Assembly (NCBI RefSeq): GCF_003515065.1
Contig: NZ_QXGH01000029.1
Location: 1 to 64,000 of the forward strand
DNA length: 64,000 nucleotides
Source of the DNA: Nocardioides immobilis
GTDB taxonomy: Bacteria > Actinomycetota > Actinomycetes > Propionibacteriales > Nocardioidaceae
Direction: 5' to 3'
Part shown: one piece after another, positions 1-64,000 of the stretch
How the letters are laid out: every line of letters starts with the position of its first letter
How positions within the stretch are numbered: the stretch's first letter is position 1
Program-made: the position numbers and the translations under genes
The notes under the pieces: model-generated
Databases searched by the model: none
What the model was told of the DNA's origin: nothing
What the model saw: only the letters and a program-made list of their open reading frames with translations

Positions 1-931
1 CGAGCCGCTCGGCTGCCGCCAGCGACGACAGGGGCGCGACCCGGCTCGCGAGCACCGCGGCCGTGAACTTCTCCAGGAACGGCTCATAGAGATCGTCGAC
101 GACGATGAACCGCTTGGCGGCGTTGCATGTCTGGCCGGCGTTGTCCAGACGCGCGCTCGCTGCTGCCTCGACGGTGGCGTCGAGGTCGTCGGTGCCGAGC
201 AGGAGGAACGGGTCCGACCCGCCGAGCTCCAGCACGACCTTCTTCAGGTGGCGGCCGGCCAGCTCGGCGACCGCGGAGCCGGCCCGCTCCGAGCCGGTCA
301 GCGAGACCCCGGCGACGCGCCGGTCCCCGATCATCGTCGCCACCTGGTCGTTGGTCGCGTAGACGTTGACGTAGGCACCCTCGGGGAAGCCGGCGTCGCG
401 GAACAGCTGCCCTAGCGCGGCGGCCGACTCCGGGCACTGCGGCGCGTGCTTGAGCAGGATGGTGTTGCCGATCGCCAGGTTCGGGCCGGCGAACCTGGCC
501 ACCTGGTAGTAGGGAAAGTTCCACGGCATGATCCCGAGCAGCGTGCCGAACGGGCTGCGGCGGATCAGTGCGGAGCCCTCGCCATCGAGGAGTGGCACCG
601 GCTCGTCGGCCAGCAGGGTTTCGGCGCGCTCGGCGTAGAAGGCGTAGATCGCGGCGGAGAAGTGGACCTCGCCGAGGGCGTCGTCGAGCTTCTTGCCCAT
701 CTCGCGCACGATGATGGCGGCGAGCTCGTCGCATCGCTCCTCGTGCAGGCGGCTCACTTCGCGCAGCAGTGCGCTGCGTTCGGCGACCGTCGTGCCCGGC
801 GTCCAGGAGCGGTACGCCGTGCTCGCGGCCGCCAGCGCGGCCTCGATGTCGGCGTCCGTGGCCGTCGGGTAGGTGCGGATGACCTCACCGGTGGCCGGAT
901 CGGTGACGGCGTACTCCGTGGAAGCCGTCAT
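1..931 (-). CDS. NAD(P)-dependent aldehyde dehydrogenase, succinate-semialdehyde type (3' end cut by window)
   Basis: The frame opens at ATG 931 and has no stop before the left edge, so about 310 N-terminal residues are visible. ALDH hallmarks are present: PWNFPYYQ, the cofactor loop VSLTGSERAG, general base Glu235 in LELGG and nucleophile Cys269 in GQTCNAAKR. The GQTCNAAKR context is typical of succinate-semialdehyde dehydrogenases. It lies 10 bases after the ABC ATPase stop. With the ureohydrolase operon nearby it could oxidise succinic semialdehyde (from GABA) or 4-guanidinobutyraldehyde; sequence alone does not decide. Confidence 0.9.
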   Translation of the reverse strand, partial: MTASTEYAVTDPATGEVIRTYPTATDADIEAALAAASTAYRSWTPGTTVAERSALLREVSRLHEERCDELAAIIVREMGKKLDDALGEVHFSAAIYAFYAERAETLLADEPVPLLDGEGSALIRRSPFGTLLGIMPWNFPYYQVARFAGPNLAIGNTILLKHAPQCPESAAALGQLFRDAGFPEGAYVNVYATNDQVATMIGDRRVAGVSLTGSERAGSAVAELAGRHLKKVVLELGGSDPFLLLGTDDLDATVEAAASARLDNAGQTCNAAKRFIVVDDLYEPFLEKFTAAVLASRVAPLSSLAAAERL

Positions 932-954
932 GACAGCACCGTCATGACAGCACC
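927..954. repeat. 14-bp perfect tandem duplication at a gene junction
   Basis: The unit GTCATGACAGCACC occurs twice head to tail (927-940 and 941-954). On the minus strand each copy carries TCATGA. The first copy read holds the TGA stop of the ABC ATPase (944-942); the second holds the ATG start of the aldehyde dehydrogenase (931). With one copy the two genes would share an ATGA overlap, like the other junctions in this operon. Confidence 0.9.
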
Positions 955-1709
955 TTGGAGAGGAACGCCTTGGTGCGGACATGCTGGGGGTTGCCCAGGA
1001 CATCGGCCGGCTTCCCGGCCTCGACGATCACGCCGCCGTCCATGAACACCACGGTGTCGCCGACCTCGCGGGCGAAGCCGATCTCGTGGGTCACCACGAT
1101 CATCGTCATCCCCTCACGGGCCAGGTCCTTCATGACGTCGAGGACCTCGCCCACCAGCTCGGGGTCGAGCGCGGAGGTGGGCTCGTCGAAGAGCATCAGC
1201 TTCGGCTTCATCGCCAGCGCGCGGGCGATCGCGACGCGCTGCTGCTGGCCGCCGGACAGCTCGGCGGGGTAGTTGCCGGCGCGCTCGGCGAGGCCGACCC
1301 GGTCAAGGAGCTGCAGGGCCTGCTTCCGGGCGGCCGCCTTCGACTCGCCGCGGACCTGGACCGGTGCCTCCATGACGTTCTCCAGAGCGGTCATGTGCGG
1401 GAAGAGGTTGAATCGCTGGAAGACCATGCCGATGTCGCGGCGCTGGGCAGCGACCTCGCGCTCGCGCATCTCGTAGAGCTTGTCGCCCTCCTCCCGGTAG
1501 CCGATCAGCTTGCCGTCGACCGACAGCCGGCCACCGTCGATGCGCTCGAGGTGGTTGATGCAGCGCAGGAAGGTCGACTTTCCCGAGCCTGAGGGGCCGA
1601 GCAGGCAGAAGACCTCGCCGTTCGTCACCTCGAGGTCGATGCCCTTGAGCACCTCGACGTGGCCGAAGGACTTGTGGACGTTCTCGGCCCTGACCATCGT
1701 GGTCGTCAT
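942..1709 (-). CDS. Polar amino-acid ABC transporter ATP-binding protein (GlnQ family)
   Basis: A 255-residue ATPase. Walker A is GPSGSGKS, the ABC signature LSGGQQQR, Walker [15 protein letters not shown], and a switch histidine follows in VVTHEIGF. The length is typical of GlnQ/HisP. The open frame extends upstream to 2558, but ATG 1709 gives the family N terminus ([16 protein letters not shown]) and overlaps the permease stop as ATGA. It should energise import through the adjacent permease. The tandem duplication at its 3' end separates it from the aldehyde dehydrogenase. Confidence 0.95.
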
Positions 1710-2635
1710 CGGTTGGCTCCTTCGGTGGTCGAGCGTCCCGGACGCAGGTTGGCGGACAGCCGCGATGCCCAGCCCGGCCCCGCCGGGCCTCCCTGAGCGG
1801 TTCCGCGGGCGAAGCGGTGCTCGAGTCGCGACTGGGCGAAGGTGAGCACGCTGGTCAGCACGAGGTACCAGAAGCAGGCGACCAGGAGCATCTCGAAGGT
1901 CGTGAAGTTCTTGCTGCCGTAGAGCTGGGCCTCGGTGAACAGGTCCTGGGCGCCGATGACGGCGACCAGAGAGGTGGTCTTCAGCATCGTGACGACCTCG
2001 TTGCCGGTGGGCGGCACGATCACCCGCATCGCCTGGGGGAGCACGATCCGGCGCATCGTCCTGGCGCCGGTCAGGCCGAGTGCGTGCGCCGCCTCGGTCT
2101 GCCCCTTGTCCACGGAGAGGATGCCGCCGCGGACGATCTCGGCCATGTACGCCGCCTCGTTCAGCGACAGGGCGAGCAGCGCGGCCCCGAAGGCGCTGAT
2201 GAGCGTGTTCGTGTCGGCGCTGACCGGCCCGAAGCCGAGGCGCGGGAAGATCAGGCCGAGGTTGAACCACAGCACGATCTGCACCAGCACCGGGGTGCCG
2301 CGGAAGAGCCACAGATAGGCCCCGCTGGCCATCCGGAGCACCGGGTTGTGGGACAGCCGCATCACGGCCAGGACGACACCGAGCACCACGCCCAGCACCA
2401 TCGACAGGACCGTCAGCTGGATCGTCGTGATCCCGCCGCGGAGGATGTTGGAGTTGAAGAGGAACTCGCCGACGACCGGCCACTGGATGCTGTCGTTGGA
2501 CGCGAACGACCAGACCAGCGACGCCACCAGGGCGGCGACGATCACGGCGGAGATCCACTGGCCGGTCCGGCGTACCGGGATGGCCTTGATCGGGGCGGGA
2601 CGCACCCGCTCGGGGGACTGTGCGGTCACGGTCAT
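1706..2635 (-). CDS. Amino-acid ABC transporter permease (GlnP/HisM type)
   Basis: 309 residues. A short cytoplasmic N terminus is followed by several hydrophobic segments and an EAA loop ([21 protein letters not shown]) that docks on the ATPase. The C-terminal 30 residues or so are Gly/Pro/Arg-rich. ATG 2635 was chosen over the upstream in-frame start at 2683, which would lie inside the binding-protein gene; 2635 leaves a 7-base gap after that gene's TAA. Only one permease is present, so it probably works as a homodimer. Confidence 0.92.
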
Positions 2636-2642
2636 CTCTCGC

Positions 2643-3560
2643 TTACTCCGTCGCTCCGTTGACGGTGACGGTGTCGACCGCACCGCTCTCGAGCTGGTAG
2701 TTGGCCAGGATCTCGTCGTAGGTGCCGTCGGCGATCAGCTTCTCCAACGCTGCCTTGAAGGCGTCGCGCAGCTCGGTGTCCTCCTTGGTGAAGACGATTC
2801 CGACCGGGGTCGGGAGCAGGGCCTCGGAGTTGGCGATCTCGAACTGGTTGCCACCACCGATGGTCGACGCGTTGTAGGCGCCGACTGCGTCCTGGGTGAA
2901 CGACGCGACGTCGCGGCCACTCTGGACCTGCATCAGAGCGTCCTTGTCGCTCGGGAACGAGTCGATCTCGATGGGGTCGTCGGCGCACTCGTCCTCGTTG
3001 AACTGGCCCAGCATCTTCTCCTGCGTGGAGGCCTTGAGGACGGCGACCGGCTGCCCGCAGAGGTCGCTGATCTCCTCGATGCCCTCGGGGTTGCCCGCCT
3101 TCACCACGATCGACTGGCCGGTGAGGAAGTAGTCGACGAAGTCGTAGACCTCCTCGCGGTCCTTGGTGTCGGTGATCGCGGCCATGACGAGGTCGAAGCG
3201 GCCACCGTCGAGTGCGGTGAGCAGGCCGTCGAAAGCGGTATGGGTGAACTCGACCTCGACACCGAGGACCTGGCCGAGCGACCGCGCGAGGTCGGGGTCG
3301 AGCCCGACGATCGTCTCGTTGTCGTCGGCGAAGGACTCGAAGGGCGGGTAGAGCGCCTCGGTGCCGATCGTCACCTTCCCGGCCTCCTTGATGTCGGCGG
3401 GGAGGCTGTCGTGCAGCTTCTGGTCGACCTCTTGAGAAGCGACCGGCTTGCCGGCAGCGGGGTCGGCGTCGTCGGTGCCTCCGCAGGCGGTCAGCAGGGC
3501 GCCGGCAGCGGCCGCGACGGGCAACCAGATCAGCCGGAAGGTGCGGGGGTGGCGGGTCAT
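2643..3560 (-). CDS. Amino-acid ABC transporter substrate-binding lipoprotein
   Basis: 305 residues. A lipoprotein signal ends in lipobox LTAC with lipidated Cys26. A family-3 solute-binding domain follows, with VTIGTEALYPPFESF, GLDPDLARSLGQVLG and FDLVMAAITDT. This fold binds polar amino acids or opines. An SD-like GAGGAG lies about 6 bases before ATG 3560. It is the first gene of the transporter-dehydrogenase operon and is divergent from the XRE regulator. Given the neighbouring enzymes, arginine or another guanidino compound is the likely ligand, but that is inference. Confidence 0.92.
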   Translation of the reverse strand: MTRHPRTFRLIWLPVAAAAGALLTACGGTDDADPAAGKPVASQEVDQKLHDSLPADIKEAGKVTIGTEALYPPFESFADDNETIVGLDPDLARSLGQVLGVEVEFTHTAFDGLLTALDGGRFDLVMAAITDTKDREEVYDFVDYFLTGQSIVVKAGNPEGIEEISDLCGQPVAVLKASTQEKMLGQFNEDECADDPIEIDSFPSDKDALMQVQSGRDVASFTQDAVGAYNASTIGGGNQFEIANSEALLPTPVGIVFTKEDTELRDAFKAALEKLIADGTYDEILANYQLESGAVDTVTVNGATE

Positions 3561-3740
3561 CGGAACTCCTCGTGATGGGTGCGGCCACGGGCGATGTGGT
3601 CTGCGTCACCCCGAGGATGACCCCGGAGTTGCTTTATTGTCAACCCTTGTTTCCTAGGGGTCTCATGGTGTTTCATGGGGGTGCGACGTGGCGATCGTCA
3701 CGTCCCTCACGCAGGAACCCAGGATCGGAGTCCGAGGCCC
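3561..3740. promoter_or_regulatory. Divergent promoter region of the guanidino-catabolism island
   Basis: This 180-base gap separates the transporter operon from the regulator. It includes an AT-rich patch (3630-3655), unusual in this window. On the minus strand this patch holds a consensus -35 TTGACA (3643-3638); no good -10 is evident at normal spacing. An imperfect palindrome of ACCC and GGGT half-sites surrounds CCTAGG (3644-3662) and could be an operator for the adjacent regulator. Confidence 0.4.
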
Positions 3741-4322
3741 ATGACCGCCCAGGCCCAGTCGGACGCGGACGGCGTCCGCATCGGCGAGCAGCTCAAGGCA
3801 GCCCGCATGGCGCGCCGTAAGACGCTGGCCGAGGTGGCCGACGCGGCCGGCCTCACCAAGGGGTTCCTGTCCAAGATCGAGCGTGACCAGGCCAGTGCCT
3901 CGGTCGCCTCGTTGATGCGGCTCTGTGAGACGCTCGACCTGTCGATCGGTGAGCTGTTCAACGCCCCGGCAGGCAACGTCGTACGCCGGGCGGCGTACCC
4001 ACCGATCAACTTCGGCGGCACCGGGATGACCGAGTACCTCCTGACCCCGAACGGGGAGCGGCGGCTGCAGGCGATCCTCAGCGAGATCGAGCCGGGCGGC
4101 GGGAGCGGCAACGAGCCCTACAGCCTGCCCGCCGACGTGGAGTTCGTGTTCGTGGTCTCCGGCCGGCTGGCGGTGACCCTGCGCGAGGAGGAGGTCGTCC
4201 TGGAAGCCGGGGACACCCTCACCTTCGCCCCCCACGTGCCGCACACCTTCCGCAGCGCCTCCGAAGACGCGAACACCCAGGTCCTGTGGGTCTTCTCGCC
4301 GGCCCTTCCCGACCACAGCTGA
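3741..4322 (+). CDS. XRE-family regulator with C-terminal cupin domain
   Basis: 193 residues. The N-terminal helix-turn-helix runs from about residue 14 to 70 ([20 protein letters not shown], then [18 protein letters not shown]). A single-domain cupin covers about 110-185 ([32 protein letters not shown]). XRE-cupin proteins such as PuuR sense small molecules and control amine or amino-acid catabolism. ATG 3741 was preferred to 3675 because it gives the usual short lead-in to the HTH. It sits between the two divergent operons and probably controls both. Confidence 0.88.
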
Positions 4323-4347
4323 CCCGCCGCCGACCCCTGGAGACCTC

Positions 4348-5358
4348 GTGAACGACCAACACCACACCCCCGAAGGCCCTGTCGGCCCCGTCGACGCCTC
4401 CCGCGTCCCGCGCTTCGCCGGCATCGCGACCTTCGCCCGGCTCCCGCGACTGGAGGACGTCGGACGTGCGGACGTCGCCGTGATGGGCGTGCCGTTCGAC
4501 GGCGGCGTCTCCTACCGGCCCGGCGCACGGTTCGCTCCGGCCGCGGTCCGGGAGGCGAGCCGACTGCTGCGGCCCTACCACCCGGGCCTGGATGTCTCTC
4601 CGTTCGCGTCCCTCCAGGTCGCCGACGCCGGTGACGTGGCGTGCAACCCGTTCGACATTCCGGAGGCGCTCGAAGCCGTGCAGGCAAGCGCCGGCACCCT
4701 GCTGGACGCAGGCTCGAAGATCGTCACCGTGGGCGGCGACCACACGATCGCGCTCCCGCTCCTGCGCGAGATGCACCGCAAGCACGGCCCGGTCGCGCTG
4801 CTCCACTTCGACGCCCACCTCGACACCTGGGACACCTACTTCGGTGCCGACTACACCCACGGCACGCCGTTCCGACGCGCATTCGAGGAAGGCCTGCTCG
4901 ACACGGAGGCTCTCAGCCACGTCGGCATCCGGGGGCCGCTCTACTCCAAGCAGGACCTGACCGACGACGCCCGGATGGGCTTCGGCATCGTCACCTCGAT
5001 GGACGTGATGAACCAGGGCGTCCCCGCGGTGGTCCAGGCGCTGCGCGAGCGGGTCGGCGACCGCCCGCTCTACATCTCGATCGACATCGACTGCCTCGAC
5101 CCGGCGCACGCACCAGGCACCGGCACGCCGGAAGCCGGCGGCATGACCAGCCGCGAGCTGCTCGCCATCCTGCGCGGCCTGGACGGCTGCAACCTGATCT
5201 CCGCCGACGTCGTCGAGGTCGCTCCGGCCTACGACCACGCGGACATCACCGCCGTCGCCGCTTCCCACGTCGCCTACGAGCTGATCTCGCTGATGGCGCG
5301 GCAGGGTGCGCCCGAGCCGGTCCCGGCCGGCGCGGTTCGACAGGGCGCGCACGGATGA
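4348..5358 (+). CDS. Agmatinase/guanidinobutyrase-family ureohydrolase
   Basis: 336 residues with a GTG start behind CTGGAGA. The binuclear Mn site is complete: His132 (GGDHT), Asp155/His157/Asp159 (DAHLD) and Asp246/Asp248 (SIDIDCLDP). The family removes urea from guanidino substrates (agmatine, 4-guanidinobutyrate, 3-guanidinopropionate). The THGTPFRRA and GTGTPEAGG loops match the agmatinase/guanidinobutyrase branch rather than arginase. The downstream decarboxylase and amidase would both make 4-guanidinobutyrate, so guanidinobutyrase (giving GABA plus urea) is the best guess. Its TGA overlaps the next ATG. Confidence 0.9.
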
Positions 5359-6995
5359 GCACCGCCGTACGCCGCGGTGGCGACCTGGTTGCGGAGACCC
5401 TCGCCGCGCTCGGCGCGACGACCGTCTTCGGTGAGCCCGGCCAGCACGCCCTGGGCCTGTTCGACGCCCTGTCCCGCAGCAGCCTCCAGTACGCCGGCTT
5501 CCGCAACGAGCTGGACGCCGCGTTCGCCGCCGACGGCTATGCCAGGGTCACCGGACGGCCGGCCCCACTCATGCTCTCCACCGGTCCGGGCGCCCTGCAG
5601 AGCCTCGCCGCCCTCCAGGAAGCGGCTGCGGCCTCGGTTCCGGTCGTGGTGATCGCGAGCCAGATCCCGTCGGCGGGACTCGGTGCCCGGCGCCGCGGTT
5701 TCCTTCACGAGCTGCGCGACCAACGTGCCCTCGTTGCGCAGGTGGTCAAGCACGCCGTGCAGGTGCAGAGGCCGTCCCAGATCAGCAGCGCGCTCCAGGA
5801 GGCCTGGGAGGTGGCGCTCAGCGCACCGCACGGGCCGGTCTGGGTCGAGGTGCCCCAGGACGTGTTGCTCGCGACGACCGATCTGCCGCCGGTCGAGCCG
5901 GTACCGGCCTCCCCGCGCGTGCTCGCGCCCCGACCCGAGCTGGTCGCGGAGGCGGTGCGGCTGCTCGACGGCGCCGACCGCCCTGTGGTCATCGCCGGCG
6001 GCGGTGTGGTCCGCTCCGGCGCCGAGGCGGCGCTGCTGGAGCTTGCCGAGAAGTTGCGTACGCCGGTGGTCACAACCTTCGGAGCCAAGGGCGCCTTCCC
6101 GTGGGCCCACCCGCTCTCGCTCCAGTCGTGGCTGGAGGACTGGCACACCACGGAGTTCCTCCAGGACGCCGACGTGCTGCTCGTCGTGGGCAGCGGCCTG
6201 GGCGAGCTGTCGAGCAACTACCACTCCTTCCAGCCGCGCGGCAGGGTCATCCAGGTCGAGGCCGACCTCGGCAAGCTCGAGGCCAACCATGCGGCCCTCG
6301 GCGTCCACGCCGACGCGCTGCTCACCCTCGAGGCGCTGGCCGGGGCGGTGGCCCCGCGCGAGGCCGACGGCGTCGCGGAGAAAAGGGTCGCCGAGGTGCT
6401 CGCGCTGGTGGCCGACCGGCTGGCCGGGCAGGAGCTCGGCCTGGAGCAGCAGGTCCTCCACGCGGTCCGGGCCGCGCTGCCCGACGACGCGCCCAGCTTC
6501 TGGGACATGACGATCCTGGCCTACTGGGCCTGGTCGGCCTGGGACGCCCGGACATCGGGCTCGATGCAGTCCGCCCAGGGCGCCGGCGGCCTGGGCTACG
6601 GCTTCCCCGCCGCGCTCGGCGCCGCGGTCGCCCGGGCCGGCAGCGGTCCGGTCCTGGCCGTCTCCGGTGACGGCGGCGCGATGTACGGCATCGCCGACCT
6701 CGCGACGGCCCGGCAGCTCGACCTCGACGTGACCTGGCTGATCGTCGACGACGGCGGCTACGGGATCCTGCGCGAGTACATGACCGGCGCGTTCGGCGCG
6801 GCTTATGCGACCGAGCTGACGCGGCCCGACTTCGTGGCGCTCGCCGAGGCGTTCGGTGTACCCGCGCGCAGCACCACACCCGAGACGCTGCAGCGGGACC
6901 TGGCTGAGGCACTGGCTGCGCCGGGCCCGAGTGTCGTCGTACTCCCGGCGCTGCTGCGGATGTTCGCGCCCACCCATCCGGGCTCCGGCTCATGA
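5355..6995 (+). CDS. ThDP-dependent decarboxylase, possibly 2-ketoarginine decarboxylase (AruI-like)
   Basis: 546 residues in the three-domain acetolactate-synthase fold: Pyr domain with catalytic Glu52 (RNELDAAF), a central Rossmann-like domain, and a PP domain whose metal motif begins G438-D439-G440. The motif ends in Asp465-Asp466 (VDDGGYG) where most relatives have Asn-Asn. The ureohydrolase partner points to decarboxylation of 2-ketoarginine to 4-guanidinobutyraldehyde, as by AruI of Pseudomonas. No acetolactate-synthase small subunit is nearby, which argues against a biosynthetic role. Both ends overlap neighbours by ATGA. Confidence 0.75.
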
Positions 6996-7780
6996 AGATC
7001 GCCGTGCTCCAGACGCGGAGCGCCGACCTGGACGCGCTGCACGAGGCCGCCGGCACGGCGGCGGACCGTGGTGCCCGGCTGCTGATCACGCCTGAGATGT
7101 TCACCACCGGCTACAACGTGCCCGACGTGCCGGAGAAGGCGCAGCCGGCGGACGGGCCCTGGTTCGACCGGGTGGCCGAGATCGCCCGGAGCACCGGAGT
7201 CGCGATCCTGTACGGCTTTCCCGAGCGCGACGAGGACGAGGTCTTCAACGCGGCCCAGCTGGTCGATCGCGACGGCACGGTGCTGGCCAAGCACCGCAAG
7301 GCCCACCTGTTCGGCGACCTCGACACCCGGACGTTCACGCCTGGCGGCGGCGACCTCGCCGTCGCCGACCTCGACGGCGCGCGGGTCGGGATCCTGATCT
7401 GCTACGACGTCGAGTTCCCCGAGGCCGTGCGGTCCCTGGCGCTGGCCGGTGCGGACCTGGTCGCGGTCCCCACGGCGCTGATGCGGCCCTACGAGGTCGT
7501 GGCGCGCACGGTCGTGCCCGCGCGCGCCTACGAGAACCAGGTGTACCTCGCCTACGCCAACCGCTCCGGTCACGAGGCCGAGCTGGCCTACTGCGGCGAG
7601 AGCTGTGTGGTCGGTCCGGACGGGGCCGACCTCGCCCGTGCCGGCTCCGGTGACGAGCTGTTGCTGGCCGAGATCGACGCCACCCGGCTCGCGTCGTCGC
7701 GCGCCGTCAACACGCACCTCCGCGACCGTCGCCCGGGGCTGTACGGCGCGCTCACCGAGACCCAGGAGAGCTCACGATGA
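6992..7780 (+). CDS. Nitrilase-family amidase (candidate 4-guanidinobutyramide hydrolase)
   Basis: 262 residues, the length of DavA-type omega-amidases. The Glu-Lys-Cys triad is visible: Glu35 (ITPEMF), Lys103 ([10 protein letters not shown]) and Cys137 (ICYDVEFPE). It directly precedes an amino-acid 2-monooxygenase, the pairing seen in lysine degradation, where DavB makes an amide and DavA hydrolyses it. With a ureohydrolase in the same operon, the likely substrate is 4-guanidinobutyramide made from arginine, though 5-aminovaleramide from lysine is possible. ATGA overlaps at both ends imply translational coupling. Confidence 0.85.
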
Positions 7781-9468
7781 CCTCAGCGGTGCCCAACGCC
7801 CCGCAGCACGAAGAGCCGGATGCCCGACCGATCACCATGTTCGGCCCCGACTTCCCCTTCGCATACGACGACTTCGTGAAGAGCCCGCACGGGATCGGCT
7901 CGGTCCCCGATGCGGTGCACGGCACCAAGGTGGCTGTGATCGGCGGAGGGTTGTCGGGGATGCTTGCCGCCCGCGAGCTGCTGCGGATGGGCTTCCAGCC
8001 GGTGGTCTACGAGGCGGACCAGATCGGCGGCCGGATGCGGTCGGTCCCGTTCGAGGGGCACGACGGGATCGTGGCGGAGATGGGCGCGATGCGCTTCCCG
8101 CCCTCGTCGACCACGCTGTTCCACTACCTCGACGAGATGGGTCTGGAGACCGAGGACTTCCCCAACCCGCTGTCCGAGGCCACGTCGAGCACGGTGGTCG
8201 ACCTCAAAGGGGAGAGCCACTACGCGCGGACCCTTGCCGACCTGCCGGACGTCTACCACCAGGTGGCCGACGCCTGGCTGAAGACGCTCGAGGAGCTTGC
8301 CGCACTGGTGCCGTTGCAGGAGGCGGTTCGGCAGCGGGACGTCAGGCGGCTCAAGGAGGTCTGGAACGAGCTGGTCCGCCGCTACGACGACGAGACGTTC
8401 TACGGGTTCCTGGCGCGCAGCGTGCCGTTCCAGAGCTTCAGGCTCCGCGAGGTCTTCGGCCAGGTCGGCTTCGGCACCGGCGGCTGGGACACCGACTACC
8501 CCAACTCGATCCTCGAGATCCTCCGCGTCGTGGCGACCGCCGCCGACGACCACCACCGCGGGATCGTCGGTGGCTCGCAGCAGCTCCCGCTCAGGCTCTG
8601 GTCGCGGCCGGTGGGCGACGCGTCGTACTGGCCGGAGGGCACGTCGGTGCGGAGCCTGCACGCCGGCGGCCGTCCGCGAGGTGCGGTCACCGAGATCCGG
8701 CGTACCGAGCCGCACCGGTTCACGATCACCGACGCAGAGGGCAACATCGACACCTACCCGGCCGTGGTCTACACCGCCCAGTCCTGGATGCTGCTGAACA
8801 ACATCCGCGCGGACGAGCGGCTGCTCCCGATCGACCACTGGACCGCCATCGAGCGGACCCACTACATGGGCTCCAGCAAGGTCTTCGTCCTGGTCGACCG
8901 GCCGTTCTGGAAGGACATCGACCCGGGCACCGGCCGCGAGGTCATGAGCATGACGCTCACCGACCGGATGAGCCGCGGCACCTACCTGCTCGACCAGGGC
9001 GAGGGGCGGCCTGGTCTGATCTGCCTCAGCTACACCTGGGCCGACGACTCGCTCAAGTTGCTGCCTCTGGATGCGGGGAAGCGGACCGAGATCATGCTGA
9101 ACTCACTGAAGCAGATCTATCCCGACGTCGACATCCGCTCCCACATCATTGCGACGCCCGCGACGGTGACCTGGGAGGCCGAGCACGCGTTCATGGGTGC
9201 GTTCAAGGCAAACCTTCCCGGGCACTACCGCTACCAGGAGAGGCTTTACACGCACTTCATGCAGGACCGCCTCCCGGCCCCGTACCGCGGGCTGTTCCTC
9301 GCCGGCGACGACGTGTCGTGGACGGCCGGATGGGCGGAAGGCGCGGTGACCACCGCCCTCAATGCGGTCTGGGGCGTGATGCACCACTTCGGTGGTCGCA
9401 CCGCGCCGGAGAACCCAGGCCCCGGCGATGTCTTCGACCAGATCGCCCCGCTGCGCCTGGAGGACTGA
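7777..9468 (+). CDS. FAD amino-acid 2-monooxygenase/oxidase (arginine or lysine type)
   Basis: 563 residues, close to lysine and tryptophan 2-monooxygenases (about 560). The FAD Rossmann motif is [18 protein letters not shown], followed by [11 protein letters not shown]. The C-terminal FAD contact is in [19 protein letters not shown]. These enzymes oxidatively decarboxylate an L-amino acid to the amide one carbon shorter; some relatives act as oxidases giving the 2-oxo acid. Either product suits a downstream enzyme here (amidase or ThDP decarboxylase). It is last in the operon. Substrate is inferred from context. Confidence 0.85.
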
Positions 9469-9494
9469 CTCTCGCGGGGTGCTTGAATCGGTCC

Positions 9495-11144
9495 ATGAGC
9501 TCGAGTGCGGACCGCGCGGGCACACCTGCCCGCCCCGACGACCTGATCGACGTCGCCAAGCTGGTCACCGCGTACTACGAGGAGCATCCCGACCCCGGAC
9601 TGGCTGAGCAGCGGGTGAGCTTCGGGACGTCGGGGCACCGGGGCTCGGCGTTCAATGTGGCCTTCAACGAGGACCACATCCTCGCCATCAGCCAGGCGAT
9701 CTGCGAGTACCGCGCCCTGCAGGGGATCGGCGGGCCGCTCTTCCTCGGCGCCGACACGCACGCGCTCTCCGAGCCTGCGACCGTCTCGGCGCTGGAGGTG
9801 TTCGTCGGCAACGACGTCGAGGTCCTCGTGGACTCGCGCGGCGGCTACACGCCGACGCCGGCGGTGTCCCGCGCGATCCTGGTGCACAACGCCCGCCACG
9901 GGTTCGCGGGCGCGGCGAGGGCCGACGGCGTCGTGGTCACCCCCTCCCACAACCCACCCGCCGACGGCGGCTTCAAGTACAACCCGCCCGACGGTGGGCC
10001 GGCCGGCACCGAGATCACCGGCTGGATCCAGGATCGCGCCAACGAGCTGCTCGCCGAGGGGCTGGCCGGCATCAAGCGGGTGTCCCTGACGGGGGCTGGT
10101 GCCCAGGCCGGCACGTTCGACTTCCTCGACGCCTATGTCTCCGCGCTGCCGCAGGTGCTCGACCTCGACGCGATCAGGACGGCCGGCGTGCGGATCGGCG
10201 CCGACCCGCTCGGCGGCGCGAGCGTCGGCTACTGGGGCGAGATCGCCGACCGCTTCGGCCTGGACCTGACGGTCGTGAACCCTGACGTGGACAAGACCTT
10301 CGGCTTCATGACGCTCGACTGGGACGGCAAGATCCGGATGGACTGCTCGTCGCCGTCCGCCATGGCTTCCCTGCTCCGCCGCCAGCATGACTTCGACGTC
10401 GCCACGGGCAACGACACCGACGCCGACCGGCACGGCATCATCACGCCGGACGGGGGGTTGATGAATCCCAACCACTACCTGGCCGTCGCCATCCAGTACC
10501 TCTACGCGCACCGGCCGTCATGGTCGCCCGACGCCGCCATCGGCAAGACGCTGGTGAGCTCGTCGATGATCGACCGGGTGGCCGCCGACCTCGGCCGCAG
10601 GCTGGTCGAGGTGCCCGTCGGCTTCAAGTGGTTCGTGCCAGGGCTGCTCGACGGCTCGGTCGCCTTCGGGGGCGAGGAGAGCGCAGGGGCGTCCTTCCTC
10701 CAGCGCGACGGCTCGGTGTGGACCACTGACAAGGACGGCATCCTGCTGTGCCTGCTGGCCTCGGAGATCATCGCAGTCACCGGGCAGTCGCCGTCGCACC
10801 TGTACGCCGGGCTGACCGAGAGGCACGGCGATCCGGCGTACGCCCGCATCGACTCGCCCGCCACCCGCGACCAGAAGGCCCTCTTGGGCAGGTTGTCGCC
10901 GACAGACGTGACCGCTTCGTCGCTGGCCGGCGATCCGATCACGGCCACGCTGACCAGTGCCCCCGGCAACGGCGCCGGCATCGGAGGGCTCAAGGTCGTC
11001 ACCAACGCCGGTTGGTTCGCCGCGCGACCGTCGGGCACCGAGGACGTCTACAAGCTGTATGCCGAGTCGTTCCAGGGACCCGACCACCTAGCCTCGATCC
11101 AGGAGCAGGCGCAGGCTATCGTCGCCGCCGCACTGAACCCCTAG
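9495..11144 (+). CDS. pgm: Phosphoglucomutase, alpha-D-glucose phosphate-specific
   Basis: 549 residues. The phosphoserine loop is [17 protein letters not shown], the Mg loop [10 protein letters not shown] and the sugar loop [10 protein letters not shown]; the C-terminal phosphate-binding loop ends in [10 protein letters not shown]. It interconverts glucose-6-phosphate and glucose-1-phosphate, the substrate of the nearby GlgC and GlgM. The open frame starts far upstream at 7605; ATG 9495 gives the family N terminus. There is no clear SD; TTGAAT lies 6 bases upstream. The TAG stop is shared, through palindromic CTAG, with the convergent glgM. Confidence 0.95.
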
Positions 11145-12295
11145 AGCAGGCTCGAGTAGAGCTCGACCGTGCGCGCCGCGACCGCGTCCCAGCCGAACTC
11201 CTCCACCGCGCGCGCCCGGCCGGCCAGTCCCATGACGCGGGTGCGGTCGCGGTCGGCTGCCAGCGAGTTGATGGCATCTGCGAACCGCTGCTCGAAGCCC
11301 TTGGGATCGTCAGAGGTGTAGTCGACGAGCAGCCCCGTCCGACCGTCGTCGACGACCTCAGGGATGCCCCCGACGCGGCTGGCGACCACGGCGGTCTCGC
11401 AGGCCATCGCCTCGAGGTTCACGATGCCGAGCGGCTCGTACACCGACGGGCAACAGAACACGAGCGCGTGAGTGAGCACCTGGCGTACGTCGGCCCGAGG
11501 CAGCATCTCGCTGACCACGAAGACCCCGTCGCGAGCGGCCATGAGCTCGTCGAACAATCGGTCGGTCTCCGCTTTGAGCTCCGGGGTGTCCGCGGCCCCT
11601 GCGAGCAGCACGAGCTGGATCTCCGGATCCATCATCAGGCCCGCCCGGAGCAGGTGCGGCACGCCCTTCTGCCGGGTGATCCGCCCGACGAACGCGACGT
11701 AGGGCCGCCCGAGGTCGACACCCAGCCGCTCGAGCACATCGGTCCCCGGGTCGGGCCGATAGAACTCCGCGTCGATGCCGTTGTGGATCACATGCACGCG
11801 GTCCGGGTCAAGGACGGGGTACGACGCCAGTACGTCGTCGCGCATGCCACGACTGACCGCGACGACCGCGTCGGCGGCTTCAAAAGCAGTCCGCTCCGCC
11901 CAGGAGCTGAGCCGGTAGCCGCCACCGAGCTGTTCGGCCTTCCACGGGCGTTGCGGCTCCAGCGAGTGGGCGGTCACGACGTGCGGCACGTCGTACAGGA
12001 GCTTGCTCCAGTGGCCGGCCATGTTGGCGTACCAGGTGTGGCTGTGCACCAGATCGGCCGCGGACGCCGCAGCGGTGATGGCCAGATCTGTCGACAGGAT
12101 CCGCAGCGCGGCGTTTGCGCCGGGGAGGCGCGGGTCGTCCTCTGAGTGAGCGGTCGCGCCCTCGCGGGGGGCGCCCATGCATTGCACGTCCACGTCGATG
12201 AGCTTGCGCATCTCCCGGACGAGGAAGTCGACGTGGACGCCGGCTCCGCCGTACACGTCCGGTGGGTACTCCCGGGTCAGGATCGCCAGCCTCAT
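11141..12295 (-). CDS. glgM: Alpha-maltose-1-phosphate synthase / glycogen synthase, GT4 family
   Basis: 384 residues with N terminus [21 protein letters not shown] and a C-terminal nucleotide-sugar motif ([20 protein letters not shown]). Its length and position divergent from glgC match mycobacterial Rv1212c (GlgM), which joins ADP-glucose and glucose-1-phosphate into maltose-1-phosphate for the GlgE route. Older annotations call this GlgA. A TAGATT box lies 7 bases before the ATG, so the mRNA is probably leaderless. The stop interlocks with that of pgm. Confidence 0.88.
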
Positions 12296-12392
12296 GCCTG
12301 CGAATCTAGTGGCAGGGATGGTCGATGGGCATGCTGCTGCGCGGGGCGTTTCGGCGGGTCGACACCACGCGGCAAGTCGCTAGTGTCGGACC
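12296..12392. promoter_or_regulatory. Divergent leaderless promoters of glgM and glgC
   Basis: In this 97-base gap the minus strand has TAGATT (12308-12303) ending 7 bases before the glgM ATG. The plus strand has TCGACA (12359-12364), a 16-base spacer and TAGTGT (12381-12386) ending 6 bases before the glgC ATG. Neither gene has an SD. Transcription would start at or within a base of each start codon. Confidence 0.6.
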
Positions 12393-13610
12393 ATGACGCG
12401 CGTGCTCGGCATCGTCCTGGCCGGAGGGGAAGGCAAGCGGCTGCTGCCGCTCACGGAGGACCGCGCGAAACCGGCGGTGCCGTTCGGTGGCTCCTACCGG
12501 CTGATCGACTTCGCGCTGTCCAACCTGGCCAACGCGGCCTACCTCAACATCGCCGTGCTCACGCAGTACAAGTCGCACTCGCTCGACCGGCACATCTCCC
12601 AGACCTGGCGGCTGTCGTCGCTGCTGGGCAACTACGTGGCGCCGGTGCCGGCCCAGCAGCGACGTGGGCCCAACTGGTACCTCGGGAGTGCCGACGCGAT
12701 CTACCAGTCGATGAACCTGATCAACGACGAACGGCCGGAGTACATCGTGGTCTTCGGTGCCGACCACGTCTACCGGATGGATGCCTCGCAGATGGTCGAC
12801 GCGCACATCGAGACCGGGGCCGGTGTCACGGTGGCGGGCATCCGGGTGCCGCGCAAGGATGCGTGGCAGTTCGGTGTGATCAAGACTTCCGCCGACGGGG
12901 TCACGATCGACGATTTCCTGGAGAAGCCGGCCCAGCCGCCGGGACTGGTCGACTCCCCGGAGGAGTCGTTCGCGTCGATGGGCAACTACGTCTTCACTGC
13001 CGATGTCCTGGTCGACGCGCTCGAGCGCGACGCGGCCAACCCGAGGTCGCGCAAGGACATGGGCGGCGACATCATCCCGATGCTGGTCGAGGAGCAGAAG
13101 GCCTGCGTCTACGACTTCAAGCGAAATGTTGTGCCAGGCTCCACCGACCGCGACCGCGACTACTGGCGCGACGTGGGGACGCTCGACAGCTATCACGAGG
13201 CGCACCTCGACCTGGTATCGACGCTGCCGATCTTCAACCTCTACAACACCGAGTGGCCGATCTTCACATCTCACCCGCAACTGCCGGGCGCGAAGTTCGT
13301 CTCGGGTGCAAGCGTGCGTGACTCGATCGTCTGTGCCGGCTCGATCGTCTCCGGCGCCAGCGTGGATAGCTCGGTGATCGGCACCCACGCCATGGTTTCC
13401 GATGGCGCCGCCGTGCAACGCAGCGTGTTGCTCGACAATGTGACCATCGGACGAGGCGCGGTGATCCGCAATGCGATCATCGACAAGAACGTCGTCGTGC
13501 CCGACGGCGCCCTGATCGGCGTCGACCACGCCGAGGACCGACGCCGCGGGTTCACGGTCAGCGACGGTGGGGTCACCGTGCTCGGCAAGGGTCAGGCTGT
13601 TCTCCCCTGA
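12393..13610 (+). CDS. glgC: Glucose-1-phosphate adenylyltransferase (ADP-glucose pyrophosphorylase)
   Basis: 405 residues. The nucleotidyltransferase motif is [35 protein letters not shown] and [10 protein letters not shown] follow. The C-terminal half is a left-handed beta-helix ([18 protein letters not shown] and similar turns). It makes ADP-glucose from ATP and glucose-1-phosphate, the committed step to glycogen and maltose-1-phosphate. It is divergent from glgM, which uses the product, and near pgm, which supplies the substrate. Usual family length is about 400-430. Confidence 0.97.
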
Positions 13611-13724
13611 CGACCTCTACCCTCGGCTGACGATGAGCCCAAGCACGGCGGCAGGAGGACCTGTTTCCCCGTCGCTTCGCCTTGGTTGCTTCGCGGCGGA
13701 GTGACTCACTGGCGAGATCAGCAC

Positions 13725-14549
13725 TCACTCAGACTCCCGGGTCGCCCTTCTCGCGCCAGCCCTGTCAATTGAGTCGAGCGCCCCGCTCAGGAGCTCGCTG
13801 AACCGATCCGGCTGCTCAAGCATGAGAAAGTGCCCGACCCCAGGGACGACGACAACCGACTCGATCCCGTGTGCGCGCAGCGACTCTACGTCGGTCGGGC
13901 CGATGTCCGGGTTGATCGCGACGACCGGCACCGTCAGGTCGGCCAGCGTCGAAAGCACCGCAGGCTCCCGGTTCAGCGCCCGGCTGATCGATCCTTGCGT
14001 TGCGTCCCACGGCTCGGCGGCCATGTCGGTGGCGACCCGGCGGACCAGCGCGGGGTCGGCACCGGCCGGGAACATGCCGCGGGCGAATCGTTCCACGGCC
14101 GCCGGGAAGTCCTGTCTGAACGGCGCTTCGAAGGCGGCCACCTGCTCGGCCGAGGACGGCTGTTCGTTGCCAAGGGAACGGTAAGCGTCCACCCACACCA
14201 GGCCGACCACCCGCTCTCCCAACCTCCGGGCCGCGTGCACGATGGCGTCGCCACCCATTGAGTGCCCGACCAGGATGACGCGTTCCGGCCGGACCTCTTC
14301 GACCACCGCAACCACGTCCTCACCGAAGGCGGGCAGGGTCCACTCCTCGCGCCCGGTTCCGGACTCCCCGTGACCGCCCAGGTCGAGCGTGATCACCTGT
14401 CGATCGGCGGCGAGCGCGGCAACCTGTCCGATCCAGTAGGTTCGGTTGCCCGCCCAGCCGTGCACCAGGACGACCGCGGGACGGTCACGAACCTCGCCGT
14501 GCACTTCGTAGGCCAAATCGATTCCGTCGTTGCTCCGCACACGGGCCAT
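13725..14549 (-). CDS. Alpha/beta-fold hydrolase
   Basis: 274 residues. The oxyanion-side motif is LVHGWAGN, the nucleophile elbow GHSMGG, and the catalytic His lies in VPGVGHFLMLEQP. No signal peptide, so probably cytoplasmic. Substrate cannot be read from sequence; relatives include esterases and C-C hydrolases. It stands alone. TAGGAC lies 7 bases before the ATG, a possible leaderless promoter, and there is no good SD. The 114 bases downstream toward glgC hold nothing recognisable. Confidence 0.85.
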   Translation of the reverse strand: MARVRSNDGIDLAYEVHGEVRDRPAVVLVHGWAGNRTYWIGQVAALAADRQVITLDLGGHGESGTGREEWTLPAFGEDVVAVVEEVRPERVILVGHSMGGDAIVHAARRLGERVVGLVWVDAYRSLGNEQPSSAEQVAAFEAPFRQDFPAAVERFARGMFPAGADPALVRRVATDMAAEPWDATQGSISRALNREPAVLSTLADLTVPVVAINPDIGPTDVESLRAHGIESVVVVPGVGHFLMLEQPDRFSELLSGALDSIDRAGARRATRESE

Positions 14550-14695
14550 GGGCTACGTCCTACCAGGAAACGTTCGCCAGGTCGGTTGATGGGTGCATTC
14601 GGTTGCTGCGAACAGACACTGCCGCTTCGCGGCGCAATGGCACACCTCCGCGGCGCGCGGATCCGCGGAACGAGATGCGCCTCGCTGGGCGACGC

Positions 14696-15682
14696 CTATT
14701 CGGATCGCAGGGAGCGGGGCAGCCCGAAATGCGGCAGCACGCTGGTCTCGAAGCGGGTCATGGCGCAGATCCTGGTCTCCCTCAGAGTCAGCACGATGAG
14801 GCCGTTGCCGTGGCTCACCCCGTCCGGTCCGCGCAGGTAGGCGCCGAACGCCGGCTGGCCGTTCGCGCCGGTAGGAACAAGGTCCAGGGTCCGGCCGCTG
14901 CCGAAGACGGCGGCAAAGAAGCCGGCGACGGCATCGAGGCCCTCATATTCGAACGGCAGCGGTGGCATCGAGATGAAGATGTCGTCGGTGAGCAGTGCGA
15001 CGAGCCCGTCGACATCAGCCGAGCCATAGGCCTGCACGAATCGCTTGATGAGGGCCTGCTCCGCCGGCGTCGGCACGGCGGCGGGGTCGTCGCGCCGCTC
15101 CGCCAAGGTCGCTCGCGCCCGCTTGAGGGCACTGTTGGCGGCACTGACCGTCGTGTCGAGCATCTCGGCCACATCCTGGGCCGCGAAGCCGAGTACATCG
15201 CGCAGGATCAGCACCGCCACCTGCCGCGGCGGCAGAGCCTGCACCGCGGTGACGAAGGCCAGCGACATGGACTCGGACTGCTCGTAGCGGGCCTCAGGGC
15301 CGAGCGGGATCGTCAGCCCGTCGAGGGCGGCGTCCGGGTACGGCTCCAGCCACGGCACCTCCCCTAGCCGCGTGGGCTCTGGCGGTTGAACGTAGGGCAC
15401 GTCCCACTCCTTCGTTGGCCGCCGGCTCTCGGCCCGGCGCGCGTTGAGGCACGAGTTGGTGGCGATCCGGTAGAGCCAGGTCCGCAGCGACGCGCGCCCC
15501 TCGTACCCCGCCAACCCCGTCCATGCCGCAAGTAGCGTCTCCTGCAGCACGTCCTCGGCATCCTGGTACGACCCGAGCATCCGGTAGCAGTGCACGTGCA
15601 ACTCCCGGCGGAACGGGTCGATCAGCTCCTGGAAGGCTGCGCCGTCGCCGGCCTTCGCCTTCTCCAGCAATGCAGTCGTCAT
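14696..15682 (-). CDS. ECF sigma factor with C-terminal SnoaL-like domain (SigG/SigJ-like)
   Basis: 328 residues. Sigma region 2 spans about 10-80 (YQDAEDVLQETLLAAW). Region 4 spans about 130-195 (LPPRQVAVLILRDVLGF, SAANSALKRARATL). About 130 extra residues form a SnoaL/NTF2-like domain typical of this ECF group, which replaces a separate anti-sigma factor. ATG 15682 gives the standard N terminus; 15724 would add a poorly supported extension. It is divergent from a three-gene operon, and a shared motif precedes both, suggesting autoregulation and control of that operon. Confidence 0.9.
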   Translation of the reverse strand: MTTALLEKAKAGDGAAFQELIDPFRRELHVHCYRMLGSYQDAEDVLQETLLAAWTGLAGYEGRASLRTWLYRIATNSCLNARRAESRRPTKEWDVPYVQPPEPTRLGEVPWLEPYPDAALDGLTIPLGPEARYEQSESMSLAFVTAVQALPPRQVAVLILRDVLGFAAQDVAEMLDTTVSAANSALKRARATLAERRDDPAAVPTPAEQALIKRFVQAYGSADVDGLVALLTDDIFISMPPLPFEYEGLDAVAGFFAAVFGSGRTLDLVPTGANGQPAFGAYLRGPDGVSHGNGLIVLTLRETRICAMTRFETSVLPHFGLPRSLRSE

Positions 15683-15713
15683 GGGCGCCTCTTCGTCGGA
15701 CTCATCTTCTCCC

Positions 15714-15726
15714 GGTACAGACACCG
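15714..15726 (-). promoter_or_regulatory. Conserved 13-bp motif upstream of the ECF sigma gene
   Basis: On the minus strand the site reads CGGTGTCTGTACC and ends 31 bases before the sigma-factor ATG. A near-identical copy (CGGTGTCTATCCC, 11 of 13 matches) lies on the plus strand at 15776-15788, 30 bases before the reductase start. The symmetric placement suggests one factor, perhaps the sigma itself, reads both. Confidence 0.5.
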
Positions 15727-15775
15727 CCGCAGCCGAAAACTGGGCGTTCGACCAGCGCCCGCTTTCCCGATGGTC

Positions 15776-15788
15776 CGGTGTCTATCCC
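15776..15788 (+). promoter_or_regulatory. Conserved 13-bp motif upstream of the reductase-MFS-SRPBCC operon
   Basis: CGGTGTCTATCCC on the plus strand, partner of the minus-strand copy at 15714-15726. The CGGTGTCT core is identical, and the distance to the start codon is 30 bases versus 31. The core could be part of an ECF promoter or a repressor site. Confidence 0.5.
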
Positions 15789-15818
15789 CAAAGACAGTCA
15801 ATGAAAGTAGGCGAGAGC

Positions 15819-16391
15819 ATGGGCAGGATCGTGGTCAGCGAACAGATTTCGCTCGACGGGGTCGTCGATGACCCATCCGGAGTTGAAGGAACCAGCCGCG
15901 GTGGCTGGTTCAACGAGATGTCGCAGGCCGACCGCGAGACGTGGACCCAGCATGAGTTCGCCGAGTCGGTCGCAGCCGAGGCACTGTTGCTCGGCCGCCG
16001 CAGCGACGCTTGGTTCGCAGCACGCTGGCGAGAGCGCACCGGTGAGTGGGCCGACCGGCTGAACACGATACCGAAGTACGTCGTCTCCTCGACGCTCGAT
16101 GAGCCGCAGTGGGGGAACGCGACAGTTCTCAGCGGTGACGTCGTGGAGCAGGTCGCCAAGCTGCGCACCGAGGCGGACGGCGAGATCGTCGTCTACGCCA
16201 GCGCCCCGCTGGTGCGGATGCTCATCGACCATGAGCTGGTCGATGAGCTCCGGCTGACCATCCACCCGTTCGTTGTCGGCGCGGGCCCACGGCTGTGGGG
16301 CGAGACGGCGGACCGCAAGGCCTTCCGCCTCATCGACAGCCGGCTGCTGGGCAGCCTTCCCCACCTGACCTTCGGAGTGGTGGCGGCGTGA
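15819..16391 (+). CDS. Dihydrofolate reductase-family protein (RibD C-terminal domain)
   Basis: 190 residues. It begins MGRIVVSEQISLDGVVDDP, the usual start of RibD-C/DHFR-like proteins, and contains GRRSDAWFAARW and FVVGAGPRLWGE. These are NADPH-dependent reductase folds of mostly unknown substrate. ATG 15819 follows AGGCGAG; ATG 15801 has no SD and lies only 12 bases after the shared promoter motif. The TGA overlaps the MFS start as GTGA. It is first in an operon facing the ECF sigma gene. Confidence 0.85.
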   Translation: MGRIVVSEQISLDGVVDDPSGVEGTSRGGWFNEMSQADRETWTQHEFAESVAAEALLLGRRSDAWFAARWRERTGEWADRLNTIPKYVVSSTLDEPQWGNATVLSGDVVEQVAKLRTEADGEIVVYASAPLVRMLIDHELVDELRLTIHPFVVGAGPRLWGETADRKAFRLIDSRLLGSLPHLTFGVVAA

Positions 16392-17776
16392 CTACCGTGA
16401 CCACCACGCCCCCGAAGACGGGGTTGATCCTGCCGCTGCTGTGTGCGGCGCAGTTCATGGTCGTCCTGGACATCGCGATCGTGAACGTCGCGCTGCCCTC
16501 GATCCAGGCGGACCTCGCCATGAGCCAGAACTCGCTGCAGTGGGTGGTGATCGCCTACGGGCTGATGCTCGGTGGCTTCCTGCTGCTCGGCGGCCGGCTG
16601 GCCGACCTGCTCGGGCGCAAGCGCGTGCTGATCTCCGGCCTGGCGATCTTCACCGCGGCATCACTCCTGGCGGGACTGGCAGAGAGCGCCGAACTATTGA
16701 TCGCGTCCCGCGCTCTACAGGGATTCGGTGCGGCGATGATCCCCCCGGCCGCTCTGTCGATCCTCGCGGTCACGTTCGAAGAGGGCGCCGCACGCAATCG
16801 CGCCCTCGGCTTCTTCGGCGCCGTTGCAGGGATCTCGGCGACGGTCGGCGTGATCGCCAGCGGGCTACTGACCGACGGGCCGGGCTGGCGGGCGATCTTC
16901 CTGCTGAACGTGCCGATCGGCATCGCTCTGATCGCGATGGCGGCGCGGTTTCTCAGGGGTGAGGCGCGCGATGTCACCGGCGAGTCTTTCGACATCGCCG
17001 GCGCGGTGACGCTCACCGGCAGCATCCTGCTGATCGTCTATGCACTGAGCCAGGGACCGGACGACGGCTGGGTGGCGTGGTCAACGCTGGGTCTGTTCGC
17101 CGGCGCGGCAGCGCTGATGGTCGCGTTCCTCGCGGTCGAGTCGACCTCGCGAGAGCCGCTGATCCCGGGCATGGCGGTGCGCAACCGCACCCTGGTGGCC
17201 GCCAACCTGAGCGCCTTGTTCACGTTCGGCACGTTCTTCGCCCTGATCTTTCTCGGCACTCTGCTGATGCAGCAGGTGCTGGGCTACTCCCCAACGAAGA
17301 CCGGCGTCGCATGGGTGGCCACGTCGGGCATCTCCTTCTTCGCCGCTGGGCTCACCGGCAGCAAGCTCGCCGCCGTGCTCGGCCCTAGGACGCTGCTGAT
17401 CGGCGGTCAGGCACTGCTCGCGGTCGCCATGCTGCTGCTGGCCCGCGTTCCGGCGGACGCCGACTACTGGACCGACCTGCTACCGGCTTTTCTGCTCGCC
17501 GGGATCGCGGTGGGGGCAGCGGCGCCGGCAGTCCAGATCGCCGCACTCGCCGGTGTCGAGGAACGGCTGACCGGGCTCGCCTCCGGGCTGGTCGAGACGT
17601 CGCGCGAGATCGGTGGCGCGATCGGCGTGGCCGTGACGGCGACGGTACTCGCATCACAGGCCGGCCTCGACGGATTCCGAGCCGCCTTCGTCGCCCTCGC
17701 CGTCATCGCGGCGCTGGGCGCAGTCAGTTCAACGCTGGCATTCCCCCTCCACGATCACGAAAGGATCGATGCATGA
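16388..17776 (+). CDS. MFS transporter, DHA2-like drug efflux family
   Basis: 462 residues, strongly hydrophobic. The first membrane segment has the DHA2 hallmark (AAQFMVVLDIAIVNVALPSI), and LGGRLADLLGRKR is the MFS loop-2/3 motif. Probably 12-14 transmembrane helices. Proton-driven export of drugs or toxic small molecules is the family role. The start is GTG 16388, overlapping the reductase TGA. Coupling to an ECF-linked operon suggests a stress- or drug-responsive pump. Confidence 0.9.
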   Translation: MTTVTTTPPKTGLILPLLCAAQFMVVLDIAIVNVALPSIQADLAMSQNSLQWVVIAYGLMLGGFLLLGGRLADLLGRKRVLISGLAIFTAASLLAGLAESAELLIASRALQGFGAAMIPPAALSILAVTFEEGAARNRALGFFGAVAGISATVGVIASGLLTDGPGWRAIFLLNVPIGIALIAMAARFLRGEARDVTGESFDIAGAVTLTGSILLIVYALSQGPDDGWVAWSTLGLFAGAAALMVAFLAVESTSREPLIPGMAVRNRTLVAANLSALFTFGTFFALIFLGTLLMQQVLGYSPTKTGVAWVATSGISFFAAGLTGSKLAAVLGPRTLLIGGQALLAVAMLLLARVPADADYWTDLLPAFLLAGIAVGAAAPAVQIAALAGVEERLTGLASGLVETSREIGGAIGVAVTATVLASQAGLDGFRAAFVALAVIAALGAVSSTLAFPLHDHERIDA

Positions 17777-18264
17777 GCGACCTGACCCACACCATCACTG
17801 TCAACGCGACGCCACAGGAGGCCTACGAGGCCATCATCGACGTCCGTTCCTGGTGGGGCGCGACCAACATCGTCGGCAGGACCGACCAACCGGGCGCTGA
17901 CTGGTTCTACCTGGTGCCAGACATCCACTACTCGAAGCAACACACCGCCGAGCTCGTCCCTGGCGAGCGGGTGGTGTGGGAGTTCACCGACGGCTACCTC
18001 GACTTCATCGCCGAGAAAGGCGAATGGATCGGGACGACGGGCCGCTTCGACATCGCCTCCAACGGTGGTCAGACGCAGGTGACCTTCACCCACGAAGGCC
18101 TCGCGTCAGGCGACGAGTGCTTCGACGTCTGTCATGACGCCTGGCGGCACTACATCACCGAGAGTCTGCGGCAGCGGATCGAGACCGGCCACGGCACCAT
18201 GCGGACCCGCGAGGAGGATCAGGCCGCCCTCAGACAACACGCCGAGTCCCAGCAACTCCGGTAG
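17773..18264 (+). CDS. SRPBCC (AHSA1-like) domain protein
   Basis: 163 residues with N terminus THTITVNATPQEAYEAIIDV and internal EWIGTTGRFDI and TQVTFTHEGL, typical of START/AHSA1 ligand-binding folds. No signal or membrane segment. It is translationally coupled to the MFS gene by an ATGA overlap and is last in the operon, with a hairpin right after its stop. Small SRPBCC proteins often travel with ECF sigma factors; the ligand is unknown. Confidence 0.85.
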   Translation: MSDLTHTITVNATPQEAYEAIIDVRSWWGATNIVGRTDQPGADWFYLVPDIHYSKQHTAELVPGERVVWEFTDGYLDFIAEKGEWIGTTGRFDIASNGGQTQVTFTHEGLASGDECFDVCHDAWRHYITESLRQRIETGHGTMRTREEDQAALRQHAESQQLR

Positions 18265-18271
18265 GCGATGC

Positions 18272-18295
18272 AACCCGGTCTTTCGAGGCCGGGTT
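18272..18295 (+). terminator. Hairpin terminator after the SRPBCC gene
   Basis: The 9-bp stem AACCCGGTC/GGCCGGGTT (one G-T pair) has a 6-base loop TTTCGA and is followed by TCGTG rather than a long T run. It starts 7 bases after the TAG stop of the operon's last gene. Confidence 0.6.
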
Positions 18296-18433
18296 TCGTG
18301 CGTCCTGTAGCGAGCCGGCTCGTCCGGTTCCCGGCGCAACGGCGCCCGGCGTTGGTGGGGTCGCTGGTCCTACGGATAACGCGGAGGGCCTAGCTGGGGT
18401 TGTGAGCTGCCCATGTGTGGTCGCGCGCGACGG

Positions 18434-19414
18434 TCAGCGGGTCGGCAGCCCCTTGTTGGTCGATTGCTGCGCGTTGGTGACCGAGCCGCTGACGGTCCCG
18501 ACCGACTGGGCGATCAGGCTCGCATTGGCCATCGACATCGGCTGGTTCCCCTGCGACCAGCAATAGGCGTGGAGGTCTCCACCACTCGCGAGAGTCACCG
18601 TGCCCTGCAGGGCGATGGTGCTGCGGGGAACGCTCGAGCCCACCGCTGCGTCGCCGTTCGCGATCGTCACGAAGTTGGGTGTGAACAGCCAGCAGTGGGC
18701 AAAGTCCGGTGTGCTGGAGGAGCCCACGACCGTGCCGTTGAAACTCAGCACGTACGAGCCCCGCGGGACGGTCACCGTTCTCATGAACGCACCGTTGAAC
18801 GGAATGGGCTGGAGCGCAGCGTGATAGGACGAGAAGGCGCGACCGGGCTCGCCCCAGACGACCCCGCCGCTGCCGTTGTTGACGAGCGCCTGCCCGGCTG
18901 TGCCGCCGGAACCGTTGACGTCTCCGGCGGTGACCTGGGTCGAGTAACCGGTGAGCTTCACGGTTACGACGGCTGTGCCCAGGCTGAGGTTCTCGACCGA
19001 GACCTTGTTGCTCATCCCGATGTTCTCCGCCATGGTCGCCGTCGCGGTACCGCCCGCCGCCCACGAGAGAGTGTCGCCAGAGGTGCCCGCGGGGTTCCCG
19101 GCTGGGTAGAGCTTCAGGGTGCCGGCCTTGGTTCCCTTCACGGTCACCAGCAGCTGCACCGTGGTGGCGTTGGAGGGAACCGTGGTGGCGCCGCCGATGA
19201 CCACGGCTGATTCCACCTTGCCCGCCGCGATCGAGTTGTTACCCATCACCTGCTTGGCCGGGATCGTCACGAACGCGACGTCGGTGGTGTCGGTCGTCGC
19301 GGGGTTCGCGCCGGCGAGGGTTGCGAACAACACCCCACCTGCGGCGGCTCCGGCGGCCAGGGTCACCACGTGGCGCAGTCGTGGCGACGATGAGAGGGAG
19401 TGTCGGAAGTTCAT
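18434..19414 (-). CDS. Secreted protein of unknown function
   Basis: 326 residues. An N-terminal signal peptide (hydrophobic from about 15 to 36, likely cleaved near AGANPA) precedes a Thr/Ser/Val/Gly-rich beta region. A Gly/Asn linker (NGSGGTAGQALVNNGSGG) leads to a C-terminal domain with FNGTVVGSS and two Cys (AHCWLF, HAYCWS) that could form a disulfide. The linker resembles phage-tail or collagen-like surface proteins, but I do not recognise the family. An SD-like AAAGGA precedes the ATG. It stands alone. Confidence 0.75.
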   Translation of the reverse strand: MNFRHSLSSSPRLRHVVTLAAGAAAGGVLFATLAGANPATTDTTDVAFVTIPAKQVMGNNSIAAGKVESAVVIGGATTVPSNATTVQLLVTVKGTKAGTLKLYPAGNPAGTSGDTLSWAAGGTATATMAENIGMSNKVSVENLSLGTAVVTVKLTGYSTQVTAGDVNGSGGTAGQALVNNGSGGVVWGEPGRAFSSYHAALQPIPFNGAFMRTVTVPRGSYVLSFNGTVVGSSSTPDFAHCWLFTPNFVTIANGDAAVGSSVPRSTIALQGTVTLASGGDLHAYCWSQGNQPMSMANASLIAQSVGTVSGSVTNAQQSTNKGLPTR

Positions 19415-19733
19415 GGTCGGGTCCTTTCATCGGATGACACCGAAACGGCTCCCTCACCAATTGCATCCAAGCACGAGGATGCGGACGACGGGCGCTTTTG
19501 GGCGGCGAACCGGGGTCGACCGAAAGTCGGACCGTTCCGAGGCCTGGTGCCCTACTCCAGCTGATGACATGGGCAGTGCGCGCGGACTTCTGCTTCGGGC
19601 CTCGGAGCGCGTCGGCCGCATCGGTGTGCTGCCGCCGTCGGGGCATCCGCACCATGTCGTTGATCACCGTGATGACGGCGTGGACCCGGATGCGTGCGGC
19701 GACCGGGCCCTCGGCTGAAGGCGAGGTCGTCCA
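19415..19733. other. Intergenic stretch with no recognised gene
   Basis: This 319-base region separates the secreted protein from the response regulator; it holds the promoter of the former and the downstream region of the latter. Several short open frames exist on both strands, but none has a recognisable product or a convincing start. I see no clear terminator or repeat. Confidence 0.5.
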
Positions 19734-20396
19734 TCAGCCCGTCCGTGGCGCCACCAGCCCGGACTGGTAGGCGAACACCACCAGCTGCGCCCGGTCGCGG
19801 GCGCCGAGCTTGGTCATCGCCCGGCTCACGTGGGTCTTCGCGGTCATCGGGCTCACCACCATCCGCTCGGCGATCTCGTCGTTGTTGAGGCCGTGCGCCA
19901 CGAGGGCGACGACCTCCCGCTCACGCGTGGTCAGCACCGCGAGGTCGGCAGCAGGGAGTACGTCGGCCGGGCGGGCCACGAACTCGCTGATCAGCCGCCG
20001 GGTGACGCCGGGGGAGAGCAGGGCGTCGCCCTTCACGGTGACCCGCAGCGCCTGGAGCAGGTCAGCCGGCTCGGTGTCCTTGACGACGAAGCCGGAGGCG
20101 CCGGCGCGCAGCGAGTTGAAGACGTAATCGTCGAGGCCGTAGTTGGTCAGGATCACCACCCGCACGCCGGCGAGCTCGTCGTCGCTCGCGATCCGGCGGG
20201 TCGCCTCGATGCCGTCCATCTCGGGCATCTGGACGTCCATCAGCACGATGTCCGGTCGGTGCTCGGCCGCGAGCGCGACGCCGTCGAGGCCGGTGGCGCC
20301 CTCGGCGACGACCTCGATGTCGTCCTCGGCGTCGAGCAGCGCGCGGATCCCGGTCCGGATCAACGGCTGGTCGTCGACGAGGACCACCCGGATCAC
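19734..20396 (-). CDS. NarL/LuxR-family response regulator
   Basis: 220 residues. The receiver domain has acidic Asp8/Asp9, phospho-acceptor Asp54 (IVLMDVQMPEMDG) and conserved Lys (FVVKDTEP). The LuxR HTH spans about 150-215 (LTTREREVVALVAHGLNNDEIAERMVVS). The frame is open far upstream, but GTG 20396 overlaps the kinase TGA (GTGA) and gives the family N terminus. Cognate partner of the kinase. No target gene is obvious; the neighbouring FAD oxidase is one possibility. Confidence 0.93.
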   Translation of the reverse strand: MIRVVLVDDQPLIRTGIRALLDAEDDIEVVAEGATGLDGVALAAEHRPDIVLMDVQMPEMDGIEATRRIASDDELAGVRVVILTNYGLDDYVFNSLRAGASGFVVKDTEPADLLQALRVTVKGDALLSPGVTRRLISEFVARPADVLPAADLAVLTTREREVVALVAHGLNNDEIAERMVVSPMTAKTHVSRAMTKLGARDRAQLVVFAYQSGLVAPRTG

Positions 20397-21160
20397 GCCG
20401 TACCGCCCACCGGCAGCTCGGCGAGCACCGAGAACCCACCGGCCGGGCCGGGTTCCGCGCAGAGCCGTCCGCCCAGGGCGGTCACGCGCTCCCGCATCCC
20501 GACCAGGCCGTAGCCCGGCACCGGGGGCTGGCCCGACCCGGTGCCGTCGTCGTCGACGCGGACGACGAGCGCGTCCGCGCCGTACGTGATCTGCACCGAG
20601 GCGGTCGCCTTCCCGGCGTGGCGGCTCACGTTGGTCAGCGCTTCCTGGACGACGCGGTAGGCGGCCTGGTCGACGTCCGGTGGCAGCGGCCGCTCGTCGC
20701 CCCGCACCGTGCACGTCGTCGGTACGCCGGACGACCGCGCGCGCTCCACGAGCGCCGGGAGCCGGTCGAGGCCGCTGCCGTTGGCGTCCTCGTCGCGGCG
20801 CAGCACGTCGAGGGTCGACCGCAGCTCGCGGACCGCGTCGCTGCTGGCCTCCTGGATCGCGAGCAGCGCGGCCGACGGCTCCTCGCCGTTCTTGCGCGCC
20901 AGGTGCGCCGCGACGCCGGCCTGGACCTTGATCACCGAGATGCTGTGCGTCAGCGAGTCGTGCAGCTCGCGGGCGATCCGGAGCCGCTCCTCGACGGCCC
21001 GACGCAGCGCCGCCTCGTCGCGGGTGCGCTCGGCTTCCTCGGCGCGCCGCTCCACCTCGCGCACGTAGGCGTGCCACTGGGTGAAGGCAAGCGCGCCGGC
21101 ACCGGCCGACACCAGCCAGCCGATGCCGTAGAACCTCCGCCAGCCGCGATCCGTGCGCAT
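20393..21160 (-). CDS. NarL-type sensor histidine kinase (HisKA_3)
   Basis: 255 residues, short for the class. One N-terminal hydrophobic segment (about 12-28) is followed by a coiled coil, the phospho-acceptor His67 (RIARELHDSLTHS) and an ATPase domain (NVSRHAGKA, VDDDGTGSG, GYGLVGMRERV). No separate sensor domain is present, so it may sense at the membrane or through a partner. A TACGCT box (21173-21168) ends 7 bases before the ATG, with no SD, so the transcript is probably leaderless. Confidence 0.92.
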   Translation of the reverse strand: MRTDRGWRRFYGIGWLVSAGAGALAFTQWHAYVREVERRAEEAERTRDEAALRRAVEERLRIARELHDSLTHSISVIKVQAGVAAHLARKNGEEPSAALLAIQEASSDAVRELRSTLDVLRRDEDANGSGLDRLPALVERARSSGVPTTCTVRGDERPLPPDVDQAAYRVVQEALTNVSRHAGKATASVQITYGADALVVRVDDDGTGSGQPPVPGYGLVGMRERVTALGGRLCAEPGPAGGFSVLAELPVGGTA

Positions 21161-21387
21161 GGTGCCGAGCGTAGAGCGGCACGCCAGCGGGCGCGTCCCG
21201 CCGTGGGAGTACGCCGCAGCTACCTCCGTCGCCGTAGCCGCTTGTCACAGCTGCCGCCGCTGCGGTGTCTCGTGAGTGGGCGTCCGCCCCGTGCGGAGTA
21301 GTGGGAAGAGCCACCCCACGGGCGACGCGGCCGGCCGCGGATTCCCGAACGATCGACGCACCGGTCCCGACGAACGAGGAGAGACGG

Positions 21388-22740
21388 ATGACAGTCCACG
21401 AGAGCGACCTGGCCATCGAGACGGTGGGCCCCGGCGACGAGGAGTACGACGATGCCGCGCGGGTCTTCTTCGCGACCGGCGCGCCGGCGCTCGTCGTACG
21501 GCCGCGCGATCCGCGCCAGGTGGCCGTCGCGCTGACGCACGCCGTCGGGCTCGGCCTGGCGGTGTCGGTGCGGTCGGGCGGGCACAGCCCGCTGGGGCAC
21601 GGCACCAACACCGACGGCATGGTCATCGACCTCATGCACCTCGACGGCGTCGAGGTGCTCGACGCCGGTCGCCGGCTGGTCCGCGTGGGCGGCGGGGCGA
21701 CCTGGGGGAAGGTCGCCGAGGCGCTCGCGCCGTACGGCTGGGGACTCACGTCGGGCGACACCACCGACGTCGGCGTCGGCGGGCTCACGCTCGGCGGCGG
21801 CATCGGCTGGCTGGTGCGCAAGCACGGCCTGGCCGTCGACAACCTGGTCGGAGCGCGGGTCGTGACCGCCGACGGCCGGTTGCTCACGGTCTCCGCTGAG
21901 GAGCACCCCGACCTGTTCTGGGCGCTGCGCGGGGGCGGCGGCAACTTCGGCGTCGTCGTCGATTTCGACTTCGTCGCGCAGGAGGTGGCCTCGGTCCACT
22001 TCGGCCAGGTCCACTACCAGCTCGACGACGTGGCCGACCTCCTGCGTCGGTGGCGGGACGCGATGCGGTCCGCGCCCGACGAGCTGTCCAGCACCCTCGC
22101 CGTCATGCCGCAGCTGCCCGGGTCGCCGGCGGTCGCGACGGTGCTGCTCTGCTACGCCGCCGAGCCCGGTACGACGACCACCGAGGTCGACGCCGCGCTC
22201 GAGCCGCTGTTCGAGCCGCTGTTCGAGCTCGGCACCGTGCGGACGGCCGCGGTCGCCGAGCGTCGCTACCCGGAGATCCTGGAGCACGCCCAGCACCCGC
22301 CGGGCTTCCGGATGACCGGCCGCAACACCCTGGTGCCGCGCCTCGACGAGGACGTCATCGCCGCCGTCGCGGGCCTGCACGGGACCCCGGGCCCGAAGGC
22401 GATCGCGGTCCGCAGCCTCGGCGGCGCCTTCGGGCGGGTGTCACCGGACGCCACCGCGTTCGCCCGCCGTGACGCCGAGGCGATGGTCTTCTGCGGCTGG
22501 CTCCTCCCCGGTACGGCGACCGATGCCGATGTCGAGCAGGCGGTGCTGCCGTGGCAGGCGGTGGCTGCGCTCGGCACCGGCAGCTACGTCGGCTTCCAGG
22601 GCTCGGCGACCGCGGCGGACGTGGCGGCGGCCTACCCGGGCGCGACGTACGACAGGCTCGCGGCGGTCAAGCGCACCTACGACCCGCGCAACCTGTTCGC
22701 CCTCAACCACAACATCACGCCGGCGGGCCTGCCCGACTGA
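21388..22740 (+). CDS. FAD-binding oxidoreductase, berberine-bridge-enzyme type
   Basis: 450 residues. An FAD_binding_4 domain contains SVRSGGHSPLGHG, where His66 probably links covalently to FAD, and WALRGGGGNFGVV. The C-terminal BBE motif is YDPRNLFALNHNI. Family members oxidise sugars, alkaloids or polyketides. ATG 21388 follows a strong SD (GAGGAGAG). No secretion signal. The last 26 bases overlap the convergent carboxyltransferase gene. Substrate unknown; the nearby two-component system might regulate it. Confidence 0.9.
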   Translation: MTVHESDLAIETVGPGDEEYDDAARVFFATGAPALVVRPRDPRQVAVALTHAVGLGLAVSVRSGGHSPLGHGTNTDGMVIDLMHLDGVEVLDAGRRLVRVGGGATWGKVAEALAPYGWGLTSGDTTDVGVGGLTLGGGIGWLVRKHGLAVDNLVGARVVTADGRLLTVSAEEHPDLFWALRGGGGNFGVVVDFDFVAQEVASVHFGQVHYQLDDVADLLRRWRDAMRSAPDELSSTLAVMPQLPGSPAVATVLLCYAAEPGTTTTEVDAALEPLFEPLFELGTVRTAAVAERRYPEILEHAQHPPGFRMTGRNTLVPRLDEDVIAAVAGLHGTPGPKAIAVRSLGGAFGRVSPDATAFARRDAEAMVFCGWLLPGTATDADVEQAVLPWQAVAALGTGSYVGFQGSATAADVAAAYPGATYDRLAAVKRTYDPRNLFALNHNITPAGLPD

Positions 22741-24214
22741 TCGTCGCCGCCACCAGGGCGCGGGTCTCGGCCGGGTCGATCACGTCGTCGATCTCGAAGA
22801 CCCGCGCCGCGTTCAGGGCCTTCGCGTGCTGGCGCAGCGCGGCGGTGTGCTCGACGACGGCGGCCTCCCGCTCCTCCTCGGGCATGGCCGCGAGCTCCTT
22901 GGCCAGCCCGAGCCGGACGGCGCCCTCGAGCCCCATCGGGCCGAGGTGGGCGCCGGGCCAGGCGACGGTGAGGAGCGGTCGGTGGGTGCTGCCGCCGAGC
23001 ATCGCCTGCGCGCCGAGCCCGTAGCCGCGCCGCAGCACGACGCCGACCAGCGGCGTGGACAGCCGCGCGCCCGCGGCGACCATTCGCGAGGCGTGCCGGA
23101 CCAGGCCGGTGCGCTCGGCTTCCGGACCGACCATGAAGCCCGGGGTGTCGACCAGCGACAGCACCGGCAGCCGCCAGCGCTCGCACAGCTCGAGGAAGTC
23201 GGCCGCCTTCGCGGACGCGTCCGCGGTCAGCGCGCCGGCGAGGTGGGTCGACTGGTTCGCGACGACGCCGACCGGGATGCCCTCGATCCGGCCGATCGCG
23301 GTGACCAGCTCCGGCGCCCAGCCCGCCCGCAGCCAGGTGACGCTGCCGTGGTCGGCCAAAGCCTCGACGACGGGGCGCACGTCGAAACCCTCCCGGTCGT
23401 TCTCGGGCAGGTGGTCCCGGAGCGCGTCCTGGTCGTCGGCGGCGCCGGCAGGGCTCGGACCGGCGAGGTACCCGAGGATCCGTCGTACGACGGCGACCGC
23501 CTCCGCCTCGTCGTCCACCACGACGTCGAGGACGCCGTTGGCCGCCTGGTCGTCGACCGGCCCGATCTCCTCGGGCGCGAACTCACCGAGCCCGCCGCCC
23601 GCGATCATCGCCGGGCCCGCCATGCCCAGGTTGGCGTCCGGTGTGGCGATCCGCAGGTCGGCGCCACCGGCCAGCACGGCGTTGCCCGCGAAGCAGCGCC
23701 CCGACACGACGGCGATCTTCGGCGTCGTGAGCGCGCCCCACAGCGCGAACGACCCGACGTCGAGCGCGGAGACCAGCGGCAGGTCGGTGTCGCCCGGACG
23801 GCCGCCGCCGCCCTCGGTGAAGAAGACCGCCGGCATCCCCATCCGCCCGACCAGCTCGATCAGCCGGTCGGTCTTCCGGTGGCCGCGCATGCCCTGCGTG
23901 CCTGCCATCACCAGGTAGTCGTAGGACATCACCGCGCACGGCCGGCCGGCCACGGTCGCCGTACCGCCGATGATGCCGTCGGCCGGGGCCTCGACCACCA
24001 GGTCGGCCAACGGCCGGCGGCTCTCCTGGGCAGCGGTGACGAACCGGCCGTACTCCACGAACGACCCGTCGTCGACCAGGTCGGCGACGTTCTCCCGGGC
24101 GGTACGGCGCCCGCGGTCGTGCCAGCGGGCCACCTTCTCCGGCCGCGCGTCGTCGGTCGTCAGGAACCGGCGGGCGAGCACCTCGGCCAGGCCCTCAGCG
24201 GGCTCGTCCGTCAT
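22715..24214 (-). CDS. Acyl-CoA carboxylase carboxyltransferase (beta) subunit
   Basis: 499 residues in two crotonase-like halves. ARENVADLVDDGSFVEYG and FFTEGGGGRPGDTD lie in the N half; LSLVDTPGFMVGPEAERTG and GYGLGAQAMLGG in the C half. It would transfer CO2 from carboxybiotin to an acyl-CoA (propionyl-, methylcrotonyl- or similar). No biotin carboxylase or biotin carrier gene lies in the window, so it must use one encoded elsewhere. It follows an acyl-CoA dehydrogenase by 3 bases, as in leucine-type catabolic operons. Confidence 0.92.
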   Translation of the reverse strand: MTDEPAEGLAEVLARRFLTTDDARPEKVARWHDRGRRTARENVADLVDDGSFVEYGRFVTAAQESRRPLADLVVEAPADGIIGGTATVAGRPCAVMSYDYLVMAGTQGMRGHRKTDRLIELVGRMGMPAVFFTEGGGGRPGDTDLPLVSALDVGSFALWGALTTPKIAVVSGRCFAGNAVLAGGADLRIATPDANLGMAGPAMIAGGGLGEFAPEEIGPVDDQAANGVLDVVVDDEAEAVAVVRRILGYLAGPSPAGAADDQDALRDHLPENDREGFDVRPVVEALADHGSVTWLRAGWAPELVTAIGRIEGIPVGVVANQSTHLAGALTADASAKAADFLELCERWRLPVLSLVDTPGFMVGPEAERTGLVRHASRMVAAGARLSTPLVGVVLRRGYGLGAQAMLGGSTHRPLLTVAWPGAHLGPMGLEGAVRLGLAKELAAMPEEEREAAVVEHTAALRQHAKALNAARVFEIDDVIDPAETRALVAATISRAGPPA

Positions 24215-24217
24215 CGC

Positions 24218-25375
24218 TCAGAGGCCCATGTCCTTGGCGATGATCATCTTCATCACCTCGGAGGTGCCGCCGTAGATGCGGTTGACGCGGTTGTCGGCGT
24301 ACAGCCGGGCGATGGGGTACTCGTTGATGAACCCGTAGCCGCCGTGCAGCTGGAGGCAGCGGTCGATGACCCGGTGGGCGACCTCGGTGCAGAAGAGCTT
24401 CGCGGAGGCGGCCTCGGCTGCGGTCAGCTCGCCGGCGTCGAGGGCCTCCAGCGCGCGATCGGCGACCGCTTCGGCGGCGTCGACCTCCGCCTTGCAGGCG
24501 GCGAGCTCGAACTTCGTGTTCTGGAAGGAGGCGACGGTGCTGCCGAAGACGGTGCGCTGCTCGACGTACTGCTGCGTGAAACGTACGGCGGCGCTGGCCT
24601 GTGCGTAGGCGCCGTACGCGATGCCCCACCGCTCGGACGGCAGGTTGCGGCCGAGGTAGGAGAACCCTTCGTCCTCGTCGCCCAGCAGGTCCTCCGCGGG
24701 CACCTTGACGTCCTCGAAGGCGAGCTCCGCCGTGTCGGACGTCTTCAGTCCGAGCTTGTCCAGCTTGCGACCGACGGAGTAGCCCGGCGAGTGCGCGTCG
24801 ACGGCGAACAGGGAGATGCCGAACCGGCGGTCGTCGTCCTTCGGCGGGCTGGTGCGGGCGGCGATGATCACCCGGTCGGCGTGGACGCCGCCGGTGATGA
24901 AGGTCTTCGCGCCGTTGAGGACGTAGTGGCTGCCGTCTGCAGACCGCTTGGCCGTGGTGCGCATGCCGGCCAGGTCGGAGCCGGCGGAGGGCTCGGTCAT
25001 CGCGAGCGCCCACATCTCCTCGCCCGTCACGAAGCTCGGCAGGTAGCGCTGCTTCTGATCCTCGGTGGCGAGCATCATCAGGTAGGGGAGGGCCAGCAGC
25101 ACGTGCACCCCGGACCCGCCGAAGCTGACGCCCGCGCGGGCCGTCTCCTCGTACTGGATGGCGGTGAACTTGTGGGTCTCCAGCCCCGCCCCGCCGTACT
25201 CCTCGGGGACCGTGATGCCGAACAGGCCCAGGTCCGCCAGCTTGCCGTAGAGCTCCTTCGGCACGATCCCGGCGGTGAACCACTCGTCGTAGTGGGGCAC
25301 GACCTCGGCCTCGATGAAGGCGCGCAGCGTCTTCCGGAAGCTCTCGTGGTCCTGGTCGAAGACGTTGCGTTGCAT
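24218..25375 (-). CDS. Acyl-CoA dehydrogenase
   Basis: 385 residues. MWALAMTEPSAGSDLAG is the FAD/substrate signature and GGYGFINEYPIARLYADNR the C-terminal one. The usual YEGTSE catalytic Glu position reads YGGTSEV, so the base probably comes from another helix, as in isovaleryl- and long-chain dehydrogenases. ATG 25375 sits behind AAGGAG; 25423 is less likely. Pairing with a carboxyltransferase hints at branched-chain acyl-CoA oxidation. Confidence 0.92.
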   Translation of the reverse strand: MQRNVFDQDHESFRKTLRAFIEAEVVPHYDEWFTAGIVPKELYGKLADLGLFGITVPEEYGGAGLETHKFTAIQYEETARAGVSFGGSGVHVLLALPYLMMLATEDQKQRYLPSFVTGEEMWALAMTEPSAGSDLAGMRTTAKRSADGSHYVLNGAKTFITGGVHADRVIIAARTSPPKDDDRRFGISLFAVDAHSPGYSVGRKLDKLGLKTSDTAELAFEDVKVPAEDLLGDEDEGFSYLGRNLPSERWGIAYGAYAQASAAVRFTQQYVEQRTVFGSTVASFQNTKFELAACKAEVDAAEAVADRALEALDAGELTAAEAASAKLFCTEVAHRVIDRCLQLHGGYGFINEYPIARLYADNRVNRIYGGTSEVMKMIIAKDMGL

Positions 25376-25425
25376 GGTGCTCCTTGCTGGATGGTGCAGT
25401 GCGGGTGCCACTATCGCCCACATTG

Positions 25426-25436
25426 CTAACGGTTGC
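25426..25436. promoter_or_regulatory. Possible second site for the 26.2-kb TetR repressor
   Basis: CTAACGGTTGC lies between the divergent acyl-CoA dehydrogenase and SDR genes. It matches the operator at 26986-27001 (complement CTAAGCGGTTGCTTAG) except for one missing G and a degenerate right end. It would link both operons to one repressor. Confidence 0.3.
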
Positions 25437-25470
25437 GTCGGCAGAGCCGGCCGCCTGGGAGGAGAGTGAC

Positions 25471-26235
25471 ATGGGAGTCCTGGACAGGTTCCGGCTCGAC
25501 GGCAAGGTGGCCGTGGTCACCGGAGCATCGAGCGGGCTCGGGGTGAGCTTCGCGCTCGCGCTGGCCGAGGCCGGCGCCGACCTCGCGCTCGGCGCGCGGC
25601 GGGAGGACAAGCTCGCCGACACCGTCGCCCGGGTGGAGGCGCTCGGCCGCAGGGCGCTCGCCGTGCGCACCGACGTGACCGAGCCGGACGAGTGCCGCCG
25701 TCTGATCGACGCGACCATGGAGGCGTTCGGTCGCGTGGACGTCCTCGTGAACAACGCGGGCGTCGGCACCGCCGTACCTGCGACCAAGGAGACGCCCGAC
25801 CAGTTCCGCTCGGTCATCGAGCTCAACCTCAACGCCAGCTACTGGATGGCCCAGGCGGCCGGCAGCGTGATGAAGCCGGGCAGCTCGATCATCAACATCA
25901 GCAGCGTGCTGGGCCTCACGACGATGGGGCTGCCGCAGGCGGCGTACGCGGCGAGCAAGGCGGGCGTCATCGGGCTGACCCGCGACCTCGCCCAGCAGTG
26001 GTCGCCGCGCAAGGGCATCCGGGTGAACGCGCTCGCACCCGGCTACTTCGCGTCGGAGATGACCGACGCGCTCGACCACGCGTACGTCGAGGAGAAGGTG
26101 CTGCCGCGCACCCTGCTCGGCCGGCTCGGCGACCACGAGGAGCTCAGCGCAGCGCTGCTCTTCCTCGCCAGCGACGCCGGCGGCTACTGCACCGGGATCA
26201 CGCTCCCGGTCGAGGGTGGGGTGCTCGTCACCTGA
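25471..26235 (+). CDS. Short-chain dehydrogenase/reductase (FabG-like)
   Basis: 254 residues. The NAD(P) motif is VVTGASSGLG; NNAG follows, then the catalytic Ser in IINISSVLG and the pair YAASK. A Rossmann oxidoreductase, probably acting on a 3-hydroxyacyl-CoA or related alcohol. ATG 25471 follows GGGAGGAGAG; the upstream in-frame start at 25384 lies in the promoter of the divergent dehydrogenase. Convergent with the TetR gene, 14 bases between stops. Confidence 0.92.
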   Translation: MGVLDRFRLDGKVAVVTGASSGLGVSFALALAEAGADLALGARREDKLADTVARVEALGRRALAVRTDVTEPDECRRLIDATMEAFGRVDVLVNNAGVGTAVPATKETPDQFRSVIELNLNASYWMAQAAGSVMKPGSSIINISSVLGLTTMGLPQAAYAASKAGVIGLTRDLAQQWSPRKGIRVNALAPGYFASEMTDALDHAYVEEKVLPRTLLGRLGDHEELSAALLFLASDAGGYCTGITLPVEGGVLVT

Positions 26236-26249
26236 GCCGGGCTGGGTCC

Positions 26250-26870
26250 TCACGAGGGCCGCGCCCCGACGATCCGGAGCGCGATCGCGGCGTACGCGTC
26301 GCCGAGGTCCTCCGGCGACCAGGTGCGGTCCTCGCGGTACCAGCGCGCGACGTCGATGCCGAGCGACAGGATCGCGGTCGCGGCGATCCGCGGCTGCGGA
26401 CAGTCGAAGCTGCCGTCGGCCACGCCGCGCTCGACCAGCGCGCGGATCTCCGCGCTGATCGCGCGGCGGAGCTCGCGCACCTCCGCAGCGGGGCCGGGCT
26501 CGAGCGAGGAGAGCTCGTAGTTGACGACCCGGGCTCCGGTGTTGCCGCGGGCGTGGTGGATCGCGAACTGCCGGACGACCCGCGCGAGCTGGTCCGCGGG
26601 CGACGGGGCGCTGGCGACGGCTTCCTGGATCAGGGCGAGGGTCTGCTCGTGACCGGCCAGGGAGATCTGCGCGAGCAGGTCGTGCTTGGTCCGGTAGTGG
26701 ACGTAGACGGCGGCCGGGCTCATGCCGGCCGCGCTGGCGATGTCGCGGGTGGTGGTGGCGTGGTAGCCGCGCTCGGCGAACGCGTTCACCGCCGAGTCGA
26801 GGAGCCGGGCGCGGGCGTCGTCGCCGCGGCTGCGCTCGCCGCTGCCGGCGCCGGTGCTCGTGCTGCCCAT
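26250..26870 (-). CDS. TetR-family repressor of the acyl-CoA catabolic operon
   Basis: 206 residues. The N-terminal HTH (RARLLDSAVNAFAERGYHAT to MSPAAVYVHYRTKHDLLAQI) is canonical; the ligand domain matches the TetR_C group seen with fatty-acid regulators. The start at 26870 is set by AAGGGAGC upstream. It is divergent from the eight-gene operon at 27.0-35.1 kb, and a perfect palindrome lies just before that operon, so it probably represses it until an acyl-CoA binds. Confidence 0.9.
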   Translation of the reverse strand: MGSTSTGAGSGERSRGDDARARLLDSAVNAFAERGYHATTTRDIASAAGMSPAAVYVHYRTKHDLLAQISLAGHEQTLALIQEAVASAPSPADQLARVVRQFAIHHARGNTGARVVNYELSSLEPGPAAEVRELRRAISAEIRALVERGVADGSFDCPQPRIAATAILSLGIDVARWYREDRTWSPEDLGDAYAAIALRIVGARPS

Positions 26871-26985
26871 CGGTGCTCCCTTCCGTTCGCCTGCCGCGCT
26901 TGTCGAGGCGCCTCGTCGAGCTCGGCGGACGTGGCCCGGCCGTTGACGAGGTCGCGAGCCTGGTGCAGAGTAGTCGCCAGCGTAC

Positions 26986-27001
26986 CTAAGCAACCGCTTA
27001 G
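26986..27001. promoter_or_regulatory. TetR operator palindrome
   Basis: CTAAGC-AACC-GCTTAG has perfect 6-bp arms and a 4-base centre. It sits 17 bases before the SDR start at 27019 and 115 bases from the divergent TetR gene. Its position over the region between promoter and SD suits repression. Confidence 0.75.
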
Positions 27002-27018
27002 TTGGAAAGGAAGTGCTG

Positions 27019-27804
27019 ATGCCCGAGCCCACGTCCGTGGCGGGCCAGGGCGTCGTCGTCACCGGTGCCGCTCGTGGCATCGGGAAGGCCCTGGCGGCCC
27101 GCCTCGTCGCCGAAGGGGCGCGGGTCGTGGTCAACGACCTCGACCCGGACGCGACCGCCGCCGCCGCGACCGAGATCGGGGCGCATCCCGTCCCGGGTGA
27201 CGCCGCCTCCGAGGCAGGGGTCGCCGCCCTCGTCGATGCGGCCCGCGACCACCTCGGCACCGTCGACGCCTGGTTCGCGAACGCGGGCATCGTCCGCGGC
27301 CTCGGGCTCGAGGCGACGGAGGCCGACTGGGCTGCGAGCTGGGACGTCAACACGATGGCGCACGTCCGCGCTGCCCGGCTGCTCGTCCCCGAGTGGCTGG
27401 AGCGGGGCGGCGGGACGTTCGTGGTGACGGCGTCCGCCGCCGGCCTGCTGACCGCGTTGGGTACGCCGACGTACTCCGTCACCAAGCACGGAGCGGTGGC
27501 CTTCGCCGAGTGGCTCTCGGCGACCTACCGGCACCGCGGCATCGTCGTCCACGCGATCTGCCCGCAGGGCGTCCAGACCGACATGCTCCACAGCAGCGGC
27601 CCGATGGAGCGGCTGCTCAGCGCGGACGGCGCGATCACCCCCGAGCAGGTCGCCGAGGCGATGTGGCAGGCGCTGCAGGACGGGCGGTTCCTGGTCCTGC
27701 CGCACCCCGAGGTGGGGGACTACTACCGGGGGCGCGCCGCCGACACCGACCGGTGGCTCGGCGGCATCAACAAGCTGCAGCGATATCTGGAGGAGGAGTC
27801 CTGA
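27019..27804 (+). CDS. Short-chain dehydrogenase/reductase
   Basis: 261 residues. VVVTGAARGIGKALAARL is the cofactor motif, NAGIVRG follows, and the catalytic residues are in VVTASAAG and YSVTK. The first gene of a long overlapped operon. ATG 27019 has SD AAGGAAG at good spacing; the GTG at 27013 falls within it. Likely role: oxidation of a hydroxyacyl intermediate in the pathway run by the acyl-CoA dehydrogenases downstream. The stop overlaps the next start as TGATG. Confidence 0.92.
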   Translation: MPEPTSVAGQGVVVTGAARGIGKALAARLVAEGARVVVNDLDPDATAAAATEIGAHPVPGDAASEAGVAALVDAARDHLGTVDAWFANAGIVRGLGLEATEADWAASWDVNTMAHVRAARLLVPEWLERGGGTFVVTASAAGLLTALGTPTYSVTKHGAVAFAEWLSATYRHRGIVVHAICPQGVQTDMLHSSGPMERLLSADGAITPEQVAEAMWQALQDGRFLVLPHPEVGDYYRGRAADTDRWLGGINKLQRYLEEES

Positions 27805-28799
27805 TGAGGGCATGGCAGGTGGCAGGGCTCGGAGAGCCGGCCGACGTGATGACGCTGGTCGAGATCGCCGACCCGGAGCCCGGGCCACGTCAGCTCGTCG
27901 TCAGGGTGCTGGCGTCGCCGGCGAACTTCCCGGACGCGCTGATGTGCCGGGGCCTCTACCAGGTCCGGCCCGACCTGCCGTTCACGCCGGGCGTCGAGCT
28001 CTGCGGCGAGGTCCTCGCGCTCGGCCCGGACGTCGACGGCTTCGCGGTCGGCGACCGGGTGGTCGGCGGGAGCGTGATGCCGGCCGGCGGGTTCGGCGAG
28101 CTGGCGCTGATGGATGTCGCCACCACCTTCCCCGCGCCGGGGTCGCTCGACGACGCCCAGGCCTCGAGCCTCTACATCGGCTACCAGACCGGCTGGTTCG
28201 GCCTGCACCGTCGTGCCGGGCTGAAGGCGGGGGAGACCCTGCTCGTGCACGCCGCGGCCGGGGGCGTCGGGAGCGCCGCGATCCAGCTCGGCAAGGCCGC
28301 GGGAGCCCGGGTCATCGGCGTGGTCGGCGGACCGGAGAAGGCGGACGTCGCGAAGCGGCTCGGTGCCGACCTCGTCGTCGACCGGCACACCGAGGACTTC
28401 GTCCAGGTGGTCAAGGCGGAGACCGATGGTCGTGGCGCCGACGTCGTCTACGACCCCGTCGGGGGCGAGACCTACCAACGGTCCACCAAGTGCATCGCCT
28501 TCGAGGGCCGGATCCTGGTCATCGGCTTCGCCGGTGGGGACATCCAGTCCGCCGCCCTCAACCACGCGCTGATCAAGAACTACTCGATCGTCGGCCTGCA
28601 CTGGGGCCTCTACAACCTCTACGACCCGCCCGCCGTCCAGGAGTGCCACCGGGCGCTCACCGAGCTGGCCGACCAGGGCCTGATCGACCCCCTGGTGAGC
28701 GAGCGGCTGCCGCTGGCCGAGGTCGCCGCCGGCGTGCAACGGCTGGCGGACGGCGAGACCGTCGGACGGGTCGTGTACGACGCCGCGGTCGGGCGATGA
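27804..28799 (+). CDS. NADPH:quinone oxidoreductase-like MDR protein
   Basis: 331 residues. A GroES-like N domain (FPDALMCRGLYQVRPDLPF, PGVELCGEV) is followed by a Rossmann domain with LLVHAAAGGVGSAAIQLGKA. It lacks the structural-zinc cysteines of alcohol dehydrogenases, so it is a zinc-independent enoyl or quinone reductase. Overlapping starts on both sides tie it to the operon, where it may reduce an enoyl intermediate. Confidence 0.9.
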   Translation: MRAWQVAGLGEPADVMTLVEIADPEPGPRQLVVRVLASPANFPDALMCRGLYQVRPDLPFTPGVELCGEVLALGPDVDGFAVGDRVVGGSVMPAGGFGELALMDVATTFPAPGSLDDAQASSLYIGYQTGWFGLHRRAGLKAGETLLVHAAAGGVGSAAIQLGKAAGARVIGVVGGPEKADVAKRLGADLVVDRHTEDFVQVVKAETDGRGADVVYDPVGGETYQRSTKCIAFEGRILVIGFAGGDIQSAALNHALIKNYSIVGLHWGLYNLYDPPAVQECHRALTELADQGLIDPLVSERLPLAEVAAGVQRLADGETVGRVVYDAAVGR

Positions 28800-29836
28800 G
28801 CGCGGACCTCGCCACCCCCGGGCTCGACCTCGACCGACTCGGCACGTGGTTCACCGCGAACGTGCCGGGCGCGGGCCCCGCGCTCGCGGCGACCCTGATC
28901 GCGGGCGGCAAGTCCAACCTGACCTATGTCGTCTCCGACGGGGACCAGGAGTGGATCGTCCGCCGCCCACCGATGGGCCACGTGCTCGCGACCGCGCACG
29001 ACATGGCCCGGGAGTTCCGGGTGATGACCGCGCTGCGCGAGACCGCCGTACCGGTGCCGCGGACGTACGGCCTCTGTGAGGACACCGACGTCGTCGGCGC
29101 CCCGTTCTACGTCATGGAGCGCGTGGCGGGCACGCCGTACCGCTCGGTCGAGGAGCTCGAGGCGCTCGGGGCCGGCCGCACCCGGGAGATCGCGACCCGG
29201 TTGGTCGACACCCTCGGCGCCCTGCACCAGGTCGACCCCCACGCTGTCGGGCTCGGCGAGTTCGGCCGGCCGGAGGGCTACCTCGCCCGTCAGGTCGCGC
29301 GCTGGAAGAAGCAGCTCGACTCGTCGTACAACCGGGACCTGCCGGCGGCCGACGAGCTCTACTCCCGCCTGGTCGCCGACGTACCCCTCGAGTCGGGCGT
29401 CAGCATCGTGCACGGCGACTACCGGCTGGACAACGTCCTCGTCGACGACCAGGACCGGCTGACCGCCGTCCTCGACTGGGAGATGGCCACCCTCGGCGAT
29501 CCGCTCAGCGACCTGGCGCTGATGCTGACCTACCACCGGCTGGGGGAGCTGCCCTCGGGCTCCGGCAGCACCGCGGTGTCGAACGCGTCGGCCGCGACGG
29601 GGTTCCTCACCGAGGCGGAGATCGTCGAGCGGTACGCCGCGGTGACCGGGCGCGACCTGACCCGCTTCGGCTTCTACCTCGGCCTCTCGGCCTACAAGCT
29701 CGCCTCGATCCTCGAGGGCATCCACTACCGGTACCTGCACGGCCAGACGGTCGGGGAGGGCTTCGAGCACGTCGGCGACGCGATCCACGTGCTGCTCGAC
29801 GCCGGTCTCAACGCAATGAAGGAACTGGACCAATGA
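28796..29836 (+). CDS. Aminoglycoside-phosphotransferase-like kinase (ACAD10/11 N-domain type)
   Basis: 346 residues. The kinase-like fold shows GGKSNLTYVV at the nucleotide loop, catalytic HGDYRLDNVLVDD (Brenner motif) and metal Asp in AVLDWEMATLGDPLSDLA. In animal ACAD10/11 this domain is fused to an acyl-CoA dehydrogenase and phosphorylates 4-hydroxyacyl-CoAs. Here the next gene encodes an ACAD10/11-like dehydrogenase, a split version of the same pair. 4-hydroxyacid breakdown is therefore plausible; drug resistance is unlikely. Confidence 0.85.
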   Translation: MSADLATPGLDLDRLGTWFTANVPGAGPALAATLIAGGKSNLTYVVSDGDQEWIVRRPPMGHVLATAHDMAREFRVMTALRETAVPVPRTYGLCEDTDVVGAPFYVMERVAGTPYRSVEELEALGAGRTREIATRLVDTLGALHQVDPHAVGLGEFGRPEGYLARQVARWKKQLDSSYNRDLPAADELYSRLVADVPLESGVSIVHGDYRLDNVLVDDQDRLTAVLDWEMATLGDPLSDLALMLTYHRLGELPSGSGSTAVSNASAATGFLTEAEIVERYAAVTGRDLTRFGFYLGLSAYKLASILEGIHYRYLHGQTVGEGFEHVGDAIHVLLDAGLNAMKELDQ

Positions 29837-29849
29837 AGGAGATGGGCTG

Positions 29850-31094
29850 ATGGACTTCGCCTACGACGGCCGGACCGAGGAGCTGCGCGCCAGCATGCTC
29901 GAGTTCATGGACCACCACGTCTATCCGGCGGAGAAGGTCTTCGAGGAGCAGCTCGAGGAGCTCGAGGACCACTGGGCGTGGGACTCGGTGCCGGTCCTCG
30001 GCGAGCTGCGGGCCGAGGCGCGCAAGCGCGGCCTGTGGAACCTCTTCCTCCCCGGCGCTGACAACGCTGCGGGCGGTGGCCTCACCAACCTGCAGTACGC
30101 CGCGGTCGCCGAGATCTCGGGACGCAGCATCCATCTCGCTCCGGCCGCCATGAACTGCGCCGCCCCGGACACCGGCAACATGGAGGTCCTGTCGCAGTTC
30201 GGCACCCCCGAGCAGAAGCAGCGCTGGCTCGAGCCGTTGCTGGAGGCCGAGATCCGCTCCGCCTTCGCGATGACCGAGCCGGCGGTGGCGTCCTCGGACG
30301 CGACCAACATCGCGACCCGCATCGAGCGCGACGGCGACGAGTACGTCCTCAACGGCCGCAAGTGGTGGATCACCGGCGCGATGAACCCGGGCTGCTCGAT
30401 CTTCATCGTCATGGGCAAGACCGACCCGGAGGCCGACCGGCACCGGCAGCAGTCGATGATCCTCGTCGAGCGGGACACCCCGGGCTTCGAGATCCACCGC
30501 GGCATGAAGGTGCTGGGGTACGACGACCGCGAGCACGGCGGGCACGCCGAGCTGTCCTTCACCGACGTCCGGGTGCCGCTCGAGAACCTCATCGGCGGCG
30601 AGGGCGACGGGTTCGGCATCGCTCAGGCTCGCCTCGGTCCCGGCCGGATCCACCACTGCATGCGGTCGATCGGCATCGCGGAGCGGGCCATCGAGCTGAT
30701 GTGTGCCCGCGCCGACGACCGGGTCGCCTTCGGCAAGCCCCTGTCCGACCAGGGCGTGATCCGGGACTGGATCGCCGAGTCGCGGGTGCGGCTCGAGCAG
30801 CTGCGGCTGCTCGTGCTCAAGGCCGCCTGGTTGATGGACACCGTCGGCAACAAGGCGGCGCACACCGAGATCCAGGCGATCAAGATCGCCACCCCGGCGA
30901 CGGTGGAGTGGATCCTCGACAAGGCGATCCAGACCCACGGCGCGGGCGGCCTGTCGCAGGACTTCCCGCTCGCCAGCATGATCGCCGGGATCCGGACCCT
31001 GCGGTTCGCCGACGGTCCGGACGAGGTGCACAAGAACGCCCTTGCCCGCACGGAGCTCCGCCGGCAGCAGGGTGCCCGGGAGGCGCGCGGATGA
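29850..31094 (+). CDS. Acyl-CoA dehydrogenase, ACAD10/11-like
   Basis: 414 residues. AFAMTEPAVASSDATN is the characteristic ACAD11-type variant of the substrate loop. The C terminus has THGAGGLSQDFPLA and FADGPDEVHKNALA in place of EGTSE. It starts 13 bases after the kinase-like gene. In ACAD10/11 the two activities together convert 4-hydroxyacyl-CoA, via a phosphate, to the enoyl-CoA; the separate genes here could do the same. ATGA overlap with the next gene. Confidence 0.9.
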   Translation: MDFAYDGRTEELRASMLEFMDHHVYPAEKVFEEQLEELEDHWAWDSVPVLGELRAEARKRGLWNLFLPGADNAAGGGLTNLQYAAVAEISGRSIHLAPAAMNCAAPDTGNMEVLSQFGTPEQKQRWLEPLLEAEIRSAFAMTEPAVASSDATNIATRIERDGDEYVLNGRKWWITGAMNPGCSIFIVMGKTDPEADRHRQQSMILVERDTPGFEIHRGMKVLGYDDREHGGHAELSFTDVRVPLENLIGGEGDGFGIAQARLGPGRIHHCMRSIGIAERAIELMCARADDRVAFGKPLSDQGVIRDWIAESRVRLEQLRLLVLKAAWLMDTVGNKAAHTEIQAIKIATPATVEWILDKAIQTHGAGGLSQDFPLASMIAGIRTLRFADGPDEVHKNALARTELRRQQGAREARG

Positions 31095-32281
31095 GCGCCG
31101 TGGTCGCGGACCTGGAGAAGCGCGTCGATGCCCTCCTCGCCGAGCACGACCCGGCGGCGACCGAGCGGCTGGAGTTCCTTCGGGCCCGGTTCGACGCCGG
31201 CCTGGCGTGGGTGTGGTACCCCGAGGGCCTCGGCGGACTGGGCCTGCCGCAGGAGCACCAGGCCGTCGTCGACAGCCTGCTGGCGAAGGCCGGCGCACCC
31301 GGCAACCACCCGGAGAAGAACGGCATCGGCCTAGGGATGGCCGCGCCCACGATCCTCCGCTTCGGCACCGACGAGCAGAGGCGGCGCTACCTGCGCCCGC
31401 TGTGGACCGGCGAGGAGGTCTGGTGCCAGCTCTTCAGCGAGCCGGGTGCCGGCAGCGACCTCGCCAACGTCGCGACCCGAGCGGTCCGCGACGGCGACAC
31501 CTGGGTGGTCAACGGCCAGAAGGTGTGGACGTCCGGAGCCCAGAACGCCCGGCTGGCGATCCTCGTCGCGCGCACCGACCCGGACCTGCCCAAGCACGCG
31601 GGCCTGACCTACTTCCTCTGCGACATGACCGACCCCGGCGTCGAGATCCGGCCGCTGCGGCAGATCACCGGTGAGGCCGAGTTCAACGAGGTGTTCCTGA
31701 CCGACGTCCGGGTCCCCGACAGCCAGCGGCTCGGCGCCGAGGGAGAGGGATGGCGGGTCGCCAACGCCACCCTGAACAACGAGCGGGTGTCGATCGGCAG
31801 GGCCTCGGAGCGTGAGTCCGGGATGATCGGCGTCGTCTCCCGCACCTGGCGGGAGCGCCCCGATCGTCGTACTCCCGACCTGCACGACCGGCTGCTCCGC
31901 CTCTGGGTCGACAGCGAGGTGTTCCGCCTCACCGGCCAGCGGCTTCGCCAGAAGCTCGCCCAGGGCCAGCCCGGTCCCGAGGGTGCGGCGATGAAGCTGA
32001 CGTTCGCCCGGATCGCCCAGCAGGCGTCCGGCCTCGAGGTGGAGCTGCTGCGGGAGGACGCGCTGCGCTACGAGAGCGACCAGGGCTGGACCCAGGTCCG
32101 TCCCGACCGCGTGGACTTCACCGGCCGCGATGCGGGCTACCGCTACCTGCGCGCCAAGGGGAACTCGATCGAGGGCGGCACCTCGGAGATCCTGCGCAAC
32201 ATCGTCGCCGAGCGGGTCCTCGGCCTGCCCGGCGAGCACCGCGTCGACAAGGACCGGCCCTGGAAGGAGACCGCACGATGA
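31091..32281 (+). CDS. Acyl-CoA dehydrogenase, catalytic alpha-type subunit
   Basis: 396 residues. LFSEPGAGSDLANVATRA and GQKVWTSGA mark the FAD site. The C terminus carries IEGGTSEILRNIVAERVLGLP with the expected catalytic Glu region. It overlaps a second, degenerate dehydrogenase gene. Adjacent full and degenerate subunits are characteristic of the alpha2beta2 dehydrogenases that attack steroid side chains in Mycobacterium and Rhodococcus (FadE28-FadE29 type). The true start at 31091 overlaps the previous TGA. Confidence 0.9.
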   Translation: MSAVVADLEKRVDALLAEHDPAATERLEFLRARFDAGLAWVWYPEGLGGLGLPQEHQAVVDSLLAKAGAPGNHPEKNGIGLGMAAPTILRFGTDEQRRRYLRPLWTGEEVWCQLFSEPGAGSDLANVATRAVRDGDTWVVNGQKVWTSGAQNARLAILVARTDPDLPKHAGLTYFLCDMTDPGVEIRPLRQITGEAEFNEVFLTDVRVPDSQRLGAEGEGWRVANATLNNERVSIGRASERESGMIGVVSRTWRERPDRRTPDLHDRLLRLWVDSEVFRLTGQRLRQKLAQGQPGPEGAAMKLTFARIAQQASGLEVELLREDALRYESDQGWTQVRPDRVDFTGRDAGYRYLRAKGNSIEGGTSEILRNIVAERVLGLPGEHRVDKDRPWKETAR

Positions 32282-33387
32282 GCCAGCCCCCCGTGCTCGA
32301 CCTGCTGCCCACGGAGGTCGAGGCGGACCTGCGGGCCACCGTCCGCGGCCTGCTGGACGCCCGGTGCGACGCCGCCGCCGTGACCGCGGTGTACGACGGC
32401 GACCGGGCCGTCGTGACTCCGCTCTGGCAGTCGCTGACCCGGGAGCTCGGCCTCGCCGGCCTGCTCGTCCCCGAGGACCGCGGGGGTGCCGGCGCCAGCG
32501 CGCGCGAGGCGGCCGTGGTCCTCGAGGAGCTGGGCCGCGCCGCCGCGCCGGTGCCGTTCCTGACCAGTGCGGTGATCGCGACAACGGCGCTCCTCGACAC
32601 CGACGGTGACCTGCTGGCGGAGCTGGCGGCCGGGGAGCGGACGGCGACGCTGCTCGTGCCCCTGTCGGCCGGCCCGCAGGACCCGCTTCCGGTGCTCGGC
32701 ACCGACGGTGCCGGTCGGGTGAGCGGCTCGGTCACCAGCGTCGCCGGCGTCCTCGAGGCCGACACCCTGCTGGTGCTGGTCGCGACCGACGCCGGGCCGG
32801 CGCTCGGGGTGGTCGGCGCATCAGCGGCGTCCGTCGTCCCCGTGGTCTCGCTGGACATGACCCGCCAGCTCGCCGACGTCACGCTCGACGGCGCGGAGGT
32901 GACGCTCGTGCTCGACGAGGGCGAGCCCGCCGTACGCCGTGCCCTGCAGGCAGGTGCCGCGCTGCTGGCCTCGGAGCAGGCCGGCCTCGCCCGCTGGTGC
33001 CTGGAGGAGACCGTCGCCTACCTCAAGGTGCGCCCCCAGTTCGGCCGGGTCGTCGGCGGCTTCCAGGCACTCAAGCACCGGCTCGCGGACCTCTTCACCG
33101 AGGTCGAGTCCGCCTCGGCCGCTGCGGTCAACGCCGCTGCCGCACTGGCCGCGGACGACCCTGACCTGGTGGTCGCGACCTGCGTCGCGCAGAGCTACTG
33201 CAGCGACGTCGCCGTCCACGCGGCGGAGGAGGCGGTCCAGCTGCACGGCGGCATCGGGATGACCTGGGAGCACCCCGCGCACCTCTACCTCAAGCGGGCC
33301 AAGGCCGACCAGGTCGCGCTCGGCACGCCCGGCGCGCACCGCACCCGGCTCGCCGAGCTCGTGGACCTCCCGGGAGCGAGCGCATGA
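32278..33387 (+). CDS. Acyl-CoA dehydrogenase, degenerate beta-type subunit
   Basis: 369 residues with the ACAD fold (LGLAGLLVPEDRGGAGAS, FGRVVGGFQALKHRLADLF, LHGGIGMTWEHPAHLYLKRAK). The EPGAGSD loop is missing, and the C-terminal Glu motif is replaced by ALGTPGAHR. It probably supports FAD or substrate binding in a heteromer with the preceding subunit rather than working alone. Overlaps both neighbours by ATGA. Confidence 0.88.
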   Translation: MSQPPVLDLLPTEVEADLRATVRGLLDARCDAAAVTAVYDGDRAVVTPLWQSLTRELGLAGLLVPEDRGGAGASAREAAVVLEELGRAAAPVPFLTSAVIATTALLDTDGDLLAELAAGERTATLLVPLSAGPQDPLPVLGTDGAGRVSGSVTSVAGVLEADTLLVLVATDAGPALGVVGASAASVVPVVSLDMTRQLADVTLDGAEVTLVLDEGEPAVRRALQAGAALLASEQAGLARWCLEETVAYLKVRPQFGRVVGGFQALKHRLADLFTEVESASAAAVNAAAALAADDPDLVVATCVAQSYCSDVAVHAAEEAVQLHGGIGMTWEHPAHLYLKRAKADQVALGTPGAHRTRLAELVDLPGASA

Positions 33388-34421
33388 CGACGAGCACGCA
33401 GATCCGGCTGGCCGCCTACCCGGTCGGCGAGCCGGGCGACGACGCCTACGAGACCGTCACCGTCGAGCTGCCGGAGCTCGCGGACGGCCAGGTGCTGCTG
33501 CGCACGATCTACCTGTCCCTCGACCCCTACATGCGGGGCCGGATGAGCACCGCCAAGTCGTACGCCGAACCGGTCGCTCTCGGCGAGGTCATGGTCGGGG
33601 CGACGGTGTGCGAGGTGGTCGCGTCGCGCTCGCCCGATCGGGCGGTCGGCGACGTCGTCCTCGCCTACACCGGCTGGCAGACCCATGCGGTCGTGCCCGC
33701 CCGGCACACCCGGCGTCTCGACCCGGAGGCCGCACCCGTCTCGACGGCGCTCGGCGTCCTCGGCATGCCGGGCTTCACGGCGTACGGCGGCCTCCTCGAG
33801 ATCGGGCGCCCCCAGCCGGGGGAGACGGTCGTCGTCGCGGCGGCGACCGGGCCGGTCGGCTCCGCGGTCGGCCAGATCGCCCGGGTCAAGGGCGCACGCG
33901 CCGTGGGCATCGCCGGCGGTCCGGAGAAGTGCCGGGTGCTCGTCGACGAGCTGGGCTTCGACGCTGCGGTCGACCACCGATCGCCCACCTTCGTCGAGGA
34001 CCTCGCGGCGGCCACCCCCGACGGGATCGACGTCTACTTCGAGAACGTCGGTGGTCACGTGACCGAGGCGGTGCTCCGCCGGCTCAACCGGTTCGCCCGG
34101 ATCCCCGTCTGCGGCGTGGTCGCCTGGTACAACGCCACGGCGGCACCCGAGGGCCCGGACCAGTTCCCCGCCTTCCTGCGCCGGATCCTCACGTTGAGCC
34201 TCACGGTGCGGGGCTTCATCCAGGACGAGTTCGTGCCGACCCATCAGGAGGCGTTCCTGAGCGACATGTCCGGCTGGGTCCGCGACGGCGTGGTGCGCTA
34301 CCAGGAGGACGTCGTCGACGGCCTCGAGAACGCGCCCGAGGCCTTCCGCGGGCTCCTTCGTGGCGCCTACCTCGGCAAGCTGCTGGTCCAGGTCGGCGAC
34401 GACCCGACCGTCGATCCGTGA
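33384..34421 (+). CDS. NADP-dependent MDR oxidoreductase (leukotriene-B4-dehydrogenase/CurA type)
   Basis: 345 residues. YLSLDPYMRGRMS and VVVAAATGPVGSAVGQIARVKGA are hallmarks of the zinc-free 2-alkenal/prostaglandin reductase branch, as is FENVGGHVTEAVL. It likely reduces an alpha,beta-unsaturated ketone or enal using NADPH. It is the seventh gene of the overlapped operon, and its TGA overlaps the TetR start as GTGA. Confidence 0.9.
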   Translation: MTTSTQIRLAAYPVGEPGDDAYETVTVELPELADGQVLLRTIYLSLDPYMRGRMSTAKSYAEPVALGEVMVGATVCEVVASRSPDRAVGDVVLAYTGWQTHAVVPARHTRRLDPEAAPVSTALGVLGMPGFTAYGGLLEIGRPQPGETVVVAAATGPVGSAVGQIARVKGARAVGIAGGPEKCRVLVDELGFDAAVDHRSPTFVEDLAAATPDGIDVYFENVGGHVTEAVLRRLNRFARIPVCGVVAWYNATAAPEGPDQFPAFLRRILTLSLTVRGFIQDEFVPTHQEAFLSDMSGWVRDGVVRYQEDVVDGLENAPEAFRGLLRGAYLGKLLVQVGDDPTVDP

Positions 34422-35056
34422 CCAGCCCGCAGGGTCGGCGGATCGGCCGGCCACCGGCGCGCGTCGACGGCCGGACCGTGCCGGAGCGACTGGTCGAGGT
34501 GGCCCTGGAGCTGTTCGCGGAGAAGGGTTTCGAGCGCACCTCGGTCCAGGACGTCGTCGCCGCCGCCGGGGTGACCAAGGGCGCGATGTACCACTACTTC
34601 GGGTCCAAGGACGACCTGCTCGCCGAGATCTACGCCCGCGTGCTCCGGATGCAGCTGTCCCGGCTCGAGTCGTTCGTCGGCGCCGACGCCCCGGTCGCCG
34701 AGCGGGTGTCGGGCGCGGCCGCCGACGTCGTGGGCACGACGATCGAGAACCTGCCGAGCACGACGACGTTCTTCCGGTCCCTGCACCTGCTCAACGCGGC
34801 TCACGATCGGGAGGTCCGGGAGCAGCGTCGCCGCTACCACGACATGTTCCGGCAGCTGATCCTCGACGGCCAGGCCGAGGGTGCGTTCCGTGACGACGTG
34901 GACGCCGACCTGGTCGTCGACTACTTCTTCGGCGCCGTCCACCACCTGCCGATGTGGTGGCGACCCGAGCGCGGGCTGGACCCGGTCGCGGTCGGGCACG
35001 AGTTCGCGACGCTGCTGCTCGACTCGCTGCGGCCGGCCGCTCCCCGCTGCCCCTAG
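34418..35056 (+). CDS. TetR-family regulator
   Basis: 212 residues, GTG start at 34418 overlapping the previous stop. The N-terminal segment GRRIGRPPARVDG precedes the HTH (RLVEVALELFAEKGFERT to VTKGAMYHYFGSKDDLLAEI). The C domain has FFRSLHLLNAAH and DYFFGAVHHLPMWW. As the last gene of the catabolic operon it may give feedback or control a distant regulon. It differs clearly from the divergent TetR at 26.2 kb. Confidence 0.9.
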   Translation: MTSPQGRRIGRPPARVDGRTVPERLVEVALELFAEKGFERTSVQDVVAAAGVTKGAMYHYFGSKDDLLAEIYARVLRMQLSRLESFVGADAPVAERVSGAAADVVGTTIENLPSTTTFFRSLHLLNAAHDREVREQRRRYHDMFRQLILDGQAEGAFRDDVDADLVVDYFFGAVHHLPMWWRPERGLDPVAVGHEFATLLLDSLRPAAPRCP

Positions 35057-35059
35057 GCT
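35054..35059 (+). promoter_or_regulatory. TAGGCT -10 box of a leaderless transcript
   Basis: TAGGCT ends 6 bases before ATG 35066, which has no SD. This matches the leaderless layout seen at glgC, furA and others here, and supports a kinase transcript separate from the upstream operon. Confidence 0.5.
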
Positions 35060-35065
35060 GCGGCC

Positions 35066-35137
35066 ATGAGCGACGCACCCGACCCGCTGGCGATGGCGGC
35101 GGTCGACCGCGCGGCGGGAAGGCCGACGGAACCGTGA
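35066..35137 (+). CDS. 23-residue ORF preceding and coupled to the Ser/Thr kinase
   Basis: The frame starts MSDAPDPLAMAAVDRAAGRP and ends at TGA 35135-35137, which overlaps the kinase GTG (35134). A TAGGCT box 6 bases upstream suggests it starts a leaderless mRNA. Translating it would deliver ribosomes to the kinase start, which lacks an SD. It could be a coupling leader peptide or the remnant of a longer N terminus lost by frameshift. I recognise no family. Confidence 0.45.
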   Translation: MSDAPDPLAMAAVDRAAGRPTEP

Positions 35138-36360
35138 CCGTCCTGGGTGACCGTTATCGACTCGGCGACGTGCTCGGACGTGGCGGCGTCGCCGACATAC
35201 GGCGAGCGCGGGACCCGGTGCTCGACCGCGACGTCGCCGTGAAGATCCTGCGGGACACGGTGGACGACGCCGACCGGAGCAGGTTCATGGGCGAGGCCAC
35301 GACGCTCGCGCGGCTGTCCCACCCCGGCCTGGTGACCGTGCTCGACGTCGGCGTCGCCGACGCGCAGCCCTACATCGTGATGGAGCTCGTAGAGGGGCCC
35401 ACCCTCGCCGCCGTGCTCCGTGACGGGGCGCTGCCGCTCGACCAGGTCGCGGTGATCGGGGACCAGCTGGCGTCGGCCATCGCCTACGCACACGAGCAGG
35501 GCGTGGTCCATCGCGACGTCAAGCCGGCCAACGTCCTCCTCGGCCAGGGCGGCGCCAAGCTGGCCGACTTCGGAATCGCCCGCCTGATCGGTGACACGGT
35601 GCGGCACACCCGGACCGGGATGACCGTCGGGACCCCTGCGTACGTGTCGCCCGAGCAGGTCCGGGGCGCGGCGGTGGGCCCGCCGACCGACGTCTACTCG
35701 CTCGGACTGGTCCTGCTCGAGGCCCTCACCGGGGAGCGCGCCTTCACCGGGACGCAGATGGAGGCTGCGCTCGCCCGGCTGCACCGGTCTCCTGCCGTCC
35801 CGGACGACCTCCCCGACGACTGGCGCGGGCTGCTCGCCGCCATGACCGCGACGGATCCGGGCGAGCGTCCGACCGCAGGCGCTGCCGCGGAGCGGATCCG
35901 GGCCCTCGCCTCGACCGCTCCTTCCGCCGCGCTCGCCGTGCCAACCGCCACGCAGGTCCTCGAGCCCACGCCGGCACCGTCGTCGGTGACCCAGGACGAC
36001 GTACCGACGGAGCGACTCCCCGACGGTGCCGCCGGCCCGGTCGGCCTCTCCGGCCCCGCCAAGGCCGTCGGCGCTGTGGTCGCCGTCGCTCTCGTCGTCG
36101 TCGCACTGGCGGTGGGTGGGGCCGTGCTGGGCGGCGGCGACGAGACGCCCGACGACCCGGCCACCACGCCCGCGACCTCCGCCAGCACCGAGCCGGAGCC
36201 CCGGGAGTCGGACACCACGACCGCCAGCGAGCCGGTCGTGACCGACACCGAGGAAGGCGAGGGCGAGGGCGGCGGGGGGAAGGGCAAGAAGGACAAGAAG
36301 AAGGACAAGGACAAGGGCGGCGGCAAGGGGAAGGGCAAGGGCGGCAAGGGGAAGGGCTAG
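35134..36360 (+). CDS. Membrane Ser/Thr protein kinase (PknB-like) with Lys/Gly-rich tail
   Basis: 408 residues. The kinase domain spans about 4-265: Gly loop LGRGGVADIRRA, Lys37 (AVKIL), catalytic Asp128 (HRDVKPANVLL), DFG in LADFGIARL, activation loop RTGMTVGTPAYVSPEQ. A Pro/Ala/Thr linker leads to one membrane helix (about 312-333). The outer part is a short acidic Thr/Glu stretch, then about 30 residues almost entirely Lys, Gly and Asp. There are no PASTA domains, so it is not a canonical PknB. The polybasic tail may touch anionic wall or lipid polymers. GTG start, coupled to a 23-codon ORF. Confidence 0.88.
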   Translation: MTVLGDRYRLGDVLGRGGVADIRRARDPVLDRDVAVKILRDTVDDADRSRFMGEATTLARLSHPGLVTVLDVGVADAQPYIVMELVEGPTLAAVLRDGALPLDQVAVIGDQLASAIAYAHEQGVVHRDVKPANVLLGQGGAKLADFGIARLIGDTVRHTRTGMTVGTPAYVSPEQVRGAAVGPPTDVYSLGLVLLEALTGERAFTGTQMEAALARLHRSPAVPDDLPDDWRGLLAAMTATDPGERPTAGAAAERIRALASTAPSAALAVPTATQVLEPTPAPSSVTQDDVPTERLPDGAAGPVGLSGPAKAVGAVVAVALVVVALAVGGAVLGGGDETPDDPATTPATSASTEPEPRESDTTTASEPVVTDTEEGEGEGGGGKGKKDKKKDKDKGGGKGKGKGGKGKG

Positions 36361-36394
36361 CGCCCGCCGGCCTCCCGAGGGTGTGGTCGGACCG

Positions 36395-37126
36395 TCACCA
36401 GACGACGCCGCGGTCGACCACCAGGTTCGCCCCGGTGACCGACGCCGCGGCGTCCGACGCAAGGAAGAGCAGGCTCTCGGCGACCTCGGCCGGGGGCATG
36501 AAGCCGGGCATGACGGACTGGCTCTTGGCGATCAGATTCCAGTCGACCGACGCCGGCAGGCCGGCGGCGGCCGCGTGGATCAGCGGGGTGTCGATGCCAC
36601 CGGGGGACACGCAGTTGACCCGCACGCCCTTGGTGCCGAGCTCGACCGCGAGCGAGCGCATCCCCAGCAGGAGGGCGGCCTTGGAGGCGCAGTACGGCGC
36701 GTTGTAGGGCTGGCCCATCACCGCGGAGATCGACGCGACCGAGACGACGTTGCCCTTGCTCTCGACGAGGGCGTCGGCGAACCCCTGCGCGAGCAGGAGG
36801 GGCGCCAGCGCGTTGACGTCGAACGCGCGTCGCAGCGCTGCGGCGGTGATCGTGCCGAGCTCGGCGAACTGCTGGACCCCCGCGACGTTGCACAGGACGT
36901 CGAGGCCGCCGAGGTCGGCGAGCACGTCGGCCACGAACCCGTCGCGGGCCCCGTCGTCGGAGAGGTCGCAGGTGACGATGTCGTCGCCCGGCACCACGTC
37001 GGTGCCGACCACGTGTGCGCCCTCGGCGCGGAACAGTGCTGCGACGACCAGGCCGAGGCCCCCGGCCGCGCCGGTGACGACGACCCGACGGTCGGTGAAG
37101 CGCTGTGCGCGGGACGGTTCGGTCAT
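36395..37126 (-). CDS. Short-chain dehydrogenase/reductase, probably KstR-like controlled
   Basis: 243 residues. VVVTGAAGGLGLVVAALF, NVAG, VASISAVMG and YCASK give the full SDR set. ATG 37126 has SD GAGGAGA; an alternative ATG at 37171 lies close to the operator. A KstR-like palindrome lies 54 bases upstream. SDRs in KstR regulons oxidise hydroxysteroids or side-chain hydroxyacyl-CoAs; the exact substrate is unknown. Confidence 0.9.
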   Translation of the reverse strand: MTEPSRAQRFTDRRVVVTGAAGGLGLVVAALFRAEGAHVVGTDVVPGDDIVTCDLSDDGARDGFVADVLADLGGLDVLCNVAGVQQFAELGTITAAALRRAFDVNALAPLLLAQGFADALVESKGNVVSVASISAVMGQPYNAPYCASKAALLLGMRSLAVELGTKGVRVNCVSPGGIDTPLIHAAAAGLPASVDWNLIAKSQSVMPGFMPPAEVAESLLFLASDAAASVTGANLVVDRGVVW

Positions 37127-37180
37127 GGCGATCTCCTCGGTGAGTACGGCGAGCACGTTGACACCCGCCACGGAGCAGAC

Positions 37181-37194
37181 TAGAACACGTTCTA
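37181..37194. promoter_or_regulatory. KstR-like operator
   Basis: TAGAACACGTTCTA fits the KstR consensus TnnAACnnGTTnnA at every fixed position. It lies between the divergent SDR and EthD-like genes, only 2 bases before the ATG of the latter. The identical 14-mer occurs at 48569-48582. Confidence 0.75.
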
Positions 37195-37196
37195 CT

Positions 37197-37790
37197 ATGG
37201 AGAAGATCGATCTGCTGATGTGGGACGACGCCGTGGCTGCGAGCGCGCCCGGTCTCGACGTACCGGGACTCCGCTCGCTGCAGGTGTCGGTCGCCGCCGA
37301 CCTCCCGGGCGCGACCCTGCTTCTCGGCGATGGTCCTGCGCTGAGGGGCGTTGCGGAGATCTGGGTCGACTCGGTGGACGTGTGGCCCGACGTCGTCGCG
37401 CAGGTCCCCGGCGACGCCTACCTGGTGACCGAGTCGGTGCCGAAGGTCGCTCCGCCAGGCGACTGGCTGACCCACTTCACCTGGTTCCCCAAGCCGGCAC
37501 GGTTGTCGGAGGAGGAGTTCTTCCACGGCTGGCACATGATCCACACGCCGTCGTCCGCGCGGCTGCACCCGCTCCGGCAGGGCTACGTCCGCGATGCCGT
37601 CGCCCGCACCCTGACCGCCGGGTCGCCGCCTGTCCGGGCGATCGTGAGCGAGTTCTTCGCCGAGGACGTCTACCTCGACCCGGCCCGACTTTTCGGCAGC
37701 CCGGACGAGCTGAAGAGCACGATCGAGGAGCTGCCGCTCTACGCGGACCAGGCGGACGTGTCGAGCTGCCCGGTCCGACGCGTCACGTGA
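37197..37790 (+). CDS. EthD-like/dimeric alpha-beta barrel domain protein
   Basis: 197 residues, beginning MEKIDLLMWDDAV. The middle has LTHFTWFPKPARLSEEEFFH and HMIHTPSSARLHPL, resembling EthD-domain proteins that often accompany P450s or ring-modifying enzymes. The ATG follows a KstR-like operator by 2 bases and lacks an SD, so translation may be leaderless. The 3' end overlaps the convergent patatin gene by 8 bases. Function uncertain. Confidence 0.75.
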   Translation: MEKIDLLMWDDAVAASAPGLDVPGLRSLQVSVAADLPGATLLLGDGPALRGVAEIWVDSVDVWPDVVAQVPGDAYLVTESVPKVAPPGDWLTHFTWFPKPARLSEEEFFHGWHMIHTPSSARLHPLRQGYVRDAVARTLTAGSPPVRAIVSEFFAEDVYLDPARLFGSPDELKSTIEELPLYADQADVSSCPVRRVT

Positions 37791-39348
37791 AGTGGCGGTC
37801 CCGCCAGCCCCGGAGCCGCGCCCGTGACATGCGCGCGGCCTCGATCAGGGGCTTCATCGACGGCGCCTTGCCGCGGATCACCGCGCTGAGACCGGCCTTC
37901 TCGTACGACGGCGCGTCGCCCTCCCACCACACCGGCTCCTGCATCGCAAGGACGAACGGGATCGCCTCCTCGGCCGAGGCGCGCCCCCAGGCGATCGCCT
38001 GGTCCAGGGCCGCGGCGTTGGGGGCGAGCGTCAGCGGCGACAGCGTCGGCGCGGTCTCGAGCAGGTAGTCGCAGTACGGCGCGTTCCGCACCATCTGCAG
38101 GTTCACCGCGCGGGTGATGGGCGTGAGCCACAGGTGGCGCGGGTCGAGCTGCGGGTGGAAGCAGTCGAGGGCGAGGTACGTCGCGTTCCGGGTGCCGAGG
38201 CGCCCGCGCTGGACCTTGATCCATGCCTGCTCGGCGGGCACGTTGCTCGCCGCGACCCCGTCGACCAGGGCGGACACGTCCTTGATGGCGAGGAAGTCGT
38301 CGAGCAGCGGGACCATCGCCGGGTCGTTGGTCTCGTGGTGCAGCACGCCCGGGATCGCGGCGGAGAACGACGCGGCGTCGACGATGTTGAGCTCGCGGGT
38401 GAGCTTGTCGCCGCCGAGGACGAGCGGCTTCACCATCCGGGTGTCGATGAAGGAGGCGACCTGCCAGAGTCGACGGACGACCTGCGGCCCGAGCCCGATC
38501 GGCCGCACCGGGAGCGAGCGGAGCTGCATCGCGGCCAGCTCCTGCCGGCGGAAGGACGCCGGGAGTCGCTTGAAGATCTCGCGGTGCACCCCGGACACGA
38601 CGGTGTCGAACGGGATCGCGGTGTCCTTCATCCGAAGTGGGCGCCCGTCCGGGCCCTCGAACATGGCGGCGGCGTACTCGTCGAAGCGCAGCGACAGCAC
38701 GCTGGTCAGCCCGTGCCGGCGGCGGAGCGGCTCCGGCCCGAGGAGGGCGCGATAGGTCAGCGAACGAGCGAACTCGATGTAGTCCTCGAACGGGATCGGC
38801 AGCTGGCGCGCGAAGACACTGCCGAGGACCGCGCCGATCGACCCGCCGACGAGGTAGTCAGGCACCAGTCCGGCTTCGACGAACCGCTGGGCCGCCCCGA
38901 CGTAGACGAAGCCGGCGCCGCCGCCACCGCCGAGGATCAGCACCAGGCTCTTGCAGCCGACCTCGGCGTCGAGCTCGGCCTCGGAGAAGTCGTTGCGATG
39001 GTTCTCGATCAGCTGGCGCCGCTGCTCGTCCATCTCCGGCTCGAGCGCGGCCAGCGCGTCCCGGGCGCGCGCCAGCCGGCCGGCGGGCAGGCCCTCGTGG
39101 CGCAGCGGTCCGGTCAGCTCGTCGACGACGCGCTGGCGCCAGGGGAGGAGCTCGTCGGTGACGTCGATGTCGCCGCGTCCGCTTGCGGCCCGCGGACCGG
39201 CGGCGCCGGGCTCGAACACCGTCAGCCGGGCGAACGAGATCAGGTAGCGCAGCCGGCGCAGCTCCTCCGTCGTGAGCACGTCCGGCTCGTCGACATGGGC
39301 GCGCACGAGTGCGCGCTCCATCTGCTGCAGGAGGAGCTGGTCGTCCAT
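37783..39348 (-). CDS. Patatin-like phospholipase/lipase
   Basis: 521 residues. An N-terminal helical region of about 140 residues precedes the patatin core: oxyanion loop LGGGGGAGFVYVGA, nucleophile Ser in GGSIGA, and Asp in LVDGVAAS. This architecture is that of patatin/DUF3336-type acylglycerol lipases that act on stored or membrane lipids. No signal peptide. It shares a transcription direction with the PlsC gene upstream, 6 bases away, so lipid hydrolysis and re-acylation are probably co-expressed. Confidence 0.88.
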   Translation of the reverse strand: MDDQLLLQQMERALVRAHVDEPDVLTTEELRRLRYLISFARLTVFEPGAAGPRAASGRGDIDVTDELLPWRQRVVDELTGPLRHEGLPAGRLARARDALAALEPEMDEQRRQLIENHRNDFSEAELDAEVGCKSLVLILGGGGGAGFVYVGAAQRFVEAGLVPDYLVGGSIGAVLGSVFARQLPIPFEDYIEFARSLTYRALLGPEPLRRRHGLTSVLSLRFDEYAAAMFEGPDGRPLRMKDTAIPFDTVVSGVHREIFKRLPASFRRQELAAMQLRSLPVRPIGLGPQVVRRLWQVASFIDTRMVKPLVLGGDKLTRELNIVDAASFSAAIPGVLHHETNDPAMVPLLDDFLAIKDVSALVDGVAASNVPAEQAWIKVQRGRLGTRNATYLALDCFHPQLDPRHLWLTPITRAVNLQMVRNAPYCDYLLETAPTLSPLTLAPNAAALDQAIAWGRASAEEAIPFVLAMQEPVWWEGDAPSYEKAGLSAVIRGKAPSMKPLIEAARMSRARLRGWRDRHFT

Positions 39349-39354
39349 GGGCGC

Positions 39355-40119
39355 CTACCCCTTCTTGCGGGCTGCCGCCTTGCGCTGGGCCCGGAGCCGG
39401 CGCTCCTCGGCGTACGCCGCAGCCGCCTCCTCGATCGTGGGCGCCGAGCCGCCGTACTGCTTCGGCAGCCACCAGGCTCCCTCGGGGCGCTCCTCCGCCG
39501 GCGTCGCGAGGATCAGCCGGTCGAGCATCGCCTCCATCCGTGACCGCAGCTCGGCCGTCTCCGCGATCGGGTCCTCGCCGGTGGGGTACATCGGCTCGCC
39601 GACCTCGATGTCGATGCGCTGGTGCCGCGACAGGTCGGCCTTGCGGCCCTTGGTGAGGATCCGGTGGGTGCCCCAGAGCACCACGGGGATCAGCGGTGCG
39701 TCGGCGCGGGCGGCGATCCGCACCGCGCCGGTCTTCAGCTCCTTGATCAGGAAGCTCTGCGAGATCGTGCTCTCGGGGAAGATCCCGACGACCTCGCCCG
39801 CACGGATGGCCTCCTCGGCGCGCTCCATCGACTCCAGGCCGGCGGACCGGTCGACGCTGATGTGCTTGAACGAACGCATCACGGGCCCGCCGATCGGGTG
39901 GTCGAAGACCTCCCGCTTCGCCATGAACCGGGTCAGCCGCCCCTGCTTCTCGCCCGGGTAGCCGGCCATCAGGTAGTCGACGTACGACAGGTGGTTGATC
40001 GCCAGCAGGGCTCCACCCTCGCGGGGGATGTGCTCGGTCCCGGTCATGTTGATCTTCATGTCCGCGACCCGGAACCAGGTCTTGGCGAGCGCGATGGTGA
40101 TCGGATAGGTGATGTCCAT
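39355..40119 (-). CDS. 1-acyl-glycerol-3-phosphate acyltransferase family protein (PlsC-like)
   Basis: 254 residues. Acyltransferase blocks: NHLSYVDY (HX4D), FKHISVDRS, VGIFPESTISQ (FPEGT variant with Ser) and PLIPVVLWGTHRI. The C-terminal 35 residues are Ala/Arg/Lys-rich. An N-terminal amphipathic or membrane-skimming segment is likely. The frame is open far upstream; ATG 40119 gives the family start. TACGCT lies 9 bases upstream. It would acylate lysophosphatidate or a related acceptor. Confidence 0.88.
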   Translation of the reverse strand: MDITYPITIALAKTWFRVADMKINMTGTEHIPREGGALLAINHLSYVDYLMAGYPGEKQGRLTRFMAKREVFDHPIGGPVMRSFKHISVDRSAGLESMERAEEAIRAGEVVGIFPESTISQSFLIKELKTGAVRIAARADAPLIPVVLWGTHRILTKGRKADLSRHQRIDIEVGEPMYPTGEDPIAETAELRSRMEAMLDRLILATPAEERPEGAWWLPKQYGGSAPTIEEAAAAYAEERRLRAQRKAAARKKG

Positions 40120-40167
40120 GATGGGCGAAGCGTAGCGGCGCGCTCGGCCCGGGTGCTTGGGTGAAGC

Positions 40168-41148
40168 ATGGCCGAGATCCAGACCGTCCGGGGGCCGGTG
40201 GACACCGCCGACCTCGGCGCCACCCTCATGCACGAGCACGTCTTCATCCTCACTCCCGACGTGCACGCGAACTACCCCGAGGAGTGGGGGGACGAGGACA
40301 CGCGGGTCGCGGACGCCGTACAACGGCTGCAGAAGGCGTACGACGCCGGCGTCCGCACCATCGTCGATCCGACCGTCGTGGGGCTGGGCCGCTACATCCC
40401 GCGGATCCAGCGGATCATGGAGCAGGTGCCGATCAACCTGGTCGTCGCGACCGGCGTCTACACCTACAACGACGCGCCGAGGTTCTTCAGCTATCGCGGG
40501 CCGGCGCTCAACGAGGTGCTCGGCTCGGAGCTGCCGGACCCGATGGTGGACATGTTCGTCAGCGACATCCGCGACGGCATCGCGGGCACCGGGGTCCGCG
40601 CCGGGATGCTCAAGTGCGCCATCGACCACCAGGGGATGACGCCCGGGGTGGAGCGGGTGATGCGCGCGGTCGCCAAGGCGCACCTCGCGACCGGCGTGCC
40701 GATCACCGTCCACACTCATCCCGGCGAGCAGTCCGGGCTCGAGGTCAAGCGGGTGATGTGCGACGAGGAGGGCGTGGATCCGGGCCGGATCGTGCTCGGC
40801 CACAGCGGCGACACGACCGACTGCGACCACATCTCCGCGCTGGCGGATGCAGGCTTCGTGCTCGGGATGGACCGGTTCGGGATCAACCTCGACACGACGT
40901 TCGAGGCGCGCGCCGACACGCTGCTCGAGATGCTCCGCCGCGGGTACGGCGAGCGGATGGTGCTCTCCCAGGACGCGTCCTGCTACATCGACTGGGTCGA
41001 CCCGAACGTGATGGCGTTCCTCTCGCAGTGGCACTACACGCACCTGTTCGAGGACGTGTTCCCCTATGTGCTCGAGCACGGTGCCACCCAGGAGCAGATC
41101 GACACGATGCTGGTCGACGTACCTCGTCGCTTCCTCGAGGGCGCATGA
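40168..41148 (+). CDS. Phosphotriesterase-family metal hydrolase (probable lactonase)
   Basis: 326 residues. Metal ligands are His22 and His24 (LMHEHVF), the carboxylated Lys149 (MLKCAID), His in TVHTHPGEQ and GHSGDTTD, and Asp in LSQDASC. The family includes phosphotriesterases, lactonases (PLL) and esterases; the natural activity is often lactone hydrolysis. In a region with a Baeyer-Villiger monooxygenase, which makes esters or lactones, lactone opening would fit. It precedes and overlaps a TetR gene by ATGA. Confidence 0.88.
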   Translation: MAEIQTVRGPVDTADLGATLMHEHVFILTPDVHANYPEEWGDEDTRVADAVQRLQKAYDAGVRTIVDPTVVGLGRYIPRIQRIMEQVPINLVVATGVYTYNDAPRFFSYRGPALNEVLGSELPDPMVDMFVSDIRDGIAGTGVRAGMLKCAIDHQGMTPGVERVMRAVAKAHLATGVPITVHTHPGEQSGLEVKRVMCDEEGVDPGRIVLGHSGDTTDCDHISALADAGFVLGMDRFGINLDTTFEARADTLLEMLRRGYGERMVLSQDASCYIDWVDPNVMAFLSQWHYTHLFEDVFPYVLEHGATQEQIDTMLVDVPRRFLEGA

Positions 41149-41762
41149 CCTCGAAGCAGAGCCGGCTGCCCGCGCCAGAACGCCGCGAGAAGATCCTCGC
41201 CGCGGCGCTCGAGGTCTTCTCGGAGCGCGGCTACTCGGCGTCGGTCGGCGAGATCGCCACGGCGGCCGGGGTCACCCGGACGGTGCTCTACTACTACTTC
41301 CCGGCGAAGAACGACCTGTTCATCGCCGTGCTCGAGTCGCTGCTGACGCAGGTCCTCAAGTACGTCGCCCCGGCCGCGGCCGAGGCGGACGCCCACGAGG
41401 ACCGCGCCCGGGCCGTGATCGGAGCGCTGATCCGGTTCGCGGAGGACAACCCGAGGTCCTGGAAGATCATCTTCACCCAGGTCGAGGACACGGACCCCGA
41501 GGTGGCCGAGGTCCTCGCCACGATGGAGGAGATGGGTCGCCAGACCGCCCTGCTCCTGTTCGCCGAGGAGATCGACGAGCTCGGGCTGGACCTGGACCAC
41601 CCGCGGACCCAGGTCATGGCCGAGCTGCTGTTCGGCGGCGCGGCCCAGGTCATGCGGTGGTGGAGCGCCCATCCGGAGATCCCCCGCGCGGTGGTGGAGC
41701 GGGCGGTGTTCGACCTGGTCTGGAACGGCGTCGCGGGCGTGACCCGGATGCCCGACGCCTAA
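41145..41762 (+). CDS. TetR-family regulator
   Basis: 205 residues. HTH: REKILAAALEVFSERGYSAS to VTRTVLYYYFPAKNDLFIAV. The C domain begins near NPRSWKIIFTQVEDTD. Start ATG 41145 overlaps the phosphotriesterase-like stop. Its stop codon TAA runs directly into a 34-bp inverted repeat (41761-41794), a candidate self-recognised site ahead of the UbiB-like gene. Confidence 0.9.
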   Translation: MTSKQSRLPAPERREKILAAALEVFSERGYSASVGEIATAAGVTRTVLYYYFPAKNDLFIAVLESLLTQVLKYVAPAAAEADAHEDRARAVIGALIRFAEDNPRSWKIIFTQVEDTDPEVAEVLATMEEMGRQTALLLFAEEIDELGLDLDHPRTQVMAELLFGGAAQVMRWWSAHPEIPRAVVERAVFDLVWNGVAGVTRMPDA

Positions 41763-41794
41763 TCGACACCTCTGTCTAGACACTGGTGTCGATT
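41761..41794. promoter_or_regulatory. 34-bp near-perfect inverted repeat, operator array or terminator
   Basis: Outer arms AATCGACACC (41761-41770) and GGTGTCGATT (41785-41794) are perfectly complementary. The centre TGTCTAGACA (41773-41782) is itself a perfect palindrome; only the two spacer dinucleotides (TC, CT) fail to pair. Three GACA/TGTC steps in a row suggest overlapping TetR sites. As RNA it would fold into one long hairpin and could also terminate the upstream operon. Confidence 0.6.
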
Positions 41795-41836
41795 GCGGCG
41801 ATACTCCGTGCAGAGTCGAACGCACAGGAGAGCCAC

Positions 41837-43231
41837 GTGGCGCCCAAGACCCGCACCTCCCGGACCGGCCGGCTGGCCCAGCTCGGTGGCATGGCCACCG
41901 GTCAGGCGGCCATGCACGTCGGCACCCGCACCGCCAACAAGTTCCGGACCGACGAGCGGGCGGCCGCCGCGCTCGAGGCCCGCAACATCGAGATGGCGGA
42001 ACGCCTGGTCACCGTCCTCGGCACCATGAAGGGCGCCGCGCAGAAGCTCGGTCAGATGCTGTCGATGCTCGACGGTGGCCTGATCCCGTCCAGCCACCGG
42101 GAGGAGTTCCAGGCCAAGCTGGCGGCCCTGCAGGACAACGCGCCGAAGGTGCCGTGGCCGAAGATGCGCAAGCAGATCGAGGGCGAGCTCGGCACCTCGC
42201 TCGCCGAGGCCTTCCGGAGCTTCGACGAGACGCCCGTCGCTGCGGCGTCGATCGGACAGGTCTACCGCGCGGTGACGCACGACGGCCGCGACGTCGCGGT
42301 CAAGGTGCAGTACCCCGGCATCGCCACCGCCGTCCGCGCGGACCTGAAGAACCTGTCCCTGTTCGTGCGGGTCTACGGCAAGTTCCTGCACGAGGGCCTG
42401 GACGCGAAGCAGCTCGCGGCCGAGCTCGAGGCGAGGATCACCGAGGAGCTCGACTACGTCCTCGAGGCCGAGAACACGCGCACGGTCGGCCGCGCCTTCC
42501 GCGACCACCCGTTCATCCGGATCCCCTCCGTGGTCGGCGAGCTCTCCACGGAGCGGGTGCTCACGACCGAGTGGGTCGACGGCAAGCCGCTGAGCAGTGC
42601 GTACGACGCCGACCTGGCCACCCGCAACCGCATCGCCGAGATCCTGTTCCGCTTCTACTCGGGATCGCCGTACCGGCTGCACATGTACAGCGGTGACCCG
42701 CATCCCGGCAACGCCCTCGTGCTTCCGGACGGGCGGATGGCGTTCCTCGACTTCGGGCTGTTCAAGCGCTTCGACCCGGCCGCTGCCGAGGCGGAGCTCG
42801 CGATCTACCGGTCCGCCGTCGCCGGCGACGGTGAGGAGCTGCGACGGGTGCTGCACGAGATCGGCTTCGTGCCCGACTCCGAAGGCACCGATGTCGACGA
42901 GCTCGTGGACGTCGCGAGGACGGCCGGGTGGTGGTTCCTGTCCGACGAGGAGCTCGAGATCACCTCGCGCAGGGTCAACAAGATGGCCGCCAAGTTCGCA
43001 GACCCGCGGTCGAGCTACTACAAGTTCGCGCAGAAGCAGAACCTGCCGGCGGAGCACGCCTTCCGTGCCCGCGCCGACGCGCACCTGATCGCCATCGTCG
43101 GCCAGCTCAACCCGACCATCAACCTGCACCGGGTCGCGCGCGAGTGGATCTACGGCGAACCGCCGGTGACCGATCTCGGTCGGCAGCAGCTCGCCTGGGA
43201 GCAGGAGGTCGGCCGTGTCGTCCCCGCTTGA
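41837..43231 (+). CDS. ABC1/UbiB-family atypical kinase
   Basis: 464 residues. MKGAAQKLGQMLSM is the KxGQ motif, AAASIGQVYRA the Ala-rich nucleotide loop, VAVKVQYPGI the Lys, YSGDPHPGNALV the catalytic loop and AFLDFGLF the metal motif. UbiB/COQ8 proteins support quinone and lipid metabolism by an ATPase activity. GTG 41837 behind CAGGAGAG was chosen over ATG 41786, which falls within the inverted repeat. A small coiled-coil gene overlaps its 3' end. Confidence 0.9.
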   Translation: MAPKTRTSRTGRLAQLGGMATGQAAMHVGTRTANKFRTDERAAAALEARNIEMAERLVTVLGTMKGAAQKLGQMLSMLDGGLIPSSHREEFQAKLAALQDNAPKVPWPKMRKQIEGELGTSLAEAFRSFDETPVAAASIGQVYRAVTHDGRDVAVKVQYPGIATAVRADLKNLSLFVRVYGKFLHEGLDAKQLAAELEARITEELDYVLEAENTRTVGRAFRDHPFIRIPSVVGELSTERVLTTEWVDGKPLSSAYDADLATRNRIAEILFRFYSGSPYRLHMYSGDPHPGNALVLPDGRMAFLDFGLFKRFDPAAAEAELAIYRSAVAGDGEELRRVLHEIGFVPDSEGTDVDELVDVARTAGWWFLSDEELEITSRRVNKMAAKFADPRSSYYKFAQKQNLPAEHAFRARADAHLIAIVGQLNPTINLHRVAREWIYGEPPVTDLGRQQLAWEQEVGRVVPA

Positions 43232-43481
43232 TCAGGTGCGCAGCATCCTCGAGCCGCTCGTCGACCAGCCGGTCGCCCAGCGGCTGCTGTCGGAGGCCTC
43301 CGCGATGCGCGACCGGACGCTGCGGGCGCAGGAGGCTGCTCTCGGTGCCCTGAACCTGCCGACCGCCGCTGACCTCGCCAAGCTCGAGCGCCGCCTGAAG
43401 AGCCTGACCGACGCGGTCGCCCGCCTCGACGACCACCTCGACCGGCTCGAGACCCGCATCCGGCGGCTCGAGCAGCCTTAG
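43215..43481 (+). CDS. Small coiled-coil protein (phasin-like)
   Basis: 88 residues, GTG start behind GCAGGAGG, overlapping the UbiB-like gene by 17 bases. Residues 45-86 form a heptad-rich Leu/Arg coiled coil (LAKLERRLKSLTDAVARL). No membrane or signal segment. It resembles short polyester-granule or membrane-associated phasin-like proteins, but no firm family is visible. Tight overlap suggests it acts with the UbiB-like protein. Its TAG interlocks with the TAA of the convergent TetR. Confidence 0.7.
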   Translation: MSSPLDQVRSILEPLVDQPVAQRLLSEASAMRDRTLRAQEAALGALNLPTAADLAKLERRLKSLTDAVARLDDHLDRLETRIRRLEQP

Positions 43482-44089
43482 TCCGATCGGGTCGTCGGCT
43501 GGGCCCGCTCCAGGAACGAGCGCAGCAGGTCGACCAGGCTGGTGACGGGCAGCTCGGGGTCGAAGGCCCGCTGGACGCCCAGCCCGATGCCGAGCGCGAG
43601 CAGCTGGACGGCGGCGTCGTCGGCGGGGAGCGGCAGGGTCAGGTCCAGGTCGGCGGCCTGCTGCTCGATCAGGTCGGCGATGGCTGCGGTGAGCTCGCGG
43701 CGGCGGCCGGCGAGGGCCTGGTTGATGCCGGCCACGTGGCGGTTGCTGGTCGCGAACTCGACCTCGAGGGCCGTCCAGCCGACATCGCCGATGTTCTCGT
43801 CGGCCCACTTCTCGAACGCGTCGATCCGGTCCTCGGCCGTCTCGGCGCCCACCACCGCCGACGCGAGCGACATCGCTCGTTCGAGGTGGAGCACGTCCAG
43901 CACGGCGAGGCCGAGCTCGTGCTTGGTCGCGAAGTTGGAGTAGACGGCGCCCTTCGAGAAGCCCGCCTCGGCGGCCACCTTGTCGAGCGACGTCGCGTTG
44001 TAGCCGTCCCTCAGGAAGAGCCGGTGCGCGGTCTCGACCAGCCGCTCGCGCGTCTGCGCGTGCGACTCCTTGCGCGTGATCCGGCCCAC
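43478..44089 (-). CDS. TetR-family repressor of the patatin-BVMO-SDR operon
   Basis: 203 residues. HTH: TRERLVETAHRLFLRDGYNA to FSKGAVYSNFATKHELGLAV. GTG 44089 is the only sensible start; there is no SD, and TATCCT lies 6 bases upstream, so the transcript is probably leaderless. Only 59 bases separate it from the divergent patatin gene, and they contain two TTCGAA-centred palindromes, its likely operators. Confidence 0.88.
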   Translation of the reverse strand: MGRITRKESHAQTRERLVETAHRLFLRDGYNATSLDKVAAEAGFSKGAVYSNFATKHELGLAVLDVLHLERAMSLASAVVGAETAEDRIDAFEKWADENIGDVGWTALEVEFATSNRHVAGINQALAGRRRELTAAIADLIEQQAADLDLTLPLPADDAAVQLLALGIGLGVQRAFDPELPVTSLVDLLRSFLERAQPTTRSD

Positions 44090-44148
44090 GACGAAAGGAT
44101 AGCCGATTGGGCTACCGCTGGTATTCGAATACCGATAGTATTCGAAAC
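44090..44148. promoter_or_regulatory. Compact divergent promoter with two TTCGAA operators
   Basis: The minus strand has TATCCT (44101-44096), 6 bases before the TetR GTG. The plus strand has TAGTAT (44136-44141), 7 bases before the patatin ATG. The perfect palindrome GGTATTCGAATACC (44120-44133) and a second, partial copy GTATTCGAAAC (44138-44148) have centres 17 bases apart. The second overlaps the -10 and transcription start, so binding would block both directions. Confidence 0.7.
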
Positions 44149-45099
44149 ATGACCCAACGACGTGCACTCGCCATCGGCTGCGGCGGCACCCTCGGCTTCG
44201 CCTGGACCGCGGTCGCGCTGCGGGCGCTGGAGGAGCAGCTCGACTGGGACGCGCGGACCGCCGACGTCCTCGTCGGGACCTCTGCCGGCGCCGAGATCGT
44301 GGCGGCGCTCGGCTCCGGCCGCACGCCGCAAGACCTGCTCGACGCCCTCGACGGCCGGGACCACGCCGACCCGCTGCTCGCCGGTCACGTGGCGGACCAC
44401 CCCGGCAGCATCCCGCCGGTCCCCGCCCTCGCGCTGCCCGCGCTCGGGTTGGTGCGGGCCGGGATCGCCCGGCGTTCGCCGTACGCCGCTCTTGCGGGCC
44501 TCCTGCCGCGCGGCCGCGGCGACGCCACCTGGCTGAGGGAGTACGGCGATGCGCTCGCCGGCGCCGACGGCTGGACCGCGCACCGCGACACCTGGATCGT
44601 GGCCGCCGACGTCGCGACGGGGGAGCGGGTCGCGTTCGGCTCGGCCGGCGCCCCACCCGCTCGGCTCGGCGAGGCGGTCGCCGCGTCGTGGGGCATCCCC
44701 GGCTGGTTCCCGCCCGTCGAGATCGCCGGTCGGCGCTTCGTCGACGGCGGTGCGGTCTCCTCCGTCTCCGCCGACCTCCTGGTCGGCCAGCCGGTTGGCG
44801 AGGTCGTCGTAGTGGCGCCGATGACGTCGGCGGGCGGAGCTCCGGCTCGCGGCCTGAGCCGGGTCGAGCGGCTGCTGCGCACCCAGATGACCATCGGCCT
44901 CGACCGCGAGGTTGCCGCTCTCGAGGCCGCGGGGATCCGGGTGGTCCGGGTCGAGCCCGGTCCCGAGGAGCTGGCTGCCATGGGCCCGAACTTCATGGAC
45001 CTGTCCCGCCGCGACGCCACCCTGGCCGCGGCCCGCACGCACGTCCCCGGCCGGGTCGCCTCGGCGATCGGGGCCGCCATCGAAGGAGCCAAGGCATGA
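44149..45099 (+). CDS. Patatin-like phospholipase
   Basis: 316 residues. Oxyanion motif GCGGTLGFAWTAVALR, nucleophile Ser in GTSAGAE and catalytic Asp in FVDGGAVS are all present. No secretion signal. The start has no SD; the ATG follows TAGTAT by 7 bases. It leads an overlapped operon with a Baeyer-Villiger monooxygenase and SDR. A hydrolase beside a BVMO is common, since the ester product must be cleaved, which suggests ketone to ester to alcohol plus acid. Confidence 0.88.
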   Translation: MTQRRALAIGCGGTLGFAWTAVALRALEEQLDWDARTADVLVGTSAGAEIVAALGSGRTPQDLLDALDGRDHADPLLAGHVADHPGSIPPVPALALPALGLVRAGIARRSPYAALAGLLPRGRGDATWLREYGDALAGADGWTAHRDTWIVAADVATGERVAFGSAGAPPARLGEAVAASWGIPGWFPPVEIAGRRFVDGGAVSSVSADLLVGQPVGEVVVVAPMTSAGGAPARGLSRVERLLRTQMTIGLDREVAALEAAGIRVVRVEPGPEELAAMGPNFMDLSRRDATLAAARTHVPGRVASAIGAAIEGAKA

Positions 45100-46601
45100 A
45101 CCATCACCACGAGGTCGTCGTGATCGGCGCCGGCATCTCCGGCATCGCCGCGGCGATCAAGCTGCGGGAGGCCGGTGTCGCGGACGTCGTCATCCTCGAG
45201 AAGGCCGAGACCTACGGCGGCACCTGGCGGGCCAACACCTACCCCGGCTGCGCGTGCGACGTGCCGTCCAACCTCTACTCATACTCCTTCGCCCCCAACA
45301 GCGACTGGTCGCGCGTCTACGGCACCCAGCCGGAGATCCTGGCCTACGTCGACCGGGTCGCCCGCGACCACGGGCTCGAGGAGGTCACCCGGTTCGGCGT
45401 CGAGGTGACCGGAGCGCGGTGGGACGAGGCGGCCGGCCAGTGGCGCGTCGAGACCACGACCGGTGAGATCGCGGCGCGCTTCGTCGTCGCCGCCGCCGGA
45501 CCGTGGAACGAGCCCAAGATCCCCGACCTGCCGGGCCTGGCCGACTTCCCCGGGGAGGTGTGGCACTCCGCTCGCTGGAACCACGACTACGACCTGACGG
45601 GCAAGCGGGTCGCCGTGATCGGCACCGGCGCCTCGGCCGTGCAGTTCGTGCCCGAGATCCAGAAGCAGGTCGCCGATCTCCGCCTCTTCCAGCGCACCGC
45701 GCACTGGGTGCTCCCCAAGGTGGACCACCCGGTGCCGAACGCCGAGAAGTGGGTGAAGCGCAACGTGCCGCTCTTCGAGCGGGCGCTGGGCGCCGTCGAG
45801 TACGCCGCGATGGAGGGCGTCGGCACCGCCTTCCACCACCCGAAGCCGCTCATGCACGCGCTGCAGAAGGTCGGCCAGGCCTACCTGCGGGCGGCCGTGC
45901 GGGACAAGGAGCTGCGGGCGAAGCTGACGCCGCAGTACCTCCTCGGCTGCAAGCGGATCCTCTTCTCCAACAACTACCTGCAGTCGCTCACCCAGCCGAA
46001 CGTCGAGGTCCACGCGACCGGCGTCGACAGGGTCGAGGGCTCCACCGTCGTCGGCTCCGACGGCACGACGGCGGAGGTCGACGCGATCATCCTCGGCACC
46101 GGCTTCCACATCCTCGACATGCCGGTGGCCGACCTGGTCCGCGGTGCCGACGGCCGCACCCTCGCCGAGCACTGGGCGGGCTCGCCGGAGGCCTACCTCG
46201 GCACCGTCGTCGCCGGCTTCCCCAACGCGTTCGTGGTGCTGGGTCCGAGCCTCGGCACGGGCCACAGCTCGGCGTTCGCGATCGCCGAGGCGCAGGTCGC
46301 ACTGATCGTCGACGCGGTCACCACGGCTCGGAGGGAGGGATGGGCCGCGCTCGCCGTACGACCCGAGACGCAGGCGGCGTACGTCGACGACGTGCAGGCC
46401 GCGCTGGCCGGCACCGCCTACAACGCGGCCAGCTGCCACAGCTACTACATCGACGCCAACGGCCGGAACAGCTTCAGCTGGCCGTGGTCCACCGGCGAGC
46501 TGGTCCGCCGGGTCAGCCGCTTCGACCCTGCCGACTACGAGATCACCGTCCCCGCGCACGCCGAGCCTGTCGAGGCGAAGACCCAGGAGGTCACCGCATG
46601 A
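45096..46601 (+). CDS. Flavin monooxygenase, Baeyer-Villiger type
   Basis: 501 residues. FAD motif GAGISGIAAAIKL, NADPH motif GTGASAVQFVPEI, and the BVMO fingerprint FPGEVWHSARWN (FxGxxxHxxxW with Asn instead of Pro/Asp). It should insert oxygen next to a ketone, forming an ester or lactone. Similar to MymA (Rv3083) and to monooxygenases of cyclic-ketone pathways. Overlaps the patatin and SDR genes by ATGA. Confidence 0.9.
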   Translation: MNHHHEVVVIGAGISGIAAAIKLREAGVADVVILEKAETYGGTWRANTYPGCACDVPSNLYSYSFAPNSDWSRVYGTQPEILAYVDRVARDHGLEEVTRFGVEVTGARWDEAAGQWRVETTTGEIAARFVVAAAGPWNEPKIPDLPGLADFPGEVWHSARWNHDYDLTGKRVAVIGTGASAVQFVPEIQKQVADLRLFQRTAHWVLPKVDHPVPNAEKWVKRNVPLFERALGAVEYAAMEGVGTAFHHPKPLMHALQKVGQAYLRAAVRDKELRAKLTPQYLLGCKRILFSNNYLQSLTQPNVEVHATGVDRVEGSTVVGSDGTTAEVDAIILGTGFHILDMPVADLVRGADGRTLAEHWAGSPEAYLGTVVAGFPNAFVVLGPSLGTGHSSAFAIAEAQVALIVDAVTTARREGWAALAVRPETQAAYVDDVQAALAGTAYNAASCHSYYIDANGRNSFSWPWSTGELVRRVSRFDPADYEITVPAHAEPVEAKTQEVTA

Positions 46602-47437
46602 GCCGCTATCCCAAGATCGACCTCGGCGGCGCGCTCGTTGCGATTACCGGCGCCGCCCGGGGCATCGGGCTGGCGACCGCGAAGGAGTTCGTCGCCGCCG
46701 GTGCACGGGTCGCGCTCGGCGACCTCGACGACGCCCTCGCGAAGGAGGCCGCCGCCGGCTTGGGCGCGCAGGCCAGCGGTCACCGGCTCGACGTCACCGA
46801 CAAGGAGTCGTACGCGGCGTTCCTCGCGGCCGCCGAGGAGCACCACGGACGCCCGATCGACGTTCTCGTCAACAACGCCGGCGTCATGCCCAACGGCCCC
46901 TTCCTCGACCAGGCGGACCGGATCGACCGGCTGACGATGGACGTCAACGTCTACGGCGTCATCCACGGCATGCGGCTCGCGCTGCCCGCGATGATCGAGC
47001 GCGGGCAGGGCCATGTCGTCAACGTCGCCTCGCTCGCCGGCAAGTTCCCCATCAAGGGGCTCGCGGTCTACAACGCCAGCAAGTACGCCGTCGTCGGCCT
47101 GACGGCCGCCACCCGGCTCGAGCTCGAGGGCACCGGGGTGTCGATCACGGCGGTGCTGCCGAGCGCCGTCATGACCGAGCTGTCCTCGGGCATCGACTAC
47201 GGCGTGCTGCCGGCTGTCGAGCCGGACGACATCGCCGCCGCCGTCGTGAAGTCGGTCCGCAGCCGGCGCGCCGAGGTCGCCGTGCCGTCGTACGTCGGGC
47301 TGGCAGCCAACGGCGCGCCGCTGGTGCCCGAGGGCGTGATGCGCCGCTTCCGGCACCTGGTGCACGACGACGCCGCGATCACCCGGGTCGACGACTCGGT
47401 GCGCAAGGCGTACCTCAACCGGATCGAGAACCAGTAG
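46598..47437 (+). CDS. Short-chain dehydrogenase (SadH-like)
   Basis: 279 residues. AITGAARGIGLATAKEF, NNAGVMPNG, VNVASLAGKFP and YNASK are complete. Its length and C-terminal extension match SadH-type SDRs found beside MymA-type monooxygenases in mycobacteria. It probably oxidises the alcohol whose ketone the BVMO attacks. The TAG stop lies 8 bases before the nested-palindrome repeat. Confidence 0.9.
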   Translation: MSRYPKIDLGGALVAITGAARGIGLATAKEFVAAGARVALGDLDDALAKEAAAGLGAQASGHRLDVTDKESYAAFLAAAEEHHGRPIDVLVNNAGVMPNGPFLDQADRIDRLTMDVNVYGVIHGMRLALPAMIERGQGHVVNVASLAGKFPIKGLAVYNASKYAVVGLTAATRLELEGTGVSITAVLPSAVMTELSSGIDYGVLPAVEPDDIAAAVVKSVRSRRAEVAVPSYVGLAANGAPLVPEGVMRRFRHLVHDDAAITRVDDSVRKAYLNRIENQ

Positions 47438-47445
47438 GAGCCCTG

Positions 47446-47539
47446 CAGGAATCCCCGGTGAACCGGGGAAACTTGCACTTGTCGGCCATTGCAACCCCCG
47501 ACAAGTGCAGGAACCCCCGGTTCACCGGGGATTCCTGCA
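47446..47539. repeat. Nested-palindrome repeat, copy 1
   Basis: The outer arms run TGCAGGAATCCCCGG to CCGGGGATTCCTGCA. Each outer arm contains its own small palindrome (CCCCGGTGAACCGGGG, CCCCGGTTCACCGGGG). Inner arms CACTTGTCGG and CCGACAAGTG surround a loop with ATTGCAAC. The whole folds into one long hairpin between two convergent genes. A copy roughly 80% identical lies at 60968-61062. The 3' edge supplies the last codons and stop of the LLM gene. Confidence 0.85.
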
Positions 47540-48541
47540 CCCCGCCGCCACGTCCAGCCCGAGCGAGTCGTCGGCGGCGTAGGGGATCGACAGGATGACC
47601 CGCTCGGCGAGGCCGTCGAACCGCTCCCGTACGGCGGCGCCGGCCTGGTCGAGCTCGGAGACGACGGCGAGCGTGGTGAGGACCTCGTCGTCGACGAGGT
47701 CGCCGAGCTCGGTCCAGCGACCCGCCTTCGTGAATGCGTGTGCCTCGGCGTGCAGGTCCCCCCAGCCGTGGTGGTCGAGCACCGGCTTGTAGGCGGGGGT
47801 GGACGCGTAGAACCCGATCTGCCGCTTGGTGCCGGCGATCGCCTGGGCGTAGCCCTCCTCGGTCCGCCCGGTCGCGACCATCGCCATCGCAGCGACGGTG
47901 AAGTCGCCACTCGCACCGGTGCTCGTCCGGCCCTCGGCAAGCTGCGGGCGGAGCACGTCCTCCAGGTAGCTGCGCGAGAGCAGCGGGTGGCACATGAAGC
48001 CGTCGGCAACCGCGCCCGCGGTCGCGACCATCCGCGGCCCGACCCCGGCCAACCAGATCTCGGGGGAAGGGAAGCCGAGCGGGCCCGGGTTGAAGAGCGG
48101 AGGCATCAGGGTGTGCGTGTAGAAGTCGCCCCGGAAGTCGAGGGCCTCTCCGGTCTGCCAGGTGTGCCAGATCGCCCGCAGGGCGGCGATGTACTCGCGC
48201 ATCCGGTCCGCCGGTCGCGACCAGGGCATGGAGTAGCGGCGCTCGATGTGCGGCTTGATCTGCGACCCGAGCCCGAGGATCAGACGTCCTCCGGACAGCC
48301 GGTGCACGTCGTACGCCGGATAGGCCATCGCCATCGGGGAACGGGCGAACGCGAGCGCGATCGACGTACCGATGCGGAGCCGCTCGGTCCGGGTCGCGGC
48401 CAGCGTCAGGTAGACGAACGGATCGTGCGCGCCCTCAGGCACGTAGAGCGTGCTGCTCGGGCTGCGCTCCTCGACCGCACGCGCGACGGCGCCGATCCCC
48501 GCTGGGTCGCCGTGGTAGGTCAGGTCGATCTCAGTGGCCAC
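47522..48541 (-). CDS. LLM-class F420-dependent oxidoreductase
   Basis: 339 residues in a luciferase-like TIM barrel: LYVPEGAHDPFVYLTLAATR, RIGTSIALAFARSPM, GGRLILGLGSQIKPHI and GFPSPEIWLAGVGPRM, matching the TIGR03617-type branch. The cofactor is probably F420. GTG 48541 sits behind GAGGTG. A KstR-like box lies 28 bases upstream. The final residues GCRNPR and the TGA are encoded by the repeat at 47446-47539, so the element has replaced or extended the natural C terminus. Confidence 0.88.
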   Translation of the reverse strand: MATEIDLTYHGDPAGIGAVARAVEERSPSSTLYVPEGAHDPFVYLTLAATRTERLRIGTSIALAFARSPMAMAYPAYDVHRLSGGRLILGLGSQIKPHIERRYSMPWSRPADRMREYIAALRAIWHTWQTGEALDFRGDFYTHTLMPPLFNPGPLGFPSPEIWLAGVGPRMVATAGAVADGFMCHPLLSRSYLEDVLRPQLAEGRTSTGASGDFTVAAMAMVATGRTEEGYAQAIAGTKRQIGFYASTPAYKPVLDHHGWGDLHAEAHAFTKAGRWTELGDLVDDEVLTTLAVVSELDQAGAAVRERFDGLAERVILSIPYAADDSLGLDVAAGCRNPR

Positions 48542-48568
48542 GCGGTTGACACCTCATCCGACGCACAC

Positions 48569-48582
48569 TAGAACACGTTCTA
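48569..48582. promoter_or_regulatory. KstR-like operator
   Basis: TAGAACACGTTCTA, identical to 37181-37194, between two divergent LLM oxidoreductase genes. Flanking bases extend the dyad to CTAGAACACGTTCTAG. It is well placed to control both directions. Confidence 0.75.
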
Positions 48583-48620
48583 GATCGGCGCGAGCCGCAG
48601 TGTCACAGGGGAGGTGGGCG

Positions 48621-49508
48621 ATGGCCCTGGAGATCGGGGTCGCGCTGCCCCAGATGGCCCGCGACTACGGCCCGCGAACGACGGTCGACTGGGCGCGCGG
48701 CATCGACGACGGCCCGTTCTCCAGCGTGTCCGCCGGGGAGCGGGTGACCTTCTCCAACCCGGAGATGGTCGCGACGCTCGCCGCGGCAGCCGCCGTCACC
48801 AGCCGGGTGCGGATCATGACGAACGTCTGGGTGCTCCCGGCCCACCCGATGGCGATGGTCGCGCAGCAGGTCGGCACCCTCGACCAGCTCGCCGACGGCC
48901 GGCTGGTGCTGGGGGTCGGCATCGGCGGGCGGGACGGCGACTACGAGGCGCTCGGCAGCCCGACGCACGGCCGTCATCAGCGCCTGGACGAGCAGGTGCG
49001 TGAGCTGACCCGGCTCCTCGACGGCGGCTCGCCGTACCCGGGCGGTGATCCGGTCGGCCCCGCCCTCGCGCCCGGACGCCGGCCGGAGATCCTCGCCGCT
49101 GCCCTGGGGCCGAAGGCGCTGGCTCGCGCGGCCCGGTGGGCCGACGGCGTGACCGGCTTCAGCGTGACCGGCGCTCGGCAGGAGCTCGTCGATGTCAGCG
49201 AGCGCGCGGAGGCGGCGTGGTCGGCGGCCGGCAGGGGTACGCCGCGCAAGGTGACGGGCTGCTTCTACGCGCTCGGCGTGCCCGAGCCCGAGGAGGTCCT
49301 GAGGGACTTCACCGAGCGCTACCTCGGCTTCCTCGGACCCGAGCTGGCGCGGGCCCTCGCGGGGCTCGTGACCGCGCACTCGCCCGACGGCGTACGGCGG
49401 GTCCTCGACGACGCGGAGGCGGCCGGGTACGACGAGCTGGTGCTGGTCCCCGCCACCGTCGACCTGCGCTGCCTGGACGCGGCCGCGGAGCTGGTCGCCG
49501 CTCGTTGA
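48621..49508 (+). CDS. LLM-class flavin/F420 oxidoreductase
   Basis: 295 residues. GVALPQMARDYGPRTTVDWA, RIMTNVWVLPAHPMAMVAQQ and DGRLVLGVGIGGRDGDY define the luciferase-like barrel. ATG 48621 has SD GGGGAGG; the 48534 start would overlap the KstR-like box. Divergent from a second LLM gene, so both are probably induced together. In KstR regulons such enzymes assist steroid or lipid oxidation; the reaction is not known. Confidence 0.88.
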   Translation: MALEIGVALPQMARDYGPRTTVDWARGIDDGPFSSVSAGERVTFSNPEMVATLAAAAAVTSRVRIMTNVWVLPAHPMAMVAQQVGTLDQLADGRLVLGVGIGGRDGDYEALGSPTHGRHQRLDEQVRELTRLLDGGSPYPGGDPVGPALAPGRRPEILAAALGPKALARAARWADGVTGFSVTGARQELVDVSERAEAAWSAAGRGTPRKVTGCFYALGVPEPEEVLRDFTERYLGFLGPELARALAGLVTAHSPDGVRRVLDDAEAAGYDELVLVPATVDLRCLDAAAELVAAR

Positions 49509-49531
49509 GGTCGCCGCTCGCGCACCCCACC

Positions 49532-49537
49532 TACTCT
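49532..49537 (+). promoter_or_regulatory. TACTCT -10 box of a leaderless gene
   Basis: TACTCT ends 6 bases before the lipoprotein ATG at 49544, and no SD is present between them. It is the leaderless arrangement repeated elsewhere in this window. Confidence 0.45.
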
Positions 49538-49543
49538 TCACGC

Positions 49544-50395
49544 ATGGAAGCGGGAACAAGCGCTCGGGCGACGGCGGCCGCGATGGTCCTGGCCGGCGTC
49601 CTCGCCGGCATGGCGGGCTGCTCGTCGTCGAGGGCCGAGGAGGACTCCGCGCCACGGACGTCGCCGAGCGGATCGACGTCCGACCCGATCGACGCCGCGC
49701 CCGCGCCTGCGCCGCGTCCCACCCGCTACCAGCCGGACCCCGCCGAGATCGACGGCGCGGCGAAGCGCGCCGCCGCACGAGCCGTCGAGGCGCTGCCCGA
49801 CGTACGGCAGGTGACCTACACGCAGTACTTCGGGTACCTGCCGCCGGCCGCCAGCATCCTGGTCGAGGCCGACCTCGAGGACGGAGGCGGTACGACGTAC
49901 GACGTGCAGATCAGTCAGGCCCCAGGGGGCTGGCGGGTCGACTCGGTCACCGCCGCCGCGCCGGTGCCGCCCCTGCAGGATCCGGGGCCCTTGATCCGTC
50001 ACGTGCTGAGCAGTGATCGCATCACGTTGCCCTGGGCCGGTCGCGACGACGTCGCTGCAGGGTTGGTCTCCGACGCGGTGCTGCGATCGATGCTCGAGGT
50101 GGCGGAGCAGCACCGGATCGGGATCAGCGTGCTGATCTCGGCCCACCCGGTGCACGTCTTCGGCACCGACCGGCGCAGCAACCATCCCGACGGGCTCGCC
50201 TACGACATCGGGAGCATCGACGGCCGGCTGGTCGTCGACCCGGGCGCGGCCGGGGTGGTGCGTCAGGTGATGCGGATCGCGGCCGGCACCGGCGCCTCCC
50301 AGGTGGGCGGCCCGGACGATCTGGACGACGGCGGCAGCCAGTACTTCTCCGATCCCACGCACAGTGACCACGTGCATGTGGGCTTCAACGGGTGA
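49544..50395 (+). CDS. Lipoprotein with M15/LAS-peptidase-like C-terminal motifs
   Basis: 283 residues. A signal peptide ends at lipobox MAGC with Cys26, followed by a Ser/Pro/Ala-rich spacer to about residue 70. The C domain has HPDGLAYDIG and SDHVHVGF; these His/Asp spacings resemble the zinc site of LAS-family (VanY/M15) cell-wall peptidases. A wall-modifying or structural role outside the membrane is inferred. The start lacks an SD but follows TACTCT by 6 bases. Confidence 0.7.
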   Translation: MEAGTSARATAAAMVLAGVLAGMAGCSSSRAEEDSAPRTSPSGSTSDPIDAAPAPAPRPTRYQPDPAEIDGAAKRAAARAVEALPDVRQVTYTQYFGYLPPAASILVEADLEDGGGTTYDVQISQAPGGWRVDSVTAAAPVPPLQDPGPLIRHVLSSDRITLPWAGRDDVAAGLVSDAVLRSMLEVAEQHRIGISVLISAHPVHVFGTDRRSNHPDGLAYDIGSIDGRLVVDPGAAGVVRQVMRIAAGTGASQVGGPDDLDDGGSQYFSDPTHSDHVHVGFNG

Positions 50396-50509
50396 GCCCA
50401 GCCCTGTTCACGAGGCCGCCCGGGCCCCTATCTTTCGCAGTGCGACGTGCGTGAGGCACGCCACATCGTTCCGCCGGGGGCCTGACTCCCGCCGTCCGTA
50501 GGAGCCTCG

Positions 50510-52333
50510 ATGGACCCGTTGAACCCGCTGAACCTCCAGTGGTACCAGCACCCCTCCCTGGTGCTCCAGCTCCGTGCGCTGACGAAAGAGCGCAAGGACC
50601 TGCGCGAGAAGAACCTCTTCGAGGGCGAGGGCACCCGTCCCGACGGCGACATGGGCGAGCCCACCCCCGAGGTGGCGCGCGCCCGCACCCCGGAGGGGAC
50701 CTGGAACGACGTGGGCTGCCCGATGATGGGCGCCAAGGGCACCGGCTTCGGCCGCAACGTGCCGATCGAGAAGACGGTCGTCGACCGCAAGAACCTGCTC
50801 AACCCCGACCCCCGCGAGATCAGCCGGAAGCTGATGGCGCGCGACACGTTCAAGCCGGCCGGCATCCTCAACGCGCTGGGCGCCGCCTGGCTGCAGTTCG
50901 AGAACCACAACTGGTTCTTCCACGGCAACGGCGTCGCCGACAAGGTCATCAACATCCCGCTCCAGGACGGCGACGACTTCCCCGAGAACCCGATGCGGAT
51001 CCGGGAGACGATCCCGCTGCACGGCGAGATCAAGGACGGGTGCCCGGCGCCGGTGTTCGCCAACCAGGAGACTCACTGGTGGGACGGCTCCCAGATCTAC
51101 GGCAGCGGCCAGGAGAAGCAGGGCCAGATCCGCACCTTCGTCGACGGCAGGATCCACGTCGACGAGGACGGCCGGCTGCCGCTCAGCGAGGACATCCCCG
51201 GCGTCGACCTGACCGGCATGCAGGAGAACTGGTGGTTCGGCCCCGGCCTGCTGCACACGCTCTTCGCCCGTGAGCACAACACCGTCGTCGCGGCGATCAA
51301 GAAGGCGCACCCGGAGTACGACGACCAGCGGCTGTTCGAGCTCGGCGTACTGGTCGTCTCCGCCCTCATCGCCAAGATCCACACCGTCGAGTGGACCCCG
51401 TGCGTGCTGCGGCATCCGGCGCTGCAGATCGGCATGAGCGCCAACTGGTACGGCGCCCTCGGCGAGGCCTTCCGCGACAAGGTCGGCCGGGTCGGGGACA
51501 GCGAGGCGCTGTCCGGCATCATCGGCTCCTCGACCGACCACCACTCCGCGCCGTTCTCGCTGACCGAGGAGTTCGTGTCGGTCTACCGGATGCACCCGCT
51601 CATCCCCGACGACTGGACCTTCTACTCGCTGGAGAGCGGCGTGCAGGTGCAGGAGGCCTTCTTCACCGACCTCCAAGGCCGCTACACCCGTGACTTCATG
51701 GACAGCCTGGAGATGGGCGACATGTGGTACTCCATCGGCAAGGCCAGTGCCGGCGCGGTCTGCCTGCACAACTACCCGAACTCGCTGCGCAACCTCACCC
51801 GCGTGGACGGCCAGATCACCGACCTGGCGACCCTCGACATCGTCCGCGACCGCGAGCGCGGGGTGCCGCGCTACAACGACTTCCGCGAGGCCCTGCGGAT
51901 GCCACGGCGCAAGCGGATCGAGGACATCACGCCCAACAAGCAGTGGGCGAAGGAGATGAACGAGATCTACCACGGCGACGTCGACGCGGTGGACCTGCAG
52001 ATCGGCATGCAGGCCGAGCAGCCGCCGAAGGGCTTCGGCTTCTCCGACGTCGCGTTCCGGATCTTCATCCTGATGGCCTCGCGCCGACTCAAGAGCGACC
52101 GGTTCTTCACCAAGGACTTCCGGCCGGAGGTCTACACGAAGACCGGCTTCGACTGGGTCAACGAGAACTCGATGAAGGACGTCCTGCTGCGGCACTACCC
52201 CGAGCTGGAGACGGTCATCGGCGACGTGGACCGGGTCTTCGCGCCGTGGCCGGAGCTGGGCGCCCCCGCCCCCGGGCAGAAGCCGGTGATCCTGCGGGCG
52301 GCGGACACCGTGAAGTCGTACCTGCCGTGGTGA
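50510..52333 (+). CDS. Haem dioxygenase of the alpha-DOX/cyclooxygenase superfamily
   Basis: 607 residues, no signal peptide. The distal haem region is WLQFENHNWFFHG (His133, His138). The catalytic core VSVYRMHPLIPD places Tyr359 three residues before proximal His362, exactly as in plant alpha-dioxygenase and fungal Ppo enzymes. These form a tyrosyl radical that peroxidises fatty acids. SD TAGGAG precedes ATG 50510. A P450 gene follows after 10 bases, recreating the dioxygenase-P450 pair that is fused in fungal Ppo proteins. Fatty-acid substrate is inferred. Confidence 0.88.
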   Translation: MDPLNPLNLQWYQHPSLVLQLRALTKERKDLREKNLFEGEGTRPDGDMGEPTPEVARARTPEGTWNDVGCPMMGAKGTGFGRNVPIEKTVVDRKNLLNPDPREISRKLMARDTFKPAGILNALGAAWLQFENHNWFFHGNGVADKVINIPLQDGDDFPENPMRIRETIPLHGEIKDGCPAPVFANQETHWWDGSQIYGSGQEKQGQIRTFVDGRIHVDEDGRLPLSEDIPGVDLTGMQENWWFGPGLLHTLFAREHNTVVAAIKKAHPEYDDQRLFELGVLVVSALIAKIHTVEWTPCVLRHPALQIGMSANWYGALGEAFRDKVGRVGDSEALSGIIGSSTDHHSAPFSLTEEFVSVYRMHPLIPDDWTFYSLESGVQVQEAFFTDLQGRYTRDFMDSLEMGDMWYSIGKASAGAVCLHNYPNSLRNLTRVDGQITDLATLDIVRDRERGVPRYNDFREALRMPRRKRIEDITPNKQWAKEMNEIYHGDVDAVDLQIGMQAEQPPKGFGFSDVAFRIFILMASRRLKSDRFFTKDFRPEVYTKTGFDWVNENSMKDVLLRHYPELETVIGDVDRVFAPWPELGAPAPGQKPVILRAADTVKSYLPW

Positions 52334-52343
52334 GTGGCCAAAA

Positions 52344-53657
52344 ATGAGGGATTTCAAGCACGCCTCGATCGTCGAAGGGGTGCGCTTCACCGCTCAGGTG
52401 GGCGTCCCGAACGTGGTCCAGGGCCTGTTCCGGAAGCGCGAGGCAGTGGTCAGCGCGATCGACAAGCTGCCCGCCGACCACCTCGCGTACCGGCTGGTCG
52501 AGGGCCTCGCCCGCAAGTACGGCCCGGACCCGTTCTGGGTGCGGGTCGGCGCCGAGGAGACGCTGCTCGTCACGCACCCCGACGACATCCGCGTGGTCCT
52601 TGGTGGCTCGCCGTCGCCGTTCGCGTCCGACCCGGACGCCAAGCGCAAGGGCATGAGCGCGTTCCAGCCGGACGCCCTCACGATCTCGCGGGGCGACCTG
52701 TGGGCCGACCGCCGGGCGTTCGCCGAGGCCGTCCTCGACACCGGCCGGACGATCCACCGGCTGGCCGAGGGCTTCGCCGCGGCCACCGTCGCCGAGGCCG
52801 ACGCGCTGCTCGCGCTCGGCCGGCCGCTGAAGTTCGAGGACGTCAACCTCGCGTTCCAGCGGCTCACCCGGGTCGTCGTGCTCGGCGCGGCCGCCGCCGA
52901 CGACACCGCGCTGACCGAGCAGCTGGGGTCGCTGATGGCGGCCGGCAACAAGATGCCCGGAAAGCCGGCCGAGGGGTACGACGACTTCCACACCCACCTC
53001 GCCGAGTACGTCGCCACGCCCGATCCCGCCGCTCTCACCGGCCTGATCGCGTCCGCTCCGCAGAGCGACGACACCGATGTACCGGGCCAGCTCATCCACT
53101 GGCTGTTCGCCATGGGCGACACGCTCCCGAGCAACCTGATGCGCGCCCTCGCCGTACTCGCCACGCACCCGCTGGTGCTCGACGACGCCCGGGCCGAGGT
53201 GGGCCGCAAGGACCTGACCGTGGTCGAGGACGTCGCCGACGCGTCGTACCTCGCCGGCTGCATCCTCGAGGCGATGCGGCTGTGGCCCACGACCGCCCTC
53301 TTCGGGCGGGTCCAGGTCGAGGACCACCGGTGGGTCAACGGCCAGAAGACACCGGCCGGCACCCAGGTGCTGATCCACAACCTCTTCAACCACCGCAACC
53401 GGGACCGGGTGCCGTTCGCCGACCGGTTCGCCCCCGAGGAGTGGGTCACCGGCACCGCCGGCGACGACTGGCGGTTCAACTTCTTCAGCCACGGCCCGCA
53501 AGGCTGTCCGGGCGCCGGGCTGTCGATCTTCCTCGGCCAGGCGTTCCTGGGACGACTGATCACCGCCGGCAACCCCAAGCTCGTCAGCGGGCCGCGGCTC
53601 AAGGGCGACCGGCTGCCGTACGGCCTCGACATCTACGGCCTCGAGATCCGGGTCTAG
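52344..53657 (+). CDS. Cytochrome P450, partner of the haem dioxygenase
   Basis: 437 residues. Haem-thiolate Cys388 in FFSHGPQGCPGAG, K-helix LEAMRLWP (ExxR), and I-helix FAMGDTLPSN with the acid-Thr pair. No membrane anchor. The intact Thr suggests ordinary oxygen activation, though a peroxide-rearranging role (diol, allene-oxide or hydroperoxide isomerase) would also fit its position directly after a dioxygenase. No ferredoxin or reductase gene is nearby, consistent with a redox-partner-free reaction on a hydroperoxide. Confidence 0.9.
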   Translation: MRDFKHASIVEGVRFTAQVGVPNVVQGLFRKREAVVSAIDKLPADHLAYRLVEGLARKYGPDPFWVRVGAEETLLVTHPDDIRVVLGGSPSPFASDPDAKRKGMSAFQPDALTISRGDLWADRRAFAEAVLDTGRTIHRLAEGFAAATVAEADALLALGRPLKFEDVNLAFQRLTRVVVLGAAAADDTALTEQLGSLMAAGNKMPGKPAEGYDDFHTHLAEYVATPDPAALTGLIASAPQSDDTDVPGQLIHWLFAMGDTLPSNLMRALAVLATHPLVLDDARAEVGRKDLTVVEDVADASYLAGCILEAMRLWPTTALFGRVQVEDHRWVNGQKTPAGTQVLIHNLFNHRNRDRVPFADRFAPEEWVTGTAGDDWRFNFFSHGPQGCPGAGLSIFLGQAFLGRLITAGNPKLVSGPRLKGDRLPYGLDIYGLEIRV

Positions 53658-53789
53658 CCACCGTCCGCCGAGCCGACGCCTGCCGAGCAGGTCAGGCCGA
53701 GCCCACCTTTCGTCCACAGGCCAGCTTGACGAACCGCCTGTCCACAGGCGGGTTCTGAGCGTTTCGATGTGTCGGTGGTCGGGTGTTGA

Positions 53790-55217
53790 ATGTTCAGTAT
53801 GGATCTCGGGACCGCACCCCTCTTCGACCTCTCCGCCGCGGTGGCGGACGTGGCCGTCGGGAGTGCTGCGGTCTCGCGTTCGCGGGAGCTGCTGGCCGAG
53901 ATCCGTGACCATCGAGCAGTCGTTGCTGAGCGTGAGGTCGCGACCGTGCGGGCGGTGGCCGAGTGGGCGGGCGAGCACGTCGTGGCCGACAAGGGCGACG
54001 CTTCGACGGTCACCGAGCGGGGTCTGGACACCGGGCTCCCGGTCGCCGGCCCCGGTGCCCCGTTGATCAGTGACTTCGCGGTGATGGAGCTCTCCGCGCT
54101 GCTGGGCCGGTCCCTGGACTCCGGCCGCTCCTACGTCGGTCAGGTGGTGGAGCTGGCCTACCGGCTCCCCCAGACCTGGGCCCGGGTCCTCGAGGGCCGG
54201 GTTCCGGTGTGGAAGGCACTGCGGATCGCGGAGTCCACCCGCACCCTCCCGGCCGATGCCGCGGGGTTCGTGGACCGGCAGCTCGCGCCCATCGCCCACG
54301 GGGTCTCCTGGGCGCAGATCGACCGGCTGGTCGAGGAGGCCCTGGTCAGCTACGACCCGGCCGCGGCGGAGGAGAAGCGCACGGCGGCCCAGGAGACCCG
54401 GCACGTCGACATCGATCTCGACCGGGTCGGGTTCGACGGCACCGCGGAGGTCACCGCCACCCTCGACATCGCCGACGCCCTCGACCTCGAGACCGCGGTC
54501 GCCCGCCGCGCGAAGCTGCTCGGCCAGCTCGGCTGCGAGGACTCCCTCGACGTCCGCCGCGCGACCGCGCTCGGGGAGATCGCCCGCCACGACCTCGCCC
54601 TCGACCTCCAGGTCGTCGACCCCGACACCGGGGAGATCACCCGCACCGTCCCCGGCCGCAGGGTCGAGCTGATCGTCCACCTCAACGACGCCAGCGGCCA
54701 CACGGCCGATGGCGCGGTCGGCCGGTTCGCCAACACCCGCACCCCGATCTCACCGGAGCAGGTCAAGGAATGGATGGGCACCCCGGGCACCAGCGTGCTG
54801 GTGCGGCCGGTGATCGACCTCAACGGCCACCAGCCGGTCGACTCCTACGAGATCCCCGACCGGATCCGCCGCCAGGTCACCCTGGCCGACCACCACTGCA
54901 CCTACCCCTACTGCACCAGGCCAGCCGAACGCTGCGACCTCGACCACAACGTCCCCCACACCCAGGGCGGACCAACGTGTCGGTGCAACCTCGACCCGAA
55001 GTGCCGAGGCCACCACCGGTACAAGACCTCAGGACTCGCGACCTGCCGGACCCTCTCACCCGGCACCTACCTGTGGACCCTGCCCAGCGGGCTGTACCTG
55101 GTCGACCCCACCGGCACCTACGACCTCACCCCCCGACCCGGCACCACCCAGCCGACCGAACCGCCGGCCGACCCGGTCCAGCCGACCGAGCCGCCGGCCG
55201 ACCCACCCGACGAGTAG
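53790..55217 (+). CDS. DUF222 protein with C-terminal HNH endonuclease domain
   Basis: 475 residues. The DUF222 region covers about 30-290. HNH motif: CTYPYCTRPAERCDLDHNVP, then CNLDPKCRGHHRYKT, a Cys-rich zinc site. The tail repeats PTEPPAD. This family (related to mycobacterial 13E12 repeat genes) occurs in many copies in actinobacteria and may spread as selfish or anti-phage nucleases; its role is unproven. ATG 53790 was chosen; ATG 53799 is an alternative. Confidence 0.88.
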   Translation: MFSMDLGTAPLFDLSAAVADVAVGSAAVSRSRELLAEIRDHRAVVAEREVATVRAVAEWAGEHVVADKGDASTVTERGLDTGLPVAGPGAPLISDFAVMELSALLGRSLDSGRSYVGQVVELAYRLPQTWARVLEGRVPVWKALRIAESTRTLPADAAGFVDRQLAPIAHGVSWAQIDRLVEEALVSYDPAAAEEKRTAAQETRHVDIDLDRVGFDGTAEVTATLDIADALDLETAVARRAKLLGQLGCEDSLDVRRATALGEIARHDLALDLQVVDPDTGEITRTVPGRRVELIVHLNDASGHTADGAVGRFANTRTPISPEQVKEWMGTPGTSVLVRPVIDLNGHQPVDSYEIPDRIRRQVTLADHHCTYPYCTRPAERCDLDHNVPHTQGGPTCRCNLDPKCRGHHRYKTSGLATCRTLSPGTYLWTLPSGLYLVDPTGTYDLTPRPGTTQPTEPPADPVQPTEPPADPPDE

Positions 55218-55411
55218 CCACCGAGCCCCGACACCCCGCCACCTGGTTCCACCGGCGGGGATATCGGCATGCTCGGGCCGCCACCCCAGCGAGCACCCCA
55301 GGCCTCGCCGCGCCCTCCCCGGCGCGCGACCAAGTGCCGCAACCAACGACGACGGCGACCACGCCTCCCTCGAAAGCTCAACGGCCCGGCCCGGGCGGCC
55401 ACCCGCCGCCG

Positions 55412-57514
55412 CTACGGAGCCGCACACTCCGGCGGCACGGCAAACGACTCGGTGGCCGTGATGTTCGGACCACGGACCCGGCTGGTGGCGCCGACGCCGA
55501 CGCCGTACTTGGCGAAGGAGCGCCAGACCATGCAGGCCCGGGCGTCGTTGCCAGAGGCCGTGAGGCCCATCAGGATGCCGTCCCGCATCTGCTCGAAGTT
55601 CGGGCCGGCCGGCGTGAAGTTCATGCCGCCGACGAGGTCGGCCAGGATGTCGTCCTGCCCCAGCGAAGCGGCCTTGTACGCCTTCCAGAGGTCCCACCCG
55701 ATGGCGCCGTACAGCTCGCCGTCGTCGTGGACCTCGGTGCCGGTGACGTCGGCGTACGTGTTCGGATAGCCCTCGTAGGAGAAGCGACGGATGCCGCCGG
55801 CATCGCTGAACGGGTACTCCGCGACGACCGGGTCGTCGCCCGTGATCACCGAGAGCACGTCGGCCATGCCCTCACCGATGGCACCGGACATCGGTCCGCT
55901 CATCGAGCCGATCATGCGCCAGGTCAGGCCGTGTCCGTACTCGTGCCAGATGATGTCGGAGTCGAGGTCGCCGTCCTTGAACGGCGGAGGAGTCGGCGAC
56001 AGTCGCAGGGTCGTGGCTGCGGGCGCGCCGGCGCGGAGCACCGCGCCGTCGTCCTGGCTGACCATCAGCGACGGGATCTTGATGCGACCGCCCTTGCCGC
56101 CGCCCATGGGTACGGCGGGACCGGGCACGTTGTTGACGACCAGCATTGCCGAGCCGCCGGCACGCTGCACGTTGACGGCCTTGACCGAGAAGTTGCAGGT
56201 GCCGCGGTCGACCAGGACCACGGTGCCGGCCGCGACGGCTGGCAGCGCCTCGCAGCCGTCGGACCCAGTGCCGACGCCGTCGTCGGCCACTGCCAGTGGT
56301 CCGGTCACGCCGGTCGTGTCGAGCTGCGCACCGAACGACGCGGGCGCGCCCGAGTAGGTCACGCCGTTCTGGATGACGTCGTAGCCACCCGGCGGCGTCC
56401 ACAGGTACATCTGCATCCGGCCGGGCTGGCCGTCCGGCGGCGTCGCGAAGTTGGCGTTGTCGGTGCCACCGCCGTCCTGGGCCTGCGCCTCGACGGCGTC
56501 GCCGCCAGTGCCCCCGTTGCCGAAGGTGTCGTTCTGGAAGTTTCCGGCCGCCTCGGTGAAGCCGGCGCGGTACAGCGTGTCGTGGATCAGGTTGTTGAAG
56601 TAGAAGAGGTTCTGCACCGCGACGTCCGGGTTGTCGCCGGCCGTGGGCTGCGTCGTCGCGTCGAACGCCGTGTCGAAGACGCCGTCCGCCTCGACCTCGT
56701 CGTTCGGGTCGGGCGCGTCGTCGTTGTCGGCGTCGATGTAGGCGTGGGCGTTGTTGCCGCTGATGTGGTTGCTCCACTGGTCACCGACGAGCCAACCGTC
56801 CGGTGACGCGGCCGGGTCGGCCGGGTCGGTCACCACGGTCTGCGGGGTCTCGTCCGGGTGCTCCGGGAAGACGTTGTAACCCTCGGACGAGGTGCGGGAC
56901 TCGCTGCGGACCACGGAGCCGTTGCCGGCCACCACGGTCTCGAAGAGCTGGTTGTCGGCGTCCCACGTGAGCACGACGTAGCCCTCGGAGAGGCGCCCGT
57001 CGCTCATCGGCAGGGCGACCTTCTCGACGGACGGTGCCTGCAGCCAGCGCGGCGACCCACCCGGATAGAGCGACCGTACGGCGGCACGCAGCGCGTCGCC
57101 CTCGCTGGCGGATGCCGCACGGGGGTCCGTCGCCCGGACCGTGTTCTCGACCAGGCTGACCAGCCGGCCCCTGGCGTCGAACGCCGCCTTGGCGTCGCTG
57201 CCCGCGACGCGCAGCCCCGCGACGTACTGCTCCATCCGGAGGTAGGTGACCCCGCGGACGGTCCAGGCGCGGGAGGTCGGACGGAGGGTGTCGCCGGCCC
57301 CGCTGTCGAGGTACTGCTTGACCGCCCGGCTCGGCGGCAGTCCGGCCCGTCCGAGGGCCTTGCCGTCGGCCCAGTGGACGCGATGCCGGGCGTCGACGGG
57401 CCTGGGGGCGGTCTGCCCCTCAGCCGTCGGGGTGACGGCGAGGACGGTGGCGGCGAGGACGGCCGCAGCCAGTCCGGCGAGGCGAGAGCGCGTGGGGATG
57501 AGGTGGGTGCGCAT
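55412..57514 (-). CDS. Secreted M36 (fungalysin-like) metallopeptidase with PA insert
   Basis: 700 residues. Signal peptide about 1-34, an FTP-type propeptide to about 230, then the catalytic domain with zinc motif HEYGH (His524, His528) and downstream EGMADV. A PA-like insert (VLVDRGTCNFSVKAVNVQRA) lies before the active site. Asp-rich segments (DADNDDAPDPNDEVEADG) may bind calcium. Extracellular protein degradation is likely. ATG 57514 has SD GAGGAG at good spacing; 57538 is less likely. Confidence 0.9.
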   Translation of the reverse strand: MRTHLIPTRSRLAGLAAAVLAATVLAVTPTAEGQTAPRPVDARHRVHWADGKALGRAGLPPSRAVKQYLDSGAGDTLRPTSRAWTVRGVTYLRMEQYVAGLRVAGSDAKAAFDARGRLVSLVENTVRATDPRAASASEGDALRAAVRSLYPGGSPRWLQAPSVEKVALPMSDGRLSEGYVVLTWDADNQLFETVVAGNGSVVRSESRTSSEGYNVFPEHPDETPQTVVTDPADPAASPDGWLVGDQWSNHISGNNAHAYIDADNDDAPDPNDEVEADGVFDTAFDATTQPTAGDNPDVAVQNLFYFNNLIHDTLYRAGFTEAAGNFQNDTFGNGGTGGDAVEAQAQDGGGTDNANFATPPDGQPGRMQMYLWTPPGGYDVIQNGVTYSGAPASFGAQLDTTGVTGPLAVADDGVGTGSDGCEALPAVAAGTVVLVDRGTCNFSVKAVNVQRAGGSAMLVVNNVPGPAVPMGGGKGGRIKIPSLMVSQDDGAVLRAGAPAATTLRLSPTPPPFKDGDLDSDIIWHEYGHGLTWRMIGSMSGPMSGAIGEGMADVLSVITGDDPVVAEYPFSDAGGIRRFSYEGYPNTYADVTGTEVHDDGELYGAIGWDLWKAYKAASLGQDDILADLVGGMNFTPAGPNFEQMRDGILMGLTASGNDARACMVWRSFAKYGVGVGATSRVRGPNITATESFAVPPECAAP

Positions 57515-57676
57515 GGGAGCTCCTCGGGGACGAACCAACGACTCACGTTAGACCCGCAGTTCGCGTCTGCACCACGGTTTGCAGGGGCCAGCTTCGGGGG
57601 CGGTCGCCCGCCGTACCGGCAGCAACCTGCACAGGATCTTCACGAGTCGTCCGGCCTTCCCGACCAGCCGCGCTCC

Positions 57677-57682
57677 TACGCT
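57677..57682 (+). promoter_or_regulatory. TACGCT -10 box of the response-regulator gene
   Basis: TACGCT ends 7 bases before ATG 57690. The apparent SD AGGAG is a single base from the ATG and is locked in an inverted repeat (GCTCCT 57672-57677, AGGAGC 57684-57689), so a leaderless start is more likely. The same TACGCT-N7-ATG layout precedes the histidine kinase at 21160. Confidence 0.5.
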
Positions 57683-57689
57683 CAGGAGC

Positions 57690-58394
57690 ATGACCGACCA
57701 GCCCCGCCGGATCCTCGTCGTCGAGGACGAGCCCGTGATCAACGGGGCTGTCACCGACCGCCTGACGGCGGAGGGGTACGACGTCGCGCAGGCGTACGAC
57801 GGACCCGCCGCCGTGCAGGCCTTCGCCGAGCACGAGCCGGACCTCGTCGTACTCGACGTGATGCTGCCCGGGTTCGACGGGCACGAGGTGTGCCGCCGGA
57901 TCCAGGCGGTGCGGCCGGTGCCGGTGCTGATGCTCACCGCCCGCGACGACGAGACCGACATCCTCGTCGGGCTGGGCGTCGGCGCGGACGACTACGTGAC
58001 CAAGCCGTTCCGGATGCGGGAGCTGGTGGCCCGGGTCGCGGCCCTGCTGCGCCGGGTCGACCGTGCCGCCGAGCTCGCACTGGCGGCGGGTCCCGCTGGC
58101 AGCACGGTCCTGGGCGATCTCCGGATCGACGCGGGAGCCCGCCGGGTCTGGGTCGGCACCGACGAGGTGCACCTGACGCCGACGGAGTTCGACCTGCTGA
58201 TCTGCCTGGCCGGCGAGCCCGGCACCGTCCTGACCCGCGACCGGCTGCTGGCCGAGGTGTGGGGCTGGCCCGGCGCCTCCGGCACCCGCACGGTCGACAG
58301 CCACATCAAGGCGCTGCGCGCCAAGATCGGGGCCGACCGGGTGCGCACCGTGCACGGCGTCGGCTACGCGCTCGAGACCGGCGCCCGACCGTGA
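57690..58394 (+). CDS. OmpR-family response regulator
   Basis: 234 residues. Receiver domain with Asp56 (VVLDVMLPGFDGHE) and Lys in YVTKPFRMRE. The winged-helix domain covers about 135-232 (LTPTEFDLLICLAGEPGTVL, SHIKALRAKIG). ATG 57690 follows a TACGCT box. Its TGA overlaps the kinase GTG. Partner of the fused histidine kinase; target genes unknown. Confidence 0.94.
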   Translation: MTDQPRRILVVEDEPVINGAVTDRLTAEGYDVAQAYDGPAAVQAFAEHEPDLVVLDVMLPGFDGHEVCRRIQAVRPVPVLMLTARDDETDILVGLGVGADDYVTKPFRMRELVARVAALLRRVDRAAELALAAGPAGSTVLGDLRIDAGARRVWVGTDEVHLTPTEFDLLICLAGEPGTVLTRDRLLAEVWGWPGASGTRTVDSHIKALRAKIGADRVRTVHGVGYALETGARP

Positions 58395-60964
58395 GCGTCC
58401 GCGTCCTCGACCCGGTCCGCTCGGTCAAGGTCAAGCTCGGCCTCCTCGTCGCCGCCAGCGTGCTCGTCGCAGTCGTCGTCGCGACGATCGGAGAGGCCGG
58501 GGGAGTGCCGGTCTGGCTCAGCATCCCGGTCACCGTCGCGCTCGCGCTCGCGGTCACCCAGCTGCTCGCGGTCGGCATGACCTCGCCACTGCGCGAGATG
58601 ACGACCGCCGCACGGCGGATGGCCGCCGGCGACCACGACGTCCGGGTGACGGCGACCTCGCGCGACGAGGTGGGCGAGCTCGCCGACGCGTTCAACCGGA
58701 TGGCCGAGGAGCTCGCCGCGGTCGACCGGCAGCGCCGTGAGCTGGTCGCCAACGTGAGCCACGAGCTCCGTACGCCCATCACCGCCCTCAACGCGGTCCT
58801 CGAGAACCTCGCCGACGGCGTCGCCGACCCCGACCCGGCCACCCTCCGCGCCGCGCTCGACCAGGGTGAGCGGATGGCCGGTCTGGTCGGCGACCTGCTC
58901 GACCTCTCCCGGGTCGACGCCGGCAAGGCGCCATTGGCGCGCGAGACGGTCGACGTACGGCGGCTGCTCGACGCCGCCGTCGCCGAGTCGCGCGTGGGCG
59001 GCCGGGACGTGACGTACGACGTCCGCGTCGACCCGCCCGACCTGTCGGCCGAGGGCGACCCGGCCCGGCTGCGCCAGCTCGTCGCCAACCTGCTCGACAA
59101 CGCGTCCCGGCACAGCCCGCCGGGCGGCGTCGTCTCCGTCAGCGCGCGCGCCGACTCGGGCCGCTGGCTGCTCGAGGTCTCCGACCAAGGGCCGGGGGTC
59201 GCGCCCGAGCACCGGGATCGCGCGTTCGAGCGGTTCGGCACCCTCAGCGAGGTCAGTGCCGAGAGCGGCGGCGGGGGTACCGGGCTCGGCCTCGCGATCG
59301 CCCGCTGGGTCACCGACCTGCACGGCGGGTCGATCGGCTTCGTGGACCCCGGACCGGGCGGCTCCGGTGCCCGGGTCCGCGCGGATCTCCCGCTCGTCCC
59401 TGCACCGTCCCGCCCGCCCCACGTCCCGCAGACCCGAGAGGAACCTCCCGTGACCCAGCCCACCGCACCGGTCGCCGTACGTCCCGCGCCACCGGCCGGT
59501 GCGTCGATCACCGACGCGACGTTCGGCGACTTCTGGCCCGAGCGGGCACTTCCCGGCAACGTCCGGGTGCTCCTCGGCGCACTCGGCGTCGGGGTGCTGG
59601 CCGGGATCGTGCTTCCCTTCCGCGACCTCGGGCTCGGTGTGTTCGTCGTCCTGCTGGCCGCGGGCGGGCTGGTGATGGCGGCGAGCCGGCACCGGCGCGA
59701 CCCGTTCACCCTGACCTGCGCCGCGCTGTGCCTGGCCCTCGCCTCAGTCGTGGTGATCCGGGACGCGGAGTGGATCGCCGTCCTCTGCCTGCTGGCCGGC
59801 GGCGGGCTCTGCGCGGTCGGGCTGGTCCGCGGCCGCACCGTGCCGGCGTTCGTCGTGTCCGTGATCGCCTGGCCGCTGGCCGGCCTGCGTGGCCTGCCCT
59901 GGCTGGGGCGCACGATCCGCATCCTCACCGGCCTCGGCAGCGGGGCGGCCCTGCTGCGCACGGTGCTGCTCTCGGCGATCGGGCTCGCTGTCTTCGCCCT
60001 GCTGTTCGCGTCCGCCGACGCGCTGTTCGCCGAGTGGGTCGGGGCGGTGGTGCCCGACGTCGGTTCGGAGGACTTCGCGCTGCGCGTGTTCGTCGCGTTC
60101 TTCGTCGGAGGGGTCGTGCTGGCCGGCGGCTACCTCGCCCTCAACCCGCCGACGACGGACCGCGGTGTCCGCCAGCAGCGTCCGGTCGCCCACCGGTTCG
60201 AGTGGCTCGCGCCGGTGCTCGTCGTCGACGCCGTCTTCGTCCTCTTCCTGGTGGCGCAGGCGGCAGTCATCTTCGGCGGCCACGCCTACCTCGAGCGGAC
60301 GACCGGCCTGACCTACGCGGAGTACGTCCACCAAGGCTTCGGCCAGCTCACGGTCGCCACCGCGCTGACCCTGCTGGTGACCTGGGCAGCCAGCCGCAAG
60401 GCACCCCGCGAGACGCCGGCCGACCGCGCCTGGATCCGCGGTTCGCTCGGCCCGCTGTGCGCCGCCACCCTCGTCGTCGTCGCCTCCGCCCTCTACCGGA
60501 TGAGCGTCTACCAGGACGCCTACGGCTTCACCCGGCTCCGGCTGCTGGTCGACGTGTTCGAGGGCTGGCTGGGCCTGCTGGTGCTCGCCACGATGGCCGG
60601 GGGGCTCTCGCTGCGGGCCGCCTGGCTGCCGCGGTTCGGGCTGCTGACGGGCGTGGTGGCGCTGCTCGGCCTGGCCGCGATCAACCCCGACGCGTGGATC
60701 GCCCGGCACAACATCGAGCGGTACGACGACACCGGCAAGATCGACTGGGACTACCTCGCCGGTCTCTCCGACGACGCGCTCCCGGTGCTGACCGACCTGC
60801 CCGACGACCTCGAGGAGTGCGCGATCGACCTCGGCGCCCGCGCCGAGCACGGCGAGGACGACTGGCTCGAGTGGAACCTCGGCCGCGCCCGCGCCGCCGA
60901 CTTCGCCGACGAGCACGAGCGGACGTGGCAGCAACGCACGGACTGTCCCGGGCAGACCTCGTAG
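58391..60964 (+). CDS. Sensor histidine kinase fused in frame to a DUF4173-like membrane domain
   Basis: 857 residues with no stop between the parts. N part: two membrane segments (about 11-60), HAMP, phospho-acceptor His124 (NVSHELRTPIT), ATPase boxes NLLDNASRHSP, DQGPGVAP and GTGLGLAIARW to about residue 335. A Pro-rich linker (VPAPSRPPHVPQTREEPP) joins a C part of about 500 residues with around ten hydrophobic helices and the DUF4173-like signature NIERYDDTGKIDWDYLAGL. The start GTG 58391 overlaps the regulator stop. A second start inside is possible at 59450. Confidence 0.85.
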   Translation: MSVRVLDPVRSVKVKLGLLVAASVLVAVVVATIGEAGGVPVWLSIPVTVALALAVTQLLAVGMTSPLREMTTAARRMAAGDHDVRVTATSRDEVGELADAFNRMAEELAAVDRQRRELVANVSHELRTPITALNAVLENLADGVADPDPATLRAALDQGERMAGLVGDLLDLSRVDAGKAPLARETVDVRRLLDAAVAESRVGGRDVTYDVRVDPPDLSAEGDPARLRQLVANLLDNASRHSPPGGVVSVSARADSGRWLLEVSDQGPGVAPEHRDRAFERFGTLSEVSAESGGGGTGLGLAIARWVTDLHGGSIGFVDPGPGGSGARVRADLPLVPAPSRPPHVPQTREEPPVTQPTAPVAVRPAPPAGASITDATFGDFWPERALPGNVRVLLGALGVGVLAGIVLPFRDLGLGVFVVLLAAGGLVMAASRHRRDPFTLTCAALCLALASVVVIRDAEWIAVLCLLAGGGLCAVGLVRGRTVPAFVVSVIAWPLAGLRGLPWLGRTIRILTGLGSGAALLRTVLLSAIGLAVFALLFASADALFAEWVGAVVPDVGSEDFALRVFVAFFVGGVVLAGGYLALNPPTTDRGVRQQRPVAHRFEWLAPVLVVDAVFVLFLVAQAAVIFGGHAYLERTTGLTYAEYVHQGFGQLTVATALTLLVTWAASRKAPRETPADRAWIRGSLGPLCAATLVVVASALYRMSVYQDAYGFTRLRLLVDVFEGWLGLLVLATMAGGLSLRAAWLPRFGLLTGVVALLGLAAINPDAWIARHNIERYDDTGKIDWDYLAGLSDDALPVLTDLPDDLEECAIDLGARAEHGEDDWLEWNLGRARAADFADEHERTWQQRTDCPGQTS
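59435..59452 (+). promoter_or_regulatory. Internal in-frame SD and GTG start for the DUF4173-like part
   Basis: GAGAGGAA precedes GTG 59450, 353 codons after the fusion start and in the same frame. Initiation here would give a separate 504-residue membrane protein as well as the fusion. This is where two genes would normally be divided. Confidence 0.5.
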
Positions 60965-60967
60965 TGG

Positions 60968-61062
60968 TGCAGGGATCCCCGGTCGACCGGGGATTCGTGC
61001 GCTTGTCAGGCAATGCAACGCCCGACAAGTGCAAGTTTCCCCGGTCGGCCGGGGATTCCTGC
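60968..61062. repeat. Nested-palindrome repeat, copy 2
   Basis: Same architecture as 47446-47539: outer arms TGCAGGGATCCCC and GGGGATTCCTGCC, small palindromes CCCCGGTCGACCGGGG and CCCCGGTCGGCCGGGG, inner arms GCTTGTCAGG and CCCGACAAGTGC, loop with AATGCAAC. Arm bases differ from copy 1 but mostly still pair. It starts 3 bases after the kinase-fusion stop and ends 11 bases before the furA -35. Confidence 0.85.
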
Positions 61063-61072
61063 CGTCGATAAA

Positions 61073-63789
<2,717 letters not shown>

Positions 63790-63811
63790 TCGAACTGGGC
63801 ATGTCGCCCCC

Positions 63812-63844
63812 GTCGACCCGCCGCCGGCCCGGCGGCGGGTCGAC
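63812..63844 (+). terminator. Strong hairpin terminator after katG
   Basis: A perfect 14-bp stem (GTCGACCCGCCGCC 63812-63825, complement 63831-63844) closes a 5-base loop GGCCC, 23 bases after the katG stop. No T run follows, which is usual in high-GC actinobacteria. The remaining 156 bases to the window end hold no gene I can support. Confidence 0.75.
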
Positions 63845-64000
63845 GCAATCAGTGGCAGAATGCGGCTGCGGGAGACGAACAGGTGCTTTTCAGAAGTGAG
63901 ATCGACACGAATCGGTTGACCTACGAAATCTCGCCATGGAGCAGTCCGTACCCCCTACGCTCTCGGGTGTCGGCACGCTGCCGTGCAGTTCGGGCGACGG

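Follow-up and report, generated by a model that had tools for sequence, protein, structure and literature searches.

The window, i.e., the whole stretch of DNA that was analysed (64,000 nucleotides of Nocardioides immobilis), carries on its forward (+) strand a gene for an alpha-dioxygenase (alpha-DOX) of the An_peroxidase family (50510..52333; 607 aa, ATG start) and, after an intergenic gap of 10 nt (52334..52343), a gene for a cytochrome P450 of a divergent family (52344..53657; 437 aa, ATG start); all features named below lie on the same strand. The boundaries and the gap were taken from the open reading frames (ORFs). The first gene was assigned from its ORF and translation, Pfam PF03098, PDB matches and Foldseek, and the second from its ORF, Pfam PF00067, an AlphaFold model and its P450 fold. 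The two proteins are encoded by separate ORFs, with an own stop and an own start, and not as one polypeptide. An earlier note on this DNA had described a cyclooxygenase (COX)-type/alpha-DOX enzyme with intact Tyr359 and His362, followed after 10 bases by a complete P450. This description is borne out by the presence of both residues in the alignment to rice alpha-DOX and by a full-length P450 ORF with its Cys388 loop and full predicted fold.

Family and active-site residues of the two proteins

The An_peroxidase domain of the dioxygenase (PF03098, 310.7 bits) extends over residues 59-569. In phmmer searches of the PDB the best matches were the alpha-DOX of rice (376.8 bits) and Arabidopsis (372.7 bits), with 35-36% identity to the plant alpha-DOX structures, whereas the more distant entries scored 60.4 bits (8s6c, the next) and 49.3 bits (COX-2). 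Foldseek likewise placed 4kvl/4kvj/4hhs/4hhr at the top (E 3.5e-38 to 6.4e-37; next E 1.9e-19), using a model with a pLDDT of only 70.4. An NCBIfam search assigned no family to this protein and a phage search gave no match.

The six known catalytic and substrate residues are all kept. In an alignment of 33 chosen rows the distal haem His133 (50906..50908; rice His157), His291 (51380..51382; rice His311), the catalytic Tyr359 (rice Tyr379) of the Tyr-Arg-Met-His motif (Tyr359-Arg360-Met361, 51584..51592), the proximal haem His362 (51593..51595; rice His382) and Arg526 (52085..52087; rice Arg559) are invariant, and Thr296, equivalent to the alpha-DOX substrate residue Thr316 of rice, is present. 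The distal His occurs in 61/61 related loci. The roles of the catalytic Tyr, the proximal His and the carboxylate-binding His and Arg are those given in PMC8720084, where His311, Thr316 and Arg559 of the rice enzyme are described as serving the carboxylate and the alpha carbon. Judged by its sequence, the dioxygenase is a member of the plant/cyanobacterial alpha-DOX family and not of the fungal linoleate 8/10-DOX type; as an alpha-DOX it is expected to introduce O2 at C2 rather than at C8 or C10 and thereby to form a 2(R)-hydroperoxy fatty acid.

The p450 domain of the second protein (PF00067, 74.9 bits) was detected over residues 242-406, and NCBIfam searches returned only matches below the cut-off; the AlphaFold model shows a full P450 fold with a mean pLDDT of 93.8. 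The haem thiolate Cys388 (53505..53507) sits in a Phe-x-x-Gly-type loop and is conserved in 54/54 aligned sequences (those of at least 400 aa among 58) and invariant in the motif alignment of 45 chosen rows; Glu309-x-x-Arg312 is also present. The I helix contains the acid-alcohol pair Asp259-Thr260 (53118..53123), the Asp being found in 48/54 and the Thr in 50/54 of the aligned P450s. A fold search, which is a generic comparison, gave CYP97C1, CYP51, BM3 and CYP184A1 as top rows within about 1.3 Z; the absence of CYP74, CYP152 and Ppo-like structures among the best 50 fold matches carries no weight either way. No CYP152 entry was found among the 60 PDB matches listed.

Conservation of the pairing and exchange of the second partner

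The earlier note had proposed a search for dioxygenase-P450 gene pairs in other actinobacteria. This was carried out and located pairs at 56/61 related loci and at 10/34 alpha-DOX places among 393 genomes drawn from the class. Five arrangements were observed in the 61 loci, with the P450 in tandem either downstream (46) or upstream (5), downstream beyond an intervening gene (2), in divergent orientation (1) or some 2 kb off on the opposite strand (2); all but two of the 46 tandem relatives have a gap of -7 to +22 nt. Such frequency indicates that the pairing is not due to chance, and its retention in many related bacteria points to a pathway of oxidised fatty acids that has received little notice in bacteria. 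Each gene can also occur singly: one locus holds a 78%-identical dioxygenase with no P450 in 7 kb on each side, and one genome a 47%-identical P450 with no alpha-DOX match.

Within the class draw, alpha-DOX was present in 28 genomes and the P450 family in 45, with both in 14 genomes (independence would give about 3.2, from 28 x 45 / 393, which ignores relatedness) and co-located in 10; in 31 of the 45 the P450 family occurs without alpha-DOX. A P450 of this family lies near 10 of the 34 alpha-DOX places and a catalase-related protein is fused to or near 12, while none has both (hypergeometric p 0.005, ignoring relatedness). DyP peroxidases were found near alpha-DOX at four places, and 10/34 places have none of these three partners, some of them on short stretches (338 bases on one side in one case). 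Among the alpha-DOX with the distal His, 19/21 have a P450 or a catalase-related partner.

The catalase-related labels rest on the queries CATn and CATr and on Pfam. In the three proteins examined for fusion, catalase and An_peroxidase domains occur in one chain, in both domain orders; the Pfam scores of the catalase-related domains are weak (28.1, 26.8 and 22.7 bits, the last under the cut-off of 25), and a PDB search with one of them gave no match. In a dioxygenase tree of 18 of the 61 loci (quick search without bootstrap) the type of partner goes with the clade, and only few events therefore underlie the swap. For a role of the P450 in handling the hydroperoxide, the exchange between P450 and catalase-related proteins is the strongest evidence.

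Other genes recur near the pair. In five genomes of one family the order is thiamine diphosphate (TPP) decarboxylase, GlcD-like oxidase, P450, hydrolase-like protein and dioxygenase; a GlcD-like 2-hydroxyacid oxidase and a TPP decarboxylase beside the pair agree with alpha-oxidation. An ACOX-like protein is found in 17 loci, mostly mycobacterial. Two further recurring genes (c2 and c16) had no Pfam match and in the PDB gave only matches with E >0.1 (c2) or none (c16). Ten genes examined beside P450 relatives that lack alpha-DOX were of ten different kinds, one being a TPP decarboxylase.

Possible reactions of the P450

Conserved pairing and replacement by catalase-related proteins together favour, as the best reading of the locus (probability about 0.58), a relay of two haem proteins acting on free fatty acids, in which alpha-DOX would form a 2-hydroperoxide and the P450 would take it as substrate. 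From the observed genes, residues, fold, pairing and partner swap the reactions are inferred as follows. The Tyr359 radical would place O2 on C2, as expected from the family and the residues, and the adjoining P450 would capture the unstable 2(R)-hydroperoxy fatty acid ahead of decarboxylation and split its O-O bond, yielding a 2-hydroxy acid. Possibly, the second oxygen is returned to the same chain, the most likely course for it, which would make the P450 a hydroperoxide isomerase forming a 2,x-dihydroxy acid; this step might proceed without a reductase. In some relatives the GlcD-like 2-hydroxyacid oxidase and the TPP decarboxylase may then oxidise and shorten the product. The proposal of the earlier note that the dioxygenase peroxidises a fatty acid and the P450 converts the hydroperoxide is thus favoured by the fixed pairing and the partner swap, but chemistry at internal carbons (C8/C10) is not expected of an alpha-DOX. 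Counted against the relay are the retained Asp259-Thr260 pair, the weak catalase scores, the generic nature of the fold comparison, the few events behind the swap, the 10/34 alpha-DOX places with none of the partners, the 31 genomes with the P450 family and without alpha-DOX, and the single occurrences of a close dioxygenase and of a close P450 described above.

It was also stated in the earlier note that no P450 redox partner is nearby, and this was confirmed: a motif scan of the called small genes detected nothing resembling a ferredoxin in the window or at any of the 61 loci. As control, the scan recovered 4/4 ferredoxins beside other P450s of the genome and 0 in 19 other stretches. Taken alone the missing ferredoxin says little, because a Fer4_15 ferredoxin lies within 6 kb of only 7/25 P450s of the Nocardioides genome (18/25 have none so close), and it was rejected as decisive for hydroperoxide use.

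The I helix was considered as a second test. According to PMC10988616, the acid-alcohol pair is used by O2-dependent P450s and is missing in the H2O2-using CYP152. In a P450 tree (quick search without bootstrap, ten redundant or cut rows left out) a nested clade of four paired P450s has Ala-Asn replacing Asp-Thr, with a gap of 4-6 nt and an intact dioxygenase; the motif reads Ala-Asn-Gln in L026, L035 and L041 and Ala-Asn-Glu in L033. The acid-Thr pair is clearly missing in 12 of the 19 other P450s of the Nocardioides genome, identified by their Cys loop, and unclear in 2 of the remainder. Because Asp-Thr is retained in the window P450 and both states occur among the other P450s of the genome, this test was not accepted as decisive on the P450 mechanism.

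A catabolic alpha-oxidation with an ordinary P450 is regarded as less likely. Here alpha-DOX would shorten fatty acids, perhaps branched, to Cn-1 aldehydes by way of 2-hydroperoxides; the P450 would be a conventional monooxygenase, dependent on O2 and ferredoxin, with the fatty acid or the aldehyde as its substrate. The prevalence of Asp259 and Thr260 among the aligned P450s, window included, agrees with it, as do the ACOX-like, GlcD-like and TPP decarboxylase neighbours, of catabolic appearance, and the nine Fer4_15 ferredoxins of the genome could serve from elsewhere. However, catalase-related proteins, which require no reductase, stand in for the P450 in other alpha-DOX clades, the Asp-Thr pair was lost in one paired sub-clade, and the stretches of the 61 loci hold no ferredoxin-like small gene.

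Peroxide clean-up, whereby the P450, like the catalase-related proteins, would mainly destroy leaked 2-hydroperoxides or H2O2, thereby protecting the cell, and form no specific oxylipin, is quite improbable. The interchange with catalase-related proteins and the DyP peroxidases at four places are compatible with it, and catalases are found close to some of the P450 relatives that lack alpha-DOX (Mn catalase in 3/20 loci, catalase in 2/3 plasmid regions examined). P450s are poor catalases, however, and since alpha-DOX loci tightly keep to one type of P450, its substrate is presumably a defined one. That the two genes are mere neighbours with no shared pathway, as the 31/45 genomes might indicate, is strongly disfavoured by the pairing in five arrangements and the excess of genomes with both (again ignoring relatedness), and is given hardly any credence.

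Relation to known systems and implications

The relay resembles several known systems in part. Plant and cyanobacterial alpha-DOX (rice 4kvj/4kvl, Arabidopsis 4hhr/4hhs, Calothrix CalDOX) share with the window enzyme the family, the catalytic Tyr, both His, the carboxylate His/Arg and the Thr. Bacterial members, actinobacteria included, are reported in PMC8720084, whose main text does not contain the term P450, whereas the window enzyme has a P450 partner.

The earlier note had called the pair a counterpart of the fungal Ppo synthases. The general logic stands, i.e., a COX-superfamily dioxygenase genetically tied to a P450 that probably uses the hydroperoxide, as in the fungal DOX-CYP fusions (Ppo/linoleate diol synthases (LDS), epoxy alcohol synthases (EAS) and allene oxide synthases (AOS)). 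The family does not: the fungal enzymes are one fused polypeptide with 8/9/10-DOX activity, whereas the window encodes two proteins, one an alpha-DOX. Fungal DOX have Tyr-x-Trp around the catalytic Tyr (PMC13049297, Table 2), in contrast to Tyr-Arg-Met-His here. The LDS/EAS P450s carry Asn-Gln-x-Gln in the I helix and His-x-Cys (PMC13049297); the window P450 lacks both, having Thr260-Leu-Pro-Ser and Gln386-Gly-Cys388. AOS vary at the I-helix Asn, which was dispensable in several mutants (PMC13049297). Ppo membership was rejected on the DOX type and the P450 motifs.

Dioxygenase and P450 are also separate, and the P450 self-sufficient, in COX with thromboxane/prostacyclin synthase (PMC13049297), but substrate, product and P450 families all differ. 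Two-gene oxylipin synthesis by unrelated enzymes is already known in bacteria: the oleate diol synthase PA2077/PA2078 of Pseudomonas aeruginosa combines a dioxygenase with a second hydroperoxide enzyme, as proposed here (PMC4496055), yet both have CXXCH haem motifs of the dihaem cytochrome c peroxidase type and are not alpha-DOX plus P450. A cyanobacterial fusion likewise provides a second enzyme for the hydroperoxide, but joins a catalase domain to a linoleate dioxygenase (PMC11719350). The CYP152 peroxygenases act at the fatty-acid carboxyl end with peroxide and, unlike the window P450, lack the acid-alcohol pair (PMC10988616). No bacterial alpha-DOX-P450 pair was described in the titles or abstract openings among the full-text search matches listed, in which subscription journals are thinly covered.

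More tentatively, actinobacteria including mycobacteria could possess an unrecognised alpha-oxylipin pathway, leading from the alpha-DOX 2-hydroperoxide through a dedicated reductase-free P450 to a 2,x-dihydroxy acid, with the second step passed among unrelated haem proteins (P450, a catalase-related domain fused in either order, and perhaps DyP peroxidase). If so, this would be, to our knowledge, the first P450 acting on 2-hydroperoxides. In the literature surveyed bacterial alpha-DOX are known as enzymes and not as parts of pathways; the conserved P450 partner and its catalase-related replacement provide a testable idea for the fate of bacterial 2-hydroperoxides. For the combination of dioxygenase and P450, familiar from animals and fungi, the bacterial pair could represent one more origin, and it might also offer biocatalysis a P450 that is cofactor-free.

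The dioxygenase and the P450

The gene pair in the window is real, since open reading frames, Pfam matches and a simple codon-usage gene caller, which gave the same ends for both genes, agree. It lies in a genome of 6.5 Mb and consists of an alpha-dioxygenase (DOX; 50510-52333, + strand, 607 aa; Pfam An_peroxidase, 310.7 bits) and, 10 nt downstream on the same strand, a cytochrome P450 (52344-53657, + strand, 437 aa), whose Pfam p450 match (74.9 bits) covers the C-terminal part only. The closest solved relatives of DOX are the alpha-dioxygenases of rice (376.8 bits) and Arabidopsis (372.7 bits), after which the score drops to 60.4 bits (8s6c) and 49.3 bits (COX-2). In Foldseek the AlphaFold model of DOX, with a mean pLDDT of only 70.4, also placed alpha-dioxygenase structures on top (35-36% identity, E 3.5e-38 to 6.4e-37), the first other structure following at E 1.9e-19.

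In the rice enzyme the working residues are the distal His157, the catalytic Tyr379, the proximal His382, the carboxylate ligands His311 and Arg559, and Thr316 (PMC8720084). Alignment to rice gives as equivalents, in the same order, His133, Tyr359, His362, His291, Arg526 and Thr296, and the intact Tyr359/His362 radical site proposed in the earlier note was thereby confirmed. Of the 61 related loci, 58 retain all six; the DOX match of the remaining three is incomplete, and the residues it covers agree. Judged by its sequence, the window enzyme is an alpha-dioxygenase and would be expected to make a 2(R)-hydroperoxy acid, a compound that otherwise decays to the Cn-1 aldehyde or yields the 2-hydroxy acid (PMC9305512).

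The P450 retains the haem Cys388 (54/54 aligned sequences) and Glu309-x-x-Arg312, in which Asp replaces Glu in 9 of the 54. Its AlphaFold model (pLDDT 93.8) has the standard P450 fold, and the nearest folds among the matches listed (CYP97C1, CYP51, BM3 and CYP184A1) are nearly tied and therefore uninformative on chemistry; solved P450s match weakly, at best with 47.6 bits (single sequence) or 94.3 bits (profile).

The pair had been proposed as a two-gene counterpart of the Ppo enzymes, the fused dioxygenase-P450 oxylipin synthases of fungi. The general logic is alike, but the family tests fail: for example, where the fungal motif is Tyr-x-Trp (PMC13049297, Table 2), the window enzyme reads Tyr-Arg-Met-His. 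Two-gene oxylipin synthesis is in itself already known in bacteria, from Pseudomonas (PMC4496055). No bacterial alpha-dioxygenase-P450 pair was described among the titles and abstract openings listed by full-text literature searches, most subscription journals being outside the search.

Conservation and surroundings of the pair

The 61 related loci were gathered from one genome per species with short peptides from the window's own DOX, and are therefore biased toward close relatives. A P450 relative was found in 56 of them; in three of the remaining five a contig end cuts DOX, and none was found within 7 kb either side of DOX in L018 or in the 1.7-2.0 kb flanks of L051. The P450 follows in tandem in 46 loci, precedes in tandem in five, lies downstream beyond one intervening gene in two, is divergent in one and stands on the opposite strand about 2 kb off in two. 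Among these downstream tandems, 44 have intergenic distances of -7 to +22 nt, and the two exceptions (L029, L045) have a broken reading frame. The pair occurs in records titled Nocardioides, Aeromicrobium, Mycobacterium, Mycolicibacterium, Gordonia, Williamsia, Skermania, Antrihabitans, Amycolatopsis and Thermoleophilaceae; the DOX of G042 (L150), a genome of the same genus as the window, does not differ from the DOX of Nocardioides sp. Root240 (L021), which makes the host probably a Nocardioides.

A whole-protein search of 393 genomes drawn from the class, with the P450 family accepted to E 1e-20, found alpha-dioxygenase in 28, the P450 family in 45 and both in 14, against about 3.2 expected by independence with kinship ignored. 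All five genomes whose DOX is at least 78% identical have the P450 close by. Among seven chosen genomes with either match the P450 was recovered in six, the miss (G026) having a DOX only 50% identical to that of the window. At locus L140 a P450-family member adjoins a TPP decarboxylase and other genes common to the neighbourhood of L145; its genome (G452) gave no alpha-dioxygenase match, and this P450 may have another role there.

In five genomes of 7.9-9.2 Mb (L145-L149, family f20) the order is a benzoylformate-decarboxylase-like TPP decarboxylase, a GlcD-like FAD oxidase, the P450, a protein that weakly matches hydrolases, and alpha-dioxygenase. This order suits alpha-oxidation, in which a fatty acid would pass through the 2-hydroperoxy, 2-hydroxy and 2-oxo acids to the Cn-1 aldehyde. 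An ACOX-like protein adjoins the pair in 17 loci, mostly mycobacterial, and its gene stands between DOX and P450 in two Nocardioides. Neither the f20-type oxidase and decarboxylase nor an ACOX-like gene was found near the window pair. Upstream of DOX lie a TetR-type regulator (within 43478-47437, - strand) and, overlapping by a few bases, genes for a patatin-like phospholipase (44107 or 44149-45099, +), which could release fatty acid for DOX, an FMO-like flavoprotein (45096-46601, +) and an SDR (46598-47437, +). The last two also precede the DOX of L001, and the SDR cluster is found again in seven loci besides the window.

A conserved protein of about 215 aa (cluster c2; for example L030, 6287-6934) occurs in 43 loci, repeats of the same place counted, often just before DOX; Pfam gave nothing for it, and its PDB matches all lie above E 0.1. 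The genome has 20 places with a palindromic repeat about 95 bp long, which in the window occurs in opposite orientations at 47440-47540 and 60967-61062, flanking about 13.5 kb that includes the pair; it forms a single long hairpin (-48.3 kcal/mol, folded as DNA; z -12.8) and is likely to be a REP- or MITE-like dispersed element.

Putative haem partners of alpha-dioxygenase

The 28 genomes with alpha-dioxygenase hold 34 places, read by tblastn in the window and in stretches of up to 19 kb around the other 33 (short, at contig ends, in L146, L161, L174, L178 and L187). A P450 lies near alpha-dioxygenase in 10, window included. A catalase-related protein is fused to alpha-dioxygenase or within about 4 kb of it in 12, two of which additionally have a DyP-type peroxidase; DyP is the sole partner type in two, and none of the three was found in 10. 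DyP is firmly identified (E 4.9e-52). P450 and catalase-related protein never co-occur (0/34; hypergeometric p 0.005, kinship ignored), and in the DOX tree most rows paired with the P450 group into two clades, while two clades hold most of those paired with a catalase-related protein.

Pfam placed catalase and An_peroxidase within one chain in all three proteins checked, with alpha-dioxygenase first in L153 (G456) and second in L164 (G416) and L168 (Rhizobium phaseoli plasmid). For the catalase part Pfam scored low (22.7, 26.8 and 28.1 bits against a cut-off of 25), and a PDB search with the L164 domain gave no match. No such alpha-dioxygenase chains were found among the literature matches listed; a linoleate-converting fusion of catalase and dioxygenase has been recorded from cyanobacteria (PMC11719350).

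The distal residue, scored in 33 of the 34 places, is His in 21, of which 19 are accompanied by a P450 or a catalase-related protein, and Arg/Lys in 12 (L154-L160, L163, L175, L176, L178, L181), where the P450 is absent throughout and a separate catalase-related gene occurs at two. A DyP-type peroxidase gene lies near four of these 12.

Catalase-related proteins are, as a group, known to act on fatty acid hydroperoxides. Because they replace the P450 and never stand alongside it, we read the P450, from gene context, as the putative hydroperoxide-handling partner of alpha-dioxygenase.

The question of a reductase

The earlier observation that no redox partner lies nearby holds: a motif scan of called small genes, which recovered 4/4 ferredoxins already known next to P450s elsewhere in the genome, found no ferredoxin-like gene in the available stretches of the 61 loci. 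Only 7 of this genome's 25 P450s lie within 6 kb of a Fer4_15 ferredoxin, and 12 of the 19 located by the Cys loop have a clear acid-Thr pair; therefore neither sign is decisive. For reductase need count the Asp-Thr of the window P450 and most paired relatives, and the CYP152 peroxygenases, which, unlike the window P450, lack the acid-alcohol pair (PMC10988616). For a reductase-free P450 count the replacement by catalase-related proteins, the absence of a nearby ferredoxin, the more distant relatives, 22 of 23 of which lack the acid-Thr pair (five from f20 alpha-dioxygenase operons among them), and a clade of four (L026, L033, L035, L041). These read Ala-Leu-Lys-Ala-Asn-Gln/Glu in the I helix, not Ala-Met-Gly-Asp-Thr-Leu, and are nested within mycobacterial Asp-Thr P450s (SH-aLRT 100), with DOX intact and gaps of 4-6 nt. 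Diol and epoxy alcohol synthases carry an Asn at the equivalent position, though mutants indicate that it can be dispensable (PMC13049297). We put the chance that the P450 works without a reductase a little above even.

The dioxygenase-P450 observation is correct and belongs to a wider pattern for which the literature search gave no description; the Ala-Asn P450s beside intact alpha-dioxygenases amount to a natural experiment in P450 chemistry without a reductase.
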